NCBI RefSeq assembly: GCF_024138165.1
Contig: NZ_CP100000.1
Location: 1,426,001 to 1,490,000 of the forward strand
Direction: 5' to 3'
DNA: 64,000 bases
Source of the DNA: Halorussus vallis
GTDB taxonomy: Archaea; Halobacteriota; Halobacteria; Halobacteriales; Haladaptataceae
The position numbers and the translations under genes were made by a program. Below, piece after piece: positions 1-64,000 of this stretch (position 1 is the stretch's first letter; each line of letters opens with the position of its first letter). The notes beneath the pieces are model-generated. The model was not told where the DNA came from. It saw nothing but the letters and a program-made list of their open reading frames with translations, and did no database searches.

Positions 1-612
1 GGCGACAGCGACCCCGCCGACGTCGCCGACGCGCTCGACGACGCCGGCCTCGAAGCGGCCGCCGCCCACGTCGGCATCGACGACCTGGAGGACGACCCCG
101 GCGGCGTCGCCGAAACCTACCGGCAACTCGGCTGCGAGACGCTGGTCGTCCCGTACCTCCCCGAAGCTGACTTCGCGAACGCGAAGGCGGTCGCCGACAC
201 CGGCCGCCGACTGACCGAACTGGCGGCCCGACTCGACGAGGCGGGGGCGAACTTCGCGTACCACAACCACGACCACGAGTTCACGGAACTCGGAGAGTCG
301 TCGGGGTTCGAACTCCTCGCGGGAGAAACCGACATCGACCTCGAACTCGACGTCGGTTGGGCCGACGCGGCGAGCCACGACCCCGTCGACCTGCTGGGCC
401 GCCTCCGCGACCGCGTGCCGCTGGTCCACCTCAAGGACGTGGGCGACGGCGAACCGGTCGAACTCGGCGAGGGCCAGGTCGACGCCGAGGCGTGCGTCGA
501 GGCGGCCCGCGACGCAGGTGCGGAGTGGCTGGTGTACGAACACGACGAACCCACCGACCCCGAGGCCTCGCTCCACCACGGCGCAGAGACGCTGGACTCG
601 CTTTTGGAGTGA
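1..612 (+). CDS. Sugar phosphate isomerase/epimerase (5' end outside window)
   Basis: The reading frame is open from base 1, so the N-terminus lies outside the window; 203 residues are visible before TGA. The visible part looks like the C-terminal two thirds of an AP-endonuclease-2-type TIM barrel (xylose isomerase-like family). Candidate metal-ligand strands are YHNHDHEF, ELDVGW and VHLKD, followed by a late glutamate in WLVYEHDE. Family members isomerise or epimerise sugars or inositols in the cytoplasm. The substrate cannot be read from sequence and no neighbouring pathway gene is seen. The family call is secure; the specific reaction is unknown. Confidence 0.85.
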   Translation, partial: GDSDPADVADALDDAGLEAAAAHVGIDDLEDDPGGVAETYRQLGCETLVVPYLPEADFANAKAVADTGRRLTELAARLDEAGANFAYHNHDHEFTELGESSGFELLAGETDIDLELDVGWADAASHDPVDLLGRLRDRVPLVHLKDVGDGEPVELGEGQVDAEACVEAARDAGAEWLVYEHDEPTDPEASLHHGAETLDSLLE

Positions 613-662
613 CCGCGCCGGTCCCGCCGGGTCGACCGCGCGGGCCTCGTCCTCGACCCGCT

Positions 663-1049
663 CTACGACGGAGTGGCGTCGTTCGACTCGACTTCGGCTT
701 CGTCGCCGGACTCGCGTTCGAACGCGAGTCCGGCGACGAAGCCGAACCACGCGAGGCCGACCCCGAGCGCCGCCGCCGCGAAGTTCGGCCCCGTCTCGAC
801 GCCGTTCAGCAACGCCACCGCGCCGAACGTCGCGACGCCAACGAACGCGGCGCTCGTCCAGTTCGCCCCGTCGGTCCGCCAGAGCGCCGACGGATATCGG
901 AGCGCGATAGTCGCGCCTGCGACCGACACCTGCGCGATTCCGACGAGCAGGATGGGCGTTCGCTCGGCCGCGGGCGTGACGGCGGCGACGCCGCCGGTCG
1001 CGGCCGCACCGACGAGGAGGGCGACGGCGTATCGGAGGACTCTGTGCAT
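663..1049 (-). CDS. Small multi-spanning membrane protein, unknown function
   Basis: This 128-residue hydrophobic protein starts at MHRVLRYAVALL, chosen over an upstream ATG at 1151 because the longer form adds a polar stretch unlike the rest. About four membrane helices are visible (around residues 8-25, 30-48, 65-80 and 85-105), then a short acidic tail. Its 3' end contains a perfect 54-bp palindrome (693-746), so the same peptide, FVAGLAFERESGDEAE, can be read on either strand. It lies downstream of two other minus-strand genes. No family was recognised. Confidence 0.6.
   Translation of the reverse strand: MHRVLRYAVALLVGAAATGGVAAVTPAAERTPILLVGIAQVSVAGATIALRYPSALWRTDGANWTSAAFVGVATFGAVALLNGVETGPNFAAAALGVGLAWFGFVAGLAFERESGDEAEVESNDATPS
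693..746. repeat. 54-bp perfect palindrome inside a coding region
   Basis: Two 27-base arms meet without a spacer around the centre TTCGAA at 719/720; pairing fails only at 692/747. It lies in the last codons of the 663-1049 gene. It is the longest of a set of long palindromes in this window. Confidence 0.95.
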
Positions 1050-1143
1050 GCGCGGGGCTCTCGGTCGACCAAGGTAGTCGTTACGCTCCAGTCGGGAATC
1101 TAATAAATCGGCGATGGCGCTGAACGCCGTTGGCGCAGGGGAC

Positions 1144-1335
1144 TCACTCACCCTGCAGCGCGACGGCGAGTTGCAGGACTAGATAGACCGGAACCACGTA
1201 CATGACGACGAGAGCGACGAGCGCGAACGCACCGACGACCGGGTGCCCGTCGCCCGAACCGGTCTGGAGGAATATCATCGCGGCGAACCACAGCGTCAGC
1301 ACCTGGTACAACTCCGTTCTGTCCATGGAGATCAT
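1144..1335 (-). CDS. Short membrane protein, unknown function
   Basis: This is a 63-residue protein starting MISMDRTELYQVL; a second ATG three codons in is also possible. Two hydrophobic helices span roughly residues 10-24 and 34-60 with a polar hinge (QTGSGDGHP) between them. It sits 53 bases downstream of the glycosyltransferase-like gene on the same strand and may be co-transcribed with it. No family was recognised; the regular codon use and hydrophobic pattern suggest a real gene. Confidence 0.6.
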   Translation of the reverse strand: MISMDRTELYQVLTLWFAAMIFLQTGSGDGHPVVGAFALVALVVMYVVPVYLVLQLAVALQGE

Positions 1336-1388
1336 GTTAGCTACCGGACAGGAACGGGAAGTAGCTTTCGACGTCGCCGCGACTCGCC

Positions 1389-2795
1389 TCACGCGTCCGC
1401 CGGACGGAACACCGCCTCTCCCGGACTCCCGTCGTCGGCGTACCCGAGCGACCGCAGGCCGTAGACGAGGTCGGCGACCGGGGCGTCGACCGCCGCCGAA
1501 AGGTCGCCGAGGGCGACCGGCCCGGGCCGGTCGCCCTCGGCGGTCGGTTCCGCCACCGCGGCGTCGACCCGCCGCAGCGTCTCGTCGTCCTCGAACGCGT
1601 CGACCCGCTCCCCGACGCCCGCACGGAGGCGCTCGTAGGTGCGACGGCCGCACCGCTCGGGGTCCCGGACGCGGGTGACGTATGCCACGAGGCGGTGGTT
1701 CGCTTCGACGGCCGCCTCCCAGTCCTGGACTACCTGGACCGCCAGCGATTCGAGGTCGTCGAGGTCGGCGGTGAGTCGGTAGTCGTCGGGCGCGCAGTCG
1801 TATATCCATGGCCGGTCGCGGAGGAGTAGCACCTGGCCGCTGGCGGCCTGTTCGAACGGCGTGCGGGCCATCGTCTCGTGGTCGCTGGCGCAGATGGCGA
1901 GGTCGCCCGCGTCGAGCGCCCGCCGGTAGCGCTCCTTCGAGCACTCGGGGTAGGCGTCGACGAACTCCCGCTCGGCGAAGCCGTCGGGGATGGGGTCCAT
2001 GTTGGTCATCAGCGTCCGGATTCCGAACTCCTCGTACAGCGTCTCGCCGGCGTCGAGCACCACGTCGAGGTTCTTCTTCCTCCAACCCGACCCCGCGACG
2101 TGGAGGGTTTCGGGTTCGTCGGCGTACGACTCCTCGAACGCCGAGAAATCGAGCGGACTCCCGGTTTCGAGCGCGTCAGCGACCAGGTCGTCGAGAAAGT
2201 CGTCGTCGAGGAACTCGCCGGCGTACTCGCGCATTCGGTCGGCGTCGACGCCCGCCTTGAACCACAGGTCGTCGACGAACGTCGCCATCGCGGTCTCGAC
2301 CTTGGTCGGCGCGTCGTTGGGGTACCCCCGGCCGTGGCGCTTGAACGGGAGTCGGAGGTCGTGGACGTAGCCCACGAGTTCGACCGGTTGGACCGCCGCT
2401 TCGCTGCCGCCGCTGAGTCGGTGGAGCCACTTGTAGAGGTCGTACCGGCCCGTCACGTGCTGGTCGACCACGGCGTCGACGTAGGCCCCGCGGTCGTAGA
2501 TTCGCTCCTCTATCGTGCGCAGTTGGGCCTCGGTGTAGCCCGTCTCGGAGAAGGCGTCCTCGTGCTCGTGGCCGGCCATGAACGGTTCGGCCTCGACGAG
2601 CGTTACGCGCTCGCGGTCGGCGTGGACGTACTCGGGGTCGTAGTTCGCGGCTTCGGGCGGCGCGAGTAGCCAGTAGACGTGGAGATTCGGGTCGCGGTCC
2701 AGCCACTCGTCGACCAACTGGACGGCGTCTTCGAGCGTGCCGTTGGCCGTCGCGTCGTCCGGGCGGTACAACTCTGGAACGAAGAGAACGCGCAA
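1389..2795 (-). CDS. GT-B-type glycosyltransferase-like protein
   Basis: This 468-residue cytoplasmic protein has a Rossmann-like N-terminus (RVLFVPELYRPDD) and a C-terminal half resembling GT-B glycosyltransferases. There, LHVAGSGWRKKN looks like the second nucleotide-binding domain and PFEQAASGQVLLL sits where GT-B enzymes have their glutamate motif. I start it at a TTG (2795) so it begins directly with the first beta strand; GGTGG lies 6 bases upstream. An in-frame ATG at 2840 would add 15 residues and intrude on the divergent moeA promoter. The C-terminal part carries a 38-bp palindrome. Donor and acceptor are unknown. Confidence 0.7.
   Translation of the reverse strand: MRVLFVPELYRPDDATANGTLEDAVQLVDEWLDRDPNLHVYWLLAPPEAANYDPEYVHADRERVTLVEAEPFMAGHEHEDAFSETGYTEAQLRTIEERIYDRGAYVDAVVDQHVTGRYDLYKWLHRLSGGSEAAVQPVELVGYVHDLRLPFKRHGRGYPNDAPTKVETAMATFVDDLWFKAGVDADRMREYAGEFLDDDFLDDLVADALETGSPLDFSAFEESYADEPETLHVAGSGWRKKNLDVVLDAGETLYEEFGIRTLMTNMDPIPDGFAEREFVDAYPECSKERYRRALDAGDLAICASDHETMARTPFEQAASGQVLLLRDRPWIYDCAPDDYRLTADLDDLESLAVQVVQDWEAAVEANHRLVAYVTRVRDPERCGRRTYERLRAGVGERVDAFEDDETLRRVDAAVAEPTAEGDRPGPVALGDLSAAVDAPVADLVYGLRSLGYADDGSPGEAVFRPADA
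1505..1542. repeat. 38-bp perfect palindrome inside the glycosyltransferase-like gene
   Basis: Two 19-base arms meet at 1523/1524 without a spacer. It encodes a Gly/Asp/Pro-rich stretch near the C-terminus (AEGDRPGPVALGD), a probable linker rather than a folded core. Confidence 0.93.
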
Positions 2796-2905
2796 ATCGA
2801 ATCCACCCGTGAGAACGACGACGGAGGGCGTCTTTACCATAGTGGCCGGACGCGAATCCGCGGCGACGCCACCGCCCGCGGGCGGGCGGTCCCGGCGCAC
2901 GTTCA

Positions 2906-2913
2906 CCTTTATC
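2906..2913 (+). promoter_or_regulatory. TATA-like box for moeA
   Basis: CCTTTATC lies about 28 bases before the moeA ATG (2938). That spacing puts transcription start at or next to the start codon, as in haloarchaeal leaderless genes. No Shine-Dalgarno is seen. Confidence 0.6.
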
Positions 2914-2937
2914 CCCGGCGCGGCCCAATCGGGTCGC

Positions 2938-4878
2938 ATGTCCGAACGAAAGGAGTTCCGGGACCTCGCGTCGCCCGCCGAGGCCCGGGAGGCCATCGCG
3001 TCCCTCGACCTCGAACCAGAGGCCGAGACGGTGCCGCTGGACGGCGCCCGCGGCCGGGTGCTGGCCGAGCGACTCGACGCCGGCATCGACGTCCCCGGGT
3101 TCGACCGCGCGAGCATGGACGGTTACGCGGTGCGCGCCCGCGACACCTTCGGCGCCGACGAAACCGACCCCGCCAGCCTCGACCTCGTCGGGGCGGTCCA
3201 CGCGGGCGCGGAACCCGACGTCGAAGTCGGCGACGGCGAGGCGGCCGAAATCTCGACCGGCGCGGTGATGCCACCCGGCGCCGACGCCGTGGTGATGGTC
3301 GAGCGAACGGACGCGCCGGAAGGTGGCGACGCCGTGTCGGTCTACGACGCGGTCGCGCCCGGCGACCACGTGATGACCGCGGGCGCCGACATCGCGGCCG
3401 GCGAGCGCGCGCTCGGCCCCGGCACCCAGATTACGCCCCGCGAAATCGGGCTCCTGTCGGCGCTCGGTGTCGACGAGGTACCGGTCCGCGGGCGACCCCA
3501 GGTCGGCATCGTCTCGACCGGCGACGAACTGGTCCGGCCCGGCGACGAACTCGACGCCGACGCCGGCGAGATCTACGACGTCAACAGCTACACCGTCGCC
3601 GCCGCCGTCGAGGAGGCCGGCGGCAAGCCGGTGGTCTACCCCCACGCCGGCGACGAGTACGACGAGATGGAGCGGACGCTACGGCGGGCGGCCGACGACT
3701 GCGACCTGGTGCTCTCCTCGGGGTCGACCAGCGCCAGCGCGGTCGACGTCATCTACCGGGTCGTCGAGGACCGCGGCGAACTCCTGCTCCACGGCGTCTC
3801 GGTCAAGCCCGGCAAGCCGATGCTAGTCGGGCGACTCGACACGTCGGCCTACGTCGGCCTGCCCGGCTACCCCGTCTCGGCGCTGACCATCTTCCGGACC
3901 TTCGTCGCGCCGGCGATTCGCCGGGCCGCCGGCGTTCCGGAACCCGCGACCGCGACCGTCGAGGCCCGGATGGCCGCCGAGGAGCGCTACGGCGAGGGCC
4001 GCACCCGGATGCTCCCGGTGGGGTTGGTCGCGTCCGGCGAGTCGCGCCGCGACTCGCCGGACGCGAGCGGTGACGGTGCGGACGGCGACCTGCTGGCCTA
4101 CACCGTCGACAAGGGCAGCGGCGCGACCACCAGCCTCGTGGAGGCCGACGGCGTGGTCGAGGTCCACGCCGACACCGCCTACGTCGCCGAGGGCGAGGCG
4201 GTCGAGGTCGAGTTATTCTCGCCGGACGTGCGGCCGCCGACGGTCCTCGGTGCGGGCGAGGACGACCCCGCGCTCGCGCGCCTGCTCGATGCGCTCGACC
4301 GACCGCGCTACCTCGCGGTCGGGTCCCGGGAGGGCCTGCGGCGGCTCCGGGACGGCGTGCCCGACTTCGCGGTGACCACCGGCGGCGACGCGACGGACCG
4401 GGGCGTCGAGGCCGAGGAACTCGGCTCCTACGAGCGCGAGTGGGGACTGGTCGTCCCGGCCGGCAACCCGGAGGGAATCGAGGGGCTGGCCGACCTGGTG
4501 GACCGCGAACTGCGATTCGTCAATCGCGGCACCGACTCGGGACTCCGGACGACGCTCGGTAACGCGCTGGCGGCCCTCGCCGAGGAGCGCGGAACGACGC
4601 GCCACGAACTCGTCGACGCCATCGACGGCTTCGAACTGACGACCAAGGCCCACGAGAGTCCGGCGCGCCGAGTCGCGGATGGGAAGGCCGACGTCGGCCT
4701 CGGACTCCGCGCGACCGCCGAGAAACTCGGCCTCGGATTCGTCTCGCTCGGGACCGAGACGGTCCGCGTGCTGGCGAATCCCGAGCGGACGGAGAAGACG
4801 GGCGTTCGCGAACTCGCGGACGCGCTCGACGAGGAGCTAGTCGGTGTACTCGACGGACTGGCCGGATTCGGCCAGTAG
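2938..4878 (+). CDS. moeA: Molybdopterin molybdenumtransferase MoeA fused to a PBP-like domain
   Basis: This 646-residue protein acts in molybdenum/tungsten cofactor synthesis. Residues 1 to about 360 are MoeA: GFDRASMDGYAVRA, EISTGAVMPPGADAVV, VGIVSTGDELV, LSSGSTSASAVDV and GLPGYPVSAL match the conserved MoeA loops. Residues from about 435 onward form a periplasmic-binding-protein-like domain (LAVGSREGLRRL, NRGTDSGLRTT, VADGKADVGLGLRATA), a fusion known in archaeal MoeA proteins and thought to bind molybdate, tungstate or an intermediate. A linker with a 39-bp palindrome joins them. The gene overlaps the convergent HAD gene by 42 bases. A likely client, the sulfite-oxidase-like enzyme, lies at 30140-30736. 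Confidence 0.95.
   Translation: MSERKEFRDLASPAEAREAIASLDLEPEAETVPLDGARGRVLAERLDAGIDVPGFDRASMDGYAVRARDTFGADETDPASLDLVGAVHAGAEPDVEVGDGEAAEISTGAVMPPGADAVVMVERTDAPEGGDAVSVYDAVAPGDHVMTAGADIAAGERALGPGTQITPREIGLLSALGVDEVPVRGRPQVGIVSTGDELVRPGDELDADAGEIYDVNSYTVAAAVEEAGGKPVVYPHAGDEYDEMERTLRRAADDCDLVLSSGSTSASAVDVIYRVVEDRGELLLHGVSVKPGKPMLVGRLDTSAYVGLPGYPVSALTIFRTFVAPAIRRAAGVPEPATATVEARMAAEERYGEGRTRMLPVGLVASGESRRDSPDASGDGADGDLLAYTVDKGSGATTSLVEADGVVEVHADTAYVAEGEAVEVELFSPDVRPPTVLGAGEDDPALARLLDALDRPRYLAVGSREGLRRLRDGVPDFAVTTGGDATDRGVEAEELGSYEREWGLVVPAGNPEGIEGLADLVDRELRFVNRGTDSGLRTTLGNALAALAEERGTTRHELVDAIDGFELTTKAHESPARRVADGKADVGLGLRATAEKLGLGFVSLGTETVRVLANPERTEKTGVRELADALDEELVGVLDGLAGFGQ
4028..4066. repeat. 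39-bp palindrome at the MoeA/PBP domain junction
   Basis: Two perfect 19-base arms with a 1-base spacer (4047) encode ASGESRRDSPDAS, the hydrophilic linker between the catalytic MoeA part and the PBP-like part. Confidence 0.94.
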
Positions 4879-5502
4879 TTCGTCGAAGCTCTCGACCCGG
4901 TAGTCGCCGAGGACGCACTGCTCGCGGCGGTGGTGGCCGTGGCGCTCGACGTGGATGGCGTCGAGGCCGGCGTTCCACGCCGCGCCAACGTCGCTGGCGC
5001 CGTCGCCCGCGTAGACGCCGACGTGGTCGTCGGCGTCGGCACCGATTTGCTTGCGGGCGTGGTGGAGCGGCGCGGGGTCGGGCTTCCAGCCCAGGTCGGC
5101 GTCGCAGCAGACGACCGCGTCGAACCAGTCGCGGATGTCGAGTTCGTCAAGCACGGGGCCGGTGAGGAACGACTGGCAGTGAGTGACGAGGCCGACCGGA
5201 CAGTCGAGGTCCCCGACGAACGCGGCGTCGTCGTAGAGGTAAGTTTCGCGGGCGCGGCGCTGGGGGTCCTCGACGTCGTGGAAGACCGCCCAGAACTCCT
5301 CGGGGTCGATGCCCCACTCGCGGAGTTGGGCGTCGCGGCTCCCGCCGAGGCCGTGCCAGAGGAGTTCGGCTTCGCGGTCGGTGAACTTCCGGCCCAGTCG
5401 GTCGCCGACACGGTCGAACACCGACCGGGGGTACGCCCAGTCGACGTCGATGAGCGTGCCGTCGAGGTCGAGGAGCCAGAAGTCGTATTCGCGGGCGACC
5501 AT
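4837..5502 (-). CDS. HAD-superfamily hydrolase
   Basis: This 221-residue phosphatase-like protein has all haloacid dehalogenase motifs: LLDLDGTL near the N-terminus (nucleophile and acid aspartates), VTHC in the motif II position, GWKPDP with the motif III lysine, and YAGDGASDV for the metal aspartates. A helical cap lies between motifs I and II, as in phosphoglycolate phosphatase-like enzymes. I chose the start MVAREYDFWLLD; an upstream ATG adds 16 basic and hydrophobic residues that do not fit the fold. The last 42 bases overlap the 3' end of moeA on the other strand. The substrate is unknown. Confidence 0.9.
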   Translation of the reverse strand: MVAREYDFWLLDLDGTLIDVDWAYPRSVFDRVGDRLGRKFTDREAELLWHGLGGSRDAQLREWGIDPEEFWAVFHDVEDPQRRARETYLYDDAAFVGDLDCPVGLVTHCQSFLTGPVLDELDIRDWFDAVVCCDADLGWKPDPAPLHHARKQIGADADDHVGVYAGDGASDVGAAWNAGLDAIHVERHGHHRREQCVLGDYRVESFDELLAESGQSVEYTD

Positions 5503-5593
5503 GAGGACACGCTGGTAAGCCCTCGGGAAAAATAAACGTTTCCGATGCACTGTCCGGGTCGGCGGTCCGGCGTCCCGCTCGAGTCGGACGCGG

Positions 5594-5968
5594 CTACTCG
5601 CGCTCGACCTCCAGCGAACTCCCGAGGTACTTGTTGAGCACCTCCGACACCGAGTCGGCCTTGAACGATTCGAGGTCGGCGGCGATCTCGTCCTTCAGCG
5701 CTTCCAGGTACTCCTCGTCGGTTTCCAACGCCCGGTACTCGACGCCTGTGACTGCGACGCCGAGCGCCTCTTCGGTGAGTTCGCGGAAGTGGCGCTTGTC
5801 GTTGACCTCGCCGCGCCAGAGGTTGTCGCGGAAGAACCGCCAGCCGTCCTCGCCCGGCGGGTCGGCTTCGCGATAGAGACGCGTCTCGAACTCCGCGGGG
5901 TCGACAGAGACGCCCTCGGCCGCGGGTTCGAGGCGGAAGCGCACGGCGAAGACGTAGCGGGCGTCCAT
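5594..5968 (-). CDS. LWR-salt family protein
   Basis: This 124-residue acidic protein has the layout of the haloarchaeal LWR-salt family: N-terminal YVFAVRFRLEP, the name-giving DNLWRGEVND followed by KRHFRELTEEALGV, and a helical C-terminus ending KYLGSSLEVERE. The family is confined to halophilic archaea and has no known function. It is 9 bases downstream of the pterin dehydratase gene on the same strand, so the two probably form an operon. Confidence 0.88.
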   Translation of the reverse strand: MDARYVFAVRFRLEPAAEGVSVDPAEFETRLYREADPPGEDGWRFFRDNLWRGEVNDKRHFRELTEEALGVAVTGVEYRALETDEEYLEALKDEIAADLESFKADSVSEVLNKYLGSSLEVERE

Positions 5969-5977
5969 GGCTCTCGC

Positions 5978-6253
5978 TCACCGGAGGTCGTTCGACAGCT
6001 CCGCCATGTCGACGTCCTTCTCGGTGATGCCGCCCTCCTCGTGGCTCGTGAACCGGATTTCGACCTCCTCGTAGCGAATCTCGATGGTCGGGTGGTGGAA
6101 CTCCTCCTCGGCCAACTCGGCGACTTCGCTCGCGAACGCGACGCCTTCGAGGTAGTCGTCGAACTCGTAGACGCGGACGATCTCGTCGCCTTCTCGCGTC
6201 CACCCGTCCGGAAGCTGACTCTGGATCTCGTCGTCGGATAGCAGGTCGGCCAT
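5978..6253 (-). CDS. 4a-hydroxytetrahydrobiopterin dehydratase (pterin-4-alpha-carbinolamine dehydratase)
   Basis: This 91-residue protein matches the small PCD/DCoH fold: an N-terminal LLSDDEI...LPDGW, then FDDYLEGVAFASEVAELAEE and the catalytic-type EFHHPTIEIRYEEVEIRFTS. The usual [E/D]-x3-H-H-P motif is intact (EEEFHHP). Family members dehydrate 4a-hydroxy-tetrahydropterin during cofactor recycling. A TATA-like box about 26 bases upstream of the ATG suggests a leaderless transcript that continues into the LWR-salt gene. Confidence 0.93.
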   Translation of the reverse strand: MADLLSDDEIQSQLPDGWTREGDEIVRVYEFDDYLEGVAFASEVAELAEEEFHHPTIEIRYEEVEIRFTSHEEGGITEKDVDMAELSNDLR

Positions 6254-6274
6254 ACGAGACGCTATCGGCGGCCG

Positions 6275-6283
6275 CGAAAATAA
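6275..6283 (-). promoter_or_regulatory. TATA-like box for the pterin dehydratase operon
   Basis: On the minus strand CTTTATTTT lies 22-30 bases before the ATG at 6253, the spacing expected for a leaderless haloarchaeal promoter. Confidence 0.6.
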
Positions 6284-6436
6284 AGCTCCCCGCCGAACGC
6301 CGAACGTGGGCGACCGTCCGAGGGCGAGAGAGCGAGTACAGGTATGCAAGCGAAATTAGCGCAAGTCGTACGGGGAACACCCCGCGAGTTGGTCCCGGCT
6401 TCCCTCATAAAGGTTCGCGCAACCTCACAGCCGACC

Positions 6437-6545
6437 CGGCGCGCGCTGGCGCGACCCAGCGGTTGGGTCGCGCCCATGCGCGCGAGGGATGACCAAGTGA
6501 GCGACAGCGAACGAGGGAGTCGGCTGGGGAGGCGTGTGGCGGTCG
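6437..6545 (+). repeat. Dispersed intergenic repeat family A, copy 1
   Basis: The repeat opens with GGCGCGCGCTGGCGCG, folds into a hairpin (11-base arms GGCGCGACCCA / TGGGTCGCGCC), continues CATGCGCGCGAGGGATGA and ends with GTCGGCTGGGGAGG. Related copies in the same orientation are at about 17955 and 21285. The gene-free space 6254-6712 otherwise holds the palindrome and T-runs listed next. Translations of this repeat are spurious reading frames. Confidence 0.85.
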
Positions 6546-6582
6546 CGGTGCGGTGGCGGAAGACGAACCGAGAATCGAAGAT

Positions 6583-6622
6583 GCGCTGACGCCGAGTCGC
6601 CACGGCGACTCGGCGTCAGCGC
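6583..6622. repeat. 40-bp palindrome between family A copy 1 and hemA
   Basis: Two perfect 19-base arms are separated by AC (6602-6603). On the plus strand the hairpin is followed by T6 (6629-6634) and a second T6 (6643-6648), so it could end a plus-strand transcript running through repeat A, although no plus-strand gene precedes it. Confidence 0.93.
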
Positions 6623-6698
6623 GTGTCCTTTTTTGGTCCAGCTTTTTTCGAGGAGCGGTGGCCGGAGTGCCGGAGGCACTCACGGCCACCCGACGAAG

Positions 6699-6704
6699 AA
6701 AAAA
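6699..6704 (-). terminator. Oligo-T terminator after hemA
   Basis: On the minus strand a T6 run begins 9 bases after the hemA stop and is followed by an imperfect hairpin (6658-6690). Oligo-T directly after the stop is typical of archaeal terminators. Confidence 0.5.
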
Positions 6705-6712
6705 GGTGGTGG

Positions 6713-8083
6713 CTAATCGTCGTCGTCCGCCGTAACGCTCGCCGGGGCGCCGTCGGGGAGCGCGCTCTCGGAGAGCTCGTCGGCGCCGTCCATCGCGCGC
6801 TCGACGAACTCCGGCGGACCGGCGTCGTCCTCCTCGCCGAAGTCGGGGTTGAACAGCTGGAGGGCGGTGTTGATGGTGGTCCAGTCGTCGTCGGCCGCGG
6901 CGTCGCGCAGGCTCTTGGTCGGGGCCGCGAGCAACTGGGAAACCAGCGCGTCGGCCATCGACTCGACCACGGCGCGCTGGTCGTCGCTCAGGTCGCCGTG
7001 GGCGTCGAGTTTCGAGAGCGCCTCGGAGAGTTCGCGGGCCTTGACCCGCTCGGCGCTCTCGTACATGGTCGAGATGACCTCGTCGGCGCGCTTGCGCTTG
7101 TAACCTTCGAGCAGGCGCTCGAACTCGCGGTCGATCATCGTTTCGACCGACTCGGCGGCCGCCCGGCGGCGGCGCTTCGTCTCGTCGGTGACCGACTCCA
7201 GGGCCGCCATGTCGTAGACGGTGACGCCGTCGAGCGCGCTCGCGGCGGGCGAGACGTCCCGCGGTTGAGCGATGTCGACGACGAGCGTCCGGCCGCGGTC
7301 GGCGAGCGTCCCGGCGTCGAGGACGTGGGACTCGCTGCCGGTCGCCGACACCACCACGTCGGCGGCGTCGAGCGCGGTGGCCAGCGCGTCGAGGCTCACC
7401 GCGCGGGCGTCGGCGGCGTCGACCTCCTCGGCCACGCCGGCCGCCCGTTCGACCGACCGGTTGGCGACGTACAGCGTCGCGACGTTCGCGTCGGCGAGCG
7501 CGTGGGCCGCGATGGTGCCCATCTCGCCCGCGCCGACGACGAGCGCCGTCGCGCCGTCGAGGTCGCGGTGCTCGTCGAGCAGCGACACCGCCGCGCTCCC
7601 GATGGAAACCGCGCCGTCGTTGATGGCGGTCTCGGTTCGGGCGCGCTCGCCGACGTGGATGGCCTTCGTCACCGCGTCGTCGAGCATCGGTCCGATGGCG
7701 CCGACCTCGCGGGCCGTCTCGTAGGCGCGCCGGACCTGGCCGATGATCTGGTCCTCGCCGACGACGAGCGATTCGAGTCCCGCCGCGACCCGCATGAGGT
7801 GGCGCAGGCTCTCCTCGTGGTTCATCTCGACGGTCGCGTGGCTCTCCATGTCGGGGGCGAAGTCGCCGAGGATCGCGCGACCGGTCGCGGCCGCGTCGGT
7901 GACGACGTAGGCCTCGAAGCGGTTGCACGTCTGGAGCACGTACGCCTCGCGGACGCCCGGCGCGTCGAGCAGTCGCCCGAGCGTGGTCGCCTCGTCGGCG
8001 TGGCAGGCGCTCGCGACGTCGTCGAGGCTCGCGCTCTCGTGGGTGACGCGCATCCCGGAGACCACGCCCGTCCCCGCCGTCAC
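6713..8083 (-). CDS. hemA: Glutamyl-tRNA reductase
   Basis: This 456-residue enzyme reduces glutamyl-tRNA(Glu) to glutamate-1-semialdehyde, the first committed step of tetrapyrrole synthesis. It has the catalytic cysteine in LQTCNRFEAY (residue 53), the binding segment VAAGLESLVVGEDQIIGQV, the NADPH loop VVGAGEMG and a C-terminal helical dimerisation domain. The GTG at 8083 is chosen because GGAGGT lies eight bases upstream and the product then starts like other haloarchaeal HemA proteins; an ATG 40 codons upstream would add an unrelated tail. A siroheme-pathway gene, often upstream of hemA in haloarchaea, is absent here. Confidence 0.95.
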   Translation of the reverse strand: MTAGTGVVSGMRVTHESASLDDVASACHADEATTLGRLLDAPGVREAYVLQTCNRFEAYVVTDAAATGRAILGDFAPDMESHATVEMNHEESLRHLMRVAAGLESLVVGEDQIIGQVRRAYETAREVGAIGPMLDDAVTKAIHVGERARTETAINDGAVSIGSAAVSLLDEHRDLDGATALVVGAGEMGTIAAHALADANVATLYVANRSVERAAGVAEEVDAADARAVSLDALATALDAADVVVSATGSESHVLDAGTLADRGRTLVVDIAQPRDVSPAASALDGVTVYDMAALESVTDETKRRRRAAAESVETMIDREFERLLEGYKRKRADEVISTMYESAERVKARELSEALSKLDAHGDLSDDQRAVVESMADALVSQLLAAPTKSLRDAAADDDWTTINTALQLFNPDFGEEDDAGPPEFVERAMDGADELSESALPDGAPASVTADDDD

Positions 8084-8091
8084 GGATACCG

Positions 8092-8097
8092 ACCTCC
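8092..8097 (-). promoter_or_regulatory. Shine-Dalgarno that decides the hemA start
   Basis: GGAGGT on the minus strand is followed by eight bases and the GTG at 8083. It supports the shorter HemA. Confidence 0.7.
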
Positions 8098-8257
8098 CGA
8101 GAGTGTACCGGATAGTTTCCAGGTCATGTTTGCACCCTGCGGACGACACCGTCCGCTCCGTTCTTAGCGGGTCTAGGAATGGCCGGTACGTAAAGCCTTT
8201 CAAACGAAACAGATTCCGCCGGTGTCTCGGAGAGCGTGCCGGTCTTGCCCGACGATG

Positions 8258-8662
8258 TCACTCGCCTTCGACGCCCGTCACTTCGAAGCCGAGTTCGCGG
8301 ACACCTTCGAGCACCGCCTCGTGGTCGGCGCTGGCCTCGTAGTAGAACACCACGTCGAACGTCCCGTCGCGGAGCAGTTGCTGGCACTCCCAGATGAACG
8401 CCTCGTCGTCCAGGGTCAGTCCCTGGTGCTGGTTCGACGCGAAGTCGGTGTCGTCGGTCCCCGAGTAGACGTAGGTGTCCCGGGGGTCGTGGCCCGCGGC
8501 CTCGGCGATGACCTCACCCACGTCGACGGTCATCTGGTGCATCTCGATGTCCTCGTCGCTCCCGTAGTCGGTGTGGACGATGGCGCCGTTGAGTTCGATA
8601 TCGCCGGGTTCGAGCAACTGCTTGGTGCGCCGATACAGGTCGTCGTCGAGCACGTCGGTCAT
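8258..8662 (-). CDS. DUF5778 family protein
   Basis: This is a 134-residue acidic soluble protein. Segments such as LNGAIVHTDYGSDED, DTYVYSGTDDTDFASNQHQG and FDVVFYYEAS match my memory of the haloarchaeal DUF5778 family, which often lies beside hemA. It is 174 bases upstream of hemA on the same strand. No biochemical function is known and no catalytic motif stands out. The name rests on remembered family sequences. Confidence 0.75.
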   Translation of the reverse strand: MTDVLDDDLYRRTKQLLEPGDIELNGAIVHTDYGSDEDIEMHQMTVDVGEVIAEAAGHDPRDTYVYSGTDDTDFASNQHQGLTLDDEAFIWECQQLLRDGTFDVVFYYEASADHEAVLEGVRELGFEVTGVEGE

Positions 8663-8812
8663 ACTCGAACCGAACCGACGGGCGACTATACGCCCTGCGG
8701 TTCCGACGGAGCGACCGAAAGTGACGCCGGACGAGAGCGGCGGAACCGACGAGGCCGCCGCTACCCGAGTGGCGTCTCCAGAAATTGCTTCGTTTTTGCG
8801 AGCCGTTACCGT

Positions 8813-9007
8813 CTACAGGCGCGTGACGTTCGTCGCGCGCGGGCCTTTGTCGGCCTGTTCGATGTCGAACTCTACTTCCTGTCCTTCTTCGAGGTCGGGG
8901 CCGCCAACGTCTTCCATGTGGAAGAAAACGTCCTCGTCCGCGTCCTCAGTGTCGATGAATCCGTAGCCGCCAGTCTCGTTGAAGAAATCAACCGTACCTT
9001 TCGCCAT
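8813..9007 (-). CDS. cspA: Cold-shock domain protein
   Basis: This 64-residue single OB-fold protein begins MAKGTVDFFNETGGYGFIDT and carries both RNA-binding motifs (YGFI and DVFFHM). Haloarchaeal versions are acidic, as here. It binds single-stranded nucleic acid as an RNA chaperone. A strong TATA-like box directly upstream supports this start over a longer ATG at 9166 that would run through the promoter. Confidence 0.96.
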   Translation of the reverse strand: MAKGTVDFFNETGGYGFIDTEDADEDVFFHMEDVGGPDLEEGQEVEFDIEQADKGPRATNVTRL

Positions 9008-9031
9008 TGCGTTCGTCTCAAGACGCCCCAT

Positions 9032-9041
9032 ACTTAAAAAG
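9032..9041 (-). promoter_or_regulatory. TATA-like box for the cold-shock gene
   Basis: On the minus strand TTTTTAAGTA lies about 30 bases before the ATG at 9007, giving a very short or absent leader. Confidence 0.6.
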
Positions 9042-9150
9042 GTATGCAAATCCCGGGTGAGTTGTGTTAACAGTAGACTCGCACTTTCGGGTCGCGCGCT
9101 CGGCGGTGCATAACGTTGATGGCTCTCCGAAACCTCGGTCCGACTGACCG

Positions 9151-10071
9151 ATGTTACGGTGGGCACGGCGACGGACGCGAGCCGCGTACGAGCGACTGCT
9201 CCGACGGGAGATATCCGGCGCGCCGACGCACGTGGCGGTGATCCAGGACGGTAACCGCCGGTACGCCAGCATGCAGGGCGGCGACGCCCCGGACGGCCAC
9301 CGCGCCGGCGCGGAGACGACCGAGCGAGTCCTCGAATGGTGCGAGGAACTCGGCGTCGAGGAACTGACGCTGTACGCCTTCTCGACCGAGAACTTCGAGC
9401 GCCCCGAACACGAACGCGACGCCCTCTTCGACCTGCTCGAGGAGAAACTCTACGAGTTCGGCGACGACGAGCAGGTCCACGACGGCGAGGTCTGCATCCG
9501 GGCCATCGGCGACGTCGCGCGCCTCCCCGAACGCGTCCGCGAGGCGGTCCGGTACGCCGAGCGCCGGACCGCCGACTACGACGAGTTCACGCTCAACGTC
9601 GCGCTCGCCTACGGCGGCCGCAACGAACTCCTCGGGGCGGCCCGCGACGTGGCCCGCGCCGTCGAGTCCGGCGACCTCGAACCCGAAGACATCGACGTGG
9701 CCGAGATCGAGTCGCGCATCTACGACCGCCCGCTCCGGGACGTCGACCTCATCATCCGGACCGGCGGCGACGAGCGCACCTCCAACTTCCTGCCGTGGCA
9801 CGCCAACGGCAACGAGGCCGCCGTCTTCTTCTGTACGCCCTACTGGCCAGAGTTCTCGAAGGTCGACTTCCTGCGGGGAATCCGGACCTACGAGTCCCGC
9901 GAGGAGTCCTGGCGGCAGGCCAGAGTCAAGCGCGCACTGGCGCTGGTCAAGGAACTGGGCGGCGTCGAACTTGACGACGCCCGTGCTGTCATCGAGAAGT
10001 TCCGAGACGCGGTTCCGGAAGGAGCTAGCGTCGAGGAGTTGGACGCCGACGGCGAACGCCCCGCGGAGTAA
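9151..10071 (+). CDS. uppS: cis-Prenyltransferase, catalytic type (UppS/DHDDS family)
   Basis: This 306-residue enzyme should elongate an allylic diphosphate with isopentenyl diphosphate to a polyprenyl diphosphate used as glycan carrier lipid (dolichol in archaea). It has the catalytic QDGNRRYA (D33), TLYAFSTENFERP, LNVALAYGGRNEL and the pyrophosphate-binding RTGGDERTSNFLPW. It lacks the C-terminal R-x-G motif; after WPEFSKVDFLRGI the tail is a long helix and acidic extension. The convergent neighbour has the opposite pattern (R-x-G present, DGNR absent), suggesting a heteromeric enzyme. Confidence 0.93.
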   Translation: MLRWARRRTRAAYERLLRREISGAPTHVAVIQDGNRRYASMQGGDAPDGHRAGAETTERVLEWCEELGVEELTLYAFSTENFERPEHERDALFDLLEEKLYEFGDDEQVHDGEVCIRAIGDVARLPERVREAVRYAERRTADYDEFTLNVALAYGGRNELLGAARDVARAVESGDLEPEDIDVAEIESRIYDRPLRDVDLIIRTGGDERTSNFLPWHANGNEAAVFFCTPYWPEFSKVDFLRGIRTYESREESWRQARVKRALALVKELGGVELDDARAVIEKFRDAVPEGASVEELDADGERPAE

Positions 10072-10181
10072 GGGCCGATTCTACCGGCCGAACTTACGTC
10101 AGGAGCGTAGCGAAGTGACGGCGTTCGACTTACCGACCGAACCGCCGGAAGACTCGCTCCGCTCACCTTCCGAGCTTCGAC

Positions 10182-10790
10182 CTACCGACCGAATCGCCGC
10201 TGGCGATTCTTGTAGTCCAGTAGCGCCCGCAGGTAGTCGCGCTTGCGGAAGTCCCGCCAGTTCACGTCGGTGAAGTAGAGTTCGGAGTACACCGACTGCC
10301 AGATCATGAAGTCCGAGAGGCGCTCGGCGCCGGTCTTCAGCACGAGGTCGGGGTTTTCGGGGAACACCAGGTGCTCTTCGACCTCCGTCTCGCCGACCTC
10401 GTCGGGCGAGACGTCGCCGGCCTGCACGCTCTCGGCGATCTTTCGAACCGCCCCGGCGAACTCGTGTTTGCCGCCGAGGCCGATGGAGATCTGGAGCGGC
10501 GCGTCGGCCCGCCGGGTGTCGTCGGGGCCGCGAACAGCCAGTTGGCGCGGCGCGGCCACGTTCTCCAGTTCGCGTTTGAGGGTCGGCACCGCGCCCGAGT
10601 CCAGCACCGAGATGTACACCGTCACGCGCTCGGCGCCACGCTCGAACGCCCACCCGAAGAAGCGCTCCAGCGTCCGGTAAGCGCCCTGTTCGAGCAGGTC
10701 GCGCTCCGTGATGACCACGGCGACGTGGCGGGGCGGGTCGGCGTCGTGGCGGCGGAGACGGGCGGCGAGATATCGGTCGTACAGTCCCAC
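10182..10790 (-). CDS. cis-Prenyltransferase paralogue lacking the catalytic DGNR motif
   Basis: This is a 202-residue protein of the same family. Where the active enzyme reads VAVIQDGNRRYA it reads VAVVITERDLLEQGAY, so the catalytic Asp-Gly-Asn-Arg is lost. It retains the fold (ISIGLGGKHEFAGAV, LKTGAERLSDFMIW) and ends with QRRFGR, containing the C-terminal R-x-G motif missing from the 9151-10071 product. In eukaryotes a non-catalytic NgBR/Nus1 subunit supplies R-x-G to catalytic DHDDS; by analogy this may be the accessory subunit. I use the GTG (10790), giving the N-terminus MGLYDRYLAARL. The gene ends converge 110 bases apart. Confidence 0.85.
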   Translation of the reverse strand: MGLYDRYLAARLRRHDADPPRHVAVVITERDLLEQGAYRTLERFFGWAFERGAERVTVYISVLDSGAVPTLKRELENVAAPRQLAVRGPDDTRRADAPLQISIGLGGKHEFAGAVRKIAESVQAGDVSPDEVGETEVEEHLVFPENPDLVLKTGAERLSDFMIWQSVYSELYFTDVNWRDFRKRDYLRALLDYKNRQRRFGR

Positions 10791-10932
10791 GCGCGGCGGT
10801 TCGCACGCTATCGTCCTAAACGTCACGAACCGAATCGGCGAAAACGTACGCTCCGAATCGGGGAGGTTTCCGACTGTGACGACTCAGACAGTTGGTACTC
10901 GGAGAGAGCGACGAAAACTCCAACTGCAACCG

Positions 10933-11130
10933 CCTCGAAAGCCCCCGCCCGCTACGCTCCCGCGGCTCGCTGCGGTCCTCGGCACTCACTTCGTTCGTGC
11001 CTGCGGTCCTTGCATCGCCGGGGTTCGCGTAGCGGGCGGCCCCTTTCAGTCCACCGTCGGACCGGAGGTCCGACGAGCTCTCGTTCGCTCCGCTCACGAG
11101 AACCACCCTGCCGGTCGATTCACCGAGCTC
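10933..11130 (+). repeat. Dispersed intergenic repeat family B, copy 1
   Basis: The unit starts CCTCGAAAGCCCCCGCCCGC, has a variable middle, then GCGGGCGGCCCCTTTCAGTC, the hairpin GTCGGACC/GGTCCGAC (11056-11074) and CCACCCTGCCGGTCGATTCA. Its two GAAAG...CCGCCCGC ends are near-inverted. Copy 2 lies at 17730-17909. The space 10791-11356 has no convincing gene; a frame at 10816-11175 is a by-product of this repeat. Confidence 0.85.
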
Positions 11131-11187
11131 TACCGGTGGTTCGTGTCGCCGAGCGCTTCCGATGGCCAGTTCCACCGAGCGCTCGCC

Positions 11188-11223
11188 GCGCGATTCGGGC
11201 GGCTTAGGCCGCCCGAATCGCGC
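11188..11223. repeat. 36-bp palindrome before the DUF92 gene
   Basis: Perfect 16-base arms (GCGCGATTCGGGCGGC and its complement) flank a TTAG loop. It lies between repeat B copy 1 and the DUF92 promoter. Confidence 0.93.
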
Positions 11224-11321
11224 CGGTCAGAACGGTCGTCGGTCGGGCTCGGTGGGTCGAAATCCCGGCGCACGACGCGCGTCTGACGGTACGACGCCCC
11301 AGACGGCCGTCTGCTTCGGGA

Positions 11322-11331
11322 AGATTAAGTA
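11322..11331 (+). promoter_or_regulatory. TATA-like box for the DUF92/GNAT operon
   Basis: An AGATTAAG-type box lies about 28 bases before the GTG at 11357. Confidence 0.5.
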
Positions 11332-11356
11332 GGCGTCGGCGGAACGGGGGGATAAC

Positions 11357-12667
11357 GTGACTACGAGAGTCCGGCGGGCGGCCGGCTACGCGGTCGTCTC
11401 GACGCTGTCGCTCGCCGCTCCGACGCTCGGGTGGGCGACCGCCGTCGCCTACGCCGCCGTCGCCGTGGGGGCGCTTGCCGTCACCGACGGGCCGCTGTTC
11501 GAACTGTTCGCGCGGCCCACAGACCGGCAGGAAGGCCGACTCCACGGACTGGCGGGGTTCGCCTTCGCCGCGACGGGACTGGCGTTGCTGACCACGCTGA
11601 TGACGCTCCCCGCGCGGGTGTTCGTCGCCAGCGTCGTCCTGCTCGGTTTCGGGAACCTCGCCCAGCAGGTGGTCGGCGAGTACTCCAACGAGTCGATAGC
11701 CCAGGTCACCGCCTTCGTCTTCGGCGGGTTCCTCGCGGCGGTCGCCGGCCAGGCCGCCACGCTCGCCCTGGAGGGAACCCCGGTCGCCGGTGCGCTCCCC
11801 GAGATGGCCTTCCTCGCGGCCAGCGGCGTCCTTCTCGCCGGGCTCCTCCGGTCGGTGCTGTTCGCCCGCGACGACCCGCTGGTGATGCTCTCGGCCGCGA
11901 TGCTGCTGTGGCTGTTCGCCGACCTCGCCGTCGAGGTCACCCTGACCAGCGTCGCGGTCGCCATCGCGGTGACCGCGCTGTTCGGCTACGTTTCGTGGGC
12001 GCTCGACGCCGCCTCGATTCCGGGGATGCTCACCGGCGAACTGCTGGCGATGCTCACCATCGTGCTGGGCGGCTACGGCTGGTTCGCCGTCCTCATCGCC
12101 TTCTTCGGCATCGGGAGCCTCTCGACGAAGTTCCGCTACGACCAGAAACTGGACCGCGGCGTCGCCCAGGAGAACGACGGCGCGCGCGGCAGCGGCAACG
12201 TCCTCGGGAATGCGGCGGTCGCGCTCGTCGCGGTGCTCGCCTACGCCGCCCGCGGAAAGCTCCCCGGCGACGGCACGCTGTTCCTGTTCGCGTTCGCCGG
12301 CTCCATCGCCACCGCGATGAGCGACACCCTGTCGAGCGAGATCGGCGGCGTCTTCGACGACCCCCGGCTCATCACCACCCTCAAACGCGTCGAACCCGGC
12401 ACCGACGGCGGCGTGACCTGGCAGGGCGAACTCGCGGGCGTCGCCGGAGCGGCCGTCGTCGCGGCCATCGCCGCGGGGCTGTTCGAGAGCGTCGACCTCG
12501 TCGGCGCGGCGGTCATCGTGCTGGCCGGCGCCGGCGGGATGACCATGGACAGCCTGCTCGGCGCGACGCTGGAAGGCGACCGCCTCGGTAATCAGGCGGT
12601 CAACTTCCTCGCGACGCTCACCGGCGCACTTTTGGGTTCGGCGCTCGCTGTAGTCGTCCTGACGTGA
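11357..12667 (+). CDS. DUF92 integral membrane protein (VTE6/phytyl-phosphate-kinase-like)
   Basis: This 436-residue protein has about eleven hydrophobic helices and the DUF92 signature region: GFGSLST-like FGIGSLSTKFRYDQK, GNVLGNAAVA, GSIATAMSDTLSSEIGG and GGMTMDSLLGATLEGD. Plant VTE6 of this family phosphorylates phytyl phosphate, so a polyprenyl or geranylgeranyl phosphate kinase role is plausible. Its place next to two cis-prenyltransferase genes fits isoprenoid lipid work but does not prove it. The GTG start follows a TATA-like box at leaderless spacing. The stop overlaps the next gene's GTG (GTGA), so translation is probably coupled. Confidence 0.85.
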   Translation: MTTRVRRAAGYAVVSTLSLAAPTLGWATAVAYAAVAVGALAVTDGPLFELFARPTDRQEGRLHGLAGFAFAATGLALLTTLMTLPARVFVASVVLLGFGNLAQQVVGEYSNESIAQVTAFVFGGFLAAVAGQAATLALEGTPVAGALPEMAFLAASGVLLAGLLRSVLFARDDPLVMLSAAMLLWLFADLAVEVTLTSVAVAIAVTALFGYVSWALDAASIPGMLTGELLAMLTIVLGGYGWFAVLIAFFGIGSLSTKFRYDQKLDRGVAQENDGARGSGNVLGNAAVALVAVLAYAARGKLPGDGTLFLFAFAGSIATAMSDTLSSEIGGVFDDPRLITTLKRVEPGTDGGVTWQGELAGVAGAAVVAAIAAGLFESVDLVGAAVIVLAGAGGMTMDSLLGATLEGDRLGNQAVNFLATLTGALLGSALAVVVLT

Positions 12668-13089
12668 TTCGAGACGCCCGGCCGAGCGACCGCGAGCAGT
12701 TGCGGGCGCTCCAGACCAACCTCCGGGAGCCGAATCCCGCCCTGTTAGCCTACGCCGTCGAAGGGCCGCCGCTCGTACTAGTGTCCGCGGTGGACGGAAC
12801 GCCCGCGGGCTACCTCGTGGCATTCTACGACGGGGAGTCGGGCTACGTCGCCGAAATTGCCGTCTCTCCCACCCACCGTCGCGAGGGTCGGGCAACCCAA
12901 CTCCTGCTCGCGACGTTCGACCGCCTGCGCTCCGAGGGCTGTTCGGAAGTTCGACTCACCGTTCATCCGGAGGACGCGCCCGCCAGACGCCTCTATGAGT
13001 CGGCGGGGTTCGAGGAAGTTGGCCGGGAGTCGGACTACTACGCCGATGGGAGCGACGGTATCGTGATGGGTCGGAACGTACTCGCCTAG
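12664..13089 (+). CDS. GNAT family N-acetyltransferase
   Basis: This 141-residue acetyltransferase shows the GNAT core: GYLVAFYDGESGYVAEIAV, the acetyl-CoA loop VSPTHRREGRATQLL (R-x-x-G-x-A) and the C-terminal LYESAGFEEVGRESDYY, as in RimI-like enzymes. It begins with GTG inside the stop of the DUF92 gene and is surely its operon partner. The acceptor is unknown; an N-terminal protein acetyltransferase is one option. Confidence 0.9.
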   Translation: MIRDARPSDREQLRALQTNLREPNPALLAYAVEGPPLVLVSAVDGTPAGYLVAFYDGESGYVAEIAVSPTHRREGRATQLLLATFDRLRSEGCSEVRLTVHPEDAPARRLYESAGFEEVGRESDYYADGSDGIVMGRNVLA

Positions 13090-13154
13090 CGGCTACGCGA
13101 CGCAATCGGACGCGAGCCTACGGAACGGCGGAGAATCACGGCGTCCTCCGACGG

Positions 13155-14570
13155 CTATCGCTCGAACCGGTCGGCGGCCCGAATCCGGACGCCCGCGGGT
13201 TGCTTGACGAACTCGCCCAGTTCGGCGGCGACGGCCTGCTCGACGCCGCGCTGGGCGGCCACGTCGAGCACGCGCTGGGAGAGCGTCCCGTCGAGGACGA
13301 CCGCGTAGGGTACCTCCTCGGCGCTCTCGACCGCGTCGAAGGCGTTCTCGGCGGCCGCCTCCGCGAGCGTCCCGAACGACGAGTCGAGCAGTCGGACGGT
13401 GCCGGTTTCGCCGTCGACGACCGCCTCTACGTGTCCGCGGAGGCTCTGCGGCCCCCGTTCGGCGTCGGCCACGGCGTCGGCAGGGTCGCCGCGGCCATCG
13501 CTGTCGACGGCGGCGTCGGTTTCCGTCGGCTCCGACTCGTCGGCTTCGGACGACCCGTCGTCCGTCGAGTCGGTCGTCTCGCCCGAGCGTCCCGAGTCGG
13601 GACGCTCGGGCGATTCGGTCGTTTCCGGTCCCGCGCTCGCGGTCTCGCTCTCGGGGGCCGGCCGGGCGCTCCCGTCGGTCGCGGCGGTGTTCGCCTTGGT
13701 TTCGTCGGCGGACCCGGACGCGTCCGGGTCCGTCTCCCCCTCGCTCGACTCGGCGTCGGTATCCTCGACCATCGACTCGTCGAACCGGTGCTTGCTCCGG
13801 AGCGCCGACATGACCTCGCGGCGGTCCAGGTCCTCGACCGACTTACCGGCGGGCGCGAACGCCACGTAGTCGATGTCGCCGACCTGCGATAGCTCCTTGC
13901 GGATGAGGTCGCCGCCCCGGTCGCCGTCGAGGAATGCGGTGACGTTGCGGCTCTGGGTGAGTTCGGCCACCGCGTCGGGGACGTTCGTCCCCTCGACCGC
14001 GATGGCGTTCTTGACGCCGTAGCGAAGCAGGTTCAGCACGTCGGCCCGGCCCTCGACGACCACGATGGCGTCGCTGTCGGCGACCCGCGGGCCGGCGGGT
14101 AGCCCTTCGAACTCGACGATGTCCTCGACGCGGACGCTCTGGCGGACCTCCTCCAGAATCTCCCGGGAGGTCATCACGTCCTCGTCGAACGACTCGGATA
14201 TGAGTTCCTTCGCGCGCTCGACGACCCGGCGGCGCTTGGCGGCCCGCACGTCTTCGATGCCGGCGATGGCGACGCTGGCCCGACACGGGCCGACGCGGCT
14301 GATGGTTTCGAGCGCCGCCGCGAGGATGGAAGTTTCTACCTTGTCGAGGCTCGAGGCGATGGTGATGGTGCCGTACGACTGGCCGTTCTGGCTGTCGACG
14401 TCGACGTCGATGCGTCCGAGTTTCGAGGACTGCTGGAGGTCGCGGAGGTCCAGGTCGTCGCCGAGCAGGCCTTCGGTCTGGCCGAAGACCGCGCCGACGA
14501 CGTCACTCCGCTCTACCACCCCGTCGGCGGTGATGTCGGCGTGAATGACGTATTTCGCTGTGTCGTCCAT
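13155..14570 (-). CDS. dnaG: Archaeal DnaG-type primase
   Basis: This 471-residue protein has the archaeal DnaG layout: an N-terminal helical domain starting [17 protein letters not shown], a central TOPRIM domain with the glutamate in [10 protein letters not shown] (E173) and the DxD in AFLDGDRGG (D215/D217), and a C-terminal domain. Archaeal DnaG is linked both to primer synthesis and to the exosome. Between about residues 268 and 370 lies a long Ser/Thr/Asp/Glu linker with two palindromes (13579-13613 and 13709-13732), common in haloarchaeal DnaG in length but repeat-bearing here. Product identity is secure. Confidence 0.96.
13579..13613. repeat. 35-bp palindrome in the DnaG linker
   Basis: Perfect 17-base arms surround a single G at 13596, inside the disordered acidic linker. 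Confidence 0.93.
13709..13732. repeat. 24-bp palindrome in the DnaG linker
   Basis: A 12-base arm (CGGACCCGGACG) is followed directly by its complement, 96 bases from the 35-bp palindrome in the same linker. Confidence 0.9.
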
Positions 14571-14762
14571 GAGTGGTGAACTGCCCCGGTGAGGGGCTGG
14601 ATAGTGATGTGTCCATGAGCAGCGCGGCCATGGATGTTTTAAAATCACGTGCGACAACTGAAATACCTGTCGTCGCTCCGGCCTCGTCCGTCGATTCCGG
14701 AACTTCGAGCGGGACCCCGAGGGACGGCGTTCACTTCCCTCGACGGTGCGGCGTTCGCTCGG

Positions 14763-14801
14763 TTGGACTCGGCGGGCGCGAGACGCGCCCGCCGAGTCCA
14801 A
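14763..14801. repeat. 39-bp palindrome between dnaG and the YdjM-like gene
   Basis: Perfect 18-base arms (TTGGACTCGGCGGGCGCG and complement) flank AGA. It lies in the divergent space between dnaG (start 14570) and the gene starting at 14859. No other element was recognised there. Confidence 0.93.
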
Positions 14802-14858
14802 TCGGGACTGAAATCCGGTGCGTTCTTCCGGCCGCTCCGCCCAGGTACGGGCGAGCGC

Positions 14859-15365
14859 ATGTTCCGGCCCGGCCACTACGGAGTCACGCTGACGCTGTAC
14901 GCGCCCGTCGGGTGTTGGCTCGTCGCCACGGGCGACCCGGTCGCCGCCTACCTCGGCGGCGCGGGCGCGCTGTGGCTCACGATGTCGCCCGACTGGGACT
15001 CGCGGGTGCCGTTCATCACTCACCGCGGGTCGACCCACACCCTGCTGTTCGCGGCGCTCCTCGGCGCCGCGGCGTGGGTCGCGGCGACGCTCGCGGGCGT
15101 CGGGACGACGCCGTTCGGCCCGACCGACCTCCGGACGTTCGCGGCGGGCGTCGCGTCGTTCGCCGTACTCTCGCACCTGGTCGCCGACCTGCTCACGCCG
15201 ATGGGCGTCGCCGTGTTCTGGCCGCTGACCTCGCGGCGCTACACGGCGTCGCTGGTGCGAGCGAGCAACCGGACGGCGAACTACCTGCTGTTCGCGCTCG
15301 GGGTGTTCGCCACCGCGGTCGCGGCCTATCTGGGACTCTCGCGGTACGGCGGCGGGTCGTATTAG
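14859..15365 (+). CDS. Membrane-bound metal-dependent hydrolase, YdjM/DUF457-like
   Basis: This 168-residue protein has four or five hydrophobic helices. It carries the membrane metal-hydrolase pattern: an early GHYGVT, then [19 protein letters not shown] with Asp and His ligands, and [18 protein letters not shown] later. Bacterial YdjM belongs to this family. The function is unknown, though members probably act on lipids. The ATG at 14859 begins MFRPGHYG; the frame is open upstream, but that part crosses the palindrome and encodes no expected sequence. Confidence 0.85.
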
Positions 15366-15411
15366 TCCCTCCGGCGACAACGCTTTTCTTGCTTCCGAAC
15401 CTGCTTCCCGT

Positions 15412-15945
15412 GTGACCCGCGAAGCGAACGACTCCATCCCGTCGTTGGCAGACGACGCCCTGTTGGCCCCGTTTCGGGAGCGCGAGGACCCGGTGTTGAC
15501 CACCGACGAACTCCTCGCGTCGCTCCCGTTCGGCGGTCCCGCGGTCCACGAGACGCTGGAGCGTCTCAACACGGAGGGCGTCGTCGAACGGAAGTCGGTC
15601 GGCGACGGCGAAGTCTGGTGGCTCCCCGGCCACACGAGCACCGACGAGCGCGCCGGACCGATGACCGGGGCGCACCAGCCCGCGACGAGCATCCCCCGAG
15701 AACTGGAGACGGCCATCCAGGCGCTCGACGGTATCGACGAGCGCCAGCGCGCCGCCATCTACGCGACCTGCCACTTCCTCTACGGCGAGGAGTCGGCCGA
15801 CGCCGAGACGATTCAGGCGCGCGTCTACCCCGACCAACCGGCCGGCTACGACGACCCCGAGCGGTGGTGGGAAGAGTGCATCCGCCCGGCGCTCGCCGAC
15901 CTTCCCGGCATCAGTCGCGTCGACGGCGGGTGGCGACTCGATTAG
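15412..15945 (+). CDS. Winged-helix DNA-binding protein, haloarchaeal
   Basis: This 177-residue protein has an N-terminal HTH-like segment: [33 protein letters not shown] reads as helix-turn-helix plus wing. The C-terminal half ([28 protein letters not shown]) is helical, perhaps a dimerisation or sensing part. The GTG start at 15412 has a T-rich TATA-like element near 15382-15390, leaderless spacing. It lies 46 bases after the YdjM-like gene and may also be co-transcribed. The target is unknown. Confidence 0.7.
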
Positions 15946-16006
15946 GACGCCGAACGGCGGGCGCCGCCGGCCGTGCCCCTAGTCGACGGGCACCCGTCGG
16001 CGCTGG

Positions 16007-16153
16007 TCACCACTCCTCGTAGGTGAGTCTGTCGGCCTTGGTCGTCACGGCCCGCATCATGCAGCCGTGACACACCCAGGCGTCGGCCCCCATGCGCGTG
16101 ACGAGCTCGGTCCCCTCCGGCTTCCGGCGCTCGCAGATGTCACAGACGGGCAT
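16007..16153 (-). CDS. Short zinc-finger protein with two CxxC knuckles
   Basis: This 48-residue protein reads MPVCDICERRKPEG, then DAWVCHGCMMRAV. The two CxxC pairs, 25 residues apart, should bind one zinc. Such tiny haloarchaeal zinc fingers are common and a few act in regulation; this one has no assigned role. An in-frame extension to 16783 is rejected because it overlaps the ZIP gene antisense. Confidence 0.75.
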   Translation of the reverse strand: MPVCDICERRKPEGTELVTRMGADAWVCHGCMMRAVTTKADRLTYEEW

Positions 16154-16331
16154 GCGTCGTCCTTCGAGACTCGGAGGCTTCAATCCCCTGCCCGGCGAGT
16201 CGCCCGCGTCGGCGCCGCGACGACCTCGAGCGCCGGTTCGGGTCGCCGCTCTTTTTATCCCGCACCGCCGACGTTCCGACGATGACGGTGAAGCCGAGCG
16301 ACGACCCCGGTCGCCTCGGAGGGTCGCCCGA

Positions 16332-17186
16332 ATGCTAGAGCGGTGGTTCACCGAGGTCGTAGGCACCGACCCCGTAGCGCTGGGACTGGCCGGCGGCGTC
16401 GTCATCGCGGCGCTCAACACGCTCGGGGCGCTGCTCGTCGTCGCCTGGCCCGACCCCTCCGAGGAGGCGCTCGACACCGCGCTCGGCTTCGCCGCCGGCG
16501 TGATGCTGTCGGCGAGTTTCACGAGCCTCATCCTCCCCGGCATCGAGGCCGGCGGGGTCATCCCGGTCATCGTCGGATTCGCGCTCGGAGTCGCCGTCCT
16601 CGACCGGGCCGACCAGTGGGTGCCCCACATCCACGTCGTCGTCACGGGCACGTCGTGGGCCGGCAACGGGGGCGAACCCCGCATCGAGGAGGACAGCCGA
16701 ACCGGCCGCGAGCGCGTTCCCGCCGACGACTCGCGGGTCGCGTCCGTCCTGCTGTTCATCGTCGCCATCACGCTCCACAACATGCCCGAGGGACTCGCGG
16801 TCGGGGTCGCGTTCGGGTCGGGTCACGAGAACCTCGGCAACGCACTGTCGCTGATGCTCGCCATCGGCATCCAGAACGTCCCCGAGGGACTCGCGGTGTC
16901 GGTCGCCGCCGCCAACGCCGGGATGGGGTCGCTGTTCTACGCCACCTTCGCGGGAATCCGGGCCGGCCTGGTCGAGATTCCGCTGGCCGTCTTCGGCGCC
17001 GTCGCGGTCGGCGTCGCCGCGCCGATACTCCCCTACGCGATGGGCTTCGCCGCCGGCGGGATGCTGTTCGTCATCAGCGACGAGATCGTCCCCGAAACCC
17101 ACGCCCGGGGCCACGAGCGCCTCGCGACCCTCGGAACGATGGTCGGTGTCGTCGTGATGCTGTACCTCGACGTGGCGCTGGCGTGA
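16332..17186 (+). CDS. ZIP family metal transporter
   Basis: This 284-residue integral membrane protein has about eight helices. The transport-site helices are clear: TLHNMPEGLAVGVAFG and IGIQNVPEGLAVSVA, matching HNxPEG/xNxPEG, and EIPLAVFGA plus VISDEIVPETH. A cytoplasmic loop carries HIHVVVTGTS and acidic residues. It probably imports zinc or iron. It stands alone between a divergent zinc-finger gene and msrB. Metal preference cannot be read from the sequence. Confidence 0.92.
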   Translation: MLERWFTEVVGTDPVALGLAGGVVIAALNTLGALLVVAWPDPSEEALDTALGFAAGVMLSASFTSLILPGIEAGGVIPVIVGFALGVAVLDRADQWVPHIHVVVTGTSWAGNGGEPRIEEDSRTGRERVPADDSRVASVLLFIVAITLHNMPEGLAVGVAFGSGHENLGNALSLMLAIGIQNVPEGLAVSVAAANAGMGSLFYATFAGIRAGLVEIPLAVFGAVAVGVAAPILPYAMGFAAGGMLFVISDEIVPETHARGHERLATLGTMVGVVVMLYLDVALA

Positions 17187-17254
17187 GGGCGGACGACCGT
17201 ACGCTACGGAAATTCCGCGCAACCCCTAACAGCCTCGCGCCCTAACTCCCGAGT

Positions 17255-17668
17255 ATGAGCAAAGAGAAGTCGCGAGACGACCTGCCGAACTCCGACGCCG
17301 AGTGGCGCGAGGAACTCACCGACGAGGAGTACGAAGTGCTCCGCGAGGCCGGCACCGAGCGACCGTTCTCCGGCGAACACGTCGACCGCAAGGACGACGG
17401 CACCTACGCCTGCGCCGGCTGCGGCGCCGAACTGTTCGACTCGGAGACGAAGTTCGACTCCGGATGCGGCTGGCCGAGCTTCTACGACACCGACAACGAG
17501 CGAATCGAAACCCGAACCGACACCAGCCACGGGATGGACCGCATCGAGGTGCTGTGTGCGAACTGCGGCGGGCACCTCGGCCACGTCTTCGACGACGGCC
17601 CGGAGCCGACCGGCAAGCGCTACTGCATCAACTCGGTCGCTCTCGATTTCGAAGAAGACGAGGAGTAG
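17255..17668 (+). CDS. msrB: Peptide-methionine (R)-S-oxide reductase
   Basis: This 137-residue MsrB repairs methionine R-sulfoxide. It has both zinc pairs (CAGCG, C53/C56; CANCG, C101/C104), the signature GWPSFYDT and [12 protein letters not shown], and the catalytic cysteine in RYCINS (C124). It is full length. The next 610 bases have no gene and are occupied by repeat families B and A. Confidence 0.96.
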
Positions 17669-17729
17669 CGCAATTCGAAATTTCTCGGTTTTTCACTGCG
17701 AACGGCCGCAACGACCGCAAAGGAAAACG

Positions 17730-17909
17730 CCTCGAAAGCCCCCGCCCGCTCGCGGTCGCTGTGAGACATATCCGGTAAGCGGCTTTGCCGCTTACCGGAT
17801 AGGGGCCCCACAGACGACCACGTCCTTCGGACGCGAGCGGGCGGCCCCTTTCAGTCCCACCCTGCCGGTTGGTTCATCGAGCGCTTTTGTGAACTGATTC
17901 ACCGAGCGC
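17730..17909 (+). repeat. Dispersed intergenic repeat family B, copy 2
   Basis: The unit begins with the same CCTCGAAAGCCCCCGCCCGC as copy 1 and contains GCGGGCGGCCCCTTTCAGTC and CCACCCTGCCGGTTGGTTCA. The middle differs and holds a 15-base-arm palindrome. Family A copy 2 follows within 50 bases. Confidence 0.85.
17769..17801. repeat. 33-bp palindrome inside repeat B copy 2
   Basis: Perfect 15-base arms (TATCCGGTAAGCGGC and complement) flank TTT. This segment is absent from copy 1, so it looks like an exchangeable middle part. Confidence 0.92.
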
Positions 17910-17954
17910 AAGTTGCGCGAGGGGTGGAGACGCGCGATACTCGACCTTCGGCGT

Positions 17955-18140
17955 GGCGCGCGCTGGCGCGGCCTCGTGCCGCGCCATCATCGCGCGAGGG
18001 ACGACTGAGCGACCGCAGGGAGCGAAGGAGTCGGCTGGGGAGGGCGTGGCTTGCGTCTGCGCGAGCGTAGCGAGTGCAGGCTCGTCGGACCGAAGGTCCG
18101 ACGGCGGTGGCGGGGCGGTCACTCATTTGCATCGTGCGAG
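17955..18140 (+). repeat. Dispersed intergenic repeat family A, copy 2
   Basis: It starts GGCGCGCGCTGGCGCG, forms the hairpin GGCGCGGC/GCCGCGCC, then CGCGCGAGGGACGA and GTCGGCTGGGGAGGG. Further downstream GGTGGCGGGGCGGTCACTCA also matches copy 3. Hairpin arm bases differ from copies 1 and 3 but still pair. The rest of 17669-18278 has no supported gene. Confidence 0.85.
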
Positions 18141-18278
18141 CAGGACGCTTCGTTGGTCAAACACCGTCGGTTGCGGTGCGGTTTCGGTTGCGAAGTTCGG
18201 GTAGACGTTTTCGTCCGACGAGACACCCCCTACCGCAGAGAATCGAGAAACGACCCTATCGCGAATCAGTTTGTCCGA

Positions 18279-19757
18279 TTATAGATACCCCAGTTCCTTC
18301 AACTGCTCCTGGACGCCTTCGTCGAAGTCCATCTCCTGGTCGTCGGCCGCCGCCTCGCGCTTGTAGGTGTCGAGTTCGACCGCGAAGGGTTCGAGCGCCG
18401 CGGCGGGAATCGGCACGTCGCGAGCGACCTCCTCCTGCCAGGAGGGTCGGTCGGAGTCGAGGCGGTACTCGTAGGTTTCGCCGAGCGAGTTCCACTGGTA
18501 CTTGGTTTCGCCGTCGTAGGCCACCCGCATCATTCGGTTCCAGAAGGCGTACTCCTCCTCGGAGAAGTCCCGGCCCCAGGTGGCGTTCTGCGCGCCGAGC
18601 AGGCCCACTGTCTCCGAGACGACCGTCTCCCGCAGGAGGTCCTCGGAGAACGGTTCGCCCCGGGCGAGCGACACCAGCAAGTCGCCCAGATCCGCGAGCG
18701 AGAAGTGGTCGGTGACCGCCGCGGGCCAGCCCTCGGGCGGATTCACGATCTCCAGCGGCGTGTGGAGGATGCCCTCGGTCATGCTGGCGGTGTGGTGGAA
18801 CTGCTTCTTGTCGGCCTCGTAGCCGAGGTTGTGGCCGTGGTCGGAGATGATGACGACGCTCGTCTCCCCGTCGGTCTCCCGGCGGAACTTCTGGATGGCG
18901 GCCGCCACCTTCCGGTCGAGGTAGTCGATGGACGCCGCGTAGACGTCCCGGTAGTTGCGGGCGTACTCCGCGGTCGCCTTCCCGTCGTGGTTTAGCTCCC
19001 ACTTGTTGAACTCGCGGGAACTCCAAGAGTGGGGCACGTCGTGCATCGTCGTATCGTGCTGGACGAGGTTCCGGAGCGGCGTGTGGGCGTCCATGTAGTT
19101 GGCGAACAGGAACAGCGGGTCCCGGCCCCGGTTCGCGCCCGACTCGACGACCAGTTCGGAGATGCGCTTGGCACCGTCGTCGACGAGTTCGGGCACCGGC
19201 CAGGACTTGGCCTTCGGGCCGACCTGCGACCAGACGCCGTTGGCGAAGCTCTTGACGGGCCGTTCGTGTTCGAGACACTCCTCCAGGAAGCCGAGGTAGC
19301 GCTTCCAGGCCTCGGGTTCGTCGGTCTTCTTCATGTACTCCTGGACCGACAGCGCCTCGTTGAACAGCGACTCGGCGGTGTGGCTCCCGATGGAGAAGTC
19401 GTGGTACTCGTCGAACCAGGCGTCGAAGCCGAACGGCGGGGTGAGATACGAGTTGGCGCTGAGCGCGACGGTACGGTACTCGTGGAGGTCCGCCAAGAAC
19501 GTCTCGTCGGTATCGATTCCGGCGAAACTGAAGTCGGCGTCGAAGCTCTCGGAGTGGACGCCGTGGTCGCTGGGGAGTTCGCCGGTGAAGATGCTCGTGT
19601 GACTCGGGACGCTCCACGAACTCGCGGCGCGGGCGTTCTCGAACGACGAGTCCGACAGCGCCCGGAGTCGCGGGGCGTACTCGTCGAAGTAGTCCTTGCG
19701 CACCGTGTCGAGGACGATCAGGGCGACGTTGCGGGCCTCGCCGTGGTGGTCCGTCAT
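18279..19757 (-). CDS. Sulfatase-like hydrolase (alkaline phosphatase superfamily)
   Basis: This 492-residue protein has an N-terminal metal aspartate in LIVLDTVRKDYF and the nucleophile region ASSWSVPSHTSIFTGE. The latter reads S-x-P-S-H, not the C/S-x-P-S-R of classic formylglycine sulfatases. The second metal site is IISDHGHNLGYE. Such haloarchaeal members are annotated as sulfatases but may be phosphodiesterases or phosphotransferases acting on surface glycans. No signal peptide is seen. A TATA-like box 29 bases upstream suggests a leaderless mRNA. Confidence 0.85.
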   Translation of the reverse strand: MTDHHGEARNVALIVLDTVRKDYFDEYAPRLRALSDSSFENARAASSWSVPSHTSIFTGELPSDHGVHSESFDADFSFAGIDTDETFLADLHEYRTVALSANSYLTPPFGFDAWFDEYHDFSIGSHTAESLFNEALSVQEYMKKTDEPEAWKRYLGFLEECLEHERPVKSFANGVWSQVGPKAKSWPVPELVDDGAKRISELVVESGANRGRDPLFLFANYMDAHTPLRNLVQHDTTMHDVPHSWSSREFNKWELNHDGKATAEYARNYRDVYAASIDYLDRKVAAAIQKFRRETDGETSVVIISDHGHNLGYEADKKQFHHTASMTEGILHTPLEIVNPPEGWPAAVTDHFSLADLGDLLVSLARGEPFSEDLLRETVVSETVGLLGAQNATWGRDFSEEEYAFWNRMMRVAYDGETKYQWNSLGETYEYRLDSDRPSWQEEVARDVPIPAAALEPFAVELDTYKREAAADDQEMDFDEGVQEQLKELGYL

Positions 19758-19782
19758 GGTCCGGGCTAGGACGCGACCCGCG

Positions 19783-19790
19783 ATTATTAT
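19783..19790 (-). promoter_or_regulatory. TATA-like box for the sulfatase-like gene
   Basis: ATAATAAT on the minus strand is centred about 29 bases before the ATG at 19757. Confidence 0.6.
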
Positions 19791-19832
19791 GCGGGCGCTA
19801 AACGGGCGAGGCGACCGACCCGTCGCGGCAGA

Positions 19833-19870
19833 ATCGCCGGAGGTCGGCGACGTCGCCGACCTCCGGCGAT
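19833..19870. repeat. 38-bp perfect palindrome directly after the 19875-20870 gene
   Basis: Two 19-base arms meet without a spacer (ATCGCCGGAGGTCGGCGAC and complement). It starts 4 bases after the stop of the upstream minus-strand gene, so it could act as a 3' hairpin for that transcript. Confidence 0.94.
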
Positions 19871-19874
19871 TTAA

Positions 19875-20870
19875 TCACTCCGGGCGCTGGTTCGGCGTCG
19901 TGAACGGCGTGATGGCGGCCGTGCGCTGAGCGACGGTCGCGATGCGGAGGACGAACGCGAACAGCACCGCCAGCGGCGCGAAGCCGACCGTGACGGTCAG
20001 CGCGAGCGCGAGCGGCGGGAGCGTGGGAAAGAACGACCCCTCGGGGGCGCCGCCGGCGAGCACCAGCACCGCCGTCGAGACGACCGTCGCGGGGACGCCG
20101 ACGTACAGCAGGATGCGCGAGAACGTCGCGAGTTCGCTCTGCATGTAGAGGGTCTTGAAGTACTGGCGGGCGACGTCGATTCGCTGGAGGCGCGTGACGA
20201 GTTCGTCGAGTTCGGCGATCTCCTCGTCGTCGAGGCTCTCGCGGTGGTTCTCGCGGATGCGCTGAATCTGGTGAATCTGCTCGCCGTAGTTGGTGTCGAG
20301 GGTCGCCGACAGCGCGTGGAACGTGCCGAAACTCGATTCGTTGAGCAGGCCGCTCACCTCGTCGATGTGGTCGTTCAACGACGATTCGAGGCGGTCTATC
20401 TCGTCGTCGAGGTCGTCGTCGCCCACGCCGCGGACGTCTTCGAGCGATTGGACCTGGTCGTGGGTGTTCTCGAGAAGTTGGGCCAAGAAGTCCGAGGGCG
20501 TCACCGGCGCGACGGACCCGCCGGCGTCGTTCTGGACAGCCTGGCGGTACTCAGTCACGCGGTCGATCTGGTCCAGGAGTTCGCCGGGCGACCCGAGCTG
20601 TCGCGAGAGGACGAGCTGATTGATGGAGAGGACCAGCGTGATGAGCGTGATGTTGCCCCCGACCTGGGAGCTGTAGACGTAGAGCAGCGGCACCGGCCAC
20701 GCGATTCCGCCCACCGAGAATGACTCTACGAGGACGAACAGCGCGAACACGCCCGCCAGCACCACCGCCGCGATGGTCAGTCGGTGACCGTCCAGCAACA
20801 GCCACTCGGCGGGGTCGTCCCTGGCGACGCGAACGTCGTCGCGGAGTTGGTCCCGAAGCGTCCGAGCCAT
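19875..20870 (-). CDS. Membrane protein with a central coiled-coil region
   Basis: This is a 331-residue protein. Two hydrophobic segments near residues 28-50 and 60-88 are followed by a long charged helical part (about 95-245, rich in Asp, Glu, Arg and Leu heptads), then two more helices (about 250-275 and 285-310). The layout suggests a cytoplasmic coiled-coil sensor or scaffold between membrane hairpins. No enzyme motif is seen and no family was recognised. The 49652-50554 gene has a related layout but no clear sequence match. Confidence 0.7.
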   Translation of the reverse strand: MARTLRDQLRDDVRVARDDPAEWLLLDGHRLTIAAVVLAGVFALFVLVESFSVGGIAWPVPLLYVYSSQVGGNITLITLVLSINQLVLSRQLGSPGELLDQIDRVTEYRQAVQNDAGGSVAPVTPSDFLAQLLENTHDQVQSLEDVRGVGDDDLDDEIDRLESSLNDHIDEVSGLLNESSFGTFHALSATLDTNYGEQIHQIQRIRENHRESLDDEEIAELDELVTRLQRIDVARQYFKTLYMQSELATFSRILLYVGVPATVVSTAVLVLAGGAPEGSFFPTLPPLALALTVTVGFAPLAVLFAFVLRIATVAQRTAAITPFTTPNQRPE

Positions 20871-20938
20871 CTAACTACGGTACGGGAACGAGACGGGAAA
20901 GCCCGTCGGCGGAGAAGCGGGCGACCGAGTCCGCCGAC

Positions 20939-21175
20939 TCAGACCCGCAACCGAACCGTCTCGTCGGTGATGTTCGAGACGAACTCGTCGGCGAGGCGCT
21001 CGGTATCCTGGTGGACGGGACCGTCCCACCGAAGCTCGGAGAGCGTCTCGGCGTCGGCGTCGGTGTCGACGGCGACGTAGAGGTCGCCGTCACGTACGTC
21101 GTCGACCGTGCCGACGGTGCCGCCGCTCTGGGAGACGACTCGCTTTCCGACGTGCTTCTCGGAGTAGTCGGCCAT
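20939..21175 (-). CDS. Small PRC-barrel-like protein
   Basis: This 78-residue protein reads MADYSEKHVGKRVVSQSGG, then TVDDVRDGDLYVAVD. The pattern 'G-K-V-V...G-G-x-V-G-x-V-x-D-V...LYV' is typical of PRC-barrel beta folds, which are abundant in haloarchaea and may bind RNA or act in cell division (CdpB-like). The ATG at 21175 begins exactly at this conserved start. The name is inferred from pattern only. Confidence 0.65.
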   Translation of the reverse strand: MADYSEKHVGKRVVSQSGGTVGTVDDVRDGDLYVAVDTDADAETLSELRWDGPVHQDTERLADEFVSNITDETVRLRV

Positions 21176-21284
21176 GGAGCGTGGTACGGCGTCGACGGGC
21201 GAATGCGTTGGGGCCGCTCGGTGTTCGGAGTGGAACGCGGCGAGGCCGACTTTTCGACCGAGTACGCGACCCGATTTACCGAAC

Positions 21285-21410
21285 CGGCGCGCGCTGACGC
21301 GGGCAGGCGGTTCGCCCGCGTCCATGCGCGCGAGGGATGAGCGAACGAAGTGAGCGAATCGGTTGGGGAGGGTGTGGCTCGCGGTGGCGGTGCGGTCACT
21401 CAGTTGTGGA
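21285..21410 (+). repeat. Dispersed intergenic repeat family A, copy 3
   Basis: It starts GGCGCGCGCTGACGCG, with hairpin arms GACGCGGGC/GCCCGCGTC, then CATGCGCGCGAGGGATGA and GGTTGGGGAGGGTGTGGC, ending in GGTGGCGGTGCGGTCACTCA. It fills most of the 345-base gap 21176-21520. The remaining bases show nothing recognisable. Confidence 0.85.
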
Positions 21411-21520
21411 GTGTGAGTAGCGGTCTACGGTGCGGTTGCGGTCGCGGTCGGAGTGCGGTCACGTATCGTCCTAACGAAAGTCACGAGAGCGCTTCGGAGG
21501 AAACCAGCCAGACCCACCCC

Positions 21521-22384
21521 TCAGAAATCCAGCCGAGAAAGCGTCTCCCCCAACTCCGGGACGTACGACTCGCCGAAGTAGTAGACGTGGACCAGCAGGG
21601 GGTACACCGCGTAGGCGTCCCGGCGCTCCGGGAAGAACCCCGACGCGATGCCCCGGCGCTCCCGATACCTGTCGAAGAACGCCTCGCCGAAGGTCCCGGT
21701 CCAGTCGACGTAGGCGAGTTCGATTTCGGGGTGGGCGTAGTAGCACGCCGGGTCGAGGAACGCCCGCACTTCGCCCGCGTCGGGGTCGGCGAGGACGTTT
21801 CCGGTCCAGAGGTCGCCGTGGACCAGCCCCGGCGCGTCCGGTTCGACGAGGAGGCCGTCGAGCGCGTCGGCGAACTCGCCGACGCGCTCGGCCAGCGACG
21901 GCGGGAGGCGGCCAGACTCGCGCACGAGTCCGGCCGCGTACTCGACCCGACGGTCGCGGTAGAACTCGACCCAGGAGTCGGTCCACGGGTTCGGCAGGTC
22001 GACGGAGCCGACCAGCGTGTCGAAGGGGAAGCCGAACGTGGGGGCGCTCACGTCGTGGAGCGCGGCGAGGCGGTCGGCGGCGTCGCGCTCGACCGCCGGG
22101 GTGAATGTCGCCCGGCCGTCGACGTACTCCAGCACCAGCAGGTCATTGTCGGCGTGGAGCATGCCGGGCACCGGGAGGTCGCTCTCAGTCTCCAGGTACC
22201 GGAGCATCCGGGCCTCGACGGTCAGGGGCGCGTCGCCGGTCTTGGCGACTACGGTGCGGCCGTCGGCGAGGTCGACCCGGCGGACGACGCCGATCTCACC
22301 ACCGTCGAGTTCGGCGACCGCCGTCGGCTCCGAGCCGACGGCGGTCGCGACGCGGTCGACGAAGTCCTCGGGAACGTCGGCCAT
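21521..22384 (-). CDS. Fructosamine kinase family protein
   Basis: This 287-residue kinase has the aminoglycoside-phosphotransferase-like fold: a lysine in RTVVAKTGD, LEYVDGRATF at the hinge, catalytic LVHGDLWTGNVL and the metal aspartate in FLDPACYYAHPEIELAY. This matches fructosamine-3-kinases, which phosphorylate ketoamines on glycated proteins and help remove the sugar. An N-terminal segment encoding AVGSEPTAVAE lies on a 35-bp palindrome. It is a single gene. Confidence 0.9.
   Translation of the reverse strand: MADVPEDFVDRVATAVGSEPTAVAELDGGEIGVVRRVDLADGRTVVAKTGDAPLTVEARMLRYLETESDLPVPGMLHADNDLLVLEYVDGRATFTPAVERDAADRLAALHDVSAPTFGFPFDTLVGSVDLPNPWTDSWVEFYRDRRVEYAAGLVRESGRLPPSLAERVGEFADALDGLLVEPDAPGLVHGDLWTGNVLADPDAGEVRAFLDPACYYAHPEIELAYVDWTGTFGEAFFDRYRERRGIASGFFPERRDAYAVYPLLVHVYYFGESYVPELGETLSRLDF
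22314..22348. repeat. 35-bp palindrome in the fructosamine kinase gene
   Basis: Perfect 17-base arms surround a single C at 22331, within the first 25 codons of the gene. Confidence 0.93.
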
Positions 22385-22478
22385 CGCTCCGACCGAGGGG
22401 CCGACGCGACCTAAGTTCTCCCGAACCCCACCGAGTCAGATTTATGCTAACACGGCGCTTACTTCCGGCGGGACCCGC

Positions 22479-23081
22479 ATGTCACAGGCCGCCCGCGAAT
22501 CGGGAGCGACCGCCGACGAGAACCGAAACGAGACGGGAGACGAAAACTGGGACGAAACTGGAGACGAAAGCCGGGACGAGACGGCCGCGGAGTTCGAACG
22601 CCTCCGGACCAAGAAGAAAGAACGCCGAGGCAACGCCGAGGAGGCCGAGGTCGAGGACGTGTTCGTCGGCGAGAGCCGGGTCGTGCTCACGGTCGGCTTC
22701 GACTGGACGACCGACACCGAGCGACTCGCCTACGACCTCGACGACGACCGGGACGTGCTCCGGTTGGACGCGCTCGCCGACGCCCAGGGCTTCGAGTTCG
22801 AGCAGGTGAGCTTCCTGGAAGGCGAGAGTTTCCCCGTGGTCTACACCGGCGAGGAGTGGGTGCCGGAGGCCCACCTCGCCCACGTAGAGAGCCAGGGGTC
22901 CGCCGCCGAGACGTTCGCCGCCGAGTCGCGGTTGCTCGCACGCGAACTCGCCCGGTCGCCGGGCGTCCTGCGGAAGTTCGTCCGCGCGGTCCGGCGGATG
23001 ACGACCAAGCAGTGGATTATCGCCGTGATTCTGGTCAAGAAACTGGTCGTCGTCGCGCTGGTGGCGTGGCTGGTACTGTAA
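22479..23081 (+). CDS. Tail-anchored acidic protein, unknown function
   Basis: This is a 200-residue protein. The first 35 residues are low-complexity (tandem NETGDENWDETGDESRDE-type units), then a charged helix and a compact domain (VLTVGFDWTTDTERL, FEFEQVSFLEG). The C-terminus has a basic stretch (RAVRRMTTKQ) followed by one hydrophobic helix (WIIAVILVKKLVVVALVAWLVL region), suggesting a tail anchor facing the cytoplasm. It starts 95 bases from the divergent kinase gene. No family was recognised. Confidence 0.65.
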   Translation: MSQAARESGATADENRNETGDENWDETGDESRDETAAEFERLRTKKKERRGNAEEAEVEDVFVGESRVVLTVGFDWTTDTERLAYDLDDDRDVLRLDALADAQGFEFEQVSFLEGESFPVVYTGEEWVPEAHLAHVESQGSAAETFAAESRLLARELARSPGVLRKFVRAVRRMTTKQWIIAVILVKKLVVVALVAWLVL

Positions 23082-23124
23082 ACGTCGCCGTCACGCCGAG
23101 GTGCTTTTCCCGGCGCTGGGAGTA

Positions 23125-23129
23125 GGAGG
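23125..23129 (+). promoter_or_regulatory. Shine-Dalgarno for the BrkB-like gene
   Basis: GGAGG lies three bases before the ATG at 23133, close spacing. A T-rich box at 23103-23110 suggests its own promoter. Confidence 0.45.
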
Positions 23130-23132
23130 CGT

Positions 23133-24131
23133 ATGGACGCTCGGGTCGAACGCCTCTACTCGACGGGACGGGCGGTCCTGCGTGAGGTGCGAGCCGAGGA
23201 CGTGACGTTCATGGCCGGGAGCGTCGCCTACCACGCGTTCGTCTCGCTACTGCCGGTGCTGGTGTTGTTGACGCTCGTGGTGTCGACCGTCGGGAGCGAG
23301 ACGCTGGCGACCGAAATCGTCGGCCTGGTCGTCGCCTACTTCCCGCCGAGCGTCCAGTCGTTCGTCGGGACCGCGCTGTCGGGCGGCCCAGCGACCCACG
23401 TCTCGCTGGTGAGTTCGGTCGCGCTCCTGTGGGGGACGTTCAAGATATTTCGGGCGCTCGACGCCGCCTTCGCCGAGATATACGACGCCGAGCGCCGGTC
23501 GTCGCCGCTCCACGAAGCCGCCGAAACCGTCCTCGTCTTGCTCGCGGTCGTGCTGAGCGTCGTCGCGCTCGGAATCACCGGGACGGCGTTCGCCTTCCCC
23601 GACTGGCTCCCGCTGACGGGGGCGATGAACGAGATACTCTCGGTGGGCGTGCTGATGGCGGCATTCCTGCCGATGTACTACGCCTTCCCGAACACCGAGG
23701 TGACGGTCCGGGAGATACTGCCCGGCGTCGTGGTCGCCGCGCTCGGGTGGAAGGCGCTTCAGGTCCTCTTCCAGTTGTACGCCGCCGTCTCGACCAAGTC
23801 GACCGCCTACGGCGTGGCCGGGGGCGTCCTGCTGGCGCTGATCTGGCTCTACTTCGGCGGCCTCGTCCTGCTGGTCGGCGCGGCGGTGAACGCCGTGCTC
23901 GCCGGCAAGGACGGCGACGTGGCGCCCGGCGCACGACAGGAGACGAGCGCCGACCGCGGTCGCACCGAGCGCCCGTCCGAATCGGTCGAGAGCGAGCGCG
24001 AGTTCGCGCTCGCTCTCGACCGACTGGTCGCCGAAGCGCGCGACGGCGGCGTTCCGGAGGAGTCAATTCGGCGCGCGCTCCGGACTCGGGCCGACGACCG
24101 CCGCGAAGCAAGCGACGAGAAGTCGAGGTGA
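23133..24131 (+). CDS. YihY/virulence factor BrkB family membrane protein
   Basis: This 332-residue protein has the YihY/BrkB pattern: a basic amphipathic start, FMAGSVAYHAFVSLLPVLVLL, a polar SVALLWGTFKIFRALDAAF, further helices and SKSTAYGV-like STKSTAYGVAGGVLLALIWLYFGG. About six membrane helices are visible. A hydrophilic C-terminal tail from residue 265 contains a 42-bp palindrome and a repeated charged helix. The function of the family is still debated (envelope transport or lipid-related). Confidence 0.9.
   Translation: MDARVERLYSTGRAVLREVRAEDVTFMAGSVAYHAFVSLLPVLVLLTLVVSTVGSETLATEIVGLVVAYFPPSVQSFVGTALSGGPATHVSLVSSVALLWGTFKIFRALDAAFAEIYDAERRSSPLHEAAETVLVLLAVVLSVVALGITGTAFAFPDWLPLTGAMNEILSVGVLMAAFLPMYYAFPNTEVTVREILPGVVVAALGWKALQVLFQLYAAVSTKSTAYGVAGGVLLALIWLYFGGLVLLVGAAVNAVLAGKDGDVAPGARQETSADRGRTERPSESVESEREFALALDRLVAEARDGGVPEESIRRALRTRADDRREASDEKSR
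23982..24023. repeat. 42-bp palindrome in the BrkB cytoplasmic tail
   Basis: Perfect 20-base arms are separated by GT (24002-24003). They encode SVESEREFALALDR in the non-conserved C-terminal tail. Confidence 0.94.
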
Positions 24132-24197
24132 AGTCACCGAGCTACAGTCCCTCCCGCGGCGACCACGCTTTTGGGTCGAGGAGTCGAGCGTCCGACC

Positions 24198-24587
24198 ATG
24201 GCCAGGTCGATTCCGCCCGAAGCCGAGCGACTCATCACCAGCGAACCGCTGATGGCCCACTTCGCCACCTGCGCCGACGGCCGCCCGCACGTCGCGCCGG
24301 TGTGGTACCACTACGACGCCGGCACGCTGGAGGTGCTCACCGGCGGACGAAAGCTGGCGAACGTCCGGAAGAATCCGCTGGTCGCCGTCTCGATTCAGAA
24401 GGACATCGGCGGGAAGACCGAGTGGATGGTGACGCTCCGGGGGACCGCGACGGTGGTCGAGGACGAGCAGGCGCGCCGGGCGGCCGCAGAGCGAATCAAT
24501 CCCAGGTACGGCGCGCCGCCGGAGGAGTACTCGGAGAACGTGCTGGTCCGGGTCGACGTGGGGTCGGCGAGGTATCAGACGTACTGA
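24198..24587 (+). CDS. Pyridoxamine 5'-phosphate oxidase family protein
   Basis: This 129-residue split-barrel protein carries the PPOX flavin-binding pattern: MAHFATCADGRPHVAPVWYH, LTGGRKLANVRKNPLVAVSI and WMVTLRGTATVV. Such short members bind FMN or F420 and reduce or oxidise small cofactors; the substrate is not predictable. A TATA-like CGCTTTTGGG sits about 27 bases before the ATG. A second, broken PPOX-like gene lies at 39424-39988. Confidence 0.88.
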   Translation: MARSIPPEAERLITSEPLMAHFATCADGRPHVAPVWYHYDAGTLEVLTGGRKLANVRKNPLVAVSIQKDIGGKTEWMVTLRGTATVVEDEQARRAAAERINPRYGAPPEEYSENVLVRVDVGSARYQTY

Positions 24588-24631
24588 CGCTCTCGGGGAA
24601 ATATTCACGCAGGTACGGCCGACAGTCCGAC

Positions 24632-25816
24632 TCACTCGATGGGGAACCGCAGAATCGCGCCGAGGCCGTCGAACGCCTCGGCGAACCGTCGGCCGTCCTC
24701 GAAGTCGTTCGGAACGACGACGCACTCGCCGCCCTCGTTCTCGGCGCGCTCGCGCAGCGAGCGCACCTCCTCGACCGGGAGGGTCTCCGCGACCAGCAGC
24801 GTCTCGACCGCGTCGTACTCCAGCGCCTCGTCGACCGCGTCGCGGCCGTAGACGACCGACTCCGCTTCGCTTCCGGCACTGCTTTCTCCGTCGCTTCCGG
24901 TCCCGTCGTCGCTTCCGCTCTCGCCGTCGCTCCCGGCGCCGCCGGCCGCGAGCGCGCCGAAGAACCGGTCGACGAGTTCGCGGGTTTCCCGGCGCTCCTC
25001 GTCGGCGATGCGGTCGCTGGCTTTCTCCGCGAGCTGGCGCAGCCCCTGCTCGGAGGCGTACTCGACCGCGAGCGGGTCGCCGACCAGGCGGTCTTCGAGG
25101 CGGTGGTCGAGGTGGCCGCCCTCCCGGAAGTCCTCGACCGTCACCGACGTCCCGCCCAGCACCAGACCGTCGACGCCGTGGCCCGCGCTGTCGGACTCCG
25201 CGCCGTGGTCGCCGAGGAACGCCCGTTCGGCCTCGTCGGCGACCGACTCGAAGAACTCCTCCTTCTGGCGCTCGCGGTCGCGCTCGAACCGGTCGGCCGA
25301 CTGGCCGCCCGCCTTTGTCTTGCCCATCACGTCGCTGTCGAACACCTCGACGACCCGCACGTCCTCGTTCTCGGTCAGACCGAGCGCGGCCCCGCCGCGT
25401 TCGACCACGAGCAGGCCGTAGGTGCCGGCCGACTCCTCGGCGCCCGACAGCGGGTCCGTCTCGAACTCGTTGCTCCGCTCGTAGACGAACTCCGAAACCG
25501 GCGTCGGCAGGTCGTCGAAGACGTACTCGACCACGTCGCCGTCGACCACGCCGGCGTAGACGACCAGTCCGTTCTCGGGGGTCGTCTCCTGGTGCTGGAG
25601 GATTCGGCGCACCGCTTCGAGGGCGTCGAGGTACGCCCTGTCGTCGCCGTCGTCGTCGATGTACTCGGCCTCGGCGCGGTCCTCCTCGACGCGTTCGAGG
25701 GCCTCGCCGAGGGGTTTGTCGGGCGGGACCGCGACGGTGACGAGGTCGTTCTCTGTCGCTTCGGCCGCTTCGACCCGCTCGATTCGCTCTCGGAGTTCGT
25801 AGGCGTTGGTGTCCAT
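24632..25816 (-). CDS. Vms1/ANKZF1-type peptidyl-tRNA hydrolase (eRF1-like)
   Basis: This 394-residue protein belongs to the archaeal eRF1-related family whose eukaryotic member Vms1 frees stalled nascent chains from tRNA on 60S ribosomes. The catalytic loop is visible as TKAGGQSADRFERD (GGQ at residues 170-172, in the GGQSxxRF form of Vms1 rather than the GGQ of eRF1). It has an N-terminal domain, a central eRF1-2-like domain and a C-terminal L7Ae-like part (VVYGRDAVDEALEYDAVETLLVAE), with a Gly/Ser/Asp linker near residues 286-315. It probably works in ribosome rescue. Confidence 0.9.
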   Translation of the reverse strand: MDTNAYELRERIERVEAAEATENDLVTVAVPPDKPLGEALERVEEDRAEAEYIDDDGDDRAYLDALEAVRRILQHQETTPENGLVVYAGVVDGDVVEYVFDDLPTPVSEFVYERSNEFETDPLSGAEESAGTYGLLVVERGGAALGLTENEDVRVVEVFDSDVMGKTKAGGQSADRFERDRERQKEEFFESVADEAERAFLGDHGAESDSAGHGVDGLVLGGTSVTVEDFREGGHLDHRLEDRLVGDPLAVEYASEQGLRQLAEKASDRIADEERRETRELVDRFFGALAAGGAGSDGESGSDDGTGSDGESSAGSEAESVVYGRDAVDEALEYDAVETLLVAETLPVEEVRSLRERAENEGGECVVVPNDFEDGRRFAEAFDGLGAILRFPIE

Positions 25817-26055
25817 CGGTGGTCTGTGTCGTCGCCGCGGCTCCGGTCGTCTGTCTCGCAGGTGACGCGGGCGGGGACCGGCGACGGAAACCCCCGTGTT
25901 CGACGTCGAGTACGGCCCGCGCCGAATTGAGGGTTTGGGCCACCGGAACGCGGCGAGGGGAGCGAGGTGACGTCGGGCAGCGGCGCGCCGCCGCCCGACT
26001 CGACGCCCGGCGCGACCGGACCCCGAGTGCGTTCACGCCGAGTCCACGAGAGCGC

Positions 26056-27744
26056 TCACGCCGGGTCCACGAACGCGTCGAGTACCCCGGTCCCCCCGGC
26101 GACGGTTATCCGGGCGCCGTCGACGTTCCCGTCGCCGTCGGTCGTGTACTCGACGTCGCGAATCCCGCCGCCACGGCGGCCGAACGTCAACTGCGGCGGT
26201 TCGGCGTAGGGCTTCTCGAACTCGACCCGGACCGTCGAGCCCTCGCCGTCGACCGAGAGGCCGCGGTGGGCGTCGACCGGGGGCGCGTGGTCAACGACTG
26301 CCGAGGTCGGCGACCGAATCTGCCACAGGTCCGGGCCGTCGCCGTCAGCCCGGTTGTCGACGTAGCGGTTACGACCCGCGTCCGGGCGCTCGACTATCGC
26401 GGGCGCGCCGTCCCGCAGAATCCGGTTCCAGCCGACGGTCAGCCCCGAGTCGGCCACGAGGAACCCCGGCGGCGTCGAGTCGCCCGCGGCGGTTCCGAAC
26501 GACCGCAGGTAGTTGCCCACGACCTCGTGGCGGGCGGGACCGTCGGCGTTCCGCGAGACGACGCCGGCGCCGCCGACCCGGTCGAGGCGGTTGCCCCGCA
26601 CCGTCACCCGGCGCGCGGCGTCGAGCGCGACGCCGACGCCGCCGGTACCGTCGACGTAGTTGTCCCGGACCGCTCCGTCGGTCGCGCCCGAGACGCGGAT
26701 ACCCTCGGCTCCGGCGTCGTAGATGCCGTTGCCCGAGACGACGAAGTCGGCGATTCCCTCCCCGACGTTGATTCCCGGGCCGCCGTACCCGTAGAGGTCG
26801 TTGTCCCGGACGGTGACGTCCTCGGCCCGCTCGATTTCGAGCGAGACGCCCGCGAACCGGTCCTCGCCGGTCTGGACGCTGACGTTACCGGCGATTTGGA
26901 TACCGCGGAGCGCCTGGCCGAACCCGACCAGACAGAGCGACTTGTGCCGGCCGAAGCCGAGGTTGTCCGAGACGTCGAAGTAGCCGACGTTCGATGCCTG
27001 CCGGCCGCCGCTCGCGCCGACCAGCGCGCCCTCGGGGTTGTTCCCCATCACGTTGCCCCGAACCGAGACGTTCCTGGCGTGGCGCTCGTCGGGAACCCAC
27101 GCATCCAGGGCGATGGAGTGGTCGAAGCCGTCGACCACGAAGTTCCCCGTGACGAGGATGCGCTCGCCCGCGAGTTGGATGCCGCGGTCGCCGATGTCGT
27201 AGACGTAGTTGCCCGCGACGCGCACGTTCCGCGCCCGTCGCTCGACACTGATGCCGCTCCCGCCGGAGTTGTGCTCGTGGTAGGGATGGGTCCGGGTCAC
27301 CGAGTTGCCTTCGAGGGTGACGTCGGTCGCGTCCCGGACGACGAACCCGTGGAGTCGCTTGGCGCCAGGGTCCTGGCCGCCGGGGTTGCCGGCGTACCCC
27401 ACGCCCCGCACCTCGACGTTCTCGCAGTGGCCGCCGTGGCCGATTCGAATTCCGCCGACGTTCGCGCCGTCGGCCGGGACGACGAGTCGCCGGACACTCG
27501 GGCCGACCACCGTCACGCCGTCGACGTCGATATCGAGCCACTCGGTGGTCCGGTAGGGCGCGCCGTCGTCGGCGATCCAGACCGTCTCGCCCGCGTCGAG
27601 GTTCCGGAAGGCCCGGTGGAGTTCGTCGGTCGCGGTGACGACGGTGTCCGGGAACGACGGTCGGCCCGACCCTCCCCCGGACTGTCGCCACGCCGCAGCG
27701 GCCGCCAGACCGCCGAGGAACCGCCTACGCGACGGTTCGACCAT
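26056..27744 (-). CDS. Tat-exported right-handed parallel beta-helix protein
   Basis: This 562-residue protein begins MVEPSRRRFLGGLAAAAA, a clear twin-arginine signal. The rest is a ladder of about twenty 22-25-residue turns of the type 'V-T-V-x-G-N-x-x...G-I-x-I/V', as in pectate-lyase-like solenoids (for example VRVAGNYVYDIGDRGIQLAG and VTVRGNRLDRVGGAGVV). A smaller C-terminal beta domain follows (STVRVEFEKPYAEPPQLTFG). Such proteins often act on or bind polysaccharides outside the cell. The substrate is unknown. Confidence 0.88.
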   Translation of the reverse strand: MVEPSRRRFLGGLAAAAAWRQSGGGSGRPSFPDTVVTATDELHRAFRNLDAGETVWIADDGAPYRTTEWLDIDVDGVTVVGPSVRRLVVPADGANVGGIRIGHGGHCENVEVRGVGYAGNPGGQDPGAKRLHGFVVRDATDVTLEGNSVTRTHPYHEHNSGGSGISVERRARNVRVAGNYVYDIGDRGIQLAGERILVTGNFVVDGFDHSIALDAWVPDERHARNVSVRGNVMGNNPEGALVGASGGRQASNVGYFDVSDNLGFGRHKSLCLVGFGQALRGIQIAGNVSVQTGEDRFAGVSLEIERAEDVTVRDNDLYGYGGPGINVGEGIADFVVSGNGIYDAGAEGIRVSGATDGAVRDNYVDGTGGVGVALDAARRVTVRGNRLDRVGGAGVVSRNADGPARHEVVGNYLRSFGTAAGDSTPPGFLVADSGLTVGWNRILRDGAPAIVERPDAGRNRYVDNRADGDGPDLWQIRSPTSAVVDHAPPVDAHRGLSVDGEGSTVRVEFEKPYAEPPQLTFGRRGGGIRDVEYTTDGDGNVDGARITVAGGTGVLDAFVDPA

Positions 27745-28026
27745 CGGTCTCCTCCGGCGGAGTCGTTCGGTGTCCCAGTTCCGCCGTTTGGTTCGCCGCC
27801 CTATGCCTCGGCCGCTTCCCCCGGTGTGCGTGCGTCAGTTGCATCTGGTGTTCCCCCATCGACGCGCTGGCCGACCACCGCTGGCTCGCACGGTCGCTCG
27901 TCACCTCGACGCCGATTGGGGACCCGACCGGTTAGGCACTCTGGGGGTCTGCGCGAAAGTCGACCGATGGCCGGACCGCCCGACCCGAGGACAAGACAGA
28001 AGGGTGAGTCGGTCGTCGGTCCGACG

Positions 28027-28260
28027 ATGCTCCGACAGCTGTTCACGTTCCTCGGCGTCGTGGAACTGCTCGCGCCGCGACCGCTCGTCGAGCTGGTGAC
28101 GCGACTCGCATACGAGTCGCCCGAGGAGTTCGAGGTTCGGCCGTGGGTCCTCACCGCCGTGCGGGTCGAGGGAGTCCTCCTGCTGGCGGTCGCGGCGCGG
28201 ATGCGGTGGCGAGAGTTACTGGTGAAGACCGGACGCGCCCCCGCCGAGGCCGAGGTGTAG
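28027..28260 (+). CDS. Short haloarchaeal membrane protein
   Basis: This is a 77-residue protein starting MLRQLFTFLGVVELLAPRPL, with one or two hydrophobic helices and a mid-section EFEVRPWVLTAVRVEGVLLL. I recall many haloarchaeal proteins of this size and layout, but none has a function. An ATG 60 bases upstream (27967) would add a polar stretch and is less likely. It is isolated between divergent and convergent neighbours. Confidence 0.65.
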   Translation: MLRQLFTFLGVVELLAPRPLVELVTRLAYESPEEFEVRPWVLTAVRVEGVLLLAVAARMRWRELLVKTGRAPAEAEV

Positions 28261-28323
28261 GGCGGTCGAAGCGAGCGACTCGGATGCGGCGCGCCGTTCC
28301 GACCGTCGCCCGGCGACGGGCGC

Positions 28324-29583
28324 TCACCGCAGTTCGACTATCGCGCCCGCCGCGCCGACCGCGACCGCGAGCGCACCGTCTCCGTCGTGGTCGCGCTCAC
28401 CGTCACAGTCGAGATTGCGCTCACCGTCGCGGTCCGGGGCGTCGCCGACGGCGACGCCCCGGACCGCCCCCGCGACCGGCGTGACGACGCGCTCCCAGTC
28501 GGCGTCCTCGTCCGCGCGCCAGTAAACCGCGCCGCCGTCGCCCGCGGCGACGGTCTGACCGTCGCCGCGGGCCAGCGCCCGGAGGGGTTCGTCGGCGACG
28601 CGCTCGGGCGTCCAGTTCGTCCCGTCGTAGCGGTGGCAGACGCCGTCGTCGGCCGCGACGGCGCAGTCGCTCCGCGACGCGGCGGCGACGTCGGCGAGGG
28701 TTCCCTCGGCCCCTTCGACGCCGACCCGGTCGAACGTCTCGCCGCCGTCGGTCGACTCGAAGACGCCGTCGGCGGTGTCACAGAGGTACGCCGTCCCGTC
28801 CGCGGCGAACGTCGCGCCGGAGAGGCTAGACCCGCTCCCGGGCTTTTTCGGCGCGTCCCAGGCCACGTCGCCGTCGCGGTACCGGCCGCGCAAGACCTCC
28901 CCGGAACCGTTCGCCAGCAGGAGCGTCTCGTCGCCGGCCGTGCCAGCGACGGCGACGTCGGTCCACGCGTCGGTGCGGTCGGCGGGCGCGGAGTGGTCGA
29001 CGTGGCGACCGGTTTCGGCGTCGACGCGGCCGAGCGCGCCGCCGTCGCCGGCGACCCAGACCGCGTTTCCATCGTCGGTCGCGGCGGCCGCGCGCAGGTC
29101 GCTGGCGTCGGCACCCGGTCCGTCGGCGAGCGCGACCCTCCAGTCTCCGTCCGCGCCGTCGGCGAGGACGACGCCGCCTTCGCCGACCGCGAACGCGCTC
29201 GACCCGGCGAAGGCGGCGTCGAACAGCGCCGCGTCGGTCGGCGAGTCGGCGGCCGACCACTCGGGGTCGCTTCGGGCCGCACGGTCGGACGCTCCCTCGT
29301 CCGCCGACGCCCGCGAGTCGGTCGGAGACTCGGCCGGTTCCGCCGCCGGAGCGTCCGGGTTCGCCGCCGACGCGTTCTCGGACTCGAAATTGGGGTCGGT
29401 CCCCGAGAGGTAGAGCGCGACCGGCGGGAGCACGTAGACCGCGAGCGCGACCACCGCGAAACCCCGGTGGACGAACGTCAACGTCCCGAAGGCGGTGAGT
29501 CCGGCGGTGGCGGCCGCGTGCACCCACGTCTTCGCGTACCGGCGATAGTACCGCAGAAAGCCGCCGCGGGCGTGGTAGGTCAT
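28324..29583 (-). CDS. Membrane-anchored beta-propeller (YVTN/BNR-like) protein
   Basis: This 419-residue protein has a short basic N-terminus and two hydrophobic helices (about 22-60), then an acidic linker. From about residue 115 it shows repeated beta blades with motifs such as SSAFAVGEGGVVLAD, AVWVAGDGGALGRVD, GVFESTDGGETFDRVG and QTVAAGDGGAVYW. SxDGGxTF is the BNR/Asp-box type. The propeller should face outside and could bind glycans or proteins. An Asp-rich repeat (DRDGERNLDCDGERDHDGD) sits near the C-terminus. No enzyme motif is seen. Confidence 0.75.
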   Translation of the reverse strand: MTYHARGGFLRYYRRYAKTWVHAAATAGLTAFGTLTFVHRGFAVVALAVYVLPPVALYLSGTDPNFESENASAANPDAPAAEPAESPTDSRASADEGASDRAARSDPEWSAADSPTDAALFDAAFAGSSAFAVGEGGVVLADGADGDWRVALADGPGADASDLRAAAATDDGNAVWVAGDGGALGRVDAETGRHVDHSAPADRTDAWTDVAVAGTAGDETLLLANGSGEVLRGRYRDGDVAWDAPKKPGSGSSLSGATFAADGTAYLCDTADGVFESTDGGETFDRVGVEGAEGTLADVAAASRSDCAVAADDGVCHRYDGTNWTPERVADEPLRALARGDGQTVAAGDGGAVYWRADEDADWERVVTPVAGAVRGVAVGDAPDRDGERNLDCDGERDHDGDGALAVAVGAAGAIVELR

Positions 29584-29651
29584 CGGATAGGAGTCGGGTT
29601 TCGGGACGGGTGGGTGTTACGCCCGTAATCGCCTCGATTTTCGGTCGGCCC

Positions 29652-30059
29652 TCACGACTCGCCCAGCACGTCCTCGACCTGCATCTCGGGCAGGACGAGC
29701 ATCTGGTTGTTCTCCTGAAGGTCCGCGGTCGTGACGAACGTCAGTTCGTCGCCGCCCGTCACCGCGGTGCCGCCGCCAGCGACGTCGTCCCAGTGGTCGA
29801 ACACCGCGTCGGGCACCGTGACGAGTCGGTCCTCGTCGTCCTCGACGACGGTACTTGTGAGGAACTCAATTTCGGGGTCGTCCTGAATCGGGTCGTAGAG
29901 CATCGAGACGACCACGAGGTCGTCGGACTCCCGGACGCCCCAGTACGCCTCGCCGTCGAGTTTCAGTAGTTCCATGTTGAGCGCCTGCTGGGGGACCGGT
30001 ACCCGCCGAGACTGGCCGTCGACGGACGACGCTCCCAGTCGCTCGTACTCGGATGGCAT
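29652..30059 (-). CDS. Conserved acidic protein, unknown function
   Basis: This is a 135-residue soluble acidic protein beginning MPSEYERLGASSVDGQSRRV. The N-terminal SRRVPVPQQALNMELLKLDG recalls AbrB/MazE-like beta segments ('R-x-V-x-V-P'), and TVPDAVFDHWDDVAGG may be a second such segment. This is only a resemblance. It is 69 bases downstream in position from the beta-propeller gene on the same strand. No family is assigned. Confidence 0.6.
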   Translation of the reverse strand: MPSEYERLGASSVDGQSRRVPVPQQALNMELLKLDGEAYWGVRESDDLVVVSMLYDPIQDDPEIEFLTSTVVEDDEDRLVTVPDAVFDHWDDVAGGGTAVTGGDELTFVTTADLQENNQMLVLPEMQVEDVLGES

Positions 30060-30139
30060 GACTTCGGGGTCGGCGCGCACGTTGTTAGGTGATGTGGCCG
30101 CGGGCGCCGCGTCGATTCGTCACCCAGGCGGGCGCACGC

Positions 30140-30736
30140 TCACCACGAACTGTAGCGCTCCTCGTTCCACGGGTTCGCGGTGTCGGAGTAGCCGCGCTTC
30201 TCCCAGTAGCCCCGCTGTGGTTCCGTGAGGAACTCGACGGAGTTCACCCACTTGGCGCCCTTGTAGGCGTACTTGTGGGGCGTGACGACCCGGAGCGGTC
30301 CGCCGTGTTCAGACGGGAGCGGTTGGCCGTCGAACTCGTGAGTGAACAGCACCTCCTCGCGCAGACACTCCTCCAGCGGGAGGTTCGTGGTGTAGCCGTC
30401 GAGCGACCCGAACATGACGTGGACCGCGTCGTCTTCGACGCCCGCCTCCTCCGCGAGCGTCGGGAACGTCACGCCGCCGAACTCGTTGTCGAATCGACTC
30501 CACCCGGTGACGCAGTGGAAGTCCTGGCGCTGGGTTTCGCTCGGCAGGTCGGTGAACTCCGCCCACGACAGTGACAGTTCGTTCTCGACCGCGCCCGTCA
30601 CCGTGAACTCCCACGTCTCGGGGTCCCACCGGGGCGTCCCGCTCTTCGAGAGCACCGGGAACCGCTCGGTCTCCCGCTGGCCCGGCGGGAGGCGCTCGCC
30701 GCCGAACTCCTCGTGTATCGAGGTGGCGTCCTTCAT
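30140..30736 (-). CDS. Sulfite-oxidase-like molybdenum oxidoreductase
   Basis: This 198-residue protein covers the molybdopterin-binding core of the sulfite oxidase/MsrP (YedY) family. FHCVTGWSRFDNEFGG holds the cysteine ligand for molybdenum (C75), and LPSEHGGPLRVVTPHKYAYKGAKWV is the conserved pterin pocket. No Tat signal is seen, so it is probably cytoplasmic. MoeA at 2938-4878 would help supply its cofactor. I begin it at MKDATSIHEEFG; an ATG ten codons earlier is less conserved. Confidence 0.9.
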   Translation of the reverse strand: MKDATSIHEEFGGERLPPGQRETERFPVLSKSGTPRWDPETWEFTVTGAVENELSLSWAEFTDLPSETQRQDFHCVTGWSRFDNEFGGVTFPTLAEEAGVEDDAVHVMFGSLDGYTTNLPLEECLREEVLFTHEFDGQPLPSEHGGPLRVVTPHKYAYKGAKWVNSVEFLTEPQRGYWEKRGYSDTANPWNEERYSSW

Positions 30737-30865
30737 GACTGGCAGAGCCACGACGACCGGCCTCATATGCGTACGGGCCGACCCGCGGCCCGCGTGCGCG
30801 GGTCGGCCAACCCACGCGGGCCGAGCGTTTATCCCGGTCGCCGTGGTAGCCGCGACGACCAGACC

Positions 30866-31129
30866 ATGCCACTCATTCGCTTCGAGGCGGCCGACTCGAC
30901 CGAGCGCACCCAGATCGGCGAGGGACTCGTCAGGTTCGCGGTCCAGGCCGGGCGACTCGAAACCGGCCGGGCGGAGGGTCGGTACTTCCTCCAGCACGCC
31001 GACGGTTGCGGCGAGGACGGGAACCGAATCCGACCGGGCGACCCGTTCTTCTTCGACACCGACTCGGGCGAGATCCTCTGCGACGACCACGGACGCGAGC
31101 GAGGCGAAGACGGGGCCGGCGAGGAGTAG
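30866..31129 (+). CDS. Small haloarchaeal protein, unknown function
   Basis: This 87-residue acidic protein starts MPLIRFEAADSTERTQIGEG and contains GRYFLQHADGCGEDGNRIRPGD and FFFDTDSGEILCDDHG. Two cysteines and His/Asp residues could bind a metal, but no family pattern is certain. A TATA-like CGTTTATCCC lies about 38 bases upstream. It is followed after 6 bases by the DUF1345 gene, so the two likely form an operon. Confidence 0.65.
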   Translation: MPLIRFEAADSTERTQIGEGLVRFAVQAGRLETGRAEGRYFLQHADGCGEDGNRIRPGDPFFFDTDSGEILCDDHGRERGEDGAGEE

Positions 31130-31135
31130 TCGGCG

Positions 31136-31822
31136 GTGGCGTCCGAGTCGCCGCTCCGGCGGGTGACGACCGGCGAGCGTCGCGTCCACGCCCTCGTCGC
31201 CGCGGCGTGTTTCCTCGTCGTGGTCGCCGTCACGGGCGGCGTTCGCACCGTGACGCGACTGTTAGCGGGGTGGGACACCGCCACCCTGATCTGGCTCGCG
31301 CTCTCGTGGCGGTTCGCCTGGCGGTCCTCGGCTTCCGGGACGCGGGAGTGGGCGCGCGGTCGGACGTACGGCGAGTCCCAGTTCGACCGGACGGTCGCGG
31401 TGCTGTTCAGCCTGTTCGGACTCGGTTCCGCGCTCGGACTGGTGACGCTGGCCGAACCGCCGACCGCGCCGGTCGACCACGTCCAGATATGGCTGAGCGC
31501 GGTCGCGGTCGTACTGGCGTGGCTGGCCCTCAACACGGAGTACGCCGCCCACTACGCCACGCTCTACTACGGCGACCGACCGCCCGAGCGCGGCCTGGCG
31601 TTTCCGGGCGACCCCGACCCCGAGGCCGACGTCGACGCCGACCCCGACCACCGGGACTTCGCGTACTTCGCGTTCACCCTGGGAACCGCCATCTCCACCT
31701 CCGACGTGGCCATCACGAGTTCCGCCATCCGGACGACGGCGCTCGGCCACGTCCTGCTGGCGTTCGCCTACAACACGGGCGTGCTCGGACTGGTCGTGAA
31801 CCTGGCGAACCTCTACGCGTGA
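31136..31822 (+). CDS. DUF1345 membrane protein
   Basis: This 228-residue protein has about six helices and ends with the DUF1345 signature region: FAYFAFTLGTAISTSDVAIT, SSAIRTTALGHVLLAFAYNT and VLGLVVNLANL. It begins with GTG six bases after the preceding stop. Family function is unknown. The context gives no more. Confidence 0.88.
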   Translation: MASESPLRRVTTGERRVHALVAAACFLVVVAVTGGVRTVTRLLAGWDTATLIWLALSWRFAWRSSASGTREWARGRTYGESQFDRTVAVLFSLFGLGSALGLVTLAEPPTAPVDHVQIWLSAVAVVLAWLALNTEYAAHYATLYYGDRPPERGLAFPGDPDPEADVDADPDHRDFAYFAFTLGTAISTSDVAITSSAIRTTALGHVLLAFAYNTGVLGLVVNLANLYA

Positions 31823-31841
31823 CGCCGGGGGTTCGACCCCG

Positions 31842-32681
31842 TCACGCCTGGGGGTCGTACTCCTGGTAGATGATGTGGCCGCACGCCTTGCAGTGGGAGG
31901 CGTCGGGGTCGTGGCCCGTCAGCCCGCAGTTCGGACAGGTCACGTCGACTTTCTCCTCGCTCGTCCACTCCCGGACGATGTTGCGGGCCTGCCACGGAAT
32001 CAGGATGACCGCGGTCAGGATGGCGGCGACGGTCAGCCACCGGCCGGCGACGGTGACCGGCGTGACGTCGCCGAACCCGACCGTCGTCAGCGTCACGACC
32101 GCGTAGTAGAACGCGTCGCCGAACGTCGAGACGCCGGGGTTGGCGGCGTGTTCGAAGCTGTAGAACAGCCCCGCCGAGACGAACAACAGCGTCAGTACCG
32201 TCAACAGCAGTTTCAATGCGCGCAGCGCCTCGTCCGAGACGGTCCCGAAGAGGAACTCGGCGTCGCGCGTGAACCGGTAGAACCGCACCACCCTGACGAC
32301 CCGAATCGCCCGCAGGAAGCCGACGTTCACCCCGAGCGTCACCGGCAGCGCCAGCACCGCCAGCGTCGGGAGTATCGAGAGGAGGTCGACCATCGCGTAG
32401 AAACTGAAGAACTCGTCCACCCGGTCGCGGGCCGCGTACAGCCGGAGCGCGTACTCGACGAGGAACACCAGCGCGATGCCGACCTCCAGCCGCCAGAGCC
32501 ACGCTTCGGCGGTCGCCGAGAGCGGATACGTCTCGGCCACGAAGATGCCGACGAACAGGAGGTTCAACCCGAGCAACGCCACGTCGACGGTCATCCCCAG
32601 CGGCGTCTCGTGGTCCGACAGGTAGAACCGCACCAGCGACCGGGTATCCGAGTCGCTCGGCGACGAGGAGTGACCGGCCAT
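31842..32681 (-). CDS. Voltage-gated-type ion channel with C-terminal zinc ribbon
   Basis: This 279-residue protein has six membrane helices. The fourth carries regularly spaced arginines (RAIRVVRVVRFYRF), typical of a voltage sensor, and the pore loop reads VTLTTVGFGDVTP, matching a potassium selectivity filter (TVGFGD). After the last helix a zinc ribbon follows (CPNCGLTGHDPDASHCKACG), as a cytosolic cap or sensor. It should be a tetrameric K+ channel. The 3' end converges with the DUF1345 gene. Confidence 0.92.
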   Translation of the reverse strand: MAGHSSSPSDSDTRSLVRFYLSDHETPLGMTVDVALLGLNLLFVGIFVAETYPLSATAEAWLWRLEVGIALVFLVEYALRLYAARDRVDEFFSFYAMVDLLSILPTLAVLALPVTLGVNVGFLRAIRVVRVVRFYRFTRDAEFLFGTVSDEALRALKLLLTVLTLLFVSAGLFYSFEHAANPGVSTFGDAFYYAVVTLTTVGFGDVTPVTVAGRWLTVAAILTAVILIPWQARNIVREWTSEEKVDVTCPNCGLTGHDPDASHCKACGHIIYQEYDPQA

Positions 32682-32810
32682 ACCGGAGCCACGGGCCGGA
32701 GACGCTAGAGCGTATCGCCCCCGGAGGCGTCGAACGCCGCGACGAAAGAGACGGAGAGGGAGAGGAGGACGAAAGAGAAGAAGACGAAAGAGAAGGAGCG
32801 ACGCCGGTCG

Positions 32811-34328
32811 TCAGTACACCGCGTCCCGAATCTCGTCGTCGAGGTCCTCGAACAGGTCGAGGTGGACCTTCCGCTCGGTGCGCAGGGTTTCGAGTTCGCG
32901 CTCGTGGTCGTCGACGTTCTCGGCCACGTCGTAGGCGTCGATGTCGATGCCCGGTACCGCGTCGGGTACCGCGAGGCCGGTCGCGTCGTCGTCATCGGTC
33001 CACTCGACGGTGCCCCGGGCGAGTTCTCGGAGGATGGTCACCGACTCCTCGACGCCGATGTCCCGCCCGCCGAGGTGGCCGGTGTTGAGCACGTAGCAGT
33101 CGACGCCGAGGTCGGCGATGAGGTCGCGGAAGACGTTGCCCTCCTCGCCCTTCGACCCGACGATGAAGGGGTTGGTGCCGACGACGCGGATGGATTCCCC
33201 GGCCTTCGAGGGGTCGCCCGCGCTGGTCTGTATCGACTCGCCGAGCATGAACGCCGCGGCGGCCTCCTCGGGCGAGAGTTTGGCGACCGGCGGCATCGTC
33301 GGGTTCCGCGTGATGAAGAATATCTGGTCGACCTCCGCCAGGTCGATGTCCTCGCCCGCCGACGCGAGCTGGTCGCGCTGGATGACGGCGCGCCCGTTGG
33401 AGGTGTAGCGGTCGCTGTCGAAGTCGACGGTCCCGTCGTCGGCCACGTCGACGTTCTCCAGCACCGCCGACTCGTGGGTCACGGCGTCGTACATCGCCGG
33501 TTGCTCGTCGGCGTCGAGGCCGATGGTCTTGACGAACAGGCCCTCGCCCTCGCTCCCGGCGACGGTGCCGTCGGGCAGGAGCGCACAGACGTCGTCCTGG
33601 AGCATCGTGGCCGACTCGCCGTCCGCCTCGTCGAGCCAGAGGCCGTGAGCGGTCAGCGTGGACTTGCCGGTGGCCGACAGGCCGAGGAACAGTTGGCCCA
33701 CGTCTTCGAGGTCGCCCGCGTCGTTCCGGAGCGTGACCCGCTTGCTCCCGGCGTGCAGGCCGAGGCCGCCCTTCTTCTTGGCGTAGTACATGAACAACCG
33801 GAGGAACGACTTCTTGGCTTCGCCGGTGTAGTCGCTGCCCAGCACCGCGGTGACGCCCTCGTCGGGCAGGACGCGAATCGCGGTTTCGTCGTGGTCGGGC
33901 ACCTGAATCGTGTAGAAGTCGGGTTCGCGGTCGCCCTCGACCGGTTCGAACAGTTTCGCCCACGCGAGCGCGATGCGGGCGTACTCCTTCGAGACGTACA
34001 GGCGGCAGACGTAGGAGTGGTCGGGGTGGCGGCCCATCTGCCGGTCGAGACAGACCATCTCCGTCTCGGCGGCGTACTCGACGGCCGTCTCGACGCGGCC
34101 GTGGTCGGCCGGGCCGAACTCGTCGTCGACGGCGTTCTTCGTCTTGTCGGCGTTGCGAGAGCGCTCGTCGCTGACGTACGACGGCGAGTCGAACTCGGTG
34201 GTCGTTTCGAGGTTGCGCGAGAACTCTCGGAGTCGCTCCGGCGAGGGGTCGTAGACGACGTTGTCGGCCTCCGCCGGATCGGGAAGTGTCGCTTTCAGCG
34301 GTCGGACTTTCTGCCCGGAGTCTGACAT
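32811..34328 (-). CDS. pckA: Phosphoenolpyruvate carboxykinase (ATP)
   Basis: This 505-residue enzyme converts oxaloacetate and ATP to phosphoenolpyruvate. Visible motifs are FLGLSATGKSTLTAHG (P-loop), LQDDVCALL (metal aspartates), FITRNPTMPPVAKLSPEEAAA and GSDYTGEAKKSFLR with the upstream lysine. This is the ATP-type bacterial-like enzyme, not the GTP type. The start is MSDSGQKVRP; an ATG five codons upstream sits in the promoter. A leaderless TATA-like box is present. Confidence 0.95.
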   Translation of the reverse strand: MSDSGQKVRPLKATLPDPAEADNVVYDPSPERLREFSRNLETTTEFDSPSYVSDERSRNADKTKNAVDDEFGPADHGRVETAVEYAAETEMVCLDRQMGRHPDHSYVCRLYVSKEYARIALAWAKLFEPVEGDREPDFYTIQVPDHDETAIRVLPDEGVTAVLGSDYTGEAKKSFLRLFMYYAKKKGGLGLHAGSKRVTLRNDAGDLEDVGQLFLGLSATGKSTLTAHGLWLDEADGESATMLQDDVCALLPDGTVAGSEGEGLFVKTIGLDADEQPAMYDAVTHESAVLENVDVADDGTVDFDSDRYTSNGRAVIQRDQLASAGEDIDLAEVDQIFFITRNPTMPPVAKLSPEEAAAAFMLGESIQTSAGDPSKAGESIRVVGTNPFIVGSKGEEGNVFRDLIADLGVDCYVLNTGHLGGRDIGVEESVTILRELARGTVEWTDDDDATGLAVPDAVPGIDIDAYDVAENVDDHERELETLRTERKVHLDLFEDLDDEIRDAVY

Positions 34329-34351
34329 CGTGTCGAAGTACACTACGGGGA

Positions 34352-34362
34352 CGTATAATTAT
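34352..34362 (-). promoter_or_regulatory. TATA-like box for pckA
   Basis: ATAATTATAC on the minus strand is centred about 29 bases before the ATG at 34328. Confidence 0.65.
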
Positions 34363-34556
34363 GCACCGTTTACGCGGCGTCTCGGGGCCTCTGAAGCGGA
34401 TTTATGATTTCAGAACCGAGTAAATCGTCGCGAGAAACGGCCATATTTGTCCGGCATTCATGACTAATTTCAGACACGTCGATTCCAGTCCCCGGCGTGG
34501 ACGACGAGACGCACAGGGCCGGAACGACTTTGCGTCGGCCGACGCTCCAACGACCC

Positions 34557-35237
34557 GTGTTCACCGAACTCGCGCCCGACCTGTTCGTCCTCTCGGAACC
34601 GCTGTCGTTCTACGGCTTCGAGATCGGCCGGAACATGGTCGTCGTGCGACTCCCCGACGGCGACCTGTTCGTGAACTCGCCCGCGGCGCTGACCCGCGAA
34701 CGCGTCGACGCGTTGAACGACCTCGGGACGGTCCAGTACGTCACCCCATCGAGCAAACTCCACGGCCACCTCCACATGGAGGACTACGAACGCGCCTTCC
34801 CGGCGGCCGAACTGTTCGCCGCGCCCGACCTCGACCGTCGCCGGGCGGACCTCGCGTTCGACGGCCTGCTCGGCGGCTCTCCGGACCCGCGCTGGGCCGA
34901 CGTCCTCGACCAGACGGCGTTCCTGGGCAACCGGTGGCTCACCGAGATCGAGTTCTTCCACCGGCCGAGCGGGACGCTGATACTGGGCGACGTCTGCTAC
35001 AACCTCGGACCTGAAACTCCGCTCGGGACGCGGTTGGTCGCGCGAGTGCTGGGGATGTACGGCGACCTCTCGGTGCCGCCCGACTTCCGGCAGACGGTGA
35101 AGAACGAGGCGGCCGCCCGCCGGTCGGTCGAGCGAATCCTGGCGTGGGACTTCGAGCGCGTCGTCGTCGGCCACGGCCGGGTCGCCGAGCGCGACGCGAA
35201 ACGCCGGCTCCGCGAGGCGTTCGACTGGCTGTTGTGA
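34557..35237 (+). CDS. DUF4336 metallo-hydrolase-like protein
   Basis: This is a 226-residue protein if it starts at GTG 34557 (MFTELAPDLFVLSEPL); a GTG at 34497 would add 20 residues. It has the beta-lactamase-like layout of DUF4336: LSFYGFEIGRNMVVVRLPDG, VTPSSKLHGHLHMEDYERAF with His ligands in H-x-H, and GTLILGDVCYNLGP, then VVVGHGRVAERD. DUF4336 proteins are remote metallo-beta-lactamases of unknown reaction. Confidence 0.8.
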   Translation: MFTELAPDLFVLSEPLSFYGFEIGRNMVVVRLPDGDLFVNSPAALTRERVDALNDLGTVQYVTPSSKLHGHLHMEDYERAFPAAELFAAPDLDRRRADLAFDGLLGGSPDPRWADVLDQTAFLGNRWLTEIEFFHRPSGTLILGDVCYNLGPETPLGTRLVARVLGMYGDLSVPPDFRQTVKNEAAARRSVERILAWDFERVVVGHGRVAERDAKRRLREAFDWLL

Positions 35238-35242
35238 ATCGG

Positions 35243-35274
35243 GTCGGACCTCGACGGAGCCGGCGAGGTCCGAC
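35243..35274 (+). terminator. Hairpin after the DUF4336 gene
   Basis: Eleven-base arms (GTCGGACCTCG / CGAGGTCCGAC) follow the stop by 5 bases. No strong T-run follows, so termination is only a guess. Confidence 0.35.
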
Positions 35275-35298
35275 GGCGGGGTCCGATGGCTCGGTCGG

Positions 35299-36678
35299 TC
35301 AGTCGGCGGTGCTCTCGGACGCCGGCGCGTCGGCCGCCGGTTCGCCGGGCGGCGCGTCGAACAGCGGGCTCTGCTCACCGGGCGTGAGCGTGTTGAGCAC
35401 CAGCGCGGTGAGCGCGGTGACGATGACCGGTTGACCGAAGAACGTCTGTGCCGCCTGCGGAAGGCCCTGGATGGCGTCGGGGGTCGTGGCGATGCCGAGG
35501 CCCAGGCCGAGCGAGACGCCGACGATGACCACGTTCCGGCGGTCGAGTTCGGTGTGGAGGAAGATGAGCCGTACCCCGCTGGCGGCGACCATCCCGGCCA
35601 TCAGCAGGACCGCGCCGCCGAAGACGGCGCTCGGAATCGTCGTGACCGCCGCGCCGACCTTGGGGCTGAGCCCCAGGACGACCAGCAGGACGCCCGCGAC
35701 GCCGACGACGTGGCGGCTCATGACGCCGGTGAAGTTGACGATGCCGGCGTTCTGCGAGAAGGAGGTGACGGGGAACGCGCCGAACGCCGACCCGAGCGAA
35801 CTCAGCAGACCGTCGGTGAACAGGCCGCCGCGGAACTCCTCGTCGGTCGGGTTCCGGCCCTCGGCGGCGGTGACCCCCGACATGTCGCCGACCGTCTCCA
35901 TCGCCGAGACCAGGAACAGGAAAGCGAAGGTGACCATCGCGGTCGGTTCGAACTCGAAGCCGAACTTGCCCGGCGCGGGGACCGCGAACCACGCCGCCTC
36001 CGCCACGGGAGCGAAGTTCACGAGGCCGAGCGCGACCGCGGCCGCGTAGCCGACCGCGATGCCCGCGAGCGTGCTGAGCAGTCGCGTGACGCCGTCGGTG
36101 AACAGGTTCAGGACGACCGCGACGCCCAGGACCAGCGCGGCGAGGCCGACGTTGTGGGCCGCGCCGTAGTCCGGGGCGCCGACGCCGCCCGCGGCGTAGT
36201 CCATCGCCACGGGAATCAGGTAGAGGCCGATGATGACGACGACGAGGCCGGTGACCAGCGGCGGGAAGAAGGGTTTGATGCGCTTGAACTGCCAACCGAG
36301 CAGGCCCTCGACCAGGAAGCCGGTGACCAGTATCGCGCCGAACACCGCGCCGAGTCCGGAGTTGACGCCGATGGTCGTCGCCGCGCCGACGAAGGTGAAA
36401 CTGGTCCCCATCACGACGGGGAGGCGCGCGCCGACCGGCCCGACGGTGTACGACTGGACGACGGTCGCCAGCCCGGAGAACAGCAGCACCATCTGGACGA
36501 TGTAGGCGGTATCGGCCGCGCCGAGGCCGACGGCGCCCGCGACGATGTACGCCACCGCGGTCGCGGGAACGATCATCACCGCGACGTGCTGGAGGCCCAG
36601 CAACAGAGACTTCGGCCACGGCGGTCTGTCGTCGAGTCCGTACTCGAGTTCGATCGCTCCGTCGGTGTCGGTCGGCAT
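35299..36678 (-). CDS. NCS2 family nucleobase permease (uracil-xanthine permease)
   Basis: This 459-residue transporter has about fourteen helices. Family marks are LLGLQHVAVMIVPATAVAYI near the N-terminus, PVVMGTSFTFVGAA, the substrate-site region FLVSAMETVGDMSGVTAAEGR and TSFSQNAGIVNFTGVMSR (NCS2 motif around the conserved Q-N-x-G). It should co-transport purines or uracil. A purine phosphoribosyltransferase-type gene lies 2 kb away, which fits base salvage. The TATA-like box leaves a short leader. Confidence 0.93.
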   Translation of the reverse strand: MPTDTDGAIELEYGLDDRPPWPKSLLLGLQHVAVMIVPATAVAYIVAGAVGLGAADTAYIVQMVLLFSGLATVVQSYTVGPVGARLPVVMGTSFTFVGAATTIGVNSGLGAVFGAILVTGFLVEGLLGWQFKRIKPFFPPLVTGLVVVIIGLYLIPVAMDYAAGGVGAPDYGAAHNVGLAALVLGVAVVLNLFTDGVTRLLSTLAGIAVGYAAAVALGLVNFAPVAEAAWFAVPAPGKFGFEFEPTAMVTFAFLFLVSAMETVGDMSGVTAAEGRNPTDEEFRGGLFTDGLLSSLGSAFGAFPVTSFSQNAGIVNFTGVMSRHVVGVAGVLLVVLGLSPKVGAAVTTIPSAVFGGAVLLMAGMVAASGVRLIFLHTELDRRNVVIVGVSLGLGLGIATTPDAIQGLPQAAQTFFGQPVIVTALTALVLNTLTPGEQSPLFDAPPGEPAADAPASESTAD

Positions 36679-36708
36679 GCTATACGATTCACCAAACGAG
36701 TCCCGGCT

Positions 36709-36717
36709 GATAATAGT
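36709..36717 (-). promoter_or_regulatory. TATA-like box for the NCS2 permease
   Basis: CTATTATCA on the minus strand lies about 35 bases before the ATG at 36678. The same 299-base divergent gap also carries an AT-rich CAATATATACATG block at 36752-36763 that may serve the site-2 protease gene. Confidence 0.45.
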
Positions 36718-36977
36718 TTCGCGTTCGAGCTCATATTCGGTCTCTGAACCCTCAATATATACATGTTCGTGTATCAAAGGGCGGTGATCGAGTCGGCGTC
36801 GCTCGGTGACGCAGACTGTCGGAAGTGCTCGGCCGACCAACCGCCGGAAGCGCCCGGCGATGCATTCCACTTCGGGCGGGGCTTTCGATGCGACTGCAGT
36901 CAGGGTTCTCCAAATGCCACAGTCCACCGATCGAGCCTACCCAAAGCTACAATCAGGTCCTATCCTACGTTTCCGAT

Positions 36978-38123
36978 ATGAGAAACTACGAGGTCGTCTC
37001 GGTCTGGGGTATCCCGATTCGGATCAACGTCTCGCTGTTGGTCGTCCTGCCGATTCTGGCCTGGCTCATCGGCAGTGGCGAGCAGATCGGCCTCTACACC
37101 GATATCATCAACGGATTCCCCGACGTCGCCCTCGACGTCGGCGTCCTGCGGGCCGGGAACACGCCGTGGGTCATCGGCATCGCCGCCGCGGTCGGCCTCT
37201 TCGTCAGCGTGACGCTCCACGAACTCGGTCACGCGTGGGCCGCCCGGCGCTACGGCATCGAGGTCGAGTCTATCACGCTCTGGCTGCTCGGCGGCCTGGC
37301 GAACCTGAAGGTGATGCCCAAGGAGTGGAAGCAGGAGCTCTGGATCGCGCTCGCGGGGCCGGCGGCGAGCGTGGTCGTCGCGGTCGTCTGCTACGGCGCC
37401 GTCCTGGCGCTCCCGGCGTCGGCACCGGTGCTGACCTTCGTCGTCGGTTGGCTCGTCGTCACGAACCTCACGCTCACCGCGTTCAACCTCCTGCCGGCGT
37501 TCCCGATGGACGGCGGCCGCGTGCTCCGGGCGTTGCTCGCGCGCAACCGCCCGTACCCCGCGGCGACGCGAATCGCGGCGCGACTGGGGTCGGCGTTCGC
37601 GATACTGTTCGCCGTCCTCGGCGTCCTCTCGTTCAGTCCGATGCTGCTCATCCTGGCGCTGTTCATCTACGGCGCCGCCAACGGCGAGTCGCGGATGGTC
37701 GCGCTCGAGACGCTGCTCGACGGCGTGACTGCGCGCGACGTGATGACCGCCGACGTCGCCACCGTCGCCGCCGAGACGCCGCTGTCGGAGTTGGGGACCC
37801 GGATGGTCGAAGAGCGGCGGACGGCGTACCTCGTCGCCGACGAGACGGGGTCGGTCGTCGGGGTCGTCTCGCTCGAGCACCTCCGACGGCGACGCCGAGA
37901 CGCCACGACCGTGCGCGACGTGATGACCGAGACGTTCCCCCGGGTCGACGCCGACGCCCCCATGTTCGACGTCGTCGGCCTGATGAGCGAGGGGCGCGCG
38001 AGCGCCGCGCTCGTCGAGGCCGGCGGCGAGGTGGTCGGGATTATCACCGCGGCCGATCTGGCGACGACGCTAGCGGTCCGGCGCGAGGCCGGGACCCCGG
38101 TCGAACCCCGCGTCGCGATGTGA
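36978..38123 (+). CDS. Site-2-type intramembrane metalloprotease with CBS domains
   Basis: This 381-residue protein has HExxH in LHELGHAWAARRYG, the second metal motif LLPAFPMDGGRVLRA and about six helices (residues 1-225). Two CBS domains follow (ARDVMTADVATVAAETPL and VRDVMTETFPRVDADAPM). CBS domains usually bind adenosine nucleotides, so cleavage may respond to energy state. Substrates would be membrane-bound regulators. The start MRNYEVVSVWGIPI matches the conserved N-terminus. Confidence 0.93.
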   Translation: MRNYEVVSVWGIPIRINVSLLVVLPILAWLIGSGEQIGLYTDIINGFPDVALDVGVLRAGNTPWVIGIAAAVGLFVSVTLHELGHAWAARRYGIEVESITLWLLGGLANLKVMPKEWKQELWIALAGPAASVVVAVVCYGAVLALPASAPVLTFVVGWLVVTNLTLTAFNLLPAFPMDGGRVLRALLARNRPYPAATRIAARLGSAFAILFAVLGVLSFSPMLLILALFIYGAANGESRMVALETLLDGVTARDVMTADVATVAAETPLSELGTRMVEERRTAYLVADETGSVVGVVSLEHLRRRRRDATTVRDVMTETFPRVDADAPMFDVVGLMSEGRASAALVEAGGEVVGIITAADLATTLAVRREAGTPVEPRVAM

Positions 38124-38312
38124 ACGGCGAGGTCACCGAATTCAGTACGAATTCTCTAACAGTAGCTGGTAACACGATCTCTTTACTCGTTTTACCGTCC
38201 GTAACTGATTCGGCGGTTCTGCTCGATACGTGGTGCGAGTCGGTCATCTCATAAGACGGAGTGGTGTCGATATCGGAACTGTTAGACCGGAACCCCATCA
38301 CCTCTGCTAATA

Positions 38313-38483
38313 ATGAATGTTCAACAGTCGATTCTCATCGAGTTGTTCGCGCTGGTTCTAGTCGCATTTGGAGGGTTCTACTGGCTCGCTGAGCCCGGAA
38401 ACAGTTTCCAGTTGGTGGTCAATATTGGGCTAGTCGTCGGCGTGATTGGGGTGATTGTAGGATTCGTAGGCGAAAGGAAGTGA
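38313..38483 (+). CDS. Two-helix membrane micro-protein
   Basis: This 56-residue product begins MNVQQSILIELFALVLVAFG and ends IVGFVGERK. Two hydrophobic helices (about 7-25 and 33-52) are joined by FYWLAEPGNSFQ, with a basic C-terminus. TAA immediately precedes the ATG, and codons look native though a little less G+C-rich than the neighbours. It stands alone between the site-2 protease and hpt. The remaining gaps 38124-38312 and 38484-38698 show no gene. Function is unknown. Confidence 0.5.
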   Translation: MNVQQSILIELFALVLVAFGGFYWLAEPGNSFQLVVNIGLVVGVIGVIVGFVGERK

Positions 38484-38698
38484 GTCATCCGTTTAGCACG
38501 CAAATCCAGTCTCTCGGTCGAATCCTTTCTGCTGAATACACGCTCTAAATCGAGCGGCAGTTGCACGGGTGATTCTGAAGAAAGAACTGCGCTACCAACT
38601 ACTGCTAACCAGCATGGGATAGACGAAAGCGAAGTCGATGAACGCACGCTCCGTCTCGCCCGGCGGTTACACCAAAGAACCCGTGCTACCGTCTCCTG

Positions 38699-39244
38699 CT
38701 AGTGAATCGTGACCTCGTAGTCCTCGACGGTGATGTCTATCAAGCTCGTCGCCTCGAACTCGGTGTCGTCGAGCGCCGACTCGCCGACCTTCCGCATGAC
38801 CACCGCGATGTCGGCGATCTCGGCGCCGATGCCGTCGAGCGCCTCGCAGATGGCCGCCAGCGTCCCGCCGGTCGACAGCAGGTCGTCGACGACGAGCACG
38901 CGGTCGCCCGCCTCGATGTCGTTGATGTACATCTCCGATTCGGAGTAGCCGGTGGTCTGGTGGAGACCGACCTCGCCCTCCAGGCCGTACTCGCGCTTGC
39001 GGATGACCACCAGCGGGACGTCGGTCTGGAGCGACAGCGCCGTGGCGATGTGGATGCCCATCGCCTCGGGCGCGACGATTTTATCGACGTCGAGGTCGGC
39101 CACGCGGATGAGGCCGACCACGACCTCCCGAAGCAGTTCGGGTTCGAGCATCGGGACGCCGTTGCTGATGGGGTGGACGAGGTACTGATAGCCGTCTTTG
39201 TCGATTATCGGCGCTTCGTGAAGGGACGCTTTGAGTCGGTCCAT
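38699..39244 (-). CDS. hpt: Hypoxanthine/guanine phosphoribosyltransferase-like protein
   Basis: This 181-residue protein is a haloarchaeal purine phosphoribosyltransferase-like protein: [26 protein letters not shown] gives the purine-site part and [21 protein letters not shown] is the PRPP-binding loop. It should convert hypoxanthine or guanine to nucleotides, or act as an adenine enzyme; the exact base is uncertain. The start is [17 protein letters not shown]-like TTTTCC element lies about 26 bases upstream. Confidence 0.88.
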
Positions 39245-39265
39245 GTCGCCCGTTCGCACAAACGC

Positions 39266-39274
39266 AGGAAAAGC
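39266..39274 (-). promoter_or_regulatory. TATA-like box for hpt
   Basis: GCTTTTCCT on the minus strand is centred about 26 bases before the ATG at 39244. Confidence 0.45.
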
Positions 39275-39288
39275 GATTCGCTCTCGGA

Positions 39289-39324
39289 CGGCCCGCCGCG
39301 GCACGAGCGTGCCGCGGCGGGCCG
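39289..39324. repeat. 36-bp palindrome upstream of hpt
   Basis: Perfect 16-base arms (CGGCCCGCCGCGGCAC and complement) flank GAGC. It lies about 15 bases upstream of the hpt TATA-like box. Confidence 0.93.
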
Positions 39325-39423
39325 AGATGTGTGAAGGGCGGGACCATCGCCTCCGAGGTGACGACCACCGCGGGCCGCGAGGACGCCCCGGGAACTATCG
39401 AGGACCGCGTGGTACGTACTCGC

Positions 39424-39988
39424 ATGGTCAGATTCAGCGGTCCGTGGACCGAAACTCAGGTCGAGGAGTTCCTCGAGGAGGTGAGAGTGCCCATCCGACT
39501 GGCCTGCCACCGGCCGGACGAGTCGCTGTGGCTGCTCGCGCTCTGGTACCGCTACCGGAACGGCACCTTCGAGTGCGCGACGTGGGCGAAGGCCGACCTG
39601 GTGACGTGTCCTGTCGGCTGTAGTTCCGAGTGATAGTCGGCAGAAGGGACTCCCCCGAATCGGAAGACTGCGTTCTAAATCGCGAATCGTCCGCGAGCTA
39701 CAGCCGACAGGCCACCTCAGGAACGACTCGGAGGTGGCCTTCGACGTGTCGGTGAACCACCCGCCGTACCACGGCGTCCGGGGTAACGGGACGACGGCGC
39801 TCTCCCGGGACGCCGACAAGGCGGTGCTTCGCGGACTCATCGAGCGCTACCTCGGCGACACCGACTCCGACCTCGCCGCGTGGTTGCTCTCCGAGGAGCG
39901 CGACGAGGTCCGCATCCGAATCAGCCCGCGCCGGATGCATAGCTGGGACTACACCGAGCGGATGCGGTCCGTGGTCGAGGAGAACTGA
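39424..39988 (+). pseudogene. PPOX-type flavin-binding protein split by a small insertion
   Basis: Two pieces of one split-barrel protein are separated by about 100 bases. The first runs from 39424 (MVRFSGPWTETQVEEFL...LWYRYRNGTFECATWAKADLV). The second resumes in another frame near 39713 (HLRNDSEVAFDVSVNHPPYH...RRMHSWDYTERM). Joined, the pieces give a full-length PPOX family protein of about 155 residues. The break coincides with a MITE-like insertion whose first codons end in TGA (39631). The 3' piece has an ATG at 39734 but would lack the first half of the barrel. Both halves keep normal codon use, so the insertion looks recent. Confidence 0.8.
39610..39711. mobile_element. MITE-like insertion with 14-base terminal inverted repeats
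   Basis: The 102-bp element starts CCTGTCGGCTGTAG (39610-39623) and ends with its exact complement (39698-39711). Allowing one mismatch the ends extend to 17 bases inward, and perhaps four bases outward. It encodes nothing and interrupts a PPOX gene. I could not find a convincing target-site duplication, so exact limits are uncertain. Confidence 0.8.
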
Positions 39989-40045
39989 CGGGCGCGCTTC
40001 GGCCGGCCCGTCCCCTTATCGACGACGAGCGCGAACCGCACCGGG

Positions 40046-40993
40046 ATGGAACGATTCGTCTGTTACGGCGGGAAAGGCGGCGTCGGGAAGACGACCTGCG
40101 CGGCCGCGACCGGACTCGCACTCGCCGAGCGGGGCGAGCGGACGCTGGTCGTCTCGACCGACCCGGCCCACTCGCTGGCCGACGCCTTCGACGCGGCGGC
40201 GGGCGAGGGCCGCCGACGGGTCGCGGAGAACCTCTGGATAGACGAAGTCGGCCCCGACGCGGGCGAACGGGCGTTTCGCGGAATCGTCGAGGCGATGGCG
40301 GTCGAACTCAGGGAGGCGGGCATCCGCCTCGACGAGTCCGAAATCGAGCGGCTGTTCACCGTCGGCGTCGTTCCCGGTAGCGACGAACTCGCGGCGCTCG
40401 AACTGCTCGCCCAACTCGTCGACGACGACGAGTTCGACCGCGTCGTGGTCGACACCGCGCCGACCGGCCACACGCTCCGCCTGCTCGACCTCCCGGACGT
40501 CCTCCACGAGACGGTGGCGGCGGCTTCCTCGCTCAGAGGCCAAGTACGCCGGATGGTCGACGGCGCGCGGAGCGCCGTGTTCGGACCGGCGTACTACGTC
40601 TTCGGCGGCGACGACGAGGCGGCCGAGGACGACCTGACCGAGTTGCGCGAGCGCATGGAGCGGGTGCGGGACGCACTTCGCGACCCCGAGCGGTCGGAGT
40701 TCCGCGTGGTTTGCATCCCCGAACCGATGGCGGTCGCGGAAACTCGTCGGCTCGTCGCGCGACTCCGGGAGGCCGAGATTCCGGTCGGAACGCTCGTCGT
40801 GAATCGGGTGGCGACCGACCCCGAAACCGACTGCGAGCGCTGTCGGGCGCGAGCGGCGTCCCACCGCGAGCAGTTGGAGCGGATTCGTGAGGAGTTCGCC
40901 GACCTCGAAGTCGTGGAGTTGCCGGAGGTCGGCGTCGACGCGGCGGGCCGGGAGAGACTGGCGGCGCTGGCTCGGTCGTTGGCGATAGAGTGA
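40046..40993 (+). CDS. ArsA/GET3 family ATPase
   Basis: This 315-residue P-loop ATPase has the deviant Walker A CYGGKGGVGKTTCAAATG, switch I STDPAHSLADAFD and switch II VVVDTAPTGHTLRLLDLP. A C-x-x-C (DCERCRARAAS) matches the zinc-binding dimer site of TRC40/GET3. GET3-type archaeal members target tail-anchored membrane proteins; ArsA types pump arsenite. No ars genes adjoin, so the GET3 role is favoured. A TATA-like CCTTATCG sits about 28 bases upstream. Confidence 0.88.
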   Translation: MERFVCYGGKGGVGKTTCAAATGLALAERGERTLVVSTDPAHSLADAFDAAAGEGRRRVAENLWIDEVGPDAGERAFRGIVEAMAVELREAGIRLDESEIERLFTVGVVPGSDELAALELLAQLVDDDEFDRVVVDTAPTGHTLRLLDLPDVLHETVAAASSLRGQVRRMVDGARSAVFGPAYYVFGGDDEAAEDDLTELRERMERVRDALRDPERSEFRVVCIPEPMAVAETRRLVARLREAEIPVGTLVVNRVATDPETDCERCRARAASHREQLERIREEFADLEVVELPEVGVDAAGRERLAALARSLAIE

Positions 40994-41901
40994 CCGGGCG
41001 AGGCCTGAACGTCCCGTGGCGATTCGAAGCGCACTCGACGCGCCGCGAGAGTTCGACCGTTGCGCAGTCGCGCTTGCCGGTCGAACTAATTACGTGTCTC
41101 GTTCCAGCGACGGCGGCCGACGCGCGACTTCTCGCGTCGGCGATATCTGTAACGATAGTTCCGAGAACGTAACCGCTCTTACGTCCTCGCAATCCGGCGT
41201 GGTTCCGACGCACGCGTTCGGCGAACGTACCTCGTCCCGGAGCGCCTGACGGGACGCGTATCCCGAGGCGATGAGACGCCCGATTCCGCGACTTCTCGCC
41301 GTCGTTCGGGAGTTCTCGCCGTCGAGCGTCACGCGGCCACGCTCATGCTATCATTTCGCACACGCTGGCGGGGCGTCCGGACTCGCCAACTGTTCGCGGA
41401 GCGGCAAGCGAAGCGGAATACCGACTCGGCATCCGAGCGATTCCGTCGGCGGCGGTCGGTTCCGTCGGAAGACGATTATCGACCGTTGAACGAACCCGGG
41501 TGAGCGCCATCGAGCGATTCGTTCCTGCAACGGCCGGTACGAGGCTGTATTCGACCTTGTTCGGCCGCCATGCAACTCTTGCCCAATCATGAAACACCGT
41601 ATGGATTTTCGTCTGAGATACCGGACTCTTCGATTACATGTCCCTTCGCCGTCTCTATTGAAACCGTCGAGACGCCCCCTTCGTGGCCTCCCTCACCGAT
41701 ATGCTGGCAGATTCATAACCAAGTTGTCACTGCCGCGGGTTTTCCACCTCGAATTGTCCCATCTGGACGAAATGAACGCTCAGCGCCATTAATGCGGGAC
41801 TCCGGCGTTCGGACAGAGCGGGCGCTCGACCGGTAGGAGGTCGGTCTGGCAGTGGGCCGACTCGTGAACATATCGCGCCCGACCGAACGGAGAGAGAAAC
41901 C
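40994..41901. other. 908-base stretch without a supported gene
   Basis: Several short frames exist but none resembles a known protein or has consistent codon use. G+C falls toward its right end. A short frame ending ASLTDMLADS near 41700 might be the tail of a decayed gene, but this is weak. It separates the housekeeping genes from the acidic repeat proteins, so it may hold their regulatory region or decayed mobile DNA. Confidence 0.5.
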
Positions 41902-42351
41902 ATGAAAAAAGGACTACGCGTGATGATTGCGCTCGTACTCGCCACGACGATGGTCGGTGCGGCACTGACCGGCGGCGCGGCCGCCTACGACTTCGGTAGC
42001 GAGGACGAGTGTGAGAACTGGGTCGACGACAACGAGGATTCGGCTAACGCCCAGCAGATCGACTGTGACGACTACGAGGTCGACCAGGACGCCGAGGCCG
42101 AGGTCGACCAGGACCAGGACATCGACCAGGACCAGGACTCCACTCAGAGCTTCGACCAGAGCAACGACGCTACCGCGAGCGGTGAGGACTCCGAGGCCGA
42201 GTCCGAGGACAACGAGAACGACGCGGACGACGTCTCGTTCGACAACGACCAGGACCAGGACGCGGACCAGGAGCAGGACGGCGAAGCTGAGGCCGAGAAC
42301 GAGAACGAAATCGACGACGGCGACGAAGAGAACGAAGCCGAGAACGACTAA
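41902..42351 (+). CDS. Secreted, extremely acidic Asp/Gln/Glu-rich protein
   Basis: This 149-residue protein starts MKKGLRVMIALVLATTMVGA, a Sec signal with probable cleavage near GGAAAYD. The mature part has two cysteines 18 residues apart (DECEN, IDCDD). It then consists of Asp, Gln, Glu, Asn and Ser with short repeats such as VDQDQDIDQDQD. It has no anchor at the C-terminus. The product is a smaller relative of the 42767-44779 protein, with the same signal, cysteine pair and DQD-repeat plan. A T6 run follows. Function is unknown. Confidence 0.8.
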   Translation: MKKGLRVMIALVLATTMVGAALTGGAAAYDFGSEDECENWVDDNEDSANAQQIDCDDYEVDQDAEAEVDQDQDIDQDQDSTQSFDQSNDATASGEDSEAESEDNENDADDVSFDNDQDQDADQEQDGEAEAENENEIDDGDEENEAEND

Positions 42352-42379
42352 ATCCGCGGCACTCTCGGTGCGGTAATCA

Positions 42380-42385
42380 TTTTTT
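42380..42385 (+). terminator. Oligo-T terminator after the small acidic protein
   Basis: TTTTTT lies 28 bases after the stop, preceded by a weak GC-rich fold (CCGCGGCAC ... GGTGCGG). The rest of 42386-42766 shows no gene. Confidence 0.45.
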
Positions 42386-42766
42386 CGGCTCGACACGGAT
42401 ACCGGTTCGAAATCGACGTTCCACCACCGAGACACTTCTGCGACCGACGGGGTACCGTTCCGTACCGTCGATTCTGTCGAGGCCGCACTGCGTGAGCGAC
42501 CGGCACCGGTTCGTTCGAGCGACGCTTCGCGTCGACGCCAATTCACGGCCACGGTCAGCCGACGGCGTGTTGGGTCGAACGGAAGCCATCGAGCGGTCGA
42601 AGGCCGGACCGACTCCACGTTACCGGGAAACGACGGTGCGGTAACGCGCATCCGGACCCCGACCGTCCGAGGCAACGGCGTAATAGTCCTCCGAAACGGG
42701 CGTTATTTCGCTGAACGATTTAGGGTACTTAGTCCGGCTATCGGTGTCATGCAGATTGGGGTTGAG

Positions 42767-44779
42767 ATGAAAACGACATTGAACAAGATGCTTTGCCTGT
42801 TCGTCGTCGCGACCGTACTCGCGAGTACGGCGGGACCGGTGGCCGCTGTGGCCCCCGACGACCCGTGCCCGGACGACGGCGACGATTCAGCAGCCAGACT
42901 GGAAGTGTGTCAGGACGCAGACTCTGACACCTCCCAGGACTCGGACGCCTCGCAGGACGACGATTCCAACCAGTGGATATCCGACATCCTCGCCGGGGCG
43001 TCGGTGTCGAACGACCAGCGAAGCGACCTCGAATCCGACCAGGACGGCGATTCGGAGGCCCGAAATCAGTACGAAGGTGACTCCGACCACGTCGGGAGTA
43101 GCGGCCAGTCGGCCGACGCCGAGTCCGACCAGGAGGTCGCGTCGGACCAGGAGAGCGACAACGACCAGACGGCCCGGGACGGTACCGGCCCGACGGACCA
43201 GGACAACGAGCAGTTCAACCTGGGCGACTACTTCCAGGACTCCGATTCGGAGGCGACGAACAGTGACACCGACGGCGAAGGCTCCGAGGTGAGCGACCAG
43301 GACGCCGACGCCGAGGTCGAACAGGACGCCATCGGCGAACAGGAGAACGAGAACACCCAGCACGTCGACGGCGCCGAGTCCGAGGCGAGCCAGGAGAACG
43401 ACCAGACGAACGCGGCCGACCTCGGACAGGGCGGCGACGCCGACGCGAGCAACGAGGACACCGCGTCGAACGGCGAACTCGAACAGGACGCCGACGCGGA
43501 GGCCGACCAGGGAGCGTCGGCCGACCAGGAGAACGACAACGCCCAGAGCGCGAGCGACAACGAGGGCCAGACCGACCAGGAGAGCGACCAGGACAACGCC
43601 GCCGAGGCCGACCAGATCGCCGACGTGGACGCGAACAACAGCGACGACGCCCGGAGCGAAGGCGAGTCGACCGATCAGAACGCCGACGCCGAGGCCGAGC
43701 AGGACGCCGTCGCCGAGCAGGACAACGACGGCTCACAGTCGAGCGAGGAGAACACGGGCAACGTCTCCCAGGAGAGCGACCAGGAGAACGACGCCGACCT
43801 GGGACAGGGAGCCGAATCCTCGGCGTCGAACGCCGAGGACAATGGCACCGCCGACGCGGAGTCCAACCAGGACGCCAGCGCCGACCAGGAGAACGAGAAC
43901 TCGCAGTCGAGCGAAGAGGCCAGCGGCGACACCGACCAGACGAACGAGCAGGACAACGACGGCGACGTCGAGCAGAACGCGGACGTCTCGGCCAGCACTG
44001 ACGGCGACAGCGAGTCCGCGGAGGCGTCTGCCGACCAGGACGCCAGCCTCGAGCAGGAGAACGAGAACACGCAGGACCGCACCGGCAGCAGCGACGTCAC
44101 CCAGACGAACGAGCAGGAGAACGACGCCGACGTCGAACAGGACGCCACCGTCGCGGAGGAGTCGGGCAGTTCGTCGGCCGACCAGGACGCCAGCGTCGAC
44201 CACGAGAACGACAACGCTCAGTCGAGCGACACCGACGGCGGCGAGGCCAGTCAGTCCAACGAACAGAGCAACACCGGCGAGGTCGACCAGGACGCCAGCG
44301 GCGACGTCGAACAGGACGCCGACCTGAAGTCCGACTCGTCGAACGAGCAGACCCAGGAGTCGTCGGGCGAGAACGCCGACCAGAGCCAGGCGTCGAGTTC
44401 GGACACCGACCAGAACGTCGACCAGTCGGCGACCGGCGACAACACGCAGGACGCCGACCAGTCGTCGTCGATCGATTCGACCCAGAGCCAGGAGTCGTCC
44501 GGCAAAGACGAAACTCAGAGCCAGGAATCGTCCAGCGACGTCGACCAGGAGAGCGACCAGACCGCGAGCGGCGAGGACAACACCCAGTCCCACGACTCCT
44601 CGGTGTCGATAGACTCGTCGCAGGACCAGGAGAGCGCAGACTCCGAGGAGGAGGCCGAAAGCAGTGCGAGTAGCGACGACGGTAGTAGCGACGACTCCGA
44701 CGGAGAGGAGAGTAGCGACGGAGACAGCAGCGACGGTTCCAGCGAGAGCACCACCGAAGAGAGTCAGTCGGACGCGTAA
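42767..44779 (+). CDS. Large secreted acidic repeat protein, curlin-like repeat pattern
   Basis: This 670-residue protein starts MKTTLNKMLCLFVVATVLAS, a Sec signal cleaved near VAAVAPDD (an ATG at 42749 would add six residues). The mature part has one cysteine pair (DDPCPDD, LEVCQDA), only two lysines and long repeats. From about residue 175 to 520 it has six or so units of 45-65 residues, each with a Gln ladder such as DQDADAEVEQDA, EQENENTQ, ASQENDQTN and AADLGQGGDADASNED. The spacing recalls the curlin Q-x-G-x-x-N-x-A-x-x-x-Q repeat. The tail is Ser/Asp/Glu-rich. Surface fibre or matrix roles are only possibilities. Confidence 0.8.
   Translation: MKTTLNKMLCLFVVATVLASTAGPVAAVAPDDPCPDDGDDSAARLEVCQDADSDTSQDSDASQDDDSNQWISDILAGASVSNDQRSDLESDQDGDSEARNQYEGDSDHVGSSGQSADAESDQEVASDQESDNDQTARDGTGPTDQDNEQFNLGDYFQDSDSEATNSDTDGEGSEVSDQDADAEVEQDAIGEQENENTQHVDGAESEASQENDQTNAADLGQGGDADASNEDTASNGELEQDADAEADQGASADQENDNAQSASDNEGQTDQESDQDNAAEADQIADVDANNSDDARSEGESTDQNADAEAEQDAVAEQDNDGSQSSEENTGNVSQESDQENDADLGQGAESSASNAEDNGTADAESNQDASADQENENSQSSEEASGDTDQTNEQDNDGDVEQNADVSASTDGDSESAEASADQDASLEQENENTQDRTGSSDVTQTNEQENDADVEQDATVAEESGSSSADQDASVDHENDNAQSSDTDGGEASQSNEQSNTGEVDQDASGDVEQDADLKSDSSNEQTQESSGENADQSQASSSDTDQNVDQSATGDNTQDADQSSSIDSTQSQESSGKDETQSQESSSDVDQESDQTASGEDNTQSHDSSVSIDSSQDQESADSEEEAESSASSDDGSSDDSDGEESSDGDSSDGSSESTTEESQSDA
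43291..44330 (+). repeat. Tandem degenerate protein repeats in the acidic protein gene
   Basis: Units begin with DQDADAEVEQDA-like blocks, followed by EN-rich and TNxADLxQ blocks. Unit lengths vary from about 45 to 65 codons and are diverged at DNA level, so they are old repeats, not a recent tandem array. Confidence 0.7.
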
Positions 44780-44817
44780 CCGGTTGGCGCTTCGAAAAAG
44801 CGATTCGACGATCTTCC

Positions 44818-44823
44818 TTTTTT
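44818..44823 (+). terminator. Oligo-T terminator after the large acidic protein
   Basis: TTTTTT lies 39 bases after the stop and is preceded by a small hairpin (GCGCTTCGAAAAAGCG). Confidence 0.5.
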
Positions 44824-44861
44824 AGTCACTGCGCGAAAAGCGTGCCGCGCCCGGACGTCGG

Positions 44862-45014
44862 TTACACGACGTACGAGAGCACGGCCAATACCAGGAAGGC
44901 GATTACCAGCCACTTCGCCGCGTCCATCGACAGCCCCGCGACCCCGCCGGCGCCGAGCGCCGCCGCGATGATCGCCAGGACGAAGAACGCGATTGCCAGT
45001 TCGATTATTGCCAT
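44862..45014 (-). CDS. DUF1328-type small membrane protein
   Basis: This 50-residue protein starts [20 protein letters not shown] and continues [20 protein letters not shown]: two helices around a glycine-rich turn, as in the DUF1328 family (bacterial YtjA-like). The longer frame to 45176 is rejected because the added part is basic and unlike the family. Its role is unknown, though relatives are often stress-induced. Confidence 0.82.
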
Positions 45015-45218
45015 ACCTGCTCCAAGACGGTCAGCGAGGATACGGGTAGTGCCTGACCTATCCGGCCCACACAACCTCTTCGCTACTGTCGCGTTCGCTC
45101 GGGCGTGCGGACTCGCTCGCCTGCCTCGGACACCCACTCGAGCGGCGGACCGGGCCGTGCCGCGGTTTTTCGACAACGGACAACTATTTCGCCCGGCGGC
45201 GAAGAGGGCCGAACGAAC

Positions 45219-45370
45219 GTGACGAGAGGAAAACGAAATCGAGCACCTCTACGGAGTTCTAGAGGAGCGAGACGGAGCGGTCGGCGAAACGCGAAACCCG
45301 GAACGTTGCACGAGGCTCACGGACCGGCTCGACGGCCACGACGAGGAACGCGACCGAGGCCTCTCCGGCG
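45219..45370 (+). pseudogene. Remnant of the N-terminus of a third GIY-YIG-like gene
   Basis: The DNA from GTGACGAGAGG (45219) aligns over about 100 bases with the start of the gene at 45534. Its translation with a frame slip gives [20 protein letters not shown], comparable with IDRLYRLLEKLEQTVGGKQK. Similarity fades by about 45370 and the domain core is missing. The remaining bases to 45533 contain a 20-codon frame (45416-45478, MTDDDFERPWSQSDVSEIRK) of unknown status and the AT-rich start of the intact gene's promoter. Confidence 0.6.
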
Positions 45371-45533
45371 CGACGGACTCCGTCGAATCGACGGCGTCGG
45401 TGCGAGGTGGAAGCGATGACCGACGACGATTTCGAGCGACCGTGGTCGCAGAGCGACGTCAGTGAGATTCGGAAGTGATGGACATCGACGATATCGAACA
45501 TTTCAATTGTCGGGCGAAGAGAAGTGAAGAGAT

Positions 45534-46244
45534 ATGACGAGAGGACAGGATATCGACCGTCTGTATCGACTTCTCGAGAAACTAGAGCAGACGGTCGGCG
45601 GAAAACAGAAACTCGAGGACTGCACCGGCTACATGGACTGGCCCGACCGAGGCGTCTACATCTTCTTTGCCTCGGACGGATACCGAGCGTCCGGCGACCA
45701 ACTTCGAGTGACCCGTATCGGGACTCACGCCGTCTCCGAAGGGAGTAGCACGTCGCTCTGGGACCGGCTTCGAACGCATCGAGGAGCGATGCGCGGAACC
45801 TACGAAGGTGGTGGGAATCATCGAGGCTCCGTGTTCAGAAAACGAGTTGGAGAAGCCTTCGTGGAGCGTGATTCCTTGCACGACGAGTATCCTCACTGGG
45901 GCGAGGGTTCGAGCGCGAAGCGGGAACGCCGACTCGGTGAACTCGAGATGGAACGGCGAGTGAGCGACTATCTCCGGAACCTCCCGTTCCTCTGGTTGAA
46001 CGTCGACGACGAGCCGAGTGCGGACAGCCAGCGGGCCTACATCGAGCAGAACACGATTGCGCTACTCAGCAACTACCAACGAGACGCCGTCGACGCGCGT
46101 GCAGACGATTGGCTCGGAAAACACAGTCGGAGTCAGAAAATCCGCGACTCCGGACTGTGGAACGTGAACCATGTCGACGAGGAGTACGAACCGGATTTCC
46201 TGGACGCGCTACACGAAGCCATCGAACGCACGGACCCGCTGTAG
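45534..46244 (+). CDS. GIY-YIG-like nuclease-domain protein, copy 1
   Basis: This 236-residue protein has GVYIFF (residues 40-45) and RIGTH (61-65) in the places of GIY and YIG, then SLWDRLRTHRG with the usual Arg and His. The rest is helical and highly conserved with copy 2 (55680-56390): about 200 of 236 residues are the same. GIY-YIG domains cut DNA; a catalytic Glu candidate is not certain. A CATTTCAATTG box sits about 28 bases before the ATG. The region upstream holds a decayed third copy. Confidence 0.75.
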   Translation: MTRGQDIDRLYRLLEKLEQTVGGKQKLEDCTGYMDWPDRGVYIFFASDGYRASGDQLRVTRIGTHAVSEGSSTSLWDRLRTHRGAMRGTYEGGGNHRGSVFRKRVGEAFVERDSLHDEYPHWGEGSSAKRERRLGELEMERRVSDYLRNLPFLWLNVDDEPSADSQRAYIEQNTIALLSNYQRDAVDARADDWLGKHSRSQKIRDSGLWNVNHVDEEYEPDFLDALHEAIERTDPL

Positions 46245-46350
46245 CAGAGTGAGCGTCACTGCCGACTGTCTCCACTGCTCTTCTCGGTATTAGGTCACGC
46301 CGAGCATTCGATTCGTCCGAACCAGAATCGGTGTACGCACCGCCGCCGTT

Positions 46351-46977
46351 TCACTCCTCCCGACCGTCGTCGCGAAGACGTCGCTGCGAGAGCGGCGCGA
46401 GAACGAACAGCGAGGCCCAGCAGACGAACGCGAGGTCGGCGGCGACGAACAGCGCGACGGGAATCGAGAGGCCGAACACTAGCGGCGTCAGGAAGTACTG
46501 CACCTCCTGTTCCCGAACGAATCGGTGGTCCGTTTCGGGGTCGAGGAGGCCGTCGGCGCGGGCGACGTACCGCCACAACCAGTAGACGAGCAGTCCCGTA
46601 ATCGTCATCGAAGTCGCGTAGAACGCGACCGGGACCTGTCCGCCGTGGTCGCTGAGCACCGAGGTCGGGAACGGGAGGAACGCGACGGACATCAACAAGA
46701 ACAGGTTGAGCCAGGCGAGGCGGGGCGTGTACCGACGGACGTACCGGAACATCCGCCTGTGGTCGAGCCAGTAGTTCCCGATGACGAGAAAGCTGACGAC
46801 GTAACTGAACACGTCCCGCCAGAGCTGCGCCAACAGGGCCAACGTCACGGGGTCGCCCGGCCGAACGCTCGCGGGCAGGTCGACGTTCACGACGAGGAGC
46901 GTGATGGCGAAGGCGAACACGCCGTCGCTCAGCGCGACGAGACGGGTGAGATCCGTCGACGATTCGTCGTCGGACAC
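46351..46977 (-). CDS. TMEM175 family (DUF1211) potassium channel-like protein
   Basis: This 208-residue protein has the TMEM175 signature in its first helix (LVALSDGVFAFAITLLVVNV, F-S-D-G-x-F-x-I-x-x-T-L-L class) and about six helices. Bacterial and archaeal members form tetrameric K+ leak channels. It is full length and ends REE after a basic segment. G+C is still high here, so it may belong to the chromosome rather than the A+T-rich insert that starts at 47 kb. Confidence 0.88.
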   Translation of the reverse strand: MSDDESSTDLTRLVALSDGVFAFAITLLVVNVDLPASVRPGDPVTLALLAQLWRDVFSYVVSFLVIGNYWLDHRRMFRYVRRYTPRLAWLNLFLLMSVAFLPFPTSVLSDHGGQVPVAFYATSMTITGLLVYWLWRYVARADGLLDPETDHRFVREQEVQYFLTPLVFGLSIPVALFVAADLAFVCWASLFVLAPLSQRRLRDDGREE

Positions 46978-47056
46978 GCACGTACTTGGCGGTACTACGC
47001 CTTAGTACTCCGCCGGAAACTGCTGGTGGTCAATTCTCGGTGAAAGGTCGGCCTCG

Positions 47057-47250
47057 GCACTCGAACCAGTAAATATTACCGGCTCGAGAAACCTTTTATA
47101 GAAGAAAACTCGATTCTTACTCGAATCGATGGACAGCGCAGGGATACTCATCGAGATGCGCCCTATGTTGTGGAATTCCTCTCGGCTGAAGGGAACCATC
47201 CGCGCTTCTCAATAGAAGTAAACCGATTTGCGCGCTTTTTGGACGAACAC
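47057..47250 (+). repeat. 194-bp tandem repeat, unit 1
   Basis: The unit starts GCACTCGAACCAGTAAATATT and contains TTTTATAGAAGAAAACTCGATT and ATGCGCCCTATGTTGTGGAATT. Within it a frame (DAPYVVEFLSAEGNHPRFS...) leads across the unit border and ends in VIITGSRNYL, so it seems derived from the end of a gene. Confidence 0.7.
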
Positions 47251-47444
47251 GCACTCGAACCAGTAATTATTACCGGCTCACGAAACTATTTATAGAAGAA
47301 ACTCCGTTTTTCACTCAAATCGACATACGGCACTACGATACATTGAGCAATGCGCCCTATGTAGCGGAATTCCTCTCAACTGAAGGCAACCAGACCTGCT
47401 ACGAAGAAGTAAAGCGAATCGCGTGCTATTGATTCAGACAATAC
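47251..47444 (+). repeat. 194-bp tandem repeat, unit 2
   Basis: It repeats the plan of unit 1: GCACTCGAACCAGTAATTATT, CTATTTATAGAAGAAACTC, ATGCGCCCTATGTAGCGGAATT. Matching blocks are spaced as in unit 1, with scattered differences. The gap 46978-47506 otherwise has nothing recognisable. Confidence 0.7.
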
Positions 47445-47506
47445 GAGCCGCAAACGGAATCAGAGGAATTACTTGTTGACTTGGCGAACCATTGGAATGA
47501 CTAACC

Positions 47507-49258
47507 GTGAGGGTTCAATCATTCACTACAAAGAACGGTGAAACAGTCGAGCTCGGGGACTTCACAGTCCTAGTTGGACCAAATAACACCGGGAAATCAC
47601 AGACGCTCGACGATATTCGTCTCGAAATAAGAAATGATAATGGTAGCACGATTATCGACGAACTCACTGTCGAACTGCCAGACCAATTTGATGAATTGAA
47701 AACAGGAGTTAAGCGAGCAACTGACCAGCATGATCATGAAGTTCTACGTGGTATCGGATCTAATCTTTTAGATCGCGAGGTTAATCGTGCAAGCCTTGAG
47801 AGATTGGAAGAACAATTCCAACGGGGCAACCACCAGCCCATTCTGAACACCTTTGGATCATTTAAAGTTGCACATCTCGATACTTCCTCACGGCTACAAG
47901 TTGCTGAGTCCGGTCCAGCACACAATATGCACGAGGAAGCACCGAGCAACCTCCTCCAAGCTCTATTCGAAGCCGGTCCTGAAGTTGATGAAGAGCTTCG
48001 ATCGGCATTTCAGAACGTGTTCTCGCGGCCTGACGAACCCAGAGATATCGCCTTTGACATTAGCGGAATGACGGAACTCTGTTTGCGAGTGGCAGAGGAG
48101 TTTGAGAACATTCCAAGCAATCCACGAAAAGCAGTTGGTGTAATGGAGGAGTACAGAATATTGGATGAGGAGGGTGATGGCTACAGAAGTTTCGTCGGTG
48201 TCGTACTCAGTCTCCTACTCTCTCAGAACCGTGTTGTACTCTTGGACGAACCCGAGGCATTTCTACACCCGGCGCAGGCAAGAGAGCTCGGCCGATGGGT
48301 AGCAAACCATTCGTCAGATACAGCTGGCCAGATCGTTATTGCTACCCACGACGCTGATTTCATAGCAGGGATTCTTAGCGAAGGTACAGAGGTAGATATT
48401 TACCGGTTAAACAGGCGGGAAGATCACACAGTCTATAACCAGATATCCTCCGATATTACGGAGAAACTGGCGAACGATCCTCTGCTATCAAGTCAGCGTG
48501 TTCTTGAAGCGATTTTCCACGAAGGCGTTATCGTCTGTGAAGGCGGTTCCGACAAAGCCGTCTACCGTTCTATCGCTGTAAATGAGATTGAAAACGACCA
48601 GCTGTTGTTCGTGAACGCTCATGGCAAGCACAGTATAAAGGACATCACTACGGTACTCAACGAAGCTAATATCCCCGTTGCCACGATAACAGATATAGAC
48701 ATTCTCCGGAATCATCACAATCTCAGATATCTGCTTGAATCCTTGGCAGACGGTGATTTCAATGACATATTGGAGATCCGAAGCGATATCGAGCAGGCGA
48801 TTCAAGGGATTTCAGATGAGGAAGTGATCGAGCAGATGATTCCGGAGGTAGAGCAGTTCTTAGAGCAATTAGAGAACGGAGAACACACTCTATCTGGTGC
48901 CGACGCTGCGGTAGGCCGATTGAGTTCCGGGTTCTCGGAATGGAAGGAAGTGAAAGAACTGGGTGTCGATGGAATACCTCGCGAGAAATTAGAGGAAGAG
49001 GACCATCCAGAAGAACTTATCAAGGAGGCAAAGCAGCACGGCCTTTTTATTGTTCCCGTTGGGGAGCTGGAGGGCTGGATGGATCTTGGTAGAAGCAGGA
49101 AATCTACGTGGGTTGTTAAGGCCCTCGAAGTTATTGGAACGACGGATCGGGATGGCGATGATGAATATGCTTACAGCGATTTAACCCGCTTTGTTGAGGA
49201 TATTGAACGGTACTTAGCAGACGAATACAGTCAGCTCATACGAGCACAGAGTGATTGA
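47507..49258 (+). CDS. OLD-family-like ATPase-TOPRIM nuclease
   Basis: This 583-residue protein has an ABC-type ATPase: Walker A VGPNNTGKS (24-31), a signature-like GDGYRSFVG (223-231), Walker B VVLLDEPEAFLHP (243-255) and an H-loop IATHDADF. A TOPRIM domain follows (VIVCEGGSDKAVY with E345, and TITDIDIL with D396/D398). This is the OLD/GajA plan. OLD-type nucleases often serve in phage defence, some as partners of UvrD-like GajB or of retrons, but no partner gene adjoins. It starts with GTG and its codons are A+T-richer than the left region. Confidence 0.85.
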   Translation: MRVQSFTTKNGETVELGDFTVLVGPNNTGKSQTLDDIRLEIRNDNGSTIIDELTVELPDQFDELKTGVKRATDQHDHEVLRGIGSNLLDREVNRASLERLEEQFQRGNHQPILNTFGSFKVAHLDTSSRLQVAESGPAHNMHEEAPSNLLQALFEAGPEVDEELRSAFQNVFSRPDEPRDIAFDISGMTELCLRVAEEFENIPSNPRKAVGVMEEYRILDEEGDGYRSFVGVVLSLLLSQNRVVLLDEPEAFLHPAQARELGRWVANHSSDTAGQIVIATHDADFIAGILSEGTEVDIYRLNRREDHTVYNQISSDITEKLANDPLLSSQRVLEAIFHEGVIVCEGGSDKAVYRSIAVNEIENDQLLFVNAHGKHSIKDITTVLNEANIPVATITDIDILRNHHNLRYLLESLADGDFNDILEIRSDIEQAIQGISDEEVIEQMIPEVEQFLEQLENGEHTLSGADAAVGRLSSGFSEWKEVKELGVDGIPREKLEEEDHPEELIKEAKQHGLFIVPVGELEGWMDLGRSRKSTWVVKALEVIGTTDRDGDDEYAYSDLTRFVEDIERYLADEYSQLIRAQSD

Positions 49259-49301
49259 CACATTCCTGAAATAGAGAAGGTACGAGCTTCCGCTCTTTTT
49301 C

Positions 49302-49560
49302 CAAATCGCAAGACGGCGAATACTCCACTGTATTGCGCCCTCTGTAGTGGAATCCCCATTGGTGAAGGAAAGAGTACTCGGCCAGCAAACGAAGTAACGC
49401 TGATTGCGCGCTTTGCTTGCCGGCTAACGGAATTGTTTATAGGAGAAAATACGATTCAGACTCAAATCGATAGACAGCGTAGGGACGTCTTCTCAGATAC
49501 GCCCAGGTAATGGAATACTCTACGGCTGCTCACAATCGAATGTAAGAAGTCAACCAAGAA
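49302..49560 (+). repeat. Degenerate copies of the 194-bp repeat downstream of the OLD-like gene
   Basis: Pieces ATTGCGCCCTCTGTAGTGGAAT, TTGCGCGCTTTGCTTG, TTGTTTATAGGAGAAAATACGATT and CTCAAATCGATAGACAGCGTAGGG match unit 1 or 2 in order, with indels. The OLD-like gene thus lies between copies of this repeat. The rest of 49259-49651 shows only AT-rich promoter-like sequence. Confidence 0.6.
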
Positions 49561-49651
49561 GGCATACACTACCGTTCCTCCTCGATTCTGAATTGGCTTA
49601 TCCTACGATAGATATACGTAACTAAAACAATAATACCGGAATTAACGCATT

Positions 49652-50554
49652 ATGGCTAATCCGGCTTGGTTCTTCTCGACGATTGCACAGGCTATTGCAG
49701 CGGCTATTGGATTCGTCTTAGCATTCACTGCATCAATCTATACTGTCCGGAAAAACCGGATACGACAGAAACTGGGACGGTTTTTAGATAGTATTGATGT
49801 GACCTATAGAGACTTCGATGAACCACTGCTCTCCATGACTGAGGACCTCCGAGAAAAGGGAACTTTTGCAGCCCCATTCGCAGGCCTAACAATTGCATTT
49901 TCGGACAATCCAGACATTGATGGTTGGGCAGAAGACGAGGACTCAACGGTAGGTGTTCTCTGGGCCAACCTGCTCAAAATCCATGGAACTCTCAACTCGG
50001 CGTCGTCCGCGTCGAATTCCGGGAATATACCGTCATCATTCGAATCGCTTACAGAGTATCTCAGGGAAGCGAAGCGAATCACCGAAGATGAAGAACTCAC
50101 TATGGAGATCTACGAGGAGATTACAGGCGAATCTGCAGTCGATGACTATAGGACGACACCGATATTCGACTTTGCACAAGCAACAGAGGACCTCTTACGA
50201 CGACGGAGTGGAAAACAACCACATACTGCCAATACCATCCAGGGAATTGATGACTTGTTGACTGAGCTGGAGATCGACGTAAGCAGTATTGAGCGGCGAC
50301 ATACACCGAATCGAATAGCGTTTGAGGACAAACCACCCCGAGACGTGTTTGAGAACGCAATCTCTCTTTTTATCATCGGTGTTTTGATTCCGATGGTATT
50401 TCTTCTCACCCCACCCTTCAGTCTGGGCCAACTCACCGTTTACCACACCGAGGTAGTGTTTACCCTTCAAATCCTACTCCTGGTGGTAATTGCTCAAAGG
50501 TCAGTTGGACTGTTTCGCTCGCTATGGGACCTTGTCGAGGTTGAGGAACTATAG
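49652..50554 (+). CDS. Membrane protein with cytoplasmic helical domain
   Basis: This 300-residue protein has one N-terminal helix (residues 4-30, ending with basic YTVRKNRIRQK), a long soluble part of about 200 residues and two C-terminal helices (about 233-252 and 262-285). The soluble part is helical, with EYLREAKRITEDEELTMEIYEEI. AT-rich DNA (AATAATACC) lies about 30 bases upstream. The layout resembles the 19875-20870 protein, but the sequence is not clearly related. Accessory island genes like this often form membrane effectors. No family was recognised. Confidence 0.65.
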   Translation: MANPAWFFSTIAQAIAAAIGFVLAFTASIYTVRKNRIRQKLGRFLDSIDVTYRDFDEPLLSMTEDLREKGTFAAPFAGLTIAFSDNPDIDGWAEDEDSTVGVLWANLLKIHGTLNSASSASNSGNIPSSFESLTEYLREAKRITEDEELTMEIYEEITGESAVDDYRTTPIFDFAQATEDLLRRRSGKQPHTANTIQGIDDLLTELEIDVSSIERRHTPNRIAFEDKPPRDVFENAISLFIIGVLIPMVFLLTPPFSLGQLTVYHTEVVFTLQILLLVVIAQRSVGLFRSLWDLVEVEEL

Positions 50555-50683
50555 TTCATTATCGCAGGGTGTATTGGGGGTAAATCTTTGACCGGTAATC
50601 CAAGCCCCAATCTTTGAGATTACTTTCACCCCGGTTGGATTGCATTCATAGTAGATGGACATAAAGTACAGAGTACACCGAAT

Positions 50684-50977
50684 ATGACCAATGTTATCTG
50701 TAAAGCTATTCAGGAGCAGAAAGCAATCGAATTCACCTACGATGGGCATCATCGAAAGATCGAACCCTATTGCCACGGCCGAAGCAAGAAGGGCAAGGAG
50801 TCGCTTCGAGGTTACCAAATTGCGGGAGAGAGCAACTCGCGGCAAGTTCCGTTCTGGCGTCTTTTTACCGTGGCGAAGATGGGGAACCTGACGCTGACAG
50901 AAGAGACATTCAACGGGAACCGTCCCCAGTATAATCCAAACGATAAGGGCCTGTCCCCGATTCATTGCAACTTCTGA
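50684..50977 (+). CDS. Stand-alone WYL-like domain protein
   Basis: This 97-residue protein reads like an isolated WYL domain: ICKAIQEQKAIEFTYDGHHR, KIEPYCHGRSKKGKESLRGYQ and VPFWRLFTVAKMGNL. WYL domains sense ligands in regulators of defence genes; here there is no helix-turn-helix part. The next gene starts 2 bases after its stop, so the two are co-translated. Confidence 0.75.
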   Translation: MTNVICKAIQEQKAIEFTYDGHHRKIEPYCHGRSKKGKESLRGYQIAGESNSRQVPFWRLFTVAKMGNLTLTEETFNGNRPQYNPNDKGLSPIHCNF

Positions 50978-50979
50978 CA

Positions 50980-51333
50980 ATGGACAAGGAGCGAGCGAAA
51001 GAACTGATGCTCGATGAACGAGAGGATGACGAGGGATTCAAAGACTCGATTGTCGTCCTCGAGATGGAACTAATCGAGGAAGACGCAGGCATCATCCGAG
51101 GTGATCTGATAATCGAAGGCGAGGTTGACACCACCGGAAGTCTCCTCATACCGCTCAACGAGCCAAAGCCGGAGAGTTGGCAAGATCTCGAAGTCGGAGA
51201 GACGAAAGCGTATGGCCTCCGGGTTGATTCTCGGAAGGAAACTCTACGAGAGAAGATGAGCGCCTTCTTCAATCGGAGTTTGGAGGAAGGGCGCGTACAA
51301 GATTTCGTCCCAGGAACTCCACCAGGGACATAG
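50980..51333 (+). CDS. Unknown acidic protein in operon with the WYL-like gene
   Basis: This is a 117-residue protein beginning MDKERAKELMLDEREDDEGF. A short charged helix is followed by beta-rich VVLEMELIEEDAGIIRGDLI and IPLNEPKPESWQDLEVGETKAY, ending in a helix and GTPPGT. No family was recognised. The 2-base spacing to the WYL-like gene suggests one operon and perhaps a complex. Confidence 0.65.
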   Translation: MDKERAKELMLDEREDDEGFKDSIVVLEMELIEEDAGIIRGDLIIEGEVDTTGSLLIPLNEPKPESWQDLEVGETKAYGLRVDSRKETLREKMSAFFNRSLEEGRVQDFVPGTPPGT

Positions 51334-51375
51334 AAGCCTTCTCTTCACACTCAGGTAGAGATACTGGCGGATGTG

Positions 51376-52407
51376 CTAATACTGGTGTTCGAAGCTTAGT
51401 TCAGCATGCTCATAGGAGTACGATTTGATACCGGACTCTTCGCAGTGGGATCTAAGCTCTGCCGGAGGTACATACACTTGCTCTTCCGCTTCCTCCTCGA
51501 AATGGTGGAGGAACGCGATAGAGATATTTCGGCCCTCCTCGCTGACATCGACAACGACCGCTAAATCTGGGTCGTCGTAATCGGGTTTGATGACATAATC
51601 GCCCGGCGTAAATGGATTCTCCGCAAACTCCAGATTCGTGTGCTTGTAGGTGTAGAGCTTGATATCCTGGTCGTCGCAGTATGATGCGAGCTTCGCCGGG
51701 TGGATTTCGCGCCAATTCCCAGGGCCCTCATCGAGCATATTCGGGAACGCAACATTGACTGCTTCACCGTCCATCTCCTGCCCGTAGGCGGTGGTATTTT
51801 TCTCGGGTGGTAAAACCTCTACGACCACAGCGACTGACGCATCATCATTGTCTTTCTTCACGACACGGTCACCAGGTGAGAACGGATTCTCGGGTTTCTG
51901 GTTGAGGTGGGCTGTATTCGGCCCCAAGTCGTGCAATTCATTCATCGGACGAGCAGCCAAGTGTGCGAGCTTCTCGGGTTCCTCGCCAGAGTATGCTTCT
52001 TGAGTCTTCACCTTCGACTTGAGTGTTTCAGTTCGTTCCCAGCCGAGGAGGATGAGTGCGTCTTCGTTATCCCGATGCCAGACCATTACGATGATGTCGT
52101 CGTCCGGGTCGTTTTCAAGGATGTTCGTCGGCCGGAAAGCAGAGACGTCGCGGGAGGTCTTCACGTCAATTTCGTATCCGAATACCTCGAAGTCGTATCC
52201 TGAGAAACTCTCAGGATTGCACCGACGGATGGCTTCCTCATTTTGCCACTCCCACATCTCGACGGGAAGATACTCGCGACAGAACTGCTCAAACGCCAGC
52301 TCGCCGAGGTTGCCGATACGTTTGACGTCCAGATCGCCAGCGCCTTGAATAACTGCCTGATGATGGGCTCGTTCTCTGTCGATTTCGTCCGGCGTATACA
52401 GATACAT
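51376..52407 (-). CDS. PD-(D/E)XK-like nuclease with duplicated C-terminal domains
   Basis: This 343-residue protein starts with a restriction-endonuclease-like fold: an early GELAFEQFC, then SGYDFEVFGYEIDVKTS (D72 and D81-x-K83). From about residue 165 it has two copies of a beta-barrel-like unit: PFSPGDRVVKKDNDDASVAV... HPAKLASYCDDQDIKLYTYK and PFTPGDYVIKPDYDDPDLAV... PPAELRSHCEESGIKSYSYE. The units may read modified DNA or bind a partner. It looks like a single-gene restriction-type effector. The domain call is from pattern only. Confidence 0.65.
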   Translation of the reverse strand: MYLYTPDEIDRERAHHQAVIQGAGDLDVKRIGNLGELAFEQFCREYLPVEMWEWQNEEAIRRCNPESFSGYDFEVFGYEIDVKTSRDVSAFRPTNILENDPDDDIIVMVWHRDNEDALILLGWERTETLKSKVKTQEAYSGEEPEKLAHLAARPMNELHDLGPNTAHLNQKPENPFSPGDRVVKKDNDDASVAVVVEVLPPEKNTTAYGQEMDGEAVNVAFPNMLDEGPGNWREIHPAKLASYCDDQDIKLYTYKHTNLEFAENPFTPGDYVIKPDYDDPDLAVVVDVSEEGRNISIAFLHHFEEEAEEQVYVPPAELRSHCEESGIKSYSYEHAELSFEHQY

Positions 52408-52497
52408 TGCATCTGGATTGTTTCATGGCGTGATATATCTTATCTCTCGAAAATACTCCTTCGATAAGACTATCCTCATTATCTGTTTACCCTGCCT

Positions 52498-52965
52498 ATG
52501 GTCGAAGGGACAATCAATATTGGAACGCTATTAGGTGCATTTATTAGTGGATTGATTGGGCTAGTCGTAGTGGAATATCGCTATTTCCGAGAGAAGCACC
52601 GTTCTGTTCGGGAATGGTATGACCATACAATTCAATATGCTAGACAAGGAAAAGTAGCTCGCTCAGGGGACAAAAAAACTGATTTGTGGAAGAACCATGG
52701 TGGGGAAATCTATGGTACTATATACGATAATCTGTCAGAACACCTCTCAGAAGCACCAGAGCATGTTGATACCGATGTTCTGGAGGCAGTGAACGAGTTC
52801 TGTATCACTTGCAGATATTTTAAAGAAGAGGCAGGTGATACCGAGATTGATGCGTCTGTAATGAACGTCAAAGCAGACGAACTCATTGATGCCTGTAATG
52901 CCTCAAAAGCTGAGGTTGGCTATATTACTCCACGACTGAGAAAGGTCGTTAAGTCATTCACTTAG
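52498..52965 (+). CDS. Membrane-anchored small protein, unknown function
   Basis: This 155-residue protein has one N-terminal helix (TLLGAFISGLIGLVVVEYRY) followed by a helical soluble domain with WYDHTIQYARQ and FCITCRYFKEEAGD. It has five cysteine/histidine positions but no zinc pattern. It is divergent from the nuclease-like gene with about 90 bases between starts. No family was recognised. Confidence 0.6.
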   Translation: MVEGTINIGTLLGAFISGLIGLVVVEYRYFREKHRSVREWYDHTIQYARQGKVARSGDKKTDLWKNHGGEIYGTIYDNLSEHLSEAPEHVDTDVLEAVNEFCITCRYFKEEAGDTEIDASVMNVKADELIDACNASKAEVGYITPRLRKVVKSFT

Positions 52966-52982
52966 AGAATAAGTTGGGATGT

Positions 52983-53711
52983 TCAGAAGTTCATCATAAC
53001 TTCGCGACCGAAAATACGGTCTTCATCATCTGCTAAACTCCGGAAGAAATCCCACCCGTCATCAAGTGGTTGATTGATGTGTAGTTCGCCATTCGAGGGG
53101 AGAACATTTTCACAGATGTACTCTAATAATTGCGCTGCCACACCCTGTCGTCTCATCCCTTCATCAACCCATATCTGTATTAGCACATCATCTTCATTCA
53201 GTGTCGCAAATCCACAATAGACTCCGTTTTGACTTGCTAACCATACCCGATGGTTATTGGCATCGTAGCTCCAGAACCCGATTCCATCAACCTTAGTTTG
53301 GAGAGAGAATAGCCGTGCCACCTTTTCCAGAGATTCTCCATCTACAGGAGTCGCGTAGAACTGTCGACCGTGGTCATTTTGGAGGAAATCTATTGGCTGA
53401 TGCATCTGGCCTTGGTGTTCTAACTCTGTGATGTTCTCGCAATCTGAACAGATGTATCCAGGAATGTCCCATTGTGTGGCTATTGCATCATCTCGAATAT
53501 ATCGAACATCATCTCCACACGAGGCACACTTTGCAACATCAACTGAGACGGTAGCCTGACATCGGTCTAAGGGTAGATGAGCATCGCACTCACGGCACGA
53601 GCTTCCGATAACTTCCTTGTACCGGCTTCCACAATTCGGACATTCAAAGACGCTTATGTCTTCTCGGCGTTTTTCAGAGTGACCTTTGAATAGTTGTGAT
53701 TGAAGAGGCAT
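52983..53711 (-). CDS. Zinc-ribbon protein with C-terminal GNAT-like domain
   Basis: This is a 242-residue protein. Three CxxC-type sites (CPNCGSRY, CRECDAHL, CASCGDDV, CSDCENIT) form one or two zinc ribbons in the first 100 residues. From about residue 125 a GNAT-like acetyltransferase follows (GFWSYDANNHRVWLASQ, YCGFATLNEDDVLIQIWVD, GMRRQGVAAQLLEYICEN with the R-x-x-G-x-A loop). The combination suggests modification of a nucleic acid- or protein-bound target. It could act in the island's immunity or as a small-molecule enzyme. Confidence 0.7.
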   Translation of the reverse strand: MPLQSQLFKGHSEKRREDISVFECPNCGSRYKEVIGSSCRECDAHLPLDRCQATVSVDVAKCASCGDDVRYIRDDAIATQWDIPGYICSDCENITELEHQGQMHQPIDFLQNDHGRQFYATPVDGESLEKVARLFSLQTKVDGIGFWSYDANNHRVWLASQNGVYCGFATLNEDDVLIQIWVDEGMRRQGVAAQLLEYICENVLPSNGELHINQPLDDGWDFFRSLADDEDRIFGREVMMNF

Positions 53712-53757
53712 ACTGTAACCTGGATAGACATAACATATAGAACCTACTCAAACGAGA

Positions 53758-54480
53758 CTAAACGGAGACAATTAGTTCCCGTACGTTATCTGGACTTGCT
53801 CGGATTCGTTTGAGATGTTCACTATCTTCTACTCTCTCAGCGAGAGTAAGTAATTCTCTGCCCCGTAGTTCGAGCCACGTCGTCTCATATCGACTTCGCT
53901 CCGCTTCAGTTGCAGGAATCCAATAGCAGTCCCCGATGAAATCCTTGCTCCCATTAGACGCAAATGCGAATGCAGCCGTCTCTTCCGGCAACGACGTCAA
54001 CGCCTCCTGAGAAGCAATCAAATACTTGGTCCCCAATGCGACGAAGACCAAGTCATAGCCTTCGGCAAAGATTTGCCGGAGGTCTTGAGGGATATTCTTC
54101 TCCCGACTGACGGCAGCTACCAACTCCTTGTTGGTCATCTCCTTTACGTCTAGCCCGAATCTCTCCGCTCGTTCTCGAACCTGCTCAATTTCATTGAACG
54201 TGCACTCGTAGGAGGGAATCTCTGTACTGGAGGAGAGCACCCCAAATCCGGCGGAGATAATACGCCAATCGACGGTGGCGACCTCCGAAAGCCGCTCTAC
54301 GGCAGACTGGATGTGTCCATGTTCTCTCCCCGTGTACATTTCAGCCGCCGAAGCCACAGACTCAGGAAACTCCTCAACCAATGTTTCCCTTGACTTCTCG
54401 TCGACTCGTCTACAGTCAGCTACTGCGTCGTATCGCTTGCTTCCAGAACAAGGTGAGACGACCAGTACGTCTGGTTCCAT
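53758..54480 (-). CDS. DUF6884-like protein
   Basis: This 240-residue protein has a start typical of the DUF6884/YaaA-like group: VVSPCSGSKRYDAV, then AAEMYTGREHGH and WRIISAGFGVLSSSTEIPSYECTF. The C-S-x-x-K, M-Y-x-G and S-A-G-x-G-x-L...I-x-x-Y-x-C motifs are conserved in that group and suggest a nucleotide- or base-handling enzyme of unknown reaction. It is divergent from the next gene. The family call is from memory of motifs and is not certain. Confidence 0.55.
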   Translation of the reverse strand: MEPDVLVVSPCSGSKRYDAVADCRRVDEKSRETLVEEFPESVASAAEMYTGREHGHIQSAVERLSEVATVDWRIISAGFGVLSSSTEIPSYECTFNEIEQVRERAERFGLDVKEMTNKELVAAVSREKNIPQDLRQIFAEGYDLVFVALGTKYLIASQEALTSLPEETAAFAFASNGSKDFIGDCYWIPATEAERSRYETTWLELRGRELLTLAERVEDSEHLKRIRASPDNVRELIVSV

Positions 54481-54566
54481 AGTTCCCGATGCCTCCCGAT
54501 GAATCGTATATCCTACGAGACAGTCTGTACTATCAAGTTAAGTTGTTCATCACCAAAGGAGCCTCT

Positions 54567-55673
54567 ATGGACCTGACACGCAACAAGAAAATCAGAAAAG
54601 CATGGCCCGGAGGTGGCTATGCGAGTGTCTACAGGTACAATCTAAGCGACGAGAAAGGCGATCAAATTCTCACCAGACTCCGGAACTCGGTTGACTCCGA
54701 CTCGAATGACTACGACCAGCATCCTCAATCAGTTAGCCGAGAGTACTGGGTGAAGTACTACCTCGAGGAATTCGGTGATGAAATTGGCATCAGCATTCAC
54801 GCCAACCTCGACAAGAAAGTATCCGGAAACCGTGGAGACTACGAAATAGTCCACGACGGCGAGCAGAAAATACTCGAGGTTGAGAAAGACGTTAGCGATT
54901 TTCTCAAGCACGGCCACTCAACGTCCGGAAAATCTGGATGGAGCGACCCAGCGAGTATCGACCTCGTGTTTGCAGCCACCGATAGGAACGACCGCAAGTC
55001 CGAAATCGATGTTCCTGTCATTGTCTCCGCCGAGCAGGACTACGATGATACCGACGCTCCCGCATTCTCCCAATGGTACGACCGAGTGAATGATATCAAA
55101 TCAGCCAAAGAAGCCCTCTATTATCATCTCCTCAACGCGGTCTATAGCCACTATTGTAAAGGCGTACCGAGTCTTCCAGATTTCAATCGTCTCGCCGGGG
55201 ACCTCGATGATTATAGTCTAAAGATGAACAAACGATATCTCACTGCGATTCACTCGGTGATGGGGGATCACGCAAAATTACACACCGATTCAGTGCTATT
55301 CGATTCAGACACCGAATCAATCCGGAGTGACGATTCGTTCTCTGATGTAAAAGGGAGAGTTATAGACTCAGTTGAGGAGTCGTACTCCGAAGGGGAGAGT
55401 TTGGATTGTCCAAAATGCAATCAGCTTATGGTAGCTCTCGGTCAGAATCGGTTCACGTACGAACCAGATATGCAGGAAATGACCGAGGGACAGTTTGCTG
55501 AGCAAGTTGCAGCCCAACAAGGAGGGTTCTTTGAAGAAGGCATACACGGAGAGACGCTTACCGTCTCGTACTGCTTCGACTGCCTCGTCGTTGGTGCGAA
55601 GGCTCCCCGAGATTCAGAAGCAATGTACATCGACAACACAGAACCATTTCAATTGCCGGACGAAGAGAACTGA
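54567..55673 (+). CDS. Possible PD-(D/E)XK-type nuclease in operon with GIY-YIG copy 2
   Basis: This is a 368-residue protein if it starts MDLTRNKKIRKAW; an ATG at 54489 would add 26 residues right at the divergent gene's start. GNRGDYEIVHDGEQKILEVEKD fits a D-x(n)-ExK core (D91, E104/E106, K107), with the N-terminal glutamate in YWVKYYLEEFGDE. The C-terminus has CPKCNQLM and, 75 residues on, CFDCLVV, a probable zinc site. GIY-YIG copy 2 begins 6 bases after the stop, so the two are one operon. No family was recognised. Confidence 0.6.
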   Translation: MDLTRNKKIRKAWPGGGYASVYRYNLSDEKGDQILTRLRNSVDSDSNDYDQHPQSVSREYWVKYYLEEFGDEIGISIHANLDKKVSGNRGDYEIVHDGEQKILEVEKDVSDFLKHGHSTSGKSGWSDPASIDLVFAATDRNDRKSEIDVPVIVSAEQDYDDTDAPAFSQWYDRVNDIKSAKEALYYHLLNAVYSHYCKGVPSLPDFNRLAGDLDDYSLKMNKRYLTAIHSVMGDHAKLHTDSVLFDSDTESIRSDDSFSDVKGRVIDSVEESYSEGESLDCPKCNQLMVALGQNRFTYEPDMQEMTEGQFAEQVAAQQGGFFEEGIHGETLTVSYCFDCLVVGAKAPRDSEAMYIDNTEPFQLPDEEN

Positions 55674-55679
55674 ACAGAT

Positions 55680-56390
55680 ATGACGGGAGAAGGGGATATC
55701 GAGCGTCTGTATAGACTTCTCGAAGAGCTAGAGGCAACAGTCGGAGGCAAACAGAAGCTCAAGGATTGCACTGGCTATATGGACTGGCCTGACCGGGGCG
55801 TCTACATCTTCTTCGCTCCGGACGAATACCGAGAGTCTGGCGATCAACTTCGGGTGACTCGTATTGAGACTCATGCGGTCTCCGAAGGAAGCAGTACTTC
55901 ACTCTGGGACCGACTTCGGACGCATCGAGGGGCGATGCGCGGAACCTACGAAGGAGGGGGAAATCATCGCGGCTCCGTATTCAGAAAACGAGTTGGAGAG
56001 GCCTTAGTAGAGCGTGATTCCCTGCACGATGAGTATCCTCATTGGGGCGAGGGTTCAAGCGCGAAAAGGGAACGCCGACTTAGTGAACTTGAGATGGAGC
56101 AGCGAGTGAGCGACTATCTTCGGGACCTGCCGTTTCTCTGGCTGAATGTCGACGATGAACCGAGTGCCGATAGCCAGCGGGCCTACATCGAGCGAAATAT
56201 AATTGCACTACTTAGCAATTATCAGCGAGACGCCGTCGACCCTCGCTCGGATGATTGGCTTGGAAACCACAGTCGAAGCAAGAAAATCCGAGAGTCTGGA
56301 CTGTGGAACGTGGATCATGTTGACAAGAACTATGACTCCACTTTTCTCACTCAGCTTGAGGAATACATAGAGAGGACACAGCCACTATAG
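55680..56390 (+). CDS. GIY-YIG-like nuclease-domain protein, copy 2
   Basis: This 236-residue protein has exactly the same length as copy 1 at 45534. GVYIFF is unchanged, but the second motif reads RIETH rather than RIGTH, so the glycine of YIG is replaced by glutamate. SLWDRLRTHRG is identical. The DNA is more A+T-rich than in copy 1. It follows the nuclease-like gene after 6 bases. It may keep structure and lose or change cutting. Confidence 0.75.
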   Translation: MTGEGDIERLYRLLEELEATVGGKQKLKDCTGYMDWPDRGVYIFFAPDEYRESGDQLRVTRIETHAVSEGSSTSLWDRLRTHRGAMRGTYEGGGNHRGSVFRKRVGEALVERDSLHDEYPHWGEGSSAKRERRLSELEMEQRVSDYLRDLPFLWLNVDDEPSADSQRAYIERNIIALLSNYQRDAVDPRSDDWLGNHSRSKKIRESGLWNVDHVDKNYDSTFLTQLEEYIERTQPL

Positions 56391-56522
56391 GCCAGTTTGA
56401 GACTGTGAAAGTCTATTCTCTTACTCCTATTCGATTTCCCTCCTCCAAAATTTTGCTTAAGCATCTACCTTGCTTGCGACCTACTTCAGGGAAGGATTTT
56501 TGAAAGCCTATCGCTTTGGTTG

Positions 56523-57176
56523 ATGAATATGTACAGTTACATTAGGAGATATGATGCGAACCCGACAAGCACGTTTTTAGAAGACAGAGGCGCGATCCCC
56601 GACCCAGATTTTTGGTCGAATCAACATGAAGGCAAGACTGTACCCGTTTGGGCCGTATGTGGTCCACGTCCCAGAGACACATTAGAAAAAGGCGACCGAG
56701 TCTTCTTTACACCGATGAAGTCGAATATGAACGGTGAATACGAATATATCTGTACAGGCGCCTTAGTTGTTGAAGAAAAGCTGAGTTTGGAAGACGCGCT
56801 TGCTAGTCCTCGATTAAATGATGACTTCAAAAGCAAATATATGCGCGACCTCCTCCATTCTTCACACCTCATTCGAGATATCAAGAAGGACAATTCTGAG
56901 ATCGCCAAGAAACGAATCAAGAACATCATTATCGGAAATCCGGAGGAGTCCGTGTGGTTTGGAGATAATGACCTTACGTTAGAGACGGTCCTCAAACAGC
57001 AGGGGAAGGAGGACATTGCGGATTCAGTAGCGAACGCAACCAGACAACCAAAGCGGTTCCGCCAAAAGGACTCTGATCTCCTCTATGATGCTCTTGTTTC
57101 AGAACTGGACGAGAGGAATGGACGGCCAGGAGCGTCGACAGATACCGATGGATGTCGCGCTTGTAGGGGAGGATAG
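56523..57176 (+). CDS. Possible nucleotide-modification-associated protein
   Basis: This is a 217-residue protein starting MNMYSYIRRYDANPTSTFLE (an ATG at 56529 is equally possible). The N-terminal half, with VWAVCGPRPRDTLEKGDRVF and YICTGALVVEEKLSLEDAL, resembles Nmad-type domains ('Y-V-R-Y-D...C-x-P-x-R...G-D') found near DNA base-modification genes. A helical part follows, and the C-terminus has CRACRGG. The resemblance is modest. It lies between the GIY-YIG gene and the recombinase cassette. Confidence 0.45.
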   Translation: MNMYSYIRRYDANPTSTFLEDRGAIPDPDFWSNQHEGKTVPVWAVCGPRPRDTLEKGDRVFFTPMKSNMNGEYEYICTGALVVEEKLSLEDALASPRLNDDFKSKYMRDLLHSSHLIRDIKKDNSEIAKKRIKNIIIGNPEESVWFGDNDLTLETVLKQQGKEDIADSVANATRQPKRFRQKDSDLLYDALVSELDERNGRPGASTDTDGCRACRGG

Positions 57177-57236
57177 CAGTTCTGCATCCGGTAATGATAA
57201 TATATTGACAACCATCCAACTATATGGTGGTTCTCC

Positions 57237-57440
57237 ATGACTGATAAACCCTTAGCACCCCGTCGACCAATGGACGACAACAAGGGATTAGGCGAGGGAA
57301 TGACTAGTGTCGACATCTACTGCCACCGCCAACACAAAGGCCAATGGCAGGAGGAAGCCGACGAACAGGGACTAAGCCTGAGTCGCTATCTGATCGAGCT
57401 CATTCAGGAAGCTCGTTGGCAGCGCCACAACGATAGCTGA
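57237..57440 (+). CDS. Small ribbon-helix-helix-like protein
   Basis: This 67-residue protein has MTSVDIYCHRQHKGQWQEEA followed by GLSLSRYLIELIQEARWQRH. The same pattern occurs in the next protein (ELFPAKQHKEEWSEEAK...SSLSGYLYDLIQEARMYR). A short strand plus two helices suggests a ribbon-helix-helix DNA-binding fold. It is probably a repressor of, or directionality factor for, the adjacent recombinase. An alternative start is the second ATG (57270). Confidence 0.6.
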   Translation: MTDKPLAPRRPMDDNKGLGEGMTSVDIYCHRQHKGQWQEEADEQGLSLSRYLIELIQEARWQRHNDS

Positions 57441-57549
57441 GACGAAGCAATTCGGAAATCCGTTTTCCTCCGAAATCTCGGACATAGACGATGCTACTAC
57501 CGGTAATCTCTTTAACCTAACAATCCAATTATCATTTGGCGATTCTAGT

Positions 57550-58059
57550 ATGACAGAGACGTCTATGGACAGCCCTAGCGACGAACGGGATTACCAAACA
57601 CTGCACGAAAATACGACCCGAGCCGAACTCTTCCCCGCTAAGCAGCACAAAGAGGAATGGTCGGAGGAAGCCAAGCACGAGGGATCCAGTCTCAGCGGCT
57701 ACCTCTACGATCTGATTCAAGAAGCCCGGATGTATCGAGATAGCGGTGCGCCATTCATTCAAACACAGGACCAGACGGTCAAGCAGCTCCAAAATAAAAT
57801 CGACGATCTCCAAGCCCAACTCGAAGACGCCCAACAGGGTAGCAGCGGTCGAGCCCACCTCAGTATCGATGACCTCGTAACTCGGGTTCTGAACGAGCAG
57901 TATCAATCGCTGGACGAGCTCACGGAGCGAATCTCCGCTAGTGAGGACGTCGCTCAACACCTCCAAAGCCAAATCGAGCAGCGACTCTATGGGCTAGCCG
58001 AAAACGGGCAGGTCGAGTATCAGCGTGGACACGGCTGGCGGCTCAAGGAAGAGAACTAA
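57550..58059 (+). CDS. Ribbon-helix-helix-like protein with coiled coil and C-terminal winged helix
   Basis: This 169-residue protein has an N-terminal RHH-like unit related to the preceding small protein. A coiled coil follows (QTVKQLQNKIDDLQAQLEDA), then a helix-turn-helix-like C-terminus (IDDLVTRVLNEQYQSLDEL ... RLYGLAENGQVEYQRGHGWRL). Haloarchaeal integrase genes are commonly preceded by such a gene. It ends one base before the recombinase ATG, so the two are co-translated and probably act together on the att sites or promoter. Confidence 0.7.
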   Translation: MTETSMDSPSDERDYQTLHENTTRAELFPAKQHKEEWSEEAKHEGSSLSGYLYDLIQEARMYRDSGAPFIQTQDQTVKQLQNKIDDLQAQLEDAQQGSSGRAHLSIDDLVTRVLNEQYQSLDELTERISASEDVAQHLQSQIEQRLYGLAENGQVEYQRGHGWRLKEEN

Positions 58060-58060
58060 G

Positions 58061-58996
58061 ATGACAGCCGAACCCAACGCCTCGAAGATCTACGACAACA
58101 AGCATGACGAGGTCAACTACTTCATCACTCGCAAGGAGGCGACCGGCAGGAGCACGAGAACGCTCAACTCGTATAGTCGAGTCCTACGTGAGTTCTTCCA
58201 CGATCAGTTCCCTGATCTCGAACCAGGAGAGGTAGAGATTCGGCATATCGAGGACTACGTGATGGCCCTCACTGAACGCGGCGTCTCCCAGAACTCGAAG
58301 AAGAAGTACCTGGAAGTTCTCTCCAGCTTCTACAGTTATACGATGAAACGACCGCAGTTCGAGAACATCACGAGCAATCCCGCTGCGGTCGTGATGGAGG
58401 AGATTCCTCGTATTCGACCGGACCGCCCCGACTGCGCTACGTGGGACAATGCCTGCAAAATCATCCACAGCATTCCGGACCCGCGAGACAAAACCGTCGC
58501 GATCATCCTCGCCAAGACTGGTGCTCGACTCTTAGAAGTCCTCTCCATCGAAAACGATGACGTTGACCTTGAGAAGGGATTTATTCGACTCCGAGAACGA
58601 AAGGGCGGCAAACAGACCGTCGTCCCCATAGACGACGAGACAATCTACGCGATCAAACGCTACCAGTTCGTCAACGTTGATTCTGATTCGCCGTACCTCT
58701 TCACAAGCAACCGAGGTGATCGCCTCTCCAAAGAACGGATTCGACGAGAGGTGAAGGAGGCTGCGGATAGGGCTGGCGTCGCGCCTAAGGAAGAACGGCG
58801 GTTTGAGAAGAAATTCACTCCTCACACGTTCAGAACTGTCTTCACGACTCTAATGCGGAAGCAAGGGATGAAGCCGTATATTCTGAAATACATTCGTGGC
58901 GACGCCAAGACCGAAACGATGGACATCTACACGCGGGTCGATCGTGAGGAGGCGAAGGAAGAATACCAGAACCACATCAAACGCCTCAATCTATGA
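58061..58996 (+). CDS. Tyrosine recombinase/site-specific integrase
   Basis: This 311-residue protein has a SAM-like N-terminal domain (TRTLNSYSRVLREFFHDQF) and a catalytic domain with arginine in LAKTGARLLEVLSI (R156), lysine in RKGGKQTVV, HTFRTVFTTLM (H255, R258) and the tyrosine nucleophile in MDIYTRVDREE (Y290). In place of the usual L-G-H, the sequence reads YIRGDAK. It should integrate or excise the element carrying it, or resolve dimers. The ATG at 58061 follows the preceding TAA by one base. No att site or tRNA gene was recognised nearby. Confidence 0.93.
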   Translation: MTAEPNASKIYDNKHDEVNYFITRKEATGRSTRTLNSYSRVLREFFHDQFPDLEPGEVEIRHIEDYVMALTERGVSQNSKKKYLEVLSSFYSYTMKRPQFENITSNPAAVVMEEIPRIRPDRPDCATWDNACKIIHSIPDPRDKTVAIILAKTGARLLEVLSIENDDVDLEKGFIRLRERKGGKQTVVPIDDETIYAIKRYQFVNVDSDSPYLFTSNRGDRLSKERIRREVKEAADRAGVAPKEERRFEKKFTPHTFRTVFTTLMRKQGMKPYILKYIRGDAKTETMDIYTRVDREEAKEEYQNHIKRLNL

Positions 58997-59172
58997 TTCT
59001 TGGCTCGTCACCCGTCGTCCTTCAAGTAATCCAGGGTCCGTGGGATATCGTCGCCTGGTTCGTGGGAATTGGTGTTATGGCCTTTTTGGGCTTGCTCACC
59101 CTCACGGTCATCGTCTTTGTGACCAAAATGGTGTTTGACTTCCTCGAATGGTGGTTTAGTCTATTTCCATGA
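58993..59172 (+). CDS. Short membrane protein overlapping the recombinase stop
   Basis: This 59-residue product starts with an ATG overlapping the recombinase TGA (ATGA). It reads MILGSSPVVLQVIQGPWDIV, then a long hydrophobic helix (AWFVGIGVMAFLGLLTLTVI) and MVFDFLEWWFSLFP. The overlap implies coupled translation. It could be a holin-like or anchor protein; no family was recognised. Confidence 0.6.
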   Translation: MILGSSPVVLQVIQGPWDIVAWFVGIGVMAFLGLLTLTVIVFVTKMVFDFLEWWFSLFP

Positions 59173-59241
59173 CGGACACCACTAATTGAACTCTGCCCGA
59201 GCATTGCCCTGCAATAGGTAAACGACATTCCGTAGTGAATC

Positions 59242-59550
59242 ATGGTTGAAGTGATCATCTACGTAAATCGTGAGTCCGAGTTAGAAGAGGTGGCCAGAGT
59301 AACCATCGAGGGAGACGTACTCGGTGAGAGCCCAACGTCGACTGGTCTGCGAGAACGATTTGTGAACGACCCGCGCCTGGACTGCTTCACGGATGGTCGG
59401 GACCTCCTCCGATACATCAGCGCTTCCTATACGACCGGTTATCACATTGCTGTGTACGACAGCGAGGAGTCGAAGCGTATCGTCGAAGAATTGAGCGACG
59501 AAACTTACGAATCCTGGCGGGAGTCAACCGAACTCGAAACCCAACTCTAA
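59242..59550 (+). CDS. Small unknown protein downstream of the recombinase
   Basis: This 102-residue acidic protein begins MVEVIIYVNRESELEEVARV and contains PRLDCFTDGRDLLRYISASY and YDSEESKRIVEELSDETYESW. It looks like a compact alpha/beta protein. It is 69 bases after the membrane protein stop. No family was recognised. The gap 59551-59721 to the convergent PLD-like gene holds no gene. Confidence 0.6.
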   Translation: MVEVIIYVNRESELEEVARVTIEGDVLGESPTSTGLRERFVNDPRLDCFTDGRDLLRYISASYTTGYHIAVYDSEESKRIVEELSDETYESWRESTELETQL

Positions 59551-59721
59551 ACGCTCTAAATGCGTTAGAGAATACACGCTATAGGATGCTCACCGATTCT
59601 TTTGATTGCTCTGGGGAAGATCATTCACCCTGCTTTCAAACCGAGTGCTGTGTTTCACTCACGCACATGGAAACGCTGTTGTAGATTGCAGATGACGATG
59701 AATTGCCTAGTTCAGCATGAC

Positions 59722-62259
59722 TTATTCTATCAGGTGCTGGATTTCTCGTCGTTTTTCCTGTGGGAGGTGCTCTTTACACTGTTCGAATACAGATTGAAGC
59801 ATTCCTTGTTGAGTTGGTGCAGAGACATGTGTTTTGACAGCTTCCCCACCAGCGTAGAGAATGGCCCGTGTTAACCGTTCGAGCACCGTCCTGCGTAGAT
59901 GGGACTCGTTCATGTACCTAATTGAGCTGAATCGTCGGAGGCGTGGCGTCGCCTGAAAACGGTCTCTAATCCCCTCTATACTTTCCCCAATCATTTCGAC
60001 TAATTCATTGATACGGTCTGCGTCGAGGTGTTCGGGGTCTGGATATTTGGCCGGGAAACAACATCCGATAAGCTCCTCGAAGGCCCAGCCATGTTGGTTA
60101 AAGTAGGTTTCTTGATCGCCTGCAAGGTGATCCTCGACGATGATTGAGGCAAGAAGGAGATGCGGTGATACGTGAGTCTGCAGGCCTTGATAGACATCGT
60201 TTGCGATGTTAGCATCCTGACGCGCCGTGAGGCGGGCAGTCGCGCAAATGTATTCAAGTATACTTTCAAGCTGGCCTCGTTCTTGAGTTGAATAGGTCTC
60301 TTTCATCGAATTCCGACAAAGCTGCGTCGGCACTTCTGTTTCGGCAAAGAGTTCGTCGATCGCGAGCAGATTGAGCGTCGTCGCATTGATCGCCTGAAGA
60401 CGATCCCCGATCGCTTCGAATGGGAGATAGGATTGACTCATCATCCGACCATAGTCGTTGAGATCTTCCTGCCACCCTTCGTAGAACGATTCAACGAGAT
60501 CGTCCGGATCACGGCTCGTCGTTTGCTTCCACGATCGCACGTGAAGCCCACCCTTCGGCCCTTCTTGCTTAGTACTGCCCTGATTCGACGTCGACGATTC
60601 ATCGCCGACCGTTCGCATTGCTTCGAGTAGTCCGTTCAGCGACTCCACGACCAGCGCCTTTTGCTCCGCATCACTATCGTAGAGTTTGTGAAGCGCAAAG
60701 GGAACGACCTTCTTTCCCGCGTCACTGGCGGCCGCATCTGCGGCTTGATCAGTCGAGGGGCGGTGTGTTTGGACCCAACGCTGTGAGGATTCAATCGCGT
60801 CACAAATTAGCCGCGCTCGAGCAGGCTGTCTGAACACCTTATCCTCGGCATTGGAATGGAACTCTTTCGAGACCGAGAATTCATCATAGTCTCCATCCTC
60901 ATCAGCTTCCCAGGACAGATCAGTCCCTTGCAATACGAACGTTTGTGACCTCTGTTCACTGTTCCCGGGGGTCGCATCGAGACGTAACTCATCTTCCAAC
61001 CTTTTTCGGAGCTCACTGCTTGCGACACCACTAATCTGGAGCGTTCCTCCATCATAGGACACATGCCTCGTGTACGTGACGCTATGCAGGACAAGCGATT
61101 CCGATGGCTCTTCACCACTACTTTGGTCATTCGGCTTTGAATCAACGTCAATTCCTGGAACGAACGATTCGGCCTCGAATGGCTCAGCTCCCTCAAAGGG
61201 CTTCCCTTCGAAGAGATATGTAAAGTGATCTGGATCAGGAACGCGACGGAGAACAACTGCCTCGACGTTCCCGTCATCAGTAATTGCGGTTTGGCGTAGT
61301 GCTGCAAGCGAGGCGTTCGCACTCCCGCTCAGACAATACGAAGCCGCGTCAGTCTCAATGACGAGTACTTTCCCATGGACATATCTACTAGCGGTAAATA
61401 GACTGGCACTCGCGGTCGGGACGTGAAGCCACTCCCTTAGGTCAGCGACTGGAAGCTGTGTGCGCTCGTCCTGAACCCAGAGGTGAACGTCGATCCCCTC
61501 TTCGGTGAATGTCTGTGGAATCCGGAGTGATGAGCCATAGAATGGTGCTGCGATTTGCACTCGGTTAATCGATTCATTATGATTGCTGATCCGATCACGG
61601 AGCTGCTCCAGAATGGGCCGTCGGAGGTTATGCAGGAAAGTGAGTTCACGCCATGCGTTCTTCCCTGTCTCAACGTTCTGTAGCCAGTCGCTTGCCGCGA
61701 GCGTTTCTCTCACCCGCTGTTCGGTGATCGGGTCGATCGAGCGCGCAAGTGGTGTGGTGAGGAATTCTTCGAAGAACTCTCTGATATTCTGGAGCACTTC
61801 AGCTTGTTCCCGTAGATGTGCGATGTCAGTATCATTGAGATCAGTTACGACACCATCCTCGGTGACATCGGTTGCCTCGACGGCGACCTTTGTCACGACC
61901 TCCTGGTTGCTTGTAAAGCCTAGTTGTGTGAGATTGGCACTGGAGATATACGCATAGACACGGTTCGATCCCGCGAAGTAGTGGATTTTCGGATGGAACG
62001 CTCGTCGTGGGCCAACATCGACTGGAGCAAGGGCGTATCGTTGCCCCACGTGTTGAGGCTGTGACTCTGGATCGGCTGTAGTGAGCGTCTGCTCGTAATG
62101 AGCGGCGTCCACGAGAACGGCGACGTTCGCCCCTACGTTCTTGTCACGAAGCGCCGGAAGGACCGATCGCTCGAAGAAACCAGCAGCGAATGGGAACGTC
62201 GTCATGATCGCCCCAGTGACGTTACGGTCGTCGGTATCGAGATCACGAAGCAGATTCAT
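59722..62259 (-). CDS. Phospholipase-D-like protein with large helical C-terminus
   Basis: This 845-residue protein has two PLD-type half sites: AFHPKIHYFAGSNRVYAYIS followed by SANLTQLGF (His89, Lys91), and RYVHGKVLVIETDAASYCLS followed by GSANASLAAL (His294, Lys296, Asp303). The first lacks the Asp of a full HKD motif. PLD-like proteins in defence islands act as nucleases. Residues from about 450 to 845 are mostly helical and unlike any domain I know. The start codon ATG overlaps the last four bases of the upstream gene's stop (ATGA), so the two form an operon and probably a complex. Confidence 0.85.
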   Translation of the reverse strand: MNLLRDLDTDDRNVTGAIMTTFPFAAGFFERSVLPALRDKNVGANVAVLVDAAHYEQTLTTADPESQPQHVGQRYALAPVDVGPRRAFHPKIHYFAGSNRVYAYISSANLTQLGFTSNQEVVTKVAVEATDVTEDGVVTDLNDTDIAHLREQAEVLQNIREFFEEFLTTPLARSIDPITEQRVRETLAASDWLQNVETGKNAWRELTFLHNLRRPILEQLRDRISNHNESINRVQIAAPFYGSSLRIPQTFTEEGIDVHLWVQDERTQLPVADLREWLHVPTASASLFTASRYVHGKVLVIETDAASYCLSGSANASLAALRQTAITDDGNVEAVVLRRVPDPDHFTYLFEGKPFEGAEPFEAESFVPGIDVDSKPNDQSSGEEPSESLVLHSVTYTRHVSYDGGTLQISGVASSELRKRLEDELRLDATPGNSEQRSQTFVLQGTDLSWEADEDGDYDEFSVSKEFHSNAEDKVFRQPARARLICDAIESSQRWVQTHRPSTDQAADAAASDAGKKVVPFALHKLYDSDAEQKALVVESLNGLLEAMRTVGDESSTSNQGSTKQEGPKGGLHVRSWKQTTSRDPDDLVESFYEGWQEDLNDYGRMMSQSYLPFEAIGDRLQAINATTLNLLAIDELFAETEVPTQLCRNSMKETYSTQERGQLESILEYICATARLTARQDANIANDVYQGLQTHVSPHLLLASIIVEDHLAGDQETYFNQHGWAFEELIGCCFPAKYPDPEHLDADRINELVEMIGESIEGIRDRFQATPRLRRFSSIRYMNESHLRRTVLERLTRAILYAGGEAVKTHVSAPTQQGMLQSVFEQCKEHLPQEKRREIQHLIE

Positions 62260-64000
62260 CGGTCTTCACCAAGATTGACGTCGAATGCCCGAATGAGTTT
62301 CCGACCACGTGGAGTCAGTTGAATCCCGCTCAGGTCGGCCCCCTCGGTCAGGCCGAGTTCATAGAAGATATCGCCGAGTCGCTCGAATTTGAGCGTCGGG
62401 GCGTTGGGTCGGCCGTTGTTGTACTGTTGCTCGAATGAGAGCGAACGGTCGACATCCATCGAGAGCAGCTGCGGGGATTTCCCATTACTCTCGCCCATCT
62501 TCTCGTACAGACGCTCAAAATAATGCTCGACCAGCCACCGTTCAGTGAGTTCGGCGACAGTAGTTCCGAACGCCGTCCCGTCAATGGATCCGACCTTCTG
62601 CGTAGCCCGCGGGATCAATTGTAGACTGACATCGTCATCGAGCAGTCGCCAGATCGTCAATGGCCCTGGATGAGTATTCGCCGTCCTGAACCACTCGACA
62701 AACGGTGCTAACTCGTCTTTGGCGAAGTACTGCACATACCGTGTAGAGAGACGAGCAAGTTGGAGGGCGCCGTAGGCCATCACACGTCGACTCTTCGATA
62801 GCGACGGAGATTCCCTGAGCGTCTGGTTGAGCACCTGCCGGTAGGCTCGCTCGCTCTGATTCGTGAGCTGGAAGGGATCACCATCTAGTTCGTTCGCTTG
62901 CAGCCGATCAGCAACATCACGCCATGTCCCCGTGAACGAGCCCACATCGTTGTCAATCTCGACCGTGATGTTACCACTGTAAGCCATCCCAAAGTAGATC
63001 GTGTCTCGGATCTGTGTAAGACGTGAGCGCTCTTTCTCGCCCTCAGTTACTGTGAGTCCGGAGAGTCCTCGTTCGATTGTATCGTCAAATTCCTCATGCC
63101 CGATGAGCATCTCAAGGAGCGGTTCCGGCTGAATCGGTTCTTCTTCCCGGACGGCCTCAAGGAGCCCAATAAACATCGCTTGAAAGGCATGAGACGTGTG
63201 TTCCGCATGGACCAGAAGGCGCCATATCTCACGAATATCCGCTAACTCGCCAAACATCGGCTGTGTTGTCGGCCTCGTCGTTACCCACTCCCCGAGCGCC
63301 AGCAACATGACGAGTGAGCACCGGACGTAGAAATCTCGTCCCGTTTCGAAGAACCGTCCGAGATCCTCGCTGAAATCAGCATCCTCGACAAATTCAGTTC
63401 CGACCAGCGTTGCCTCGATGGTCGTCTCAAGGCTCCGCTCTTCACGCACGTCGCTGGTCAGAAACGGACGCAGATCAAGTAGGTCCGGCTGCGGATCAAG
63501 ATCGAACTGGAGTTCATCGTAGTGTCCTGTCCGTGTCACGAGATAAAAATACGAACGGGTGAGCAGCTCCTGTTCACGGTTGGAGAGCTGGCAGAGACAC
63601 CCTCCGGAGGCAAACCGATGGATAAGCTCCATCTCGACCTCGTCATTTTCAACCGCCGCACGAACCTCGTCAAACTCGACGTCAATTGCATCGTCGAACG
63701 CCTCCGCGAGTTGTTCCCCAAGCGGAGTCACCGTCCATTCGTTTTCAAAGAGGTGGAGCCGATAGAGAATTCCCTTGTAGTACTGATCGAAGCGCGCCCT
63801 GTCAGCGCCGGCAATGGTCAGGTCCGCAGGCTCGATACTAATTCGGTCGACGGTCGAGTCATTGAGGGTCGTCTGAAGCTCGTCGGACACACCCATGATA
63901 CCGTTTGTTTCGATTACTGAGGCAGGATGGTCATGGAGGATGCTCCCGAGTAAGAACACCTTCTCATATTGGGCGCGCTCAGATGGTGTGTGTTGGTCGA
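62256..64000 (-). CDS. Large partner protein of the PLD-like gene (N-terminus outside window)
   Basis: This protein has at least 580 residues. A GTG at 63959 could start a 567-residue form, but the frame stays open to the window edge and the bases before GTG read DQHTPSERAQYEKVFLLGSI without a break, so the gene more likely continues upstream. It is helical and acidic, with a C-terminal winged-helix-like end (YELGLTEGADLSGIQLTPRG). No catalytic motif was seen. It overlaps the PLD-like gene by 4 bases. Defence helicase or nuclease partners may lie beyond the edge. Confidence 0.65.
   Translation of the reverse strand, partial: DQHTPSERAQYEKVFLLGSILHDHPASVIETNGIMGVSDELQTTLNDSTVDRISIEPADLTIAGADRARFDQYYKGILYRLHLFENEWTVTPLGEQLAEAFDDAIDVEFDEVRAAVENDEVEMELIHRFASGGCLCQLSNREQELLTRSYFYLVTRTGHYDELQFDLDPQPDLLDLRPFLTSDVREERSLETTIEATLVGTEFVEDADFSEDLGRFFETGRDFYVRCSLVMLLALGEWVTTRPTTQPMFGELADIREIWRLLVHAEHTSHAFQAMFIGLLEAVREEEPIQPEPLLEMLIGHEEFDDTIERGLSGLTVTEGEKERSRLTQIRDTIYFGMAYSGNITVEIDNDVGSFTGTWRDVADRLQANELDGDPFQLTNQSERAYRQVLNQTLRESPSLSKSRRVMAYGALQLARLSTRYVQYFAKDELAPFVEWFRTANTHPGPLTIWRLLDDDVSLQLIPRATQKVGSIDGTAFGTTVAELTERWLVEHYFERLYEKMGESNGKSPQLLSMDVDRSLSFEQQYNNGRPNAPTLKFERLGDIFYELGLTEGADLSGIQLTPRGRKLIRAFDVNLGEDR

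Follow-up and report, generated by a model that had tools for sequence, protein, structure and literature searches.

Do the two adjacent cis-prenyltransferase-family genes at this Halorussus vallis locus encode redundant isozymes, or do they encode two parts of one enzyme? General profiles file both haloarchaeal genes under undecaprenyl diphosphate synthase, and a genome-wide search returned P0001 and P0002 as the only PF01255 members in the whole genome. In the window (the whole stretch of 64,000 nucleotides that was analysed), the two genes are convergent and separated by a gap of 110 bp, and P0002 is divergent from a DUF92 gene (Table 1). The closest homologous loci are those of Halorussus, in which P0002 identity is 81-83%. 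Upstream of P0001, positions 8258-9166 of the minus strand hold genes for a cold-shock-domain protein and a DUF5778 protein, beyond which glutamyl-tRNA reductase is encoded at 6713-8203; these are ordinary genes. A promoter and terminator scan, of a type not suited to archaea, found nothing.

Table 1. Features of the cis-prenyltransferase locus, in window coordinates.
Feature	Coordinates	Strand	Basis and remarks
P0001, probable catalytic (DHDDS-like) cis-prenyltransferase subunit	9151..10071	+	306 aa; PF01255 match
DGNRR catalytic motif, P0001 residues 33-37	9247..9261	+	sequence; invariant in 72/72 catalytic sequences
S253-W254-R255 of P0001, at the place of the missing R-x-G	9907..9915	+	aligned to E. 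coli UppS R242-F243-G244
P0002, probable NgBR-like non-catalytic subunit	10182..10826	-	ORF from GTG 10826, 214 aa
TERDL replacing DGNRR, P0002 residues 40-44	10695..10709	-	alignment; (T/A)ERDLL kept in haloarchaeal orthologues
C-terminal RRFGR with R-x-G, P0002 residues 210-214	10185..10199	-	R 71/73, G 73/73 partner sequences
P0003, DUF92 (PF01940) membrane protein, VTE6/cytidylyltransferase-like	11357..12667	+	PF01940 193 bits; divergent from P0002

The PF01255 match of P0001 spans positions 1-216 of 219 (228 bits), and the protein passes the cut-off of TIGR00055 (NCBIfam uppS) despite having no R-x-G. When aligned with E. coli UppS (L227), it has the residues D26, G27, N28, R30, H43, F70, S71, E73, N74, R77, R194, R200, S202 and E213. 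The tail of P0001 contains no R-x-G: the original prediction, that this protein carries DGNRR and lacks the C-terminal motif, is borne out by the sequence, which reads S-W-R at that position. The structure model of P0001 has a pLDDT of 87, and its top fold match is the human cis-prenyltransferase complex.

P0002 matches PF01255 by its C-terminal half only (108-219, 94 bits). In the alignment, ITERDLLEQG of P0002 lies opposite QDGNRRYAS of P0001, and relative to E. coli UppS the protein has gaps at R39, H43, N74 and R77 and shows R-F-G at the C-terminal motif; sequence and alignment thus agree with the earlier reading of a protein that has ITERDLLEQG for DGNR and ends in RRFGR. Two GTG codons are candidate starts, at 10826 (214 aa) and at 10790 (202 aa). 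The latter is likely the true start, judging from the sequence, because homologues begin with MGLY near residue 13 and because the end coordinate given in the original prediction agrees with it. The structure model of P0002 (pLDDT 84) has the cis-prenyltransferase fold, as confirmed by a fold search, and NgBR was not among the 50 matches listed in that search. In the models, the stretch between two central strands spans 37 residues in P0002 versus 67 in P0001; in active enzymes this interval bears a tunnel-forming helix.

Sequences of both kinds, 72 catalytic and 73 partner, were aligned from haloarchaea and from elsewhere in the phylum, with positions numbered as in E. coli UppS. Ten positions (D26, G27, N28, R30, S71, N74, R77, R194, R200 and S202) are invariant in the 72 catalytic sequences, and the glycine of R-x-G is not among the residues common at its position. 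In the 73 partner sequences the DGN-R set, N74 and R77 are lost, and of the R-x-G motif the arginine is kept in 71 and the glycine in all. Among haloarchaeal sequences of the P0002 type (n = 93) none has DGNR, and all end in R-(F/Y)-G followed by one residue. The split of DGNR and R-x-G between two proteins is real, not due to chance, and is general across the phylum. Loss of the catalytic motif would also be seen if P0002 were a decaying, functionless duplicate; however, the gene is intact and strongly constrained phylum-wide, its R-x-G being near-complete, and this explanation is barely credible. P0002 as a pseudogene was rejected on these grounds.

The partner family retains some substrate-site positions: R194 is K or R in 71 of 73 sequences and E213 is kept in 73 of 73. 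Such residues might be needless in a pure scaffold, and their retention was counted against the heteromer reading. Of the 73 sequences, 61 have an Asp three positions past the site of the lost catalytic one. This Asp and the conserved C-terminal positions would suit a P0002 with an enzymatic or binding role of its own, unconnected with the P0001 reaction, perhaps as a homodimer that relies on a different acidic residue. However, P0002 has lost N74, R77 and the greater part of the primer-binding site, the interval between its central strands is shortened, and its Methanosarcina orthologue is part of a reported heteromer (PMC8131916); a separate function of this kind is very improbable.

As for distribution, each of the 145 haloarchaeal genomes in the sample contains two or more PF01255 members, one of them a strong full-length match. 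A P0002 orthologue was found in 143 of them at 1e-25, and in the two genomes without a match at this threshold (G006 and G054) a second PF01255 member was nevertheless matched. In G001 there is a third PF01255 copy (L214:1989-3854, minus strand), a divergent one with DGHRRYADERG and a very long open frame. In the phylum sample, both kinds of gene are present in 68 of 70 genomes. The other two (G151 and G159, from one genus) have neither, also when searched with purpose-built profiles of both kinds; this joint absence fits a joint function, with the caveat that both genomes are drafts, ~91% complete. Among the 51 genomes of family f13 (Methanosarcina and relatives), there are two apparent exceptions: in G203 the partner fragment sits on another contig, and in G223, a draft, the catalytic gene is present and the partner undetectable, genomes of the same genus having two matches. 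The case of G223 was counted against the heteromer reading. In the fragmented assembly G205, the partner is intact and the catalytic gene was seen solely as broken fragments. The catalytic copy at L225 of this genome is broken by internal stops; its sister genome, G162, carries two catalytic copies, both intact. Co-occurrence, proposed earlier as a check, was followed over about 246 genomes, and no convincing case of one gene without the other was found in close relatives. A mirror-tree test with DUF92 as control gave similar correlations for all three pairs and no specific signal, which was also counted against the heteromer reading.

In the tree, the partner clade has an SH-aLRT of 99 and the catalytic clade one of 91. 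P0001 and the Methanosarcina protein L217 fall in the catalytic clade, P0002 and L219 fall in the partner clade, and the MM_0014-like proteins stand apart from both. These Methanosarcina sequences come from G209, a genome of family f13 with three PF01255 members, taken as Methanosarcina because its L218 is nearly identical to the crystallised M. mazei MM_0014 (441 bits over 220 residues). Since the genes of the window and those of Methanosarcina are paired in two clades, the duplication predates the split between these methanogens and haloarchaea; the two-gene arrangement is real and very old. M. mazei MM_0618 and MM_1083 reportedly make up a heteromeric cis-prenyltransferase with C45-50 products (Emi et al. 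2019, as cited in PMC8131916), and by elimination, after MM_0014, L217 and L219 are their counterparts. According to the same source, the M. mazei pair resembles the present one in consisting of two PF01255 proteins with a role in glycosyl carrier lipid formation; a heteromeric cis-prenyltransferase is thus not new for archaea, one having been reported from a related archaeon. The layouts differ: in G209 the two genes of the M. mazei-type pair are widely separated and the partner has no DUF92 gene next to it; in haloarchaea all three usually lie together. What is added here is the breadth of the system in haloarchaea and its fixed convergent layout, this kind of system being already known.

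The same division of DGNR and R-x-G between two proteins exists in human DHDDS/NgBR (NUS1). The chain of human NgBR stops one residue past the R-x-G glycine, as in P0002, and its terminal carboxylate, together with the main chain of the two preceding residues, makes contacts inside the active site of DHDDS (PMC7573591). P0002, in which no hydrophobic segment precedes the domain, does not show the N-terminal membrane domain that NgBR has. The bacterial homodimeric enzyme E. coli UppS is alike in fold and reaction type but carries DGN and R-x-G on one chain, while here they are on two; neither P0001 nor P0002 has both motifs on one chain, as a homodimeric UppS does.

The DHDDS/NgBR-like partnership put forward in the original prediction is supported by the complementarity of residues, by co-occurrence across the phylum and by orthology to the Methanosarcina pair. 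P0001 and P0002 are very probably the two subunits of one heteromeric cis-prenyltransferase, in which the tail of P0002 completes the P0001 site. From the motif split, the fold, the orthology and the co-occurrence, we infer a physical complex, insertion of the tail and a product as follows. P0001 would bind the allylic primer, isopentenyl diphosphate and Mg via DGNRR and a catalytic site that is complete except for the C-terminal R-x-G. P0002 would be a pseudo-enzyme of the same fold, having lost the catalytic Asp and ~30 residues of the product-tunnel part; it would pair with P0001, giving half of the dimer surface, and its C-terminal RRFGR would cross the interface and complete the P0001 active site, in the way that DHDDS is completed by the NgBR tail. 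The product would be a long polyprenyl diphosphate, leading to dolichyl phosphate, the glycan carrier. With one gene catalytic and the other a pseudo-enzyme supplying the missing motif, the redundant-isozyme reading would therefore be misleading.

The main rival to this two-subunit enzyme is a P0001 that works alone as a homodimer, P0002 being a mere enhancer or regulatory partner that is dispensable for catalysis. Human DHDDS homodimers do have weak activity, ~400-fold below that of the complex (PMC7573591), and every catalytic residue other than R-x-G is present in P0001. However, R-x-G is missing from P0001 and its orthologues alike, and P0002 is kept in all haloarchaeal genomes sampled and is missing exactly where the catalytic gene is missing; we consider a self-sufficient P0001 improbable. 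Because Haloferax is genetically tractable, the hand-over of R-x-G between heteromer subunits is testable in a living archaeon.

The comparison with eukaryotes raises the question of origin. Among solved structures in the PDB, the catalytic-clade profile scores best with human DHDDS (1.4e-72), and no bacterial UPPS scores as well. The partner profile scores better with bacterial UPPS (~1e-34) than with human NUS1 (~1e-10), because the archaeal partner kept a UPPS-like C-terminal half. The DHDDS-first match of the catalytic profile and the position of both archaeal subunits in deep, separate clades are points in favour of an archaeal origin. The archaeal and eukaryotic heteromers may share a common ancestor; the more specific proposal, that the split enzyme is older than Halobacteriota and that eukaryotic DHDDS/NgBR descends from such a two-subunit enzyme of archaea instead of having arisen separately, is tentative and, in our view, doubtful. 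Because the pair spans the phylum, with one genus devoid of both genes, Asgard genomes offer a test of how the eukaryotic heteromer arose.

At the level of gene order, the cis-prenyltransferase pair is convergent in 87 of 87 neighbouring loci (69 haloarchaeal and 18 other), these counts covering pairs that adjoin within the stretch read at each locus. Such constant convergence would not be expected of proteins that act in a single complex, since no common transcript is possible, and the arrangement as convergent genes rather than one operon was counted against the heteromer reading.

The DUF92 gene, which the original prediction placed about 570 bases further on, indeed starts 566 bp beyond the P0002 GTG at 10790. 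DUF92 adjoins the partner gene in 76 of 80 haloarchaeal loci and in 25 of 56 other loci, is divergent from it in all 101, and is single-copy in each of the 70 phylum genomes. This fixed divergent placement and the single copy point to a linked step in polyprenol metabolism. For DUF92 (arCOG02245), uppS has been described as the single conserved context and a kinase step in isoprenoid metabolism has been proposed (Makarova et al. 2015, PMC5898192); compared with that DUF92-uppS link, the present counts make the NgBR-like gene the immediate neighbour of DUF92. According to Lombard 2016 (PMC5088576), the closing steps in the archaeal route to dolichol phosphate have yet to be assigned. DUF92 is kept without the cis-prenyltransferases in G151 and G159 (loci L232 and L233), so that it is probably not a subunit of the cis-prenyltransferase; the idea of DUF92 as an obligate third component is weakened by its persistence where both cis-prenyltransferase genes are missing. 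At these two loci, DUF92 lies beside a gene that resembles, by eye, one for a TATA-binding protein.
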